A stretch of 32,897 nt of DNA from the NCBI GenBank assembly GCA_903831305.1, contig CAIKXE010000009.1:1-32897 (forward strand), given 5' to 3'. The notes under the pieces were generated by a model. It did no database searches. It was not told the DNA's origin and was given only the letters and a program-made list of their open reading frames with translations. Made by a program: the position numbers and the translations under genes. Positions within the stretch are counted from its first letter, which is position 1. Every line of letters begins with the position of its first letter. This stretch comes from an uncultured bacterium (GTDB lineage: Bacteria > Patescibacteriota > Minisyncoccia > Phycocordibacterales > GWA1-40-21). Shown here in pieces: positions 1 through 32,897 of the stretch.

Positions 1-357
1 GGCCGTGGTAATCATCTGTTCACGGACGTTTGGCGGGATGACTTCCACGGGCTGACCGCGTTCGCGGGCTACTTGTTGTTGGAGTTCAAAGTAGGATTCG
101 GGGACGTCCTGGGGTTTGATGATATAGGCGTCGTAAATAGCCGGACGGAGCATTTCTAGGTTCCTTTCTTTGACCCGTTCGTCGGGATTCAAAAACACCT
201 TTTCTAGACGAGCCATGTAGGCTTCTAGACGCTCAGCGGGGTCATTGGGTAAGTCTTCACCGGTGAGGCGTTCTTGTTTGGCCACAGCATCGGTGACTTC
301 ATCAGATGTTTGGAGCTCGGGGATTTTGAGGTGCAGGGGGTGTTTGAAGTTTTCCAT
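1..357 (-). CDS. Hypothetical protein, N-terminal part, truncated by window edge (MENFKHPLHLKIPELQTSDEVTDAVAKQERLTGEDLPNDPAERLEAYMARLEKVFLNPDERVKERNLEMLRPAIYDAYIIKPQDVPESYFELQQQVARERGQPVEVIPPNVREQMITTA...)
   Basis: Open minus-strand frame from ATG at 357 to the window edge (119 codons, no stop). Not in the supplied ORF track because it is truncated. Protein-like composition; family not recognised. Confidence 0.75.
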   Translation of the reverse strand, partial: MENFKHPLHLKIPELQTSDEVTDAVAKQERLTGEDLPNDPAERLEAYMARLEKVFLNPDERVKERNLEMLRPAIYDAYIIKPQDVPESYFELQQQVARERGQPVEVIPPNVREQMITTA

Positions 358-395
358 GAAGGAAGTATAACAAAGTTAACAAAAAAAACTAGGTG

Positions 396-1565
396 CTAAA
401 CAATGATTCCTCCGCCAAGACATACCTCCCCATCATAAAACACCACGGACTGGCCGGGGGTGGGGGCTTTTTGCGGATTAGTAAATTTTATAACTAGGTT
501 TTTTCCTGACTGAGTGAAACGGCACTTCTCCAGAGGTTGACGGTAACGAATACGGGCTGAATATTCTCTGGTAAAATCCGGAGCTTGGCCCAAGGTCCAA
601 TTCACCTCTTTTAATTTTATTTCCTTACTAGACACATCAGCTTCCAGGAGCGGATTATGAGAAACGGTTATAGTATTTTTCTTGAAATCTTTACTGATGA
701 CAAAATAGCGGTCTTCTGTGGTCGTTTTTTTAGTAATCTTAAAACCATGTCTCTGACCCAAGGTATAAAGCTCTACTCCCTCATGGGTGCCGATAATTTC
801 TCCACTTTCATTTAGCACTTTGCCAGACTTGGTCTTAATAAAATGCTTTAGGAACTCCGCCATCTCCACTTTACCAATAAAGCATAAGCCCTGGCTATCC
901 TTCTTCTCCGCCGTTTCTAGGCCAAACTTTTTAGCCAGCTTACGCACCACAAGCTTCTCCATATTTCCCACCGGAAAAAGTGTTTTGGATAATTGCTTTT
1001 GGGTCAAAGTCCAGAGGAAGTAACTTTGATCTTTATTTTTATCTTTACCAGCTAACAGACTAGCACGCACAAGCCGGCCACCAGAAAAAAGCTCAGACTC
1101 AGGTCCTCGGATCTCCTTCGCAGACTCGGCCAGACCATTCGCCTGACAAATTTTCTGATGTCCGGCCACCACTCTCGCGTAATGCCCGGTGGCCACATAA
1201 TCCGCGCCACGCTTCATGGTCCAGTCAAAAAATCCACCAAATTTCACATATTTATTACACATCACATCCGGATTTGGCGTTCGGCCGGCTTTATATTCCC
1301 CAATCATATAATCCACCACTTCTTTTTTATATTCTTTTTCCAAATCTAAAGTATAAAAAGGAATTTGCAGTTTGGCACAAACCCGCATAGCATCCAACCG
1401 GTCCTCCTTCATGGTACAGCCACCCCAAAAATCCGGTTGCCAGACTTTAATGAATACACCGGACACGTCATAACCAGCCTCTTTAAGTAAAGCCGCTGAC
1501 ACAGATGAGTCCACCCCGCCGGATAGGCCCACAAATACCTTCTTTTGATCACCTTTTTTAACCAT
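396..1565 (-). CDS. mnmA: tRNA-specific 2-thiouridylase MnmA
   Basis: N-terminal PP-loop 'VFVGLSGGVDSSVSAALLKEAGYDVSGVFIKVW', 'TPNPDVMCNKYVKFG', 'YVATGHYAR', 'DKNKDQSYFLWTL', 'KKDSQGLCFIG', 'LGQRHG'. Confidence 0.97.
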   Translation of the reverse strand: MVKKGDQKKVFVGLSGGVDSSVSAALLKEAGYDVSGVFIKVWQPDFWGGCTMKEDRLDAMRVCAKLQIPFYTLDLEKEYKKEVVDYMIGEYKAGRTPNPDVMCNKYVKFGGFFDWTMKRGADYVATGHYARVVAGHQKICQANGLAESAKEIRGPESELFSGGRLVRASLLAGKDKNKDQSYFLWTLTQKQLSKTLFPVGNMEKLVVRKLAKKFGLETAEKKDSQGLCFIGKVEMAEFLKHFIKTKSGKVLNESGEIIGTHEGVELYTLGQRHGFKITKKTTTEDRYFVISKDFKKNTITVSHNPLLEADVSSKEIKLKEVNWTLGQAPDFTREYSARIRYRQPLEKCRFTQSGKNLVIKFTNPQKAPTPGQSVVFYDGEVCLGGGIIV

Positions 1566-1569
1566 AAAC

Positions 1570-2517
1570 CTATTTTAGGTATAATTCCTTATTTTGCAAA
1601 TGCTCGGCATAGGTCCGGGCATAATGCATATCCCCCTCTTTATCCGTCAGAAAATAAAGATAATCTGTTTTAGTTGGGGTAACAGTGGCTAAAATAGAGT
1701 CCAAACCAGGGTTAGCTATCGGCGTTGGAGGCAAACCTTTATACAAATAACTGTTGTAAGGAGAGTCAATCTTCAAATCCGCCAGTGTAAGCTCGGCTGT
1801 TCCCTTGCCGTTAATATATTTAAAGGAAGAATCAACCTGAAGTGGCATATTTAGAGCTAGCCTCTTCCATAAAATACCCGCCACAACCTTCCTAGACTCA
1901 GTTGTCCTAGCCTCCTCTTCAACAATAGAGGCTAACTTGATAATGTCCGCTAAAGGTTTTTTATAATTTGTAATTTCATTTTTTATTGTAGCAATCCGCT
2001 TATCAAAATTACTTTTCAAAACAGGGATAATATCTACAACTGATATGTTAGGTAAAAACAAGTAGGTATCGGGAAATAAATACCCTTCGTCCTTTTTTGA
2101 TTGCTCTATAAAATCCTTCTCGCTGATTTTTGAAAAGTTCTTGGCTACTAATTTTCCTATCTCAAAAATATTCAAACCCTCAGGAATAGTTAGCTTGATT
2201 GGCACGAGTCTAAAATCCCCTTTTGAAATACGGTAAGCAATAGACATTACTCCCTCTTTATCCTTTAGTGCATAATCCCCGGATTTGATACCCTTTGTGC
2301 CCCCGGTGAGTACAGAAAATACTTTAAACCAAAAGGGAGACTTGATAATGTTATTCTTAGCTAGGTCAGCAGAGAGAGCACTGAGACCCGTCCCTTTATT
2401 AACAGTAAAAACTGTGCTAGTAGGAAAATCACGGGGTGCAAAAAGTACTGAAGCACTTAGAACAAAAAAAATAAATATTGCGAGGAACAACACAGAAATA
2501 GTAAATCTCCGTTTCAT
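1570..2517 (-). CDS. mltG: Endolytic murein transglycosylase MltG (YceG-like)
   Basis: N-terminal TM, 'LTIPEGLNIFEIGKLV', 'EGYLFPDTYLF', 'LASIVEEEA', 'PLQVDSSFKY', 'SPYNSYLYKGLPPTPIANPGLDSILATVTPTKTDYLYFL'. Confidence 0.95.
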   Translation of the reverse strand: MKRRFTISVLFLAIFIFFVLSASVLFAPRDFPTSTVFTVNKGTGLSALSADLAKNNIIKSPFWFKVFSVLTGGTKGIKSGDYALKDKEGVMSIAYRISKGDFRLVPIKLTIPEGLNIFEIGKLVAKNFSKISEKDFIEQSKKDEGYLFPDTYLFLPNISVVDIIPVLKSNFDKRIATIKNEITNYKKPLADIIKLASIVEEEARTTESRKVVAGILWKRLALNMPLQVDSSFKYINGKGTAELTLADLKIDSPYNSYLYKGLPPTPIANPGLDSILATVTPTKTDYLYFLTDKEGDMHYARTYAEHLQNKELYLK

Positions 2518-2519
2518 AA

Positions 2520-3836
2520 CTAATTCTTAATTGGCAGATTAGGTGGCGGTTCAGACTTTTTAGAAGCAATTTTAGCGAGCGTTGGCGTGGCGGACACATT
2601 ACCAGGAAAGTGATAAATAGTGGCAAGCTCTTCCGTGTTCAGAACAAAAGCATTTTGTTTATAGTTTTGATAGGGTGGATAGAAAAAGGAGCGAAGGCGG
2701 TAGGCATCATACATCTTGCCCACTAATACTGCCTTTTTACGGTCAATTACCTTTTTAAGAAAAGGAAAAATAGTAGACGCATCCTTAAAGGGGTCACCTA
2801 CATCGGTCTTGGTTTGCAACTTAAAACCGTTCAGACTATTAGAGCTATACTGCCGCATGCTACCAATGAGACCAGAAATATATACCGGGTTAAACAGATC
2901 TTTTTCTGAGATATAAAATCCACGAATGCAGGTATCAAAAGCCAACTTACTAATACCGCGCTCAATGGCAGCGATGGTCTCCGTCTGGCCCTTGGTCATA
3001 TTGGGAAATTTAACGGTTTCTTTAGCCTTAACCACATCTGCGGCATTTACTTTGTCTGGCTCTTTATCAAACATTGAGCCGATCTTGATCTTCTTGATTT
3101 CGTCTCTGGCGGCTTTTCTCCAATCATCCTTTTTGGTCCATCTAAAGCTCTTCAGATCCTCCTTACCGTGCTTTTTAATCAAAATCTGAATCCAAATCTG
3201 TTGGCCTTTAGTAGCAGAACCTAGATATTCTAAAACGGCAGTCATAGGATCTATCCGGTATTCATCCTTCTGATCAGCATCCAGGCTATAATCCACATAG
3301 GTCTTGATCGGATAAATATCAGCCTTGGTTAAACCAAATTGCAAACCCCACATACTAAACTTGTTGATATCATAAATGAATTGTTTGACATAATCCTTCT
3401 CAGTGGGTACCTCGTAGATTTCTACGGTTGGATATTGAGCATAGATCTGAGCTTCAAGTAAATTTTTATACTTCTTCTCTGATGACCAGACATAAAAATG
3501 CACCTGACCCTCAATAGATACAAGCTCTAGCGAAAACCAACCCTGAACCTTTCCGTCAATATAAGCCTCAGTATAGTTTGCGGCACCTGACTGTTGCATT
3601 GCACCAAAAATAATCTCCATGGCTAGCGGTGACTTTTGAATATCCTTTGGAATTTTAATTTCTAAAAGAACTGGTTTCTGTTTAGACAGATACTTCAACT
3701 GAACCATCCTGACATATAAAACAATCGCTACATAAATCAGAATAAATGGAACATAAATAGGTGAAAAGACAAAAAGAATTTTATATAGCAGAGGCAGAAT
3801 CTCAGTATTAAACCTTGTAAGAAGTTCTAAAAGCAT
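2520..3836 (-). CDS. Membrane-anchored protein of unknown function (N-terminal TM segment plus large soluble domain)
   Basis: 438-aa ORF with hydrophobic N-terminus (LLYKILFVFSPIYVPFILIYVAIVLYVRMV) and long soluble region. Resembles proteins often found near VirB4/HerA-type ATPases in CPR genomes, but this is memory-based and unverified. Confidence 0.8.
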   Translation of the reverse strand: MLLELLTRFNTEILPLLYKILFVFSPIYVPFILIYVAIVLYVRMVQLKYLSKQKPVLLEIKIPKDIQKSPLAMEIIFGAMQQSGAANYTEAYIDGKVQGWFSLELVSIEGQVHFYVWSSEKKYKNLLEAQIYAQYPTVEIYEVPTEKDYVKQFIYDINKFSMWGLQFGLTKADIYPIKTYVDYSLDADQKDEYRIDPMTAVLEYLGSATKGQQIWIQILIKKHGKEDLKSFRWTKKDDWRKAARDEIKKIKIGSMFDKEPDKVNAADVVKAKETVKFPNMTKGQTETIAAIERGISKLAFDTCIRGFYISEKDLFNPVYISGLIGSMRQYSSNSLNGFKLQTKTDVGDPFKDASTIFPFLKKVIDRKKAVLVGKMYDAYRLRSFFYPPYQNYKQNAFVLNTEELATIYHFPGNVSATPTLAKIASKKSEPPPNLPIKN

Positions 3837-3872
3837 GCTCCTATTTTATCACAAACAAATTATCTTGCCAAA

Positions 3873-3900
3873 CAAAAATCCCCGATTAGGGGACTTTTGT
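3873..3900 (-). terminator. Putative intrinsic terminator downstream of the sigma-region-4/HARE-HTH gene
   Basis: Minus strand reads AAAAGTCCCC-TAATC-GGGGATTTTTGTTTGG: TCCCC/GGGGA stem followed by a T-run, directly after the stop at 3902. Confidence 0.7.
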
Positions 3901-3901
3901 G

Positions 3902-4936
3902 CTACTTTACTATCTCGTATTTGCCGTCTTTGTTTTTCTTGAAATACTTAGGATTCTGAAGATTGATGACAATGGTATTTTCCTTCACATAGCGCTCTTT
4001 TAACACCTTTTGAATCACCTCAGCTTTGGTCAAAGGACCATTTTTTTCTAAAATTTTTCTAATCACATCTTTAACCACTCCGCTCATATAGCCCCATTCA
4101 GACAAGGCGTATAATCCCCGACCAACCAGGACAAAGCGTGGATCTTTGATAAGCTCATTATGACAGGTGGCCACATGGGCTTTGATCTTAAAAACTTCTG
4201 TGATGATCTTTACCACCTCTCTAAAGTGGATTGGGGAACCGTGTCTCCTGATGATCAAGTAAGCATAATCTCGCATACCCTTGGTGCTGATATTTGAGGA
4301 CTCGGTCTTACCCCATTCACCTAAAGTGTTCTTACCAATTTTTTTGGATAAAGATAACCAACGTCTGGCAATCTCATCATTGCGATATTTTTCAGACACA
4401 TCTTCTAATTGGCTTAAAAAGGATTTGATAATATCCGGCTCAGAAAGCAAATCTTCACTCTTCAGTGTCGCATATAGCTTTCTCAGGGCCTCATGTACCT
4501 TTTCAGACAAGTTACTATCAATAAACCAACGGTGTTTAAAATCTTCATCCTCTTTTATTTTATTAAAAGGATGTCCGGCCACTAACAGAAAGTTAATATG
4601 ACTCTGGACTGAGGCATCGGTAGAAATATAATCCAATAAATCTTGCTCGGTTACAATACCACCCAAGGAGTGAATAATCTTTTCAATTTCATCAAAGACC
4701 GGCTTCTCTTCAGTATACTGCTTGGACTTGCGAATAACGGCCAAAGCATGGTTTTCAATCTGGCGAACTCGCTCACGGGTGATACCATAGGTCTTGCCAA
4801 TAGCATCCAAAGTCATTGGTTCTGCACTTTTACCTAAGCCATATCTCTTAGTCATCACATCGCGAGAGCGCGGTGAAAGAGCCTCAATCAGGGTCTTGGT
4901 AGCTTGCTTTGGTTTGAAATTGACGATGGTTGACAT
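3902..4936 (-). CDS. Sigma-70 region 4 domain protein fused to HARE-HTH domain(s), lacking sigma region 2
   Basis: N-terminal 'LSPRSRDVMTKRYGLGKSAEPMTLDAIGKTYGITRERVRQIENHALAVIRK' is sigma region 4. C-terminal 'HFREVVKIITEVFKIKAHVATCHNELIKDPRFVLVGRGLYALSEWGY' is HARE-HTH-like. No recognisable region 2. Confidence 0.88.
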   Translation of the reverse strand: MSTIVNFKPKQATKTLIEALSPRSRDVMTKRYGLGKSAEPMTLDAIGKTYGITRERVRQIENHALAVIRKSKQYTEEKPVFDEIEKIIHSLGGIVTEQDLLDYISTDASVQSHINFLLVAGHPFNKIKEDEDFKHRWFIDSNLSEKVHEALRKLYATLKSEDLLSEPDIIKSFLSQLEDVSEKYRNDEIARRWLSLSKKIGKNTLGEWGKTESSNISTKGMRDYAYLIIRRHGSPIHFREVVKIITEVFKIKAHVATCHNELIKDPRFVLVGRGLYALSEWGYMSGVVKDVIRKILEKNGPLTKAEVIQKVLKERYVKENTIVINLQNPKYFKKNKDGKYEIVK

Positions 4937-4982
4937 AAAATTTTGTTTAATAAATATTGACTAATAATAACGTCTTGCGTCT

Positions 4983-5011
4983 ACTATAGCACCCTTCCTA
5001 TTTTAAGTCAA
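4983..5011 (-). promoter_or_regulatory. Putative sigma70-type promoter for the 3902-4936 gene
   Basis: Minus strand TTGACT (5011-5006), 17-nt spacer, TATAGT (4988-4983). Confidence 0.6.
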
Positions 5012-5023
5012 ATTGAATTCTGG

Positions 5024-5062
5024 CGTCAACCTGGCGCGTTGTTGCAACGTTCAAGGTTGACG
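5024..5062. repeat. Nested inverted repeat downstream of leuS
   Basis: CGTCAACCT (5024-5032) / AGGTTGACG (5054-5062), 9-bp stem, with inner CGTTG (5037-5041) / CAACG (5045-5049). Confidence 0.75.
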
Positions 5063-5067
5063 ACATT

Positions 5068-7971
5068 TTAATTTGTGATCAAAGAGAGTATCCTTTCTTT
5101 GATAAATAGCTTCTTGATTATCTCCTTACCGGTCAGCCACTTGGAGACATCATCCCGGGCAAAGGCGGCTTTTTCTACTTCCGCCTGAGTGGAGCCAACA
5201 GGCATTTCAAAGGAAGCACGAGGCTTACCGTTAATCTGAACCATCACCATAATCTTCTCAGAAATAATCTTTTTCTCATTATAATCCGGCCATTTTTCCA
5301 GATGGATGGACTTTTTATGACCGAGCTTTGCCCAGATCTCCTCCGTCATGTGGGGCGCAAAAGGAGCTAGCATTTTTAAAATTATCTCGTAATCCGCCTT
5401 AGTAATCTCTATTTTCTCCGCCAAATTCACCAGAATCATAAAAGCAGAAATAGCGGTGTTAAAATTAAAATTCACAATATCCTCAGTGACTTTTTTTATT
5501 GTCTTATGAAGTAACGTTTCAAATTTATGATCAACTTCCTGATTTCGGGATACCCTCGGAGCGATTAGTTCTGACGTTAAGCGGAGAGGGTTTCCCGAAA
5601 TCCTCTCTTGTAACTTCCACACCTTATCCAAGAACCGGCGAGAGCCCACCATGTTATCCGTACTCCAAGCAATCTCTTGTTCAAATGGACCCATAAACAT
5701 CTCGTACACCCGTAAGGCATCGGCACCCACATTTTTTACCACCTCATCAGGATTCACTACATTGCCCCAGCGCTTACTCATCTTCCTAGAGTCTGAGCCA
5801 AGGACCATCCCTTGATTTTTCAACTGCTTGAAAGGTTCCTTTTCACTCACCGCCCCGATATCAAAGAGAAACTTATGCCAAAAACGAGCATAGATCAAGT
5901 GTCTGGTGGCGTGTTCGGTTCCACCCACATATAGATCCACCCCATTCTTCATCCAATACTTTTCCTTCTTTTTATCCACTAACGCTTTTTTATTCTTGGG
6001 ATTAATATAACGTAAGTAATACCAGGATGATCCAGCCCACTGGGGCATTGTATTTGTCTCCCGCTTGGCCTTACCGCCACATTTAGGGCATTTAGTATTC
6101 ACCCATTTAGTAATAGCGGCTAATGGTGACTCCCCGGTCCCGGTGGGCTCATAAAATTTTACTTTAGGTAATTTGATCGGTAACTGCTTTTCTGGTACAG
6201 CCACCACACCGCATTTATCACAGTGCACTACCGGAATGGGCTCACCCCAATAACGCTGACGAGAGAAAACCCAGTCCTTCAGTTTATATGACACTTTTAC
6301 TTTTCCAAAAGCCTTAGTAATCTCTTTCTCCGCCTTCTCGTTATCCGTACCATCAAACTTACCAGAATTTATCAAAACGCCGGTGCTGGTATAGGCGGTC
6401 ACCTCCTTACCAATTCTTTCTAGCCAAATATCCATCTCCGCATGTGTCATAAAATCAACCGTCAGAGTCTTTAAATCTGCCCAAAAGACATCCGCCTGAT
6501 CAGCCTCCTCCTTGGAAATCGGTGCCCTCTCCTCATCCTTTAAATCAAAAGAAACCAGGGTAGTGTAAGAAACACGGTTCACATCCTTATGAGCCGCAAA
6601 ATATTCTGCTCGCACTTGCCCACCAAGGATTTTCCCGTTTGCTAGATTTTTATAACCGGTTTCCTCCAGGACTTCTCTTTTAGCCGCGGTTAAAATATCC
6701 TCACCATCCGTGCCACCCATCGGGAAAGTTCGCCAGTCATGCTTTTTCCACTGCAAACATAAAATTTTATTATCTTTAGGATTTCGGACTACCACTTGCA
6801 CATTTTGTCTCGTCACTTTCTCTTTACCAGGAACCGGAGGATTTCTCTTATCAATCCGCACTGGAATAATCACTTCCTTGATCGGCAAATTATATTTTGT
6901 CGCAAAGGCAAAATCTCGTTCATCATGAGCCGGCACCGCCATCACGGCGCCAGTACCATAATCAGCCAAAACATAATCTGACATCCAAACTGGCACCTTT
7001 TCACCCGTGGCGGGGTTTATCACAAACACCCCCTTGAGCGCTACACCGGTTTTACTTTTATTGACCGCGGTCCTTTCTATCTCCGTCTTAGTTTTAGCCT
7101 CGGCCATATATTTCTCCACTTCTGGCCAGTTTTTAATCTGTGTTTTTAGTTCCCCTACCAGCTTACTCTCCGGCGCCAGCACCACATAGGTCACACCAAA
7201 CAGAGTATCCGCTCTAGTGGTAAATACTTTGATACTTGATTTTGAGTCAACCACTTTAAACTCTAATTCTGCCCCCTCAGACCGGCCAATCCAGTTCCGC
7301 TGACTCTCTTTAACTGATTCTGGCCAATTCAAATCATCAATATCTTTTAAAAGTCTGTCAGCATAATCAGTAATTTTAAGTACCCACTGACGCATCGGCT
7401 TCTTTTCTACCACGGTACCACAGCGTTCACATTTACCATCTTCCAAATCTTCATTGGCTAGACCAGTTTTACAGGAGGGACACCAGTTGATCGGCTCAAA
7501 GCTTTCATAGGCTAAACCTTTCTTAAATAATTGTAAAAATATCCACTGGGTCCATTTATAATAATTTGGATCCGTGGTATTTATCTCTCTGGACCAATCA
7601 TAATTTAAACCGAGAATAGATATTTGTTCTTTATATCTTTTTACGTTTATTTTGTCAGAAATTACAGGATTAATTTTATTTTTAATCGCAAAATTCTCTG
7701 CTGGCAGACCAAAGGAGTCCCAACCCATAGGGTGAAGAACATTGAAACCGTGCATTCTTTTATATCTGGAGTAGACATCAGTTGCCACATATCCACGTGG
7801 GTGTCCAACATGCAAACCGGTTCCAGACGGATAAGGAAACATATCCAGGACATAGAACTTCTTACCCTTGGCTGTGTCCTTGGTTAAATTTACCTTCTTT
7901 TTCTCCCACACCTTGCGCCACTTTGGCTCGATTTTTAAATGATTATACTCCCCGCCTATTTGCTTTTTCAT
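5068..7971 (-). CDS. leuS: Leucyl-tRNA synthetase with an internal Nudix-hydrolase-like insertion in the CP1 editing domain
   Basis: HIGH-type 'HVGHPRGY', 'KMSKRWGN', 'DWVFSRQRYWGEPIP', 'PQWAGSSWYYLRY', CP1 'VPAHDERDFAFATKYNLPIKEVI ... AYTSTGVLINSGKFDG'. Between these two CP1 segments is 'FPMGGTDGEDILTAAKREVLEETGY', close to a Nudix box. Confidence 0.97.
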   Translation of the reverse strand: MKKQIGGEYNHLKIEPKWRKVWEKKKVNLTKDTAKGKKFYVLDMFPYPSGTGLHVGHPRGYVATDVYSRYKRMHGFNVLHPMGWDSFGLPAENFAIKNKINPVISDKINVKRYKEQISILGLNYDWSREINTTDPNYYKWTQWIFLQLFKKGLAYESFEPINWCPSCKTGLANEDLEDGKCERCGTVVEKKPMRQWVLKITDYADRLLKDIDDLNWPESVKESQRNWIGRSEGAELEFKVVDSKSSIKVFTTRADTLFGVTYVVLAPESKLVGELKTQIKNWPEVEKYMAEAKTKTEIERTAVNKSKTGVALKGVFVINPATGEKVPVWMSDYVLADYGTGAVMAVPAHDERDFAFATKYNLPIKEVIIPVRIDKRNPPVPGKEKVTRQNVQVVVRNPKDNKILCLQWKKHDWRTFPMGGTDGEDILTAAKREVLEETGYKNLANGKILGGQVRAEYFAAHKDVNRVSYTTLVSFDLKDEERAPISKEEADQADVFWADLKTLTVDFMTHAEMDIWLERIGKEVTAYTSTGVLINSGKFDGTDNEKAEKEITKAFGKVKVSYKLKDWVFSRQRYWGEPIPVVHCDKCGVVAVPEKQLPIKLPKVKFYEPTGTGESPLAAITKWVNTKCPKCGGKAKRETNTMPQWAGSSWYYLRYINPKNKKALVDKKKEKYWMKNGVDLYVGGTEHATRHLIYARFWHKFLFDIGAVSEKEPFKQLKNQGMVLGSDSRKMSKRWGNVVNPDEVVKNVGADALRVYEMFMGPFEQEIAWSTDNMVGSRRFLDKVWKLQERISGNPLRLTSELIAPRVSRNQEVDHKFETLLHKTIKKVTEDIVNFNFNTAISAFMILVNLAEKIEITKADYEIILKMLAPFAPHMTEEIWAKLGHKKSIHLEKWPDYNEKKIISEKIMVMVQINGKPRASFEMPVGSTQAEVEKAAFARDDVSKWLTGKEIIKKLFIKERILSLITN

Positions 7972-8011
7972 ATCCTAATACTACAACAAAACCCCCCGCC
8001 AAGCAAAGGCC

Positions 8012-8130
8012 ATACCACCTCCCCTCGCGGACTCGGTACTCCTCCTTAGAAAAGGCGGAGCAAGCAAAACCTCCCCTTTCCCCTCCTTTTCTAAGTAGGG
8101 GTGACCATTCTGATGGACGAGGTGGTGATG
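8012..8130. repeat. Nested palindromic intergenic element
   Basis: Arms CTCCTCCTTAGAAAAGGCGGAG (8039-8060) and CCCCTCCTTTTCTAAGTAGGGG (8080-8101), 18/22 complementary. Outer stem CCACCTC (8015-8021) / GAGGTGG (8119-8125). Fills the leuS-8133 intergenic space. Confidence 0.75.
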
Positions 8131-8132
8131 TG

Positions 8133-8672
8133 TTAATCCTTAAACTTCTTGACCGCAAAATAGATAAGAGTACAAAGTGCCACAAAGAGGATAGCGACTC
8201 GGAGGGCATTACCCGCCTCAGACCAATAACGAATGGAGGCTATAATAATAGAAAGTAAACCTCCCATTGAGGCGGAAACTGACAAGATCCAATTAAATGA
8301 TAGCATAAAGCTAACAGCCACTAATAGTATTCCAAGACTGACTAAAGCAATAAAGATATTTTTTTCATAAGTGATTCTGGCGTCATTATAATCATTATTA
8401 CAAGTGAATTGTAGGTTACAATAACCGGCTGGGATGGTCTCACCTGGAATAGAAGGCTTACCATAATAATTTGCATCCCACTGACCTCCTTTAGCTAAGC
8501 AGGCGTCCTTGGTGGTAATAGCCTCAATCACTTGCTCTTGCTTACAGAATTGATCATATTGCGGAGCACTATAAATCAGAGAAATAGCGTAATTAAAAAA
8601 CATATTTATCACGATTACGATTCCGATAACTAATGACCACTTTACAATAGCTGGATATTTTTTTGGTTCCAT
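8133..8672 (-). CDS. Small multi-pass membrane protein with Cys-containing extracytoplasmic loop
   Basis: 179 aa. TM at N-terminus, loop 'FCKQEQVIEAITTKDACLAKGGQWDANYYGKPSIPGETIPAGYCNLQFTC', three C-terminal hydrophobic segments. Confidence 0.8.
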   Translation of the reverse strand: MEPKKYPAIVKWSLVIGIVIVINMFFNYAISLIYSAPQYDQFCKQEQVIEAITTKDACLAKGGQWDANYYGKPSIPGETIPAGYCNLQFTCNNDYNDARITYEKNIFIALVSLGILLVAVSFMLSFNWILSVSASMGGLLSIIIASIRYWSEAGNALRVAILFVALCTLIYFAVKKFKD

Positions 8673-8704
8673 TTGCTTAATTTGATTAAACTAATAATTG
8701 ATAC

Positions 8705-8713
8705 ATTATACCA
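8705..8713 (-). promoter_or_regulatory. Extended -10 promoter element (TGGTATAAT) upstream of the 8133-8672 gene
   Basis: Minus strand GTGGTATAATG, TGn-TATAAT form, just upstream of the start codon at 8672. Confidence 0.5.
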
Positions 8714-8721
8714 CAAAGAAG

Positions 8722-9840
8722 CTATATTTTGAATTCAATCACATCACCATCCTTTACAATATAGTCTTTTCCTTCAGTGCGGAGCAAGCCTTTCTCCCGA
8801 GCCAAACCATAAGAACCCGCTTCAATGAGCTTGCTCCACGGAATCACCTCGGCCCTCACAAATTTCTCCTTAAAATCCATATGAATAGCCGTGCCAGCCT
8901 CAGGGGCCGTCGCTCCACTCCGTATAGTCCAAGCTCGGCTCTCATCCTCACCGGTGGTAAAATAGGTTTGCAGACCGAGCAAGTCATAACCCGCTTTGAT
9001 CAAATCATTTATTCCATCATCTCCAAGTGAACCATGGTTCACTTCAGGTTGGAGAGCTTGTCGCATTTCTGTCTTCTCCGCACCTTCAAAATCCTTTAGT
9101 TCATTTTCTATTCCCGCGTCCACCATGACGTATTTAGAATCTGTTTCCTTAAAAAATTGCTGTAGCTTGGCCCAACGTGGATCATTCATCTCATCCAAAT
9201 TTTTACCGCCAGATTTTTTATTTAAAACATATAAAATAGGCTTCATACTAATCAAGCAAAGTTTCTTGGCCTCCACCAGCTCAAATTCATCAAGCTCTGC
9301 CTCCCGGGCCAACCGCCCTTCATCCAATAACTTTTTTATTTTTGTCAGTGCCGAATTTTCAATCACCGCTGTTTTACTGCCTTTTTTCATCTCGCTGACC
9401 AGGCTCTGCAACCGCTTTGAAGCGCTTTGTAAATCAGCCAAAATGAGTTCTAGATTAATGGTCTCAATATCTGACAGTGGGTCCACCGTATTAGCCACAT
9501 GAATAATATTGTCATCTTCAAAAATGCGTACCACTTCCGCAATAGCATCCGTCTCCCGGATGTTAGTTAGGAATTTATTACCCAGGCCCTCTCCGGCGGA
9601 AGCGCCTTTAACTAGTCCAGCAATATCTACAAACTCCACCGCCGCCGGTATTGTTTTAGCTGATTTTGAAAACTCTGATAGCTTCCATAATCTATCATCT
9701 GGCACCGCCACCACCCCCACAGACGGATCAATAGTACAAAAGGGATAATTCTCACACGGTACGGCCTTGCGCGTCAGCGCGTTAAATAAGGTGCTTTTCC
9801 CCACGTTTGGCAGACCCACGATTCCTATTGATGTACCCAT
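8722..9840 (-). CDS. ychF: Redox-regulated ATPase YchF (Obg-family GTPase-like)
   Basis: '[46 protein letters not shown]', '[40 protein letters not shown]', 'YVLNKK', C-terminal TGS '[21 protein letters not shown]'. Confidence 0.98.
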
Positions 9841-9888
9841 AGTATATAAGATACTTTAAAATAACTCAAAAGTAAAATTAAAGAACTA

Positions 9889-10263
9889 CTATAATCCAAG
9901 AACCTTATTTATCTTCAAGGCAAATTTCTTGGGAGTTCCAACTATTTTCTCCCAGATTTCCGTCACTCCCAGACTATTTAACTCCGCTATCACCCTGGTA
10001 AGCATTGAATTAGTAAAGGCAACCACCAAAACATCTTTAATATCCTCTTCCTTACGAATCGTCTTTAAAACATCAAATCCGCTTATATCTGTCATTATCA
10101 AGTCTAAGAGAATAATATCCGGCTTTATCTCACGAATACGCTCAACCACTTTGGCTGGGTTACTTTCTGTATAAAACTCAACATTCGGAGCATTTATAGC
10201 AAAAGACATTTTATAGAGTTCCAGCTGTTCCTTATCATCATCAATATATAATAATTTTTTCAT
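9889..10263 (-). CDS. Stand-alone response regulator receiver (REC) protein
   Basis: 'LYIDDDKEQLELY', phosphoacceptor context 'PDIILLDLIMTDISGFDVLKTIR', no output domain (124 aa). Confidence 0.93.
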   Translation of the reverse strand: MKKLLYIDDDKEQLELYKMSFAINAPNVEFYTESNPAKVVERIREIKPDIILLDLIMTDISGFDVLKTIRKEEDIKDVLVVAFTNSMLTRVIAELNSLGVTEIWEKIVGTPKKFALKINKVLGL

Positions 10264-10318
10264 ATGTTTTCTTGCCCGATCAAATTCAGATTTGATTTAG
10301 GGTAATTATTCTGATAAA

Positions 10319-11956
10319 TTAACTCTGCTTAGCAATTGGTAATTTAATATAAAATGTTGTCCCTTTATTAATAACAGATTCAAACCAAATCCGTCCACCC
10401 GGGTGGGCTTCAACAATCTTCTTAGCAATAAACAGGCCTAGGCCCGTCCCATAGGCATGAACATCAACCGCATTCTTGGCCCGGACAAACTTTTCAAATA
10501 GCTGACTGGCCTGATCCGCAGGTATGCCGATACCGCTATCAATTATCTTGCAAATAAAGTTACTACTGTCCTTGCTTATGTCCACTGTGACAAAACCCCC
10601 TTCTCGGGAATATTTTATTCCGTTATCAATAATATTTTGCAGAGCATGTTTTAAAAAGGAGTCATCAGTCATAATGTTCAAGTTTTCTACATCTGACCCA
10701 GCCTTAAACTGGTAATTCAGCTTTTTGGCTTCGGCCAAACTAGTGAGGTCAGTAAATATTCCTTTTACCAGCAAAACCAAATTAACCGGTTTGACTGTAC
10801 CTGGGGCAAAAGTAAAATTATCCATATCAAGCTCTGCTGCCTTCAAAATGTCATTCAAAATATCCGCCAATTTCTCAGATTTTTCATAGATACCAGCAAT
10901 AAACTGATCTTTTTGTTCCTTAGGCGCGTCATCCAAATCCCCCTCCTTTAGCATTGAGGCCATACCTCTTATCACAGAAACGGGGGTTCGTAGCTGATGA
11001 GACACAATGTCAATGAATTCTGACTTTATTTTAAGCAAGTGTTCAATCTCTTCCTTCTGTCTGATTTCCTTCTTAACGCTACGAACGATCATCCATCCAA
11101 CAAAGGAAAAGACAATTAAAGTAATCCCAGTCAAAACTCGATTTACATTCGTCTGAATAAAGAAAAACTGTGACCCAATCAGAATCGCCGACGCCCAGAC
11201 TAAGGCCTGAGTAGCAATAAGCTTAACATCGAACGTTTTGAACCTAATTATCGCATAAGTCAGAAAAATCATAAAAATATTCATACCAAACAAACCGTAA
11301 AATTCTATGTAGTAATTATCCAAATAAGTAGCAATAAAACCTAGGGAGGTGAATGAAAGTAAAAATAACTCTAAGCCAATAGAGATGAGAATTATTTCTC
11401 TCCTAAAATCTTTTTCGGCTTTCCTCCAACCCAAGATTGATAACAGTAAAATACCGAACATGATCAAATAACCTAGAAGGTAATAGTAATTCGTAAAGTA
11501 AAAACCTTCTGCGGCCTCGCAATTCACTACATCAAAGTGAGCGAGGTTGTAAATAGTTGGTGTTAAAAATATTATCGGTAGAAGCGTTAGAGAAATTATA
11601 GTTTTGCCGATAAATGGCATATCCTTTTTAAAAATAAAAACATAGAAAAAATAGAAACAGGTTACCTCAATTAGTCCAGCCGCTATTCCTAAAAGTGACC
11701 AAGCAACCATTGTCAGCACGCTGCTTGTACTCATCCAAGTAATCAAATCCAGCAATACCCAAAGGGAAAATAGGGCAGAAATCACAAAAAGGATCTTACT
11801 GAGAAAAAGTCTGCTTCTATACAGCACAACAATACCAACAGATAGAGCCACTACGACCGAAGGGACACAAACATACCATACCAATGACACTATATTTAAA
11901 TTGCTGTGGATATAGTCGTAACACGTTTGAAGATTGGTGACCAGGTTGAATTCCAT
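10319..11956 (-). CDS. Sensor histidine kinase with multi-TM (7TM-like) sensor region
   Basis: HisKA 'IKSEFIDIVSHQLRTPVSVIRGMASML', HATPase 'LKHALQNIIDNGIKYS', 'CKIIDSGIGIPADQ', 'GTGLGLFIAKKIVEAHPGG', many N-terminal TM segments. ORF track starts at 12016, but ATG at 11956 (MEFNLVTN...) avoids overlap with the upstream gene. Confidence 0.93.
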   Translation of the reverse strand: MEFNLVTNLQTCYDYIHSNLNIVSLVWYVCVPSVVVALSVGIVVLYRSRLFLSKILFVISALFSLWVLLDLITWMSTSSVLTMVAWSLLGIAAGLIEVTCFYFFYVFIFKKDMPFIGKTIISLTLLPIIFLTPTIYNLAHFDVVNCEAAEGFYFTNYYYLLGYLIMFGILLLSILGWRKAEKDFRREIILISIGLELFLLSFTSLGFIATYLDNYYIEFYGLFGMNIFMIFLTYAIIRFKTFDVKLIATQALVWASAILIGSQFFFIQTNVNRVLTGITLIVFSFVGWMIVRSVKKEIRQKEEIEHLLKIKSEFIDIVSHQLRTPVSVIRGMASMLKEGDLDDAPKEQKDQFIAGIYEKSEKLADILNDILKAAELDMDNFTFAPGTVKPVNLVLLVKGIFTDLTSLAEAKKLNYQFKAGSDVENLNIMTDDSFLKHALQNIIDNGIKYSREGGFVTVDISKDSSNFICKIIDSGIGIPADQASQLFEKFVRAKNAVDVHAYGTGLGLFIAKKIVEAHPGGRIWFESVINKGTTFYIKLPIAKQS

Positions 11957-11963
11957 TTGTTTA

Positions 11964-12716
11964 TTATATCTTATTTTTAAGATACTTGCTCGAATATGAG
12001 TCCCAATAAATATCATCCTCCGTTTCCTTTGGTAATAATCGGACTACAAGCGGCTTAATTTTGAAGACACCAAAAATACGCTCAAAGGCTGGAACTACGA
12101 CCTTATGAGTGAAATCTTTCTCTCTTCCGCTTTCTAGAAAGTTCTCAAATAGAATTCCATTTCTGATAAATAAGGCTAGAAAATAAACATAAAACTTTTC
12201 CGGGTTACAATCATATTTTCTCAGCCAATCAGAAAAGTCATAAATTTTGTTTCCGATATCTTTTTCTTGCTCGTTAAACAATTTATGATGAAAATCGGCT
12301 AAGCACTCTCCTCCCAGCGTCTTTATCTCCTTTATTCTCTTACCATTTGACTTATTGAAATCAATGACTAATTCCGTAACAATTTCCTTTCCTCCTCTTT
12401 TGCCAACTTTTCCCTCAAAGAACATCTTTCCCAAATGGTACTTTGAGGTGTTCTCTGGAGTAAAAATATCATCGGTAAACTCAGAGATGACATATTCCAA
12501 ACCGATTTTATTTACTAGTTCCTTGAAGAGAAAAAACTCAAAATTCGGACTCGCCACATGCCTGGCTAAATATGCTTTAGGACTGTCCAGGAGAAAATCC
12601 GGAATATCTCCACCTAAAAAATCATCCACTTTTTTCTTCAGCTCCTTGTCTTCCCATCTTCGCTGTATTTCTTCCTTCGCTTCTTCGAGCGGTGTATAGA
12701 TGTCATCCAGATTCAT
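11964..12716 (-). CDS. Hypothetical soluble protein (IYTPLEEAKEEIQRRWEDKELKKKV...); family unknown
   Basis: 250-aa ORF with coherent amino-acid composition. A decayed paralogue of its N-terminus is present at 13409-13527. Confidence 0.85.
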   Translation of the reverse strand: MNLDDIYTPLEEAKEEIQRRWEDKELKKKVDDFLGGDIPDFLLDSPKAYLARHVASPNFEFFLFKELVNKIGLEYVISEFTDDIFTPENTSKYHLGKMFFEGKVGKRGGKEIVTELVIDFNKSNGKRIKEIKTLGGECLADFHHKLFNEQEKDIGNKIYDFSDWLRKYDCNPEKFYVYFLALFIRNGILFENFLESGREKDFTHKVVVPAFERIFGVFKIKPLVVRLLPKETEDDIYWDSYSSKYLKNKI

Positions 12717-12779
12717 ATTGGGTATTATATACCTTTTTTAGCCAAAAACTAGAGCTAGGGAAAAATTTAATTCAAAAAT

Positions 12780-12800
12780 AAAAGGTTCCTGCCACCTTTT
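12780..12800 (-). terminator. Weak intrinsic terminator after the YdcF-like gene
   Basis: Minus strand AAAAGGT-GGCAGGA-ACCTTTT followed by ATTTTTG. Confidence 0.45.
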
Positions 12801-12813
12801 TCCATAATCTTCC

Positions 12814-13392
12814 TTACAACAGGTTGCGTTTGGACGTGATTTCTTCGATATCTCCCTTAGCCAAGTACTTTGGAATTTTTTCCCATTCTTCCAATACTTT
12901 TTCTTTCCCCATCTCACTACTGAACCAATTATCTCTGGTAAAACCGTAAATATCGTAGCAAACAGGAATTAACTCAACAGTTTTCGGAAAATGCTTCTTA
13001 AGAGTCATCAATGCCCTTCGAGAATGGTAATGCTTAACTATAGAAATTATCTTCTTGATGTTGGAAAAACCAATCTCTTTTTCTATTTTTTCTTTTGAAA
13101 ATAATACGTTCTCTAGAGAGTTTAGCGATTTATTCTCTAAGATCAGATCTTCTTTCCTAACACCCATTTTTAACAATTCCTTCGCCATTTCTTCGCACTC
13201 GTTCTGTCCCGTAGTTTTATTTATCCCCCCGCTTAATAATATTTTTGGAGTAAGGTCATCTTTGTATAATTTGTACGCAACTTCAAGAGGTTCGTGGTGT
13301 CTGGTGCCGAATACCATGGCTATATCCGCTTTTTGAGGGCGGGATTCCAAAAAAATATAGTCGGTAATTTCCTTTATTTCATCTTTGTTCAT
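12814..13392 (-). CDS. DUF218 / YdcF-SanA-ElyC-like protein
   Basis: 'ADIAMVFGTRHHEPLEVAYKLYKDDLTPKILLSGGINKTTGQNECEEMAKELLKMGVRKEDLILENKSLNSLENVLFSKE' is characteristic of DUF218. Confidence 0.88.
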   Translation of the reverse strand: MNKDEIKEITDYIFLESRPQKADIAMVFGTRHHEPLEVAYKLYKDDLTPKILLSGGINKTTGQNECEEMAKELLKMGVRKEDLILENKSLNSLENVLFSKEKIEKEIGFSNIKKIISIVKHYHSRRALMTLKKHFPKTVELIPVCYDIYGFTRDNWFSSEMGKEKVLEEWEKIPKYLAKGDIEEITSKRNLL

Positions 13393-13408
13393 AAAAAATA
13401 TTTTTCTA

Positions 13409-13527
13409 TTAAGAAAGGATGCCTTGAATGATTAAAGATTTAGCATAAAAGCTCATCCGCTTTTTTAATTCTATGTCTTCCTGCCTTTGTTGTATTTCCT
13501 ACTTAGCTTCTTCGAAGTATATTATTG
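13409..13527 (-). pseudogene. Decayed paralogue of the N-terminus of the 11964-12716 protein
   Basis: Minus-strand translation IIYFEEAK*EIQQRQEDIELKKRMSFYAKSLIIQGILS* aligns with DIYTPLEEAKEEIQRRWEDKELKKKVDDF, with an in-frame TAG at 13501-13499. Confidence 0.7.
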
Positions 13528-13899
13528 ATATATGGGGGTTGAGAGAGATAAGCATTTCTCACCTTCATCCAACGTGTCAGCCGAACAATAAGTGACCGTG
13601 CATCCTTTCTCTCCGTCTGTGCAAACTAAAGGATTGCAACCCTCCACCGCTGGGTCACAGAGTTCAAGATTGGAAGCCTTCTTTTCGACTTTTTTGTAAT
13701 ATTCTACATTCGCTGGATCACAAGTATCGTCACCTTCCGCACAAGGTAAGTAAAAACAGGATTCCGTACTTGGATCACAAGAAGCCTGGGCAGATACTAA
13801 ATAATCCTTTTTAACCCCATACATATAAACCGTCACACTAATAGTGCCAATCAAAAGTAAGAGAAAAACTGTCAGCAAGATTTTTGATTTCCGATCCAT
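13522..13899 (-). CDS. Small Cys-rich membrane-anchored or secreted protein
   Basis: N-terminal TM 'ILLTVFLLLLIGTISVTVYMYG'. About 10 Cys with duplicated 'CDPSTESCFYLPC' / 'CDPAVEGCNPLVC' motif. Confidence 0.75.
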   Translation of the reverse strand: MDRKSKILLTVFLLLLIGTISVTVYMYGVKKDYLVSAQASCDPSTESCFYLPCAEGDDTCDPANVEYYKKVEKKASNLELCDPAVEGCNPLVCTDGEKGCTVTYCSADTLDEGEKCLSLSTPIYQ

Positions 13900-13912
13900 G
13901 ACAATTATTATA

Positions 13913-14524
13913 TCAGAAAAAAACTAAAATAGCTCTAATAATCGTAATTATGACCTGCATAAGCAAACTCCAGCCCAAACAGCCAAAAATGGTGCTGAAA
14001 ACAAAGATAAAGTAGTCCCGCCGGTCCAGCTTCTCAAAGGAGCCGTGACGGAGGAAAATAGTAGTGATAAAAGAATCCTGCCAGACGGATAGGGTCACAA
14101 AAGCAAAGACATCATTCTTATTAAGCAACCAAATCATAAATTGCAGAAGCTTGGCCGGGAGGTACAGACTGAATCTTTTAATCAGGTTCTCATGATTACT
14201 AACTTGATGGACCCACAGATGACCTTTAGCTTTCAGAGCCTCCACTTCACTCACTCCAAACCAATCAACCTTCTTCCGATGATACCAAAACAGGATAATA
14301 AAGTTATTGATCAAAGCCATAATGATTAAAACCAAAATGCCGTAAAATCCGTAGAGGGACTGCAGTACCGGCCAGAGTACAAAATCAACGGAGAAATTAT
14401 AGGCCTCGTATATCCCCCACCCAGACATCACCTGAGCGGTCCGCTTTAGGTTTTTGGATATTAGAAAGATGATTATTCCGAGAATAACCAGACCCGTGAT
14501 GATGATTGTAATATCTTGTGACAT
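13913..14524 (-). CDS. Multi-pass membrane protein, unknown function
   Basis: 203 aa with several hydrophobic segments ('ITIIITGLVILGIIIFLIS', 'ILVLIIMALINNFIILFWY', C-terminal 'LLMQVIITIIRAILVFF'). Confidence 0.8.
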   Translation of the reverse strand: MSQDITIIITGLVILGIIIFLISKNLKRTAQVMSGWGIYEAYNFSVDFVLWPVLQSLYGFYGILVLIIMALINNFIILFWYHRKKVDWFGVSEVEALKAKGHLWVHQVSNHENLIKRFSLYLPAKLLQFMIWLLNKNDVFAFVTLSVWQDSFITTIFLRHGSFEKLDRRDYFIFVFSTIFGCLGWSLLMQVIITIIRAILVFF

Positions 14525-14545
14525 TTATAGACTGTACAACTGCAA

Positions 14546-15385
14546 TTAAAATAAGCAAGCCAATATACTACTCAGTTCTTGTTTTGTACACTCTACACCT
14601 GGTGATTCAAAACTTGAGCGTGCGGCGCCATGCCAATCACTACCGGCTGTTGCCAACAATTTATATTTCCGGCTAAGACGTAAAAGACCACTTACTTCTT
14701 CTTTTGTATGTTTGGGATTATAGACTTCAATTCCCTTCAAACCAAATCTTTTAAAACTTTTAAGAGTATTTTCAAATTTCTTTTGGTCCTTTGAAAAGAG
14801 ACGACCTGGATGGGCAAGTACAGCAATACCACAGGAATCAGTAATAAGATTAATTGCCTCCAAGGGAGAGAGCATCCAGTCAGATTCCTCTTCAACAAAA
14901 GCCTCTCTAGACAATTCCTTTATTGTTGCTTTTGACTTAAGAAACTTTTTTAACTCAACTGCTATGGTGTTTCTACTAATATAGACTTCTGGATTCCTTT
15001 TTTTAAGATCAAAATAATCCAAATTCAGTCCCCTATATTTATTATTTAATTTTTTAATTATCTTTTTAGCCCTATCATTGTAGCCTTTCATCGTTTTATC
15101 TAACCCAACATTTAATCTATGCGTATCAAACTCTTCTGAATAACCTAAAATATGAAAAGATGTTCCCGTCTTATTGTCGAAGGAAGATACTTCAACCCCT
15201 TGTATAAACTTCACTCCACCTTTTTTAATCTTATGCAAAAGATTTTCAGATAACTTATGAATATAATTATGATCAGTAACGGAGAAAACTGCTATTTTAG
15301 TCTTAGTGACGAGTCGAAATAATTTGTCCAGGTTATCCTGTCCGTCAGAATAGTTTGAATGCAAATGTAAATCAATTAGCGGCAT
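14546..15385 (-). CDS. PHP-domain metal-dependent phosphoesterase
   Basis: 'MPLIDLHLHSNYSDGQDNLDKLFRLVTKTKIAVFSVTDHN', 'GVEVSS', 'AVLAHPGRL', 'GLKGIEVYNPKHTKEE', 'ATAGSDWHG'. Track ORF starts at a TTG (15409); ATG at 15385 is more plausible. Confidence 0.93.
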   Translation of the reverse strand: MPLIDLHLHSNYSDGQDNLDKLFRLVTKTKIAVFSVTDHNYIHKLSENLLHKIKKGGVKFIQGVEVSSFDNKTGTSFHILGYSEEFDTHRLNVGLDKTMKGYNDRAKKIIKKLNNKYRGLNLDYFDLKKRNPEVYISRNTIAVELKKFLKSKATIKELSREAFVEEESDWMLSPLEAINLITDSCGIAVLAHPGRLFSKDQKKFENTLKSFKRFGLKGIEVYNPKHTKEEVSGLLRLSRKYKLLATAGSDWHGAARSSFESPGVECTKQELSSILACLF

Positions 15386-15408
15386 AGTTTTAAATAGTTT
15401 AAACGACA

Positions 15409-15439
15409 ACCCCCACTGTCATATCTTAACAGCGGGGGT
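15409..15439 (-). terminator. Strong hairpin downstream of the nucleotidyltransferase gene (terminator-like)
   Basis: Minus strand ACCCCCGCTGT (15439-15429) - 9-nt loop - ACAGTGGGGGT (15419-15409), fully paired with one G.U. T-run precedes rather than follows the stem on this strand, so the terminator call is tentative. Confidence 0.5.
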
Positions 15440-15459
15440 AAAAAACATCAAGAGCCAGT

Positions 15460-16269
15460 CTACGAGGTCGGTAGGTGGTCACAAGTCGCCTGGTACAGGT
15501 GAGCACTCTCCTGATTGAAAACCAGAGCGGCAAGACTCTCATACCAGGACATCAACAAGAGGCCCTTCTCAAAGTCAAAGGAACGCTTGCAGCCACGAAG
15601 GAAAGCTCTGGCAGGCTTGGAATCGACACCGTATGTTCGATCCAACGCCTCAAAGCATCCATCGATGTCTGATGGGGAGCTCAAGTATTCCGTCTTGTTC
15701 TGACAAGCATAGAACGTCAGGGCATTCCCTGCTCCGTGCAATAGCTTGCTGACAAAGATCCGGCCACTCTCCCCCTGCAAGGACCGAACGAGTTGCCGTC
15801 TGCAAATCGTCCGATTGTCATGTATGACGTAGGCGGTTAAGTCAGCGAACGAAAACATCCGTTCGTTCTTGGTTATGGGCAGTACAGAGAACTCACCCTT
15901 AACCAACACTCCCGATACTAGCGACGGGTTGTAGCGTGGATACCACAGTGGGGAACGTAAGTCGTCGAGCTCGTCGATGGTGTGAGGCACGAGGTCGATA
16001 TCATTACCTGTCGCCTCGACCAGTCGGTCACGCAGACTCAGCAAGAGCCTGTAGACGTTGCTGTCTACCACCCCGGAAACACTCGGGATGATAACCGCTA
16101 TGTCACAGTCGACCGACATCTCATCGCACAACCACGAACCGTACATCTTCGCCGACAAGACACAGTCAGACGCCACGAGAGTCTCACTGATCAGAGAAAG
16201 AGCGAGTTCCTTGTTCACAACAGCATCCTCCTTGTTGGTTTGTACTTTGCAGACTACCACGTCAGACAC
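15460..16269 (-). CDS. Nucleotidyltransferase-fold protein (MNT/Pol-beta-like), probable horizontally acquired gene
   Basis: 'KMYGSWLCDEMSVDCDIAVIIPSVSG' (GSx...DxD pattern), later 'GNDIDLVPHT'. GTG start at 16269 with upstream AGGAAAG RBS-like sequence. Visibly higher G+C than its neighbours. Confidence 0.8.
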   Translation of the reverse strand: MSDVVVCKVQTNKEDAVVNKELALSLISETLVASDCVLSAKMYGSWLCDEMSVDCDIAVIIPSVSGVVDSNVYRLLLSLRDRLVEATGNDIDLVPHTIDELDDLRSPLWYPRYNPSLVSGVLVKGEFSVLPITKNERMFSFADLTAYVIHDNRTICRRQLVRSLQGESGRIFVSKLLHGAGNALTFYACQNKTEYLSSPSDIDGCFEALDRTYGVDSKPARAFLRGCKRSFDFEKGLLLMSWYESLAALVFNQESAHLYQATCDHLPTS

Positions 16270-16347
16270 GGTCTTCTTTCCTACTCACCTACCTTTCATT
16301 ATTAATGGCCATTTCACCCCAAGATTTACATGGGGTATCTACAATTT

Positions 16348-16376
16348 AAGGTACCAGTTACACACTAAATTGTCAA
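16348..16376 (-). promoter_or_regulatory. sigma70-type promoter for the nucleotidyltransferase gene
   Basis: Minus strand TTGACA (16376-16371), 17-nt spacer, TACCTT (16353-16348). Confidence 0.6.
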
Positions 16377-16417
16377 TGTTCGTCAAGATTGACAGACAGA
16401 AACAGAAAAAGACCTGA

Positions 16418-16624
16418 TTATATGTCATTCTCAATTTTATCGTTTTTTCCTGCCAGCTTACCGCCAGGTAGAAACCCATAATCTACACCGGTCCGCAGCG
16501 GTGGAGGTATTTTTACCGTAAACTCAAGAGGGATGGCTAAATTATGGCTCAAATTATTACTGTAATCAGGTGGGGTTGTGTTCACTTCATGCCGATGGAT
16601 AATGACATCACTTAAAGATACCTA
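16418..16624 (-). pseudogene. Orphan ORF fragment without ATG (…SDVIIHRHEVNTTPPDYSNNLSHNLAIPLEFTVKIPPPLRTGVDYGFLPGGKLAGKNDKIENDI*)
   Basis: Uninterrupted protein-like minus-strand reading frame between an in-frame TAG and a TAA. No ATG start, so absent from the ORF track. Confidence 0.45.
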
Positions 16625-16665
16625 AAAAAACGACAAAAGTAAACTAAACAGAAAATAATCAAAAA

Positions 16666-19600
16666 TTAAACGGTGAAGCTCTTTCTGATAATACCATTTG
16701 AAGCATCAAATGGTTCTGAGGTAAATATTTCAGAATAACTCTCATCATCATTTTTCTTTTCAATTTTTACAAAATACTTTCCCTTAGGAACCAAACAGTA
16801 GTACCGGCCAATCTTGTCAGCCACCTTATTAGTAATCTGTACTTTAAGCTCGGCATCAAACACCCGAATAATAGCAAAGGAAAGTGGGCTACCATCTTTT
16901 TCAAGCAGTGTCCCCAGAGCTTTAAATTTTAGACCAAACTTTCTGACAATAGCTAATAAAAGATACAAGCCAAAAATGATTAGGTTATACGGTGCCGGTA
17001 CCAGAAAGATAGAAGCGACTGAGACCACAAAACCGACCCGGAAGGTCCAATCTGTAATCAGCCGGATCACCCTTTCACGCTTAGAATAAAACTTCATCAA
17101 TTTCTTCTTTCCCTTCACAAACTCGTTCCAGTCAAATTTGATTGGATCAATAGGGATATTTTTATTTATTAAAAGACTATCTCCTTCAAGCAAAAGTTCC
17201 TCACCAAAATAGAGATTATTATACATAGCGTCCTCCATCTGACCCTGCATCTTCTGTGAAGGAAAAGTATAATTTGTTTTACTGGCGGAAAGAATATATT
17301 TACCTGGAGTCACCAAAAAACCGTAACGACCATCCAAATCAGTGATGGAGGTATTCTCCTCCCCGGTACTAATATTTTTCAAAGTAACATAAGCAGGGTC
17401 AATCGGCTGTTTAGTCACACTATCATAAACCGTCCCCCAAGGGCGGTTTCTCTTTTTAAGCCCAAAGATACTCAAAAGCAATCCCCAGAGGCGAAACGGC
17501 ATTGATGCCAAGTCAATTAGCGATGTAGCAGCCAAACCACCGGACAAAACACCGACAGTGGCCACGACTTTAGTGACAGTACCGCCAGTCTGGCTTTCAA
17601 AAATCAGCTTAGCACCAGTAAATAATTTCTTAGTGCCAGAATTTATGGCGTCAACTAAAGCGTTTACCTCAACAATCTCTGATAACGAGGAATCTGTCTG
17701 ATTATCACTAGGTGAAATTACAGGTGATTCGGTAGGTGTGGGCAAAGTTGGTGACTCCGGAGTAACCGGAGCTGGTGTCACCGGTGGCGAGACTACTACC
17801 GGCGGAGTTGTTACTAAAGGGGGTAAAACAATAGGGGGAACGGTAACGACGGGTGGTGTATTAGTATGTCCTCCCCCACCTCCACCTGAACTATTGGTCA
17901 CAAAGGTCAAATCAGTGGAGGAAGAGGTGCCAGCTGAGTTCGTGGAAAAAGCCCGGAAGTGATATGTAGTACTAGGGTCAAGGCCAGTCACAGCAAAAGA
18001 ATAAGCACCAGTGCCATAAGAATCAGTGGTGGAAGTGGCGGTACCGTAAGCAGTAGTGAGGCCGTATTCAAAACCGCGGATAGTATTGTTTTCACCACCA
18101 GTATCCGTGATGTTACCATTTAGGGTGGCGAGGGTAGTGGTAATACTACTGGCGGCACTTACGGTGATGGTAGGAAGGACGATGACGGGAGGGAGGGCAT
18201 CCGTCACAAAGGTCAAATCAGTAGAGGAAGAGGTGCCAGCTGAGTTCGTGGAAAAAGCACGGAAGTGATATGTAGTACTAGGATCAAGGCCAGTCACAGC
18301 AAAAGAATAAGCACCGGTGCCATAAGAATCAGTAGTGGAAGTGGCGGTACCGTAAGCAGTAGTGAGACCGTATTCAAAACCGCGGATAGTATTGTTTTCA
18401 CCACCGGTATTAGTGATGTTACCATTTAGGGTAGCGAGGGTGGTGGTAATACTGGTAGCAGCACTTACGGTGATGGTAGGGAGTACGATGACGGGAGGAA
18501 CTACCACATTGTAACGGGAAAGATACACATGATTCCTAACACCATTTGATTGGACATAATCCATATAGACATTACCGGTAGTGGTAGAAACTACTAACTG
18601 AGGGGCACTAGCCGCATTGGCTGTACCAAGATCTATAGGATCCCCGTTCGCAAAGGTAGTAATCCAGGCTGAGGTGGTATTATCCCATATTTCAGCTCGA
18701 GTGCCATTATAACGAGAGAGGTAGATATGCCCAGCCTGGGCAAAGGTCACATAGACAATACCACTTGAGTCCACCCCTATCTGAGGGACGCTAGCAGCGG
18801 AGGCAACGGCGCTAGCTATCGGGTCACCATTGGTGAAGGTAGTGGTCCAATTAGTAATACCGTTATCCCAAATTTCCGCATCAGTGCCGTTATAACGAGA
18901 AATAAATATATTATCAATCGCACCTGCGCCTTTTACATAAGTCACATAAACATTATTTGTTGAGTCAATAGCCACTTGTGGTGTGGCAGCATACTCAGCC
19001 AGACCGGTATCAATAGGATCACCAGCACCAAAGGTAGTAATCCAGCCTGGAGTCCCATTGTCCCAGATTTCTACATTAGTACCATTATAACGAGAAAGAT
19101 AAATATAAGGTTGAGCACCATTATACTGAGCAAAAGCCACATACACTTTGCCCGTAGAATCCACCGCCAAATCATAACCGTTACCATTGATATTACTGGC
19201 TGTACCAGTATCTATCGGGTCACCGTTCGCAAAGGTAGTAGTCCAGCCCGCCGGTGCATCATTGTTCCAAATTTCAGCATTAGTGCCGTTATAACGGGAT
19301 AGATAGAGGTGCATTATACTCCCAGCATTATATTTAACAAAAGCCACATAGACTTTGCCGGTAGAGTCCACCGCAATCTTAGAACTTCCGGCACCAGTAG
19401 TTATACCGGTATCGATCGGGTCACCATTGGTAAAGGTAGTGGTCCAATTAGTAATACCGTTATCCCAAATTCTAACATCCGTCCCATTATAACGAGAAAG
19501 AAAAATGTGGACATGACCACCAGGAGCGGCGTCAGCCGTGTAAGTTACATAAACATTATTTGAGGAATCAATAGCGATCTGTGGACTAGCCGAAAAAAGC

Positions 19601-20157
19601 ATGGCCGTATTATCAATAGTAGTACCGTTAGCAAAAATATTAGTCCACACTCCCGGGGTGCTATCCCAAATATTTACACTTGTACCATCATAACGTGAAA
19701 GATAAATATTGGTACCCTGAACAAAAGCCACATAGACGTTATTGTTTAAATCTATCGCTAACTGCGGAACAGAAGCCGCTGAAGCGGTACCAAGATCAAT
19801 CGGGTCACCGTTCGCCAGGGTGGTGGTCCAACCCGGAGCCCCATTGTCCCAGATTTCTACATTAGTACCATTATAACGAGAAAGATAAACATGATTCTCA
19901 GATCCATTAGTCTGGACAAACACCGCGTAAACGACACCGTTGTAATCTACGGCTATTTGAGGAGTCAAGGAGGAGGCAGCAGGAAGCCCGACAGAATCTA
20001 CCGGATCACCATTAGCAAAGGTGGTGGTCCAGCCGGCTGGTGCATCATTATTCCAAATTTCTACCTCCGGCGGAGCGGCCAAAGCCGACTGAAAAGAAAG
20101 AGCAAACACAAAAAACAAAAATACATAAAAACCAAATTTTTTACAACCCTGTTTCAT
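16666..20157 (-). CDS. Large surface protein: signal peptide, 8 propeller-like repeats, two near-identical FN3-like domains, Pro-rich stalk, TM segments and two carboxypeptidase-regulatory-like domains
   Basis: Eight 'xEIWDNGxPGWTTTFANGDPID...VYVAFVQ...HIYLSRYNGTN' repeats; two ~102-aa 'PPVIVLPTITVSAATSITTTLATLNGNIT...GLDPSTTYHFRAFSTNSAGTSSSTDLTFVT' units; 'PPVVTVPPIVLPPLVTTPP'; 'GTVYDSVTKQPIDPAYVTLKNISTGEENTSITDLDGRYGFLVTPGKYILSAS'; TM 'GFVVSVASIFLVPAPYNLIIFGLYLLLAIV'. Confidence 0.93.
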   Translation of the reverse strand: MKQGCKKFGFYVFLFFVFALSFQSALAAPPEVEIWNNDAPAGWTTTFANGDPVDSVGLPAASSLTPQIAVDYNGVVYAVFVQTNGSENHVYLSRYNGTNVEIWDNGAPGWTTTLANGDPIDLGTASAASVPQLAIDLNNNVYVAFVQGTNIYLSRYDGTSVNIWDSTPGVWTNIFANGTTIDNTAMLFSASPQIAIDSSNNVYVTYTADAAPGGHVHIFLSRYNGTDVRIWDNGITNWTTTFTNGDPIDTGITTGAGSSKIAVDSTGKVYVAFVKYNAGSIMHLYLSRYNGTNAEIWNNDAPAGWTTTFANGDPIDTGTASNINGNGYDLAVDSTGKVYVAFAQYNGAQPYIYLSRYNGTNVEIWDNGTPGWITTFGAGDPIDTGLAEYAATPQVAIDSTNNVYVTYVKGAGAIDNIFISRYNGTDAEIWDNGITNWTTTFTNGDPIASAVASAASVPQIGVDSSGIVYVTFAQAGHIYLSRYNGTRAEIWDNTTSAWITTFANGDPIDLGTANAASAPQLVVSTTTGNVYMDYVQSNGVRNHVYLSRYNVVVPPVIVLPTITVSAATSITTTLATLNGNITNTGGENNTIRGFEYGLTTAYGTATSTTDSYGTGAYSFAVTGLDPSTTYHFRAFSTNSAGTSSSTDLTFVTDALPPVIVLPTITVSAASSITTTLATLNGNITDTGGENNTIRGFEYGLTTAYGTATSTTDSYGTGAYSFAVTGLDPSTTYHFRAFSTNSAGTSSSTDLTFVTNSSGGGGGGHTNTPPVVTVPPIVLPPLVTTPPVVVSPPVTPAPVTPESPTLPTPTESPVISPSDNQTDSSLSEIVEVNALVDAINSGTKKLFTGAKLIFESQTGGTVTKVVATVGVLSGGLAATSLIDLASMPFRLWGLLLSIFGLKKRNRPWGTVYDSVTKQPIDPAYVTLKNISTGEENTSITDLDGRYGFLVTPGKYILSASKTNYTFPSQKMQGQMEDAMYNNLYFGEELLLEGDSLLINKNIPIDPIKFDWNEFVKGKKKLMKFYSKRERVIRLITDWTFRVGFVVSVASIFLVPAPYNLIIFGLYLLLAIVRKFGLKFKALGTLLEKDGSPLSFAIIRVFDAELKVQITNKVADKIGRYYCLVPKGKYFVKIEKKNDDESYSEIFTSEPFDASNGIIRKSFTV
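17897..18508. repeat. Intragenic tandem duplication, 306-bp unit, two near-identical copies
   Basis: 'gtcacaaaggtcaaatcagt' starts at 17897 and again at 18203 (306 bp apart). Copies differ at a small number of positions through 'gacgggagg'. Confidence 0.9.
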
Positions 20158-20164
20158 TGCTACT

Positions 20165-20179
20165 ATTATACCATAACTA
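20165..20179 (-). promoter_or_regulatory. Extended -10 promoter of the 16666-20157 gene (TAGTTATGGTATAAT)
   Basis: TGn-TATAAT close to the start codon at 20157; shared with 21821-21835 and 29713-29727. Confidence 0.65.
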
Positions 20180-20206
20180 AATTATATGAGAAGCGGTTTT
20201 AACTAC

Positions 20207-20317
20207 AAAAAACAAGAGTATTTAATTTTTGGACACGCATAATTTTCTGCTGAAAATTTGCTCAAGACTCCCGCCGTCGCGGTCCGTAGCTCCAAAAATC
20301 AAACACTCTTGTTTTTT
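20207..20317 (-). ncRNA. Structured inverted-repeat element (candidate RNA element / large terminator)
   Basis: 27-nt arms AAAAAACAAGAGTATTTAATTTTTGGA (20207-20233) and TCCAAAAATCAAACACTCTTGTTTTTT (20291-20317). Inner hairpins AATTTTC-TGCT-GAAAATT (20241-20258) and CCGC-CGTC-GCGG (20271-20282). Minus-strand RNA pairs completely with two G.U; plus-strand RNA would have two A.C mismatches. Confidence 0.6.
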
Positions 20318-20324
20318 TCATTAC

Positions 20325-21521
20325 CTACTCACCCCCACCCCAAGTTTTCACCGTGGCGGTAGTGGTAAAAGTTCTGGCAACGTTTAGGATAGAATCTGTA
20401 ACAGCCTGGTCCACATTAGACATAGTCATAGACATACGAACAGTTCCCGCACTATTAGCACCAGTCAAATCCGTGAAGGTCAGTGAATAAACTTTTAAAT
20501 TAGGATTAGTAAGACGTATTGGAGTGCCTCCGGCTTCCATCTTCCACACGGCACAATTTTGCAGATAAAACACGGTAGGGTCCTTGGCCGGATCAATCAT
20601 TTTGAGAGAAAGAAGTGATGACACGGCATCCACACAAGAGTTTACTGACACATCTGGCCCCGGATTTGGATCCGGCTCGGGTGGAGTAGTATACAGATCA
20701 ATGATCATGGTCCGGCCGGCAATATTTACTTTCTCCGTAGTCTCCACCGAGCCCAAAACCAGGGTCACATCCAGGCTAGGGTTAGTGATTTCCAAATCAA
20801 TAGTCCGCCCCAAAGTGGAGGTGCTGAAGGTATCAGGTAAATCATAATTAATGTACAAACAATTTTGTACTCCATCAAGTAAAGGCAGACTACCGGTGGT
20901 TGTGGCCACTCCCAAAGCATCAAAAGGCATAGTGGTGGTACCAAATAAAATAGCGTCCACCGGTCTAGTGGCTGAACAACTACTCTCCGCTTTATAATAA
21001 ACAACCATATTGGTAATACTGCTAGTAGCTAGCGAGCCAACTTGCTTTATTTTAAAAGCGGTAGAGGTAGCATTACCTTGAGCCTGCATAGTAAAGGCAC
21101 CACCTAGGTTTAAACCAACCACGGGTGTGGTTGTGGTGGACACCTGGCTACCACTTTTACCTACGGTGACGATCGGCGGTGGCACTGACTCGGTACCAAT
21201 AGTGAGAGTCACTCCGTTTTCAATCGTCATAATACCAGAGTAAGTAGAATCTAATAGTAAATCACCCACGGACATATTAGCATTAAAACTGGTACTACTA
21301 CCAAAACCATTAAAAATTACACTATCAAAAATATCCGGCAAGGTGGCGCCACCAAAGCCCCCCGAGGTCAGCGACCAGTTAGTGGTGGTACTGTTCACCC
21401 CACCGAGCGGACCAACCCAATATTTATTGGCCGCCTCCACACCAGAAACAAATACAGCAAAAAAGCCAATCAGGCTGAAAGTAAAAATAATATACGTTAA
21501 TTTTTTTTTAGAAAAATTCAT
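20325..21521 (-). CDS. Secreted surface protein: beta-strand-rich N-terminal module, possible pilin-like C-terminus
   Basis: Signal peptide 'LTYIIFTFSLIGFFAVFVSGVEAA', then 'NKYWVGPLGGVNSTTTNWSLTSGGFGGATLPDIFDSVIFNG', similar to the start of the 1878-aa protein. Confidence 0.85.
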   Translation of the reverse strand: MNFSKKKLTYIIFTFSLIGFFAVFVSGVEAANKYWVGPLGGVNSTTTNWSLTSGGFGGATLPDIFDSVIFNGFGSSTSFNANMSVGDLLLDSTYSGIMTIENGVTLTIGTESVPPPIVTVGKSGSQVSTTTTPVVGLNLGGAFTMQAQGNATSTAFKIKQVGSLATSSITNMVVYYKAESSCSATRPVDAILFGTTTMPFDALGVATTTGSLPLLDGVQNCLYINYDLPDTFSTSTLGRTIDLEITNPSLDVTLVLGSVETTEKVNIAGRTMIIDLYTTPPEPDPNPGPDVSVNSCVDAVSSLLSLKMIDPAKDPTVFYLQNCAVWKMEAGGTPIRLTNPNLKVYSLTFTDLTGANSAGTVRMSMTMSNVDQAVTDSILNVARTFTTTATVKTWGGGE

Positions 21522-21573
21522 TCAATTTTACTCCGCCCAAGTGGCTTAATACACGCTGTTTCAGAAAATCAAC

Positions 21574-21786
21574 TTATTCAGTAGCTGGGGTAGCGGAACT
21601 AGTGTTGCCAGTGGTAGCTGGGGTAATAGCTTTATTTAGGAAATTTACAATTTGCTCAATAGCTATGCTATTATTACGTACTTGTGTTTGCATGGAGACT
21701 ACAATATAGACTGAATAACCAACAGCGGTTAAAACAACCCCTACTAATATACCAATGATAGCCGTAATAACGATTTGTTTTTTCAT
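21574..21786 (-). CDS. Small single-TM protein, first gene upstream of the 398-aa surface protein
   Basis: 70 aa, 'IVITAIIGILVGVVLTAVGYSVYIVVS' TM, Thr/Ser/Ala-rich tail. Preceded by the conserved promoter motif. Confidence 0.7.
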   Translation of the reverse strand: MKKQIVITAIIGILVGVVLTAVGYSVYIVVSMQTQVRNNSIAIEQIVNFLNKAITPATTGNTSSATPATE

Positions 21787-21820
21787 ATAAAAAAATTAAC
21801 AATTAATAAACTTCCTTATA

Positions 21821-21835
21821 ATTATACCATAGCTA
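21821..21835 (-). promoter_or_regulatory. Extended -10 promoter (TAGCTATGGTATAAT) upstream of the 21574-21786 gene
   Basis: Near-identical to motifs at 20165-20179 and 29713-29727. Confidence 0.65.
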
Positions 21836-21857
21836 CTTTTCCACGCAAACAATAGCC

Positions 21858-24800
21858 CTAAAAATCCTGGAATTGCCACATCACAAACGAACTAAAAAGC
21901 CAATTTGTATTCCCGCCACTGTCTATGGACTGATTAGCCGTGATGCTGTGGAGAGCGGTACCATCCTTCACATTCACAAAAGCTACCGCCTCCGAGCCGT
22001 TATCATCAATATTGAATTTAGCTGTGCCGTTATCACTCACGGTGCGAAGTGACATTCTGCCGGCACTTGATCCACGGAGAGTGAGCCTCCCACTAGCGCC
22101 GATAGTCTGCGTGGTATCATCACCAAAAGTCAGGGTATAAGCGGTAGTGGTACTCTTAGTCAGATTATAGAAAGTGCTAGAGCCTAAGATACTTTGATTA
22201 CTGCCATCTAAAGTCACTGTCCCCGCTCGCGGGACAAAACCTCCAGCCCCAGCCGAATTAATAAAGTCACCGGCTAATTTCAAAATATAATTACTAGCTG
22301 TAACGTCCAGTGATCCAGCCGTGATGGTGAGATTCCCGTTCACATCAAAATTTGTGGCTGGTAGGTTAAAAGTGGTGCCGGTATTATTCAGATTTAATGC
22401 TCCGTGAGCGACGTTTAACATGGTTACGGCAGAGTCATCAGCCTGACCAGTATAGCTTGTGGTAGAAGTAGCGGACATCGTCACTGTCCCGGCATTGGTA
22501 AAAGTAGTTCCACTCAAACTAAGTGAACCGTTATTAATGAGAGTGGTCCCAGTTCCCACAGTAAGTGGCGTACCAGTGGCCTGTATAGTCAGAGTTTGTC
22601 CTGGATCAATGGTCAATTTTCCGGCTTTGGAGGCCGTGAGAGTAAAACTGCCAACGGTGGTATCTGTAGTAGAAGCAGAAATAGAGGTAACTATCCCAGA
22701 AGCAGTAGAGATATTATTATTGTTAATAATCAAGTCCCCACCGTTTGTTCCTTGGGCCTGAGTTTGTTTATAGACAGTACCAGCGGCACCATTAGTATTA
22801 CCAGATCCACCATAAGCAGTAATACTTGCCCCACCAAAACCACTAAAATCTGCCTGGCTGCCATCAAGGATAATTGCTATTCTACCCCCACTACCGGAAC
22901 CACCATTACCTCTATTACCACCATTAGCCCGAAGTGTTCCCGCTCCGGAAATAGTACCAGTAATAATATAGACACTTCCACCAGAACCAGTATCACTGCC
23001 ATTTGAGACCAGACCACCAGCACTTAAGGTTCCTGAAATACTAGTCAGACCATTAACATCAAGTAGAATTGCCCCACCACCAGCTGAGGCATAACCGCCA
23101 CTCCCCAGATTAACAGGTGCTGTTACCGAACCATAAACATGGCGAGTTCCACCTGTACTACCGAAATCGCCCCCCATTCCACCGTAGCTTCCACCATTAT
23201 ATATACCTATCGTTGGGGCACCTGGACCATACCACGTGGAATAACCTTTACCATCTACATTGATAGACCCATCCACAGTAAGGTCACCACCAATTGTAAG
23301 ATTCACCTTATACATTTCACCCTGAGCGGTAGTTCCATTTGCCGAGTGACTCATGACAGCTCCACTAGCTACCGTAACATTACCGGAAAAGGTCTGCGGA
23401 ACATCAGTGGTAAATTTAGCACCAGAGCCGACAGTAAATAATGTAGCGGGGTTAAAGGTGGAGGATGTCGCCAGCCAGAGGTTGATATTTGTATAACTAA
23501 AGGTATCAGAGGTGGTAAATGTACCACCGTTGATCTTGAGATAAGAATTATTATTATCACCGGTTAATGTTCCACCAGTTAAATTAACAACTCCACCAGA
23601 ATTGATTTGAAGTGTACTGGTAGTGCTTAATGTAATTGTATTAGTTAGAGGACTGAAAGTAACTCCGCTTTCTATTAAAAGATTTCCTTTATTTTGTAAA
23701 GTGATAGGGCCAGAAGGCAATTCAGTAATTGACGAAGTAACAGGGGTAGTAATATATGATGAGGCAACCAGATTACCATTATCAATTATAAGGGTACCGT
23801 TATTTGTCCCCTGTGCCTGAGTTTCTTTATATACTGTGCCCGCCGCAGCATCATATGTGTTGGTGACATTAGCGTTATCACCACCAAGCGCAGTAATAAT
23901 ACCCGAAAATGAACCAAAGTCTCCAGAATCCAAGACAACTGATACGCGTCCACCACCTCCAGCACCAGCACCAGCAGTATTAGTACCATCACCACCATCA
24001 GACCTAATGATACCACCACCATTTATTGTCGCCGCTCTAATATAAATACTGCCCCCTGATCCCGCACCACTACCATACCCACTAACAGTTTCACCCTGCG
24101 CGGTAACTATTCCATTCACTGCTATACTACCAGTAATATTTAATATTACTGACCCGCCACCACCACCAGCTGATGGACCTCCGCGCCCACCGCTTCCAAG
24201 ATTTATCGGAGCCGTAATTGAGCCATAAGTGACACCAGAAGATGAAGCCGAAAATAAAATACTACCAAGACCGCCATAGGCACCACCACTATAAATGATT
24301 GTGCCCTTACCGGGACCATACCCTCCATCATATCCCCTAGCATCCACATTGATTATGCCACCAGTGGATAAAGTGAAATCACCTCCCACATCCACCCAAA
24401 GAGCATGCGTTTCAGAGGTAGAGTTATCCGTATGAGTGAGCACTCCGTACGGCCCGACAGTCAAATTACCAGTGACAATCAGCCTTTTAGTACTCGTACC
24501 ATATGAAAGAGTTGTAGTAGAATTTGTAGAACTACCGATGGTCAGTGAAGCGATAGTAACCGAACCAGCAATCACACTCAAAGTGGGCGCATTAGTATAG
24601 CCACCATCAATGATCACGTCATCTGTGGTGGTAGGAACACTATTAGTATCCCAGTTGGCCGCGGTAAACCAGTCAGTAGAGGCTGAGCCATCCCAGATAT
24701 ATGGTCCAGAAAAAGGAAATGTCCAGTTTGTATTATTACCACCATCAGTACTAAACTGGGTAATGATAGCCAGACCGGAAGCGTTGGAGTTACTCACCCT

Positions 24801-27425
24801 GGCATAAGAAACACTTGATGTGCCAGCCGGCTCAATGTCAATGTTCCACTGATCCGTGCCAGTACCGCCAGAGCGAGATAAAATTATTTCATGGCCGCTC
24901 GTTCCTGTGATATTAAGCGCACCATTGATTGTCTGTGTACTACCACTTTCAAAAGCTAAAACCTTATCTGCCGTCACTGAAGTCAAATTATAAAAAGTGG
25001 TGTTTCCAGAAACAGTAGAGGTACCGGTTCCGCCAAACACTATTCTGGATGTTCCCGGCGTAAAGATTCCGCTTGCCCCAAGTGTCCAGTCACCACTCAC
25101 ACTAATAGCATTTGACCCTGGGACCAAAGTTCCTGCTGTCACTGTCAAACTACCAGCCAGAGTAGTGGTGGCATCTTGCAAAGCAAAAGTTCCCCCACTA
25201 CCATTTAATATTATATTATTAAAATTTTGTTCCCCGCTCGTTATACTTTTTGTTCCGCTCATGGCTGTGAAATCCACAGTTCCAGCATTGTGGGTAAATG
25301 TTCCGCTGGTTAATAACCAGGTGCCACCCACAGACATAGTACCGCTAGTACTGATGAGTGTCCCACCATTAATCGTCAAGTCATTTGATAATGTCACGGT
25401 GTGAGCTTGCTCATCCAGTGTCCCAGCCGTCACCAATAAATTTGCTACCGACAGATCTGCTGGTAAGGTGAAAGTTCCGCCTGTCCCATTTATTTTTAGT
25501 GTGGCATTAGTATAGGTCCAATCTTTAATATCCCTGGTGGTACCAGTTGCCACATATTCCACAGTTGAACCAGAATTAAGAACACTTGAACCGTTAGTTA
25601 TGGTCTCATCACCAGCCAGCCTTAAAGTGGCCCCACTTGCCACCGTCATAGCATTTGTGGTTGTTAGATTTTGTCCATTAAGACTAAATATTCCGGCATC
25701 AGTATTAACAGCATAAAAAGTTTTTGCTCCAGGTAAAGTAAATACTCCACCCACACCGTTGATTTTAAGTGTGGCATTTGTATAGGTCCAATTTTTAATA
25801 TCTCTGGTACTAGTGGTCGCGGTATATTCCACAGTAGAAGAAGCATTCAAGGTTGGCGCCGCTGGAAAAGTCCCTTGATCGCCGGTCAACTTCATAGTAC
25901 CAGCACTGGTTACCGCTGTCCCGCTGGATAAATTACAACCCCGAAAATCAATCACCCCACCATTGTTAATAGTTATGGCACCGTTTTGTGTCCAAGTACC
26001 TGATCCACAAGTGATATTTCCAGTATTACTTAATGCACCACCAGTGGTCGGCGAATCACCAACACTAAAACTTGTACCAGTAGCAACTGTCATAATAAGA
26101 TACGTTTGGGAAAGTGCCCACTTAACAGTTTTAAAGCTAGAATTAGGACCGATATTTAGATCAAAACCATAAGAGTTTCCAAGAGCGGGAATTTGCAAAT
26201 CAATATTGGGAGCAGTGATGGTTCCTGAGCCGGTATTGGTCATGGATATTCCATTAAACGTCCAGGTACCGGTGCCAGCGGTGATGGTCCCGGCATTACT
26301 TAGATAACCACCCGTAGAGGGTGAATCCCCCACGGTAAAGCTAGTGCCTGAGGCCACAGTAAAACTAATATAGTTTGCATACAGAGCCCACCCGACAGTT
26401 TTAAAATTTGAATTGGGGCCGATATCTATAGAGGCGGCTACTCCGCTACCTAAATTTGGAAAACGGAGATCAATATTAGGAGCAGTGATGGTTCCCGAGC
26501 CGGTATTGGTCATGGACCGGCCAGTAAAGGTCCAGGTACCGGTGCCAGCGGTGATGGTCCCGGCATTACTCAAGTTACCACCGGTTGATGGTGAGTCACC
26601 GACGGTAAAGCTAGTGCCTGAGGCTACGGTCATAACACGATAGTTTTGTGAAAGGGCCCAAATAACTGTTTTAAAGCCAGAATTAGGACCAATATCTATG
26701 GTAAAATCTACCGCGTTACCCAAAGCCGGAATCCGCAGATCAATGTTAGGAGCAGTGATGGTTCCTGAACCAGTATTGGTCATGGATGATCCATTAAACG
26801 TCCAGGTACCGGTGCCAGCGGTGATGGTCCCGGCATTACTTAGATAACCACCCGTAGAGGGTGAATCCCCCACGGTAAAGCTAGTATCAGCAGTTACATT
26901 AAAAGCCGTGGTATTAGCAGTCAAAGCCCAAGTTACCTTACCAATAGTCTGATTCGGAGCATCCAAGGTTTTTGCTCCACCAGTAAAACTCAGAGTCTCA
27001 CTGCCACCAGAGTATGTTCCGCCACTCACAGTAAAATTTCCCGATGAAGTAATAGTATATGTGCTAGGAGCAAAGGTACCGCTGGATTGAGTAAAACCCG
27101 TGACGGAGATAGACTTGCCAAGAGTGATGATTCCAGTATAACTAGAGCTGATAGTAAAAGTAGCTAAAGTACTTGACGCCGCCGTATCCCAGGTACAATC
27201 CTTGCTACCTGAGTTAAATACAATAACGTCATTATTCACCGGTGCGGTACCACCCCAGTTTGCGCCAGTAGAGGCATTGTTATCAGCTCCGCCACCAGTC
27301 CACGTTTTAGTGGCTGCACTGGCATTTCCCGCCAAAAAAAAGAGGCCAAAAAATACCCCGAGAATCACTAAATATTTTTTATTATTTTTAAAATAATTAT
27401 GCGTCATCTGCTTGAGGTAAATCAT
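21858..27425 (-). CDS. Giant secreted repeat protein (~1855-1878 aa): 90-aa tandem repeats and two Gly-rich modules
   Basis: Signal peptide 'YLVILGVFFGLFFLAGNASA', 'TKTWTGGGADNNASTGANWGGTAPVNNDVIVFNSG', four 'GDSPSTGGxLSNAGTITAGTGTWTFNG...' repeats, two 'LTIGGDLTVDGSINVDGKGY...YGGMGG...GSGGSVYI' modules. Likely start is ATG at 27425 (TAATG overlap with the upstream stop) or 27407, not the track start at 27494. Confidence 0.92.
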   Translation of the reverse strand: MIYLKQMTHNYFKNNKKYLVILGVFFGLFFLAGNASAATKTWTGGGADNNASTGANWGGTAPVNNDVIVFNSGSKDCTWDTAASSTLATFTISSSYTGIITLGKSISVTGFTQSSGTFAPSTYTITSSGNFTVSGGTYSGGSETLSFTGGAKTLDAPNQTIGKVTWALTANTTAFNVTADTSFTVGDSPSTGGYLSNAGTITAGTGTWTFNGSSMTNTGSGTITAPNIDLRIPALGNAVDFTIDIGPNSGFKTVIWALSQNYRVMTVASGTSFTVGDSPSTGGNLSNAGTITAGTGTWTFTGRSMTNTGSGTITAPNIDLRFPNLGSGVAASIDIGPNSNFKTVGWALYANYISFTVASGTSFTVGDSPSTGGYLSNAGTITAGTGTWTFNGISMTNTGSGTITAPNIDLQIPALGNSYGFDLNIGPNSSFKTVKWALSQTYLIMTVATGTSFSVGDSPTTGGALSNTGNITCGSGTWTQNGAITINNGGVIDFRGCNLSSGTAVTSAGTMKLTGDQGTFPAAPTLNASSTVEYTATTSTRDIKNWTYTNATLKINGVGGVFTLPGAKTFYAVNTDAGIFSLNGQNLTTTNAMTVASGATLRLAGDETITNGSSVLNSGSTVEYVATGTTRDIKDWTYTNATLKINGTGGTFTLPADLSVANLLVTAGTLDEQAHTVTLSNDLTINGGTLISTSGTMSVGGTWLLTSGTFTHNAGTVDFTAMSGTKSITSGEQNFNNIILNGSGGTFALQDATTTLAGSLTVTAGTLVPGSNAISVSGDWTLGASGIFTPGTSRIVFGGTGTSTVSGNTTFYNLTSVTADKVLAFESGSTQTINGALNITGTSGHEIILSRSGGTGTDQWNIDIEPAGTSSVSYARVSNSNASGLAIITQFSTDGGNNTNWTFPFSGPYIWDGSASTDWFTAANWDTNSVPTTTDDVIIDGGYTNAPTLSVIAGSVTIASLTIGSSTNSTTTLSYGTSTKRLIVTGNLTVGPYGVLTHTDNSTSETHALWVDVGGDFTLSTGGIINVDARGYDGGYGPGKGTIIYSGGAYGGLGSILFSASSSGVTYGSITAPINLGSGGRGGPSAGGGGGSVILNITGSIAVNGIVTAQGETVSGYGSGAGSGGSIYIRAATINGGGIIRSDGGDGTNTAGAGAGGGGRVSVVLDSGDFGSFSGIITALGGDNANVTNTYDAAAGTVYKETQAQGTNNGTLIIDNGNLVASSYITTPVTSSITELPSGPITLQNKGNLLIESGVTFSPLTNTITLSTTSTLQINSGGVVNLTGGTLTGDNNNSYLKINGGTFTTSDTFSYTNINLWLATSSTFNPATLFTVGSGAKFTTDVPQTFSGNVTVASGAVMSHSANGTTAQGEMYKVNLTIGGDLTVDGSINVDGKGYSTWYGPGAPTIGIYNGGSYGGMGGDFGSTGGTRHVYGSVTAPVNLGSGGYASAGGGAILLDVNGLTSISGTLSAGGLVSNGSDTGSGGSVYIITGTISGAGTLRANGGNRGNGGSGSGGRIAIILDGSQADFSGFGGASITAYGGSGNTNGAAGTVYKQTQAQGTNGGDLIINNNNISTASGIVTSISASTTDTTVGSFTLTASKAGKLTIDPGQTLTIQATGTPLTVGTGTTLINNGSLSLSGTTFTNAGTVTMSATSTTSYTGQADDSAVTMLNVAHGALNLNNTGTTFNLPATNFDVNGNLTITAGSLDVTASNYILKLAGDFINSAGAGGFVPRAGTVTLDGSNQSILGSSTFYNLTKSTTTAYTLTFGDDTTQTIGASGRLTLRGSSAGRMSLRTVSDNGTAKFNIDDNGSEAVAFVNVKDGTALHSITANQSIDSGGNTNWLFSSFVMWQFQDF
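26000..26900. repeat. Tandem 270-bp (90-aa) intragenic repeats
   Basis: 'ggagcagtgatg' occurrences end at 26220, 26490 and 26760, exactly 270 bp apart, in long near-identical flanks; a divergent further copy lies toward 26000. Confidence 0.9.
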
Positions 27426-29632
27426 TAAAACTCCGGTGACTGCGCGCCGAAAATATTTAAAGTAGAAGTACCCATAGTAGCGATGAAGGACCAAATATCA
27501 CATTTACTATTGGTCGTGGTTTGTGTGGGGGCACTGCCACCAGACCAAGCAATAGTTCCGGGCCAAGTGATAGTCCCCGGGGTGCCGGCATCTGGATTAC
27601 ACACCACCAGTTTCAAATTCTGCCCGGCTTCATAATTACTGAAAGTCATAGTGATACCCGTGGTGCTGATGCGCACTAGCTGTTGGTTCCCCTCTCGCCA
27701 GTTTATGGTCATAGAAGATCCGGCGCTCAGTATTTTCTCCGACACTCGTATGGACCCCGTAGCCACCGTTAATACATTTCCTGGAGTGGTAGTGCCAATA
27801 CCGACGTTGCCAGTAGTTGCTTGTAATGTCATTGCTATTGTATTATTGGCTTGAAATACAACATTTTTACCACGAATCATAATATCTTCCCAAGTACCAC
27901 CAGTTCTATTATAAGATTGAAAAATTGAAGCTCCACTACCAGTTGTGGCATCTCCAAGAAGGGCATTGTAATCCGTACCGTATCTCATCTCAAAACCTAC
28001 TCCTGAAGTTGGAAATGTAAAACTACTATTAGCAAGACCTGAAGCTCTAAAGATCCCACTTACTTCTAGTTTAGCTTGAGGTGCCGTCGTCCCAATCCCA
28101 ACGTTACCAACATTATCAATCCTCATTCGTTCTTGTTCTGTTACTGAACTGCTTGGTGTTGTTGAAAATGTTATTCTTCCAGGCATACTTGAATCGCTGA
28201 TAGTTGAACCATCAACTGCAAAGTCAATTCTCGCTCCCGGTCTATAAACTGTTCCTGTTGTAAAACCGTTACCTCTAAAATAGCCCAGGCTATCGCCATT
28301 TTGTACTATGGTAGGAGAAGTAAGTGTCCCTCTCGAGCGATATAAATTAAAGTTAGGACTTGCAGATGCATCAGTATTATTGGCACGATAAAATCCTCCT
28401 GCGGCAAGCCATTCGCCATCGTCTATATAAGAACCAACTGTCCCTCTGACAGATAATTTTGCCCCCGGACTCGCTGTCCCTATTCCTACATTACCATTTG
28501 CGCCGACGGTAAACAACCGAGAATTTGTAGAAGATGACAAAGCAAAAATATCCGCTGACCCCGCCGTGCCATAAATGTCCAATTTAGCTACTGGAGTGGT
28601 GGTCCCAATACCGACGTTGCCAAGATTATTTGTTCCATTGTGTTGTAAAATTACATTACCATAACTACCACCACCGGTAGCACGGTTTCCACCATAAATA
28701 TATATTGGTCCACCATTTTGATAATTTACCGCAGTACTCACCGCATCTGCACCAATAATTTTTGACACAGCCGGAAGTTCGTCATAATAAGGAGTCGGTG
28801 ACCCTTGTAAGATAAAGGCTCCATTATCAGCATGGGCATAACCGTGCAAAGACAAACTAGCACCAATACCAGTGTTCGAACCCCCTGTCATAAAAAATCC
28901 ATTAACATCCCAGGAAGTAATACCGTATCCAGGGTTGATATACATATTGCCACCAAACTTACTAGTACCTGCTACATCCAACTTGGCGCCCGGTGCCGCG
29001 GTGCCTATTCCCACATTGCCACTATTATAATAGATAGCACTACTGGTGGTAGCCGTCCATTTACTACCCGCAAACGCTATGCCATTTTGACGCAACGTCC
29101 CCGTAAAGTTCACGTCCCCCGCCACGGTCAGAGGGTAGCCCGGAGTGGTGGTCCCAATACCGACGTTGCCGCCGTTTGTTTGAAGCACCAAAGACCTCGT
29201 CGAAGAATCAGTGTCTATATAAGAAGGGCTATGTGCGGTATCAGCCCCTTTGGAATATCCAAAATTGAATATTGGAATACCAATAACACTTAACTTTTGT
29301 ATTATTTTTGATTCATTTATCGCATAATTGACCTCTAATGGTGCCCCCGGACTCGTTGTCCCAATACCGACGTTACCATTGGCCCAGGACAAGGTGGTGC
29401 TACCAGTAGAAGAAATCAGTTGGCGGGCGTTGGTGTCAATACTAAGAACTGGAGTGCCGGCATTATCTAAAATCCCTTGGCCCATAATACGCAGGCCCCC
29501 AGTGCCCGTGGCATAAGTAACGGCTATGCCGATACTGACAGAAATAACTGTGACAAAAATAACAGAAATAAGAGTCTTCACCCGGTAAGAGGCCGAACCG
29601 ACATTGTTTTTTTCTTTCTCAAAATCGCTCAT
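27425..29632 (-). CDS. Phage-tail-fibre-like surface protein with seven GNVGIGT repeats and a single N-terminal TM
   Basis: TM 'TLISVIFVTVISVSIGIAVTYA'. Seven copies of 'GNVGIGTxxPxxxLxV'. C-terminal 'GQNLKLVVCNPDAGTPGTITWPGTIAWSGGSAPTQTTTNSKCDIWSFIATMG' resembles phage tail proteins. Confidence 0.9.
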   Translation of the reverse strand: MSDFEKEKNNVGSASYRVKTLISVIFVTVISVSIGIAVTYATGTGGLRIMGQGILDNAGTPVLSIDTNARQLISSTGSTTLSWANGNVGIGTTSPGAPLEVNYAINESKIIQKLSVIGIPIFNFGYSKGADTAHSPSYIDTDSSTRSLVLQTNGGNVGIGTTTPGYPLTVAGDVNFTGTLRQNGIAFAGSKWTATTSSAIYYNSGNVGIGTAAPGAKLDVAGTSKFGGNMYINPGYGITSWDVNGFFMTGGSNTGIGASLSLHGYAHADNGAFILQGSPTPYYDELPAVSKIIGADAVSTAVNYQNGGPIYIYGGNRATGGGSYGNVILQHNGTNNLGNVGIGTTTPVAKLDIYGTAGSADIFALSSSTNSRLFTVGANGNVGIGTASPGAKLSVRGTVGSYIDDGEWLAAGGFYRANNTDASASPNFNLYRSRGTLTSPTIVQNGDSLGYFRGNGFTTGTVYRPGARIDFAVDGSTISDSSMPGRITFSTTPSSSVTEQERMRIDNVGNVGIGTTAPQAKLEVSGIFRASGLANSSFTFPTSGVGFEMRYGTDYNALLGDATTGSGASIFQSYNRTGGTWEDIMIRGKNVVFQANNTIAMTLQATTGNVGIGTTTPGNVLTVATGSIRVSEKILSAGSSMTINWREGNQQLVRISTTGITMTFSNYEAGQNLKLVVCNPDAGTPGTITWPGTIAWSGGSAPTQTTTNSKCDIWSFIATMGTSTLNIFGAQSPEF

Positions 29633-29712
29633 TTTTATATAAATATTTTCCCAATATAATTATTCCAAATTTCAAACCGGGCAAATCCCTTGCCTCTCAT
29701 AACTCAGTTATT

Positions 29713-29727
29713 ATTATACCATAGCTG
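29713..29727 (-). promoter_or_regulatory. Extended -10 promoter (CAGCTATGGTATAAT) upstream of the 735-aa gene
   Basis: TGn-TATAAT with a TTGTAT -35-like hexamer 16 nt upstream. Confidence 0.7.
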
Positions 29728-29781
29728 TATTTGTATACAACCACTTTTTGCACATTTCTTCTCTTTCTTCTCTTTCCCACC

Positions 29782-29802
29782 CGTCAACATACGACGTTGA
29801 CG
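29782..29802. repeat. Perfect inverted repeat CGTCAAC-ATACGAC-GTTGACG
   Basis: 7-bp perfect stem in the intergenic region. Confidence 0.7.
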
Positions 29803-29823
29803 TCTACCAAAAATAACTTACCA

Positions 29824-29851
29824 TTGACATAAAAAGCAGAACTGCTATACT
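29824..29851 (+). promoter_or_regulatory. Consensus-like sigma70 promoter directed to the plus strand
   Basis: TTGACA (29824-29829), 16-nt spacer, TATACT (29846-29851); no long plus-strand CDS downstream. Confidence 0.65.
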
Positions 29852-29861
29852 GTGTAGACAT

Positions 29862-29909
29862 ATGGCTTCGGCCTCGCCCCCACCGCAAGGTGGGGGCAAA
29901 ATATTTTAA
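29862..29909 (+). ncRNA. Candidate short structured transcript / micro-ORF (MASASPPPQGGGKIF*)
   Basis: Immediately downstream of the plus-strand promoter: GGC-TTCG-GCC (29864-29873), then GCCCCCACC-GCAA-GGTGGGGGC (29876-29897). Confidence 0.4.
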
Positions 29910-30298
29910 TCAAAAATCATCTTCTTCACTGATTTCATCAACTCCTGAAAAGTCTTATCTTCTAGCGTCTCAATCTTACGGATTAGTCTTTTTGTATCAA
30001 TTACCCTTATTTGAGACAAAACAGCAGTCGAATCTCTGCCTTCTATTTTTCCTAGATAAAAATAATACTTACCTATCTTTTTCTTACCAGTTAAACCAAC
30101 ACACAGAAAAGTATTTTTATTAAAACCCTTTATAACCAATACTGGTCGATCAAATTTCTGACCTGTACCATCCTGTTCAAAACCAACATTAACTCCTAAT
30201 GAGCACCACCAAATTTCTCTTTCATTGTAAAAAGGAAATTCTTGATTTGAATGGATACTTTTCTTTTCTAAATTCCACTTATCAAAATCTTTTTGCAT
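29906..30298 (-). CDS. PemK/MazF-family toxin-like protein
   Basis: 'YNEREIWWCSLGVNVGFEQDGTGQKFDRPVLVIKGFNKNTFLCVGLTGKKKIGKYYF ... AVLSQIRVIDTKRLIRKIETLEDKTFQELMKSVKKMI' matches the MazF/PemK pattern. Confidence 0.88.
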   Translation of the reverse strand: MQKDFDKWNLEKKSIHSNQEFPFYNEREIWWCSLGVNVGFEQDGTGQKFDRPVLVIKGFNKNTFLCVGLTGKKKIGKYYFYLGKIEGRDSTAVLSQIRVIDTKRLIRKIETLEDKTFQELMKSVKKMIFD

Positions 30299-30301
30299 TT
30301 A

Positions 30302-32398
30302 TTAAATATCCAGATTTGCGAGCTTGGCGTTGCTTTGGATGAAGGATTTGCGGGCAGGGACATCGGTCCCCATGAGCATATCAAACACTTTATCTGCCTC
30401 CTGACCATCAGAAATATGGACTTGCTTGAGCACGCGTTTTTCTGGATCCATAGTGGTCTCCCAGAGCTCCTCGGCATTCATTTCTCCAAGACCTTTATAA
30501 CGCTGAACATGTAGCTTTTCTACTTTTTTAGTTTTATCACCTTTCTGATTGTTCTCCTCCTCGGCCTCTTCTTCCTCCTCCTCCGGAATCGGCTCGCTAC
30601 CTTCTACTATCTCTACGTCCATGGGAATATCCTTACCAAAAATCTTGGTCTTTTCTTCCTCAGAATAAACATAGGTAATCTCTTTCCCTTTTTTTATTTT
30701 ATACAGTGGGGGCTGAGCAATATAAATGTAGCCACCTTCAATGAGCGGTCGGAAATAGCGGTAAAACAAAGTCAGCAAGAGGGTGCGAATATGCGCCCCG
30801 TCCACATCGGCATCGGTGGCAATAATCACTTTGTAATATCGCAACTTCTCCAGGCTAAAGGTATCACCAATGGCGGTGCCGAGAGCCAGCACCAAGTTTT
30901 TGATCTGCTCAGAACCAAGCATCCGGTCCAGGCGAGCGCGCTCAATGTTTAAAATCTTTCCACGCAAAGGTAATATAGCTTGAGTCTTCCTATCCCGGCC
31001 TGTCTTGGCGGTACCACCGGCCGAATCTCCCTCTACAATAAATAGTTCAGACTCCGTAGCATCATTGCTCTGGCAATCAGCCAGTTTTCCAGGGAGAGTC
31101 ATACCTTCCAGAGCCCCTTTACGCAAGATGGAGTCCTTGGCCGCTTTAGCGGCTTTTCTGGCCCGTAATGCCAAGGTCACTTTACTCACAATCGCCCGAG
31201 CATCCTCCGGATTCTCCTCCAGGAAGGCTTCAAAAGCGGTACCAAAAACATCCTCTACGGCACCACGAGCCTCCGTACTACCGAGCTTGGCTTTGGTCTG
31301 GCCCTCAAACTGAATCTCGCGGAGCTTGACGGACACCACGGCGGTCAAGCCTTCTAGCACATCATCTCCGGTAAAGTTGTCCTCGCTATCCTTGATAATA
31401 CCGTTCTTACGTCCATAACTATTTAAAATTCTAGTGAGTGAAGCCTTGAAGCCAGTGGTATGGGTACCACCCTCGGAGGTATAAATGTTGTTGGCAAAGG
31501 CCACCACGCGAGCGGAAATATCATCTACATATTGAAGTGCCACTTCCACAGACTCCACGCCTTCCACCTTCTTCTCCACATAGAAAATATTTTTATGAAT
31601 CGGTTTTTGGAACTGATTATAAAACTTGATGAGTGAATAAAGACCACCTTCAAAATAAAAAGTTTGTGATGGTGCCTCTACACCCAGATCTCGGAAATAA
31701 AAGACGTGAGCCTCGTCAAATTTCTCTGCAGTGTTACGAGCGTCAATCACGGAGATACGGAGACTCTTCACCAAGTAAGCTTGCTGACGCATATGAGAGA
31801 AAACTTTATTCCAGTCAAAGACCACGCCTTCCTTGAAAATAGTCTCATCTGGCTGGAAGAGAACGATGGTTCCGTGCTGTTTGGTGCTACCAATTTTTTT
31901 CACCGCGGCTTTACGCTTACCGCAAGAATATTCCTGCATATAAACACCACCATCCTTGTGAACGGTCACCTTCATATAGATAGACAAAGCATTTACCACT
32001 GAGGCACCCACGCCATGCAAACCGCCAGAGACTTTGTAACCCTCACCACCGAATTTACCTCCAGCGTGAAGCACGGTCATAATAGTTTCCAGAGCTGAGA
32101 CTTTGGTCTGTTTGTGAATATCCACCGGGATACCACGGCCGTTATCAGTGATTCGAACTTGGTTTTGCGGTAAGAGAACCACTTCAATATCATTGGCAAA
32201 ACCACCCATGGCTTCATCACGTGAGTTGTCAAAAATCTCCGTAATCAAATGGTGCAGACCATCGGGCCCCGTGGTACCAATATACATACCTGGACGGCGG
32301 CGCACTGGCTCTAGCCCTTCAAGCACGGTGATCTGCTCCGCCCCATAATGAGCCTCCTTCTCCTTTTTTACCTCTTTTTCTTCTTTTTCTTTGGCCAT
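30302..32398 (-). CDS. gyrB: DNA gyrase subunit B (type IIA topoisomerase ATPase/Toprim subunit)
   Basis: 'ITVLEGLEPVRRRPGMYIGTTGPDGLHHLITEIFDNSRDEAMGG', 'GGLHGVGASVVNALS', 'LPGKLADCQSNDATESELFIVEGDSAGGTAKTGRDRKTQAILPLRGKILNIE', 'IIATDADVDGAHIRTLLLTLFYRY', 'VQRYKGLGEMNAEELWETTMDP'. ParE versus GyrB is not strictly resolved. Confidence 0.96.
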   Translation of the reverse strand: MAKEKEEKEVKKEKEAHYGAEQITVLEGLEPVRRRPGMYIGTTGPDGLHHLITEIFDNSRDEAMGGFANDIEVVLLPQNQVRITDNGRGIPVDIHKQTKVSALETIMTVLHAGGKFGGEGYKVSGGLHGVGASVVNALSIYMKVTVHKDGGVYMQEYSCGKRKAAVKKIGSTKQHGTIVLFQPDETIFKEGVVFDWNKVFSHMRQQAYLVKSLRISVIDARNTAEKFDEAHVFYFRDLGVEAPSQTFYFEGGLYSLIKFYNQFQKPIHKNIFYVEKKVEGVESVEVALQYVDDISARVVAFANNIYTSEGGTHTTGFKASLTRILNSYGRKNGIIKDSEDNFTGDDVLEGLTAVVSVKLREIQFEGQTKAKLGSTEARGAVEDVFGTAFEAFLEENPEDARAIVSKVTLALRARKAAKAAKDSILRKGALEGMTLPGKLADCQSNDATESELFIVEGDSAGGTAKTGRDRKTQAILPLRGKILNIERARLDRMLGSEQIKNLVLALGTAIGDTFSLEKLRYYKVIIATDADVDGAHIRTLLLTLFYRYFRPLIEGGYIYIAQPPLYKIKKGKEITYVYSEEEKTKIFGKDIPMDVEIVEGSEPIPEEEEEEAEEENNQKGDKTKKVEKLHVQRYKGLGEMNAEELWETTMDPEKRVLKQVHISDGQEADKVFDMLMGTDVPARKSFIQSNAKLANLDI

Positions 32399-32449
32399 AA
32401 TTTTAAAAATTTACACTCCTTAAAAAAGTGCAACATTCTTTACCCCTTA

Positions 32450-32458
32450 ATTATACCA
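32450..32458 (-). promoter_or_regulatory. Extended -10 element (TGGTATAAT) upstream of gyrB
   Basis: Minus strand TTTGGTATAATTAAGG, about 50 nt upstream of the gyrB start. Confidence 0.5.
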
Positions 32459-32494
32459 AATATACTTCCAAAAAGAAAGGAGGAAATTAGGGGG

Positions 32495-32897
32495 TTATCT
32501 CACCACGGCTTGTAATTCCGTCTTGGTTTTAGCAATGATCTGATCTTGGATTTTATTCACCTCCTCACCGGTCAAAGTACGCTCATGGGAACGATAAGTG
32601 ATTCGGAAGGTGTAGGACTTTTTGTCCGCCCCAAACTTCTTGGCATCCTCATATTCATCAATCAATTTTACCTCCTCAATGATATTTTCTGCAAAGTCAC
32701 GCACAATTTCAAAATAATTATTCAGATTTATATTTTTATCAATGATAAAGGAAATGTCTCTGGTAGTTTCCGGATACTTACTAACATCTTTATACTTACA
32801 ATTAATATCCTTAAACTGACTGGTGATACGCGGATCATCAGACCACAAGATACGGATATCTGGTATCTCCATCTTAATCATGGCAAGTCTATCACCA
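32495..32897 (-). CDS. Phenylalanyl-tRNA synthetase, single-chain mitochondrial-type: PheS motif 3 fused to FDX-ACB domain (3' portion, truncated by window edge)
   Basis: Frame continues through the window edge: ...GDRLAMIKMEIPDIRILWSDDPRITSQF (class II motif 3 of PheS), then 'SKYPETTRDISFIIDKNINLNNYFEIVRDFAENIIEEVKLIDEYEDAKKFGADKKSYTFRITYRSHERTLTGEEVNKIQDQI' (FDX-ACB). Confidence 0.85.
   Translation of the reverse strand, partial: GDRLAMIKMEIPDIRILWSDDPRITSQFKDINCKYKDVSKYPETTRDISFIIDKNINLNNYFEIVRDFAENIIEEVKLIDEYEDAKKFGADKKSYTFRITYRSHERTLTGEEVNKIQDQIIAKTKTELQAVVR

Follow-up and report, generated by a model that had tools for sequence, protein, structure and literature searches.

A long palindrome lies just beyond the stop of a 398-aa gene in the 32,897-nucleotide stretch of Patescibacteria DNA analyzed here (the window), raising the question of whether it is a local structure acting on its neighbor or a copy of something more widespread. 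An earlier note had proposed that pairing of its minus-strand RNA is functional and that it could be an elaborate terminator or attenuator, or a MITE-like dispersed repeat. The inverted repeat is as described there: arms at 20207-20233 and 20291-20317, 27 nt each and 93% complementary, enclose 57 nt, and both interior hairpins were confirmed. The minus-strand RNA folds at -51.3 kcal/mol, shuffled sequences averaging -28.0 (z -6.4; 0 of 200 shuffles did as well), and the plus-strand RNA at -36.8 kcal/mol (z -5.9). Thus, the fold beats shuffled sequence on both strands and is best on the minus strand. As noted, both arm differences read as G.U in minus-strand RNA, whereas plus-strand RNA has A.C at these positions.

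To describe the palindrome together with its relatives, we refer to R1, an Infernal covariance model built from 57 type I copies, the main form of the element. The features, all read on the minus strand, are:

20207..20317, minus strand: whole palindromic element, the minus-strand fold being the conserved one (inverted repeat, fold energy, stem asymmetry, R1 match)
20207..20221, minus strand: outer arm of the long stem P1, 3′ side; sequence private to this copy by comparison with the other copies in the genome
20222..20233, minus strand: inner P1 arm, TTAATTTTTGGA on the plus strand, common to other copies of the same genome
20237..20261, minus strand: hairpin hp1, GCAAATTTTC-AGCA-GAAAATT[A]TGC, with a bulged A (fold, pattern search, covariation)
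20267..20287, minus strand: hairpin hp2, AC-[GGA]-CCGC-GACG-GCGG-[GA]-GT (fold, alignment, covariation)
20291..20302, minus strand: inner P1 arm, 5′ side (inverted repeat, copy comparison)
20303..20317, minus strand: outer P1 arm, 5′ side; sequence private to this copy
20221..20303, minus strand: R1 match, 83.1 bits, E 2.9e-26, this copy being itself among the 57 training sequences

The palindrome is one copy of a dispersed repeat family and is not private to its locus. Searching its own genome (G000) revealed other places with the same interior: a 26-nt hp1 pattern with at most three mismatches occurred eight times, compared to none for the reversed control, and R1 gave 16 matches at E<1e-3 (757 kb; 757,243 of 760,696 bases searched). 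Exact matches were present in 98 stretches of GTDB genomes, and the listed records that carried a lineage name were all Patescibacteria/Parcubacteria. R1 found matches in 42 of 60 relatives, with a maximum of 53 per genome, and in 43 of 380 genomes sampled across the phylum, other classes included; the element was absent from 18 of the 60 relatives and from most of the phylum sample. Family members are roughly 80-130 bases long and number in the hundreds. The suggestion of a MITE-like dispersed repeat was therefore correct insofar as the interior recurs in the same genome and in relatives. The idea that the inverted repeat arose by chance, or is a structure isolated at this locus, is refuted by the fold z of -6.4 and by the hundreds of copies, and has virtually no chance of being right. 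Rfam gave no match to the element at either threshold, with none above the gathering score, and the open-access literature yielded no description of such repeats in Patescibacteria. We thus found no earlier description of the family in these sources; other literature could hold one. Viral contigs contained 0 exact matches to the hp1 pattern, giving no evidence of phage carriage.

The core is a conserved three-way junction. On the minus strand the order is P1 5′ arm, hp2, hp1 and P1 3′ arm, with the long P1 closing the junction. The hp1 RNA, GCAAAUUUUC-AGCA-GAAAAUU[A]UGC, has an AGCA-type loop and a bulged A, while hp2 contains a 3x2 internal loop (GNA/GA) and a GACG-type loop. In alignment A1, 89.5% of cells pair and both sides have changed in 21 of 27 pairs. 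Double-change cells numbered 313 versus 111 in shuffled controls, and the covariation score was 0.479 versus 0.160 (slid controls at most 0.143); these cells are phylogenetically non-independent. Among 66 matches from eight further genomes, aligned by fitting to R1 and hence biased toward structure, 27 of 27 pairs covaried, including those of hp1 (571 versus 159; 0.816 versus 0.206). Thus, covariation occurs in every helix, and the fold is preserved across the family though most of the sequence is not.

The stems also reveal which strand folds. In 93 type I stems (median 24 Watson-Crick pairs), G.U pairs numbered 86 on the minus strand versus 28 on the plus strand (p 5e-8) and G.A pairs 108 versus 7 (p 2e-24; 45 versus 3 when counted by copies), p-values that are optimistic because part of the asymmetry is inherited between related copies. 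The G.U ratio was 23:2 where the adjacent gene runs in the same direction as the minus strand (++ loci) and 29:8 where it runs opposite (-- loci). At convergent and divergent loci the G.U asymmetry was absent (10:9), with G.A at 29:0. A second set of copies, for which a symmetric score was used to extend beyond the model, was a partial replicate (G.U 12 versus A.C 3; G.A 9 versus C.T 1). On inspection, direct repeats CGAGCGAG outside several stems are compatible with tandem G.A pairing in the minus strand. Since one-sided mismatches occur in both gene orientations, the minus-strand fold matters independently of the neighboring transcription unit; pairing prefers one strand regardless of the direction of the neighboring gene. 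The asymmetry and the covariation together support conservation of the minus-strand fold, in line with the earlier note. As far as sequence can tell, the folded minus-strand molecule could be RNA or single-stranded DNA, the two being indistinguishable.

The stem itself has two parts. Where copies in G000 have near-identical cores, they have the inner stem TTTGATTTTnGGAG/CTCCAAAAnTnAAA in common, and their outer arms are unrelated yet complementary. Beyond the model, outer arms scored a mean of 6.9 with their own partner versus 0.6 with a swapped partner, and scores of at least 8 were reached by 26 of 65 own pairs versus 0 of 200 swapped pairs. Thus, the inner stem is common within one genome, while the outer stem is private to each copy but complementary. 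A conserved-end MITE model does not explain private complementary outer arms, so a separate explanation is needed. The arms could arise from fold-back copying during insertion, from quasi-palindrome correction at a later time, from selected compensatory changes or from insertion into hairpins already present.

We determined where the copies lie, taking gene contexts from open reading frames. Intergenic copies were mostly directly behind a stop codon and in both orientations (27 ++, 31 --, 18 convergent and 13 divergent); the second set likewise had both orientations relative to the adjacent gene. Other copies were inside genes confirmed by Pfam. Those in frame in the sense direction were in dnaE, tsaD, an integrase-fold (xerC/D-like) gene, a prmC-like methyltransferase, fmt, uvrD and rsmA, and antisense copies were in mnmA and a second tsaD. 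A copy at a fructose-bisphosphate aldolase gene (L039) is perhaps upstream of the true start. The uvrD genes of G549 and G097 encode ~35 extra residues that are absent in G557, G196 and G156 of the same family, and the fmt insert of G097 corresponds to an empty site in G549 of the same genus. Inserts in unrelated essential genes, the patchy distribution and empty sites within the same family together argue for mobility. The tsaD genes of G097 and G196 carry diverged elements in which the hp1 stems are substituted and the loop or bulge is retained; in G097 the hp1 stem sequence is replaced, with stem, AGCA loop and bulge kept.

Most copies had no clear target site duplication. The 3′ ends of rplK were a recurrent site, and type II copies at tRNA and rplK ends had the layout gene end T - (terminator) - rc(T) - core - T′, a gene-end duplication; at the type II tRNA site, one relative has a bare tRNA-Leu. 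The main (type I) copies gave no sign of target duplication as a general rule.

Several loci showed additional rearrangements. At L104:1-250, a type II element at an rplK 3′ end is itself duplicated in tandem (88 bp). At L026:1328-1660 and L211, type II elements are inserted within arrays of 5S rRNA fragments. In the tsaD of L057, the same variable protein loop contains a further palindrome-like insert, with the peptide RGRNFSAEKFTQSSGRR. At L059:1280-1720, tsaD is split at the element and the stretch between two element-like inserts is missing, possibly through recombination between copies or as an assembly artifact.

These positions also bear on the roles first proposed for the window copy. 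Across the family there was no T enrichment after the 3′ arm, no terminator was predicted at the window copy, and the hallmark of an intrinsic terminator, a short GC stem with a T run after it, was not found. Together with copies in both orientations to the adjacent gene and inside coding genes, this does not support a terminator or attenuator as the family's role. The window copy, alone in having arms that end in A6/U6, may have some local terminator activity. A 19-codon ORF (20321-20262, MKKTRVFDFWSYGPRRRES*) does begin just past the stop of the 398-aa gene. Since it runs through the copy-specific arm, a leader peptide is not a family feature, and that role did not hold up.

The closest parallels are the Rickettsia palindromic elements (RPEs), which are ~100-150 bp, lie in frame in unrelated and often essential genes, encode a short peptide and form many families with no known transposase (PMC10969869, PMC3733652); dnaE of R. 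conorii likewise bears a REP/RPE (PMC10969869, PMC3733652). In-frame insertion in coding genes is found here too (dnaE, tsaD, uvrD, rsmA, fmt, integrase-like and others). However, RPE-4 and RPE-6 have an unpaired CGTC end tag, while here the outer ends are copy-specific and CGTC/GACG occurs only as the variable hp2 loop. Compared with RPEs as they are described, the present family is in another phylum, is built on a conserved three-way junction, pairs asymmetrically between the strands and has outer arms that are complementary but specific to each copy. It works like RPEs and intragenic REPs but lacks the REP tag and a link to Y1, and we file it provisionally as a separate family of that kind, set apart from RPEs by description. 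MITEs (ERIC, Correia, QMITE and others) are likewise non-autonomous dispersed inverted-repeat DNA, but have conserved terminal inverted repeats and target duplications; here the apex is conserved and the ends are copy-specific, and we found no conserved terminal inverted repeats, as copies with near-identical cores have different outer arms. TIGR-Tas systems, also in CPR bacteria, consist of stem-loops arrayed in tandem close to tas genes, with box C/D and dual spacers (PMC12045711). They resemble the family in that the palindromic stems vary while the apical part that they surround is conserved; judged on repeat layout, they differ in that our copies are dispersed over many contigs and form a three-way junction.

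A model that we give a probability of about 0.68 is that the family consists of small, non-autonomous, dispersed palindromic mobile elements of Patescibacteria whose minus-strand fold is selected. Copies would multiply via trans-acting machinery whose substrate is the folded minus strand, either single-stranded DNA or RNA. The fold would be kept mainly because copies that fold are those that move. Local sequence at each new site may form or lengthen the outer stem, by fold-back copying or later quasi-palindrome correction, and copies would be tolerated where RNA or protein structure absorbs a hairpin or flexible loop. Mobilization through the folded minus strand is well supported, better than formation of the outer stem from local sequence. 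Against the model, no transposase could be linked to the element, and the genomes compared, all draft or single representatives, showed neither a transposition event nor a near-identical empty/filled pair. A bolder version, which we consider rather unlikely, is a novel type of mobile hairpin: what travels, as folded single-stranded DNA or RNA, would be just the apical core with the inner stem, the long stem being rebuilt at each landing site by inverted copying of adjacent host sequence.

Strong covariation, the position of copies behind stop codons and the tsaD fold that outlives replacement of its hp1 sequence are also what a structured RNA used by the host would give, acting in place as a 3′UTR element, protein-binding site, terminator or attenuator and copied to many loci. 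Retention of the tsaD fold after large divergence could reflect selection in place instead of selection at mobilization. However, the asymmetry follows the element strand even where the adjacent gene is read oppositely (the 29:8 at -- loci), the element is missing from 18 of the 60 relatives and from most genomes sampled over the phylum, T-run enrichment is absent, and copies lie in both orientations within coding genes, making this explanation quite doubtful. We regard as improbable that the element inserts into the loop of pre-existing target hairpins such as terminators, with the outer arms being old target sequence. The empty fmt site of G549 is a quasi-palindrome in the top 3% of that gene's windows, and plain terminators in the window's genome have long stems. 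Nonetheless, nine other empty sites (fmt of three further genomes, uvrD and rsmA) had no unusual hairpin, leaving one positive in ten; the empty intergenic site of L114 is short with no evident hairpin, and the outer-arm asymmetry goes with the element and not the gene.

Mobilization by a RAYT (Y1) transposase would fit a small dispersed palindrome with a one-strand fold and intragenic copies, since known REPs are small dispersed palindromes mostly behind genes, with some inside replication and repair genes (PMC3733652). But a REP spans 20-40 bp and carries a tetranucleotide tag, while this element is 80-130 bp and untagged: no GTAG or CGTC lies beside a short stem in A1 or outside the stem. 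The sole Y1/RAYT-like gene of the window's genome has its own, different REP. Across genomes, Y1 presence and the element were uncorrelated (29/13/10/8, p 0.38), and G028 has 34 copies and no Y1 match. With the tag absent and Y1 neither flanking nor co-occurring, we rejected REP/RAYT identity, and this origin is highly improbable.

The same genome contains other repeats. Further core families in G000 share the long-stem design, and one (C) is recognized by R1. A second hairpin family, with core TGTCTGGCCGAAGTTCTGACGAGGAGATCCGAGGAC, has long stems with private outer arms and shares the inner arm GTTTGATTTT with the window's family. A third has a 28-nt conserved apex (GATTAG..7 nt..GTTAAGCGAA type) atop long, often terminator-like stems. 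At L137 (G000:C6:2418-2687), the single Y1/RAYT-like gene is flanked by its REP, CCGTCAACGTCGTATGTTGACGG, unrelated to the window's core.

Second family, core TGTCTGGCCGAAGTTCTGACGAGGAGATCCGAGGAC: G000 C4:183971-184062 (L254), C4:50168-50261 (L247), C4:35738-35825 (L246), C7:16617-16709 (L231) and C8:62439-62520 (L264)
Third family, GATTAG-type apex: G000 C4:154013, C2:19146, C8:49575, C4:88695, C5:23453, C11:70229 and others

If long stems are rebuilt at each landing site, same-design families with other apical cores in this genome would be products of the same machinery. Patescibacteria genomes are among the smallest in bacteria, but a single one can contain up to ~50 of these elements, including copies within dnaE, uvrD or tsaD. 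A covariance model such as R1 makes the element annotatable, and its copy-specific stems offer a route to studying how perfect palindromes originate and persist in bacterial DNA. If mobile, the family would be a widespread class of selfish or domesticated repeats, with protein-coding consequences, in a huge and mostly uncultured group.
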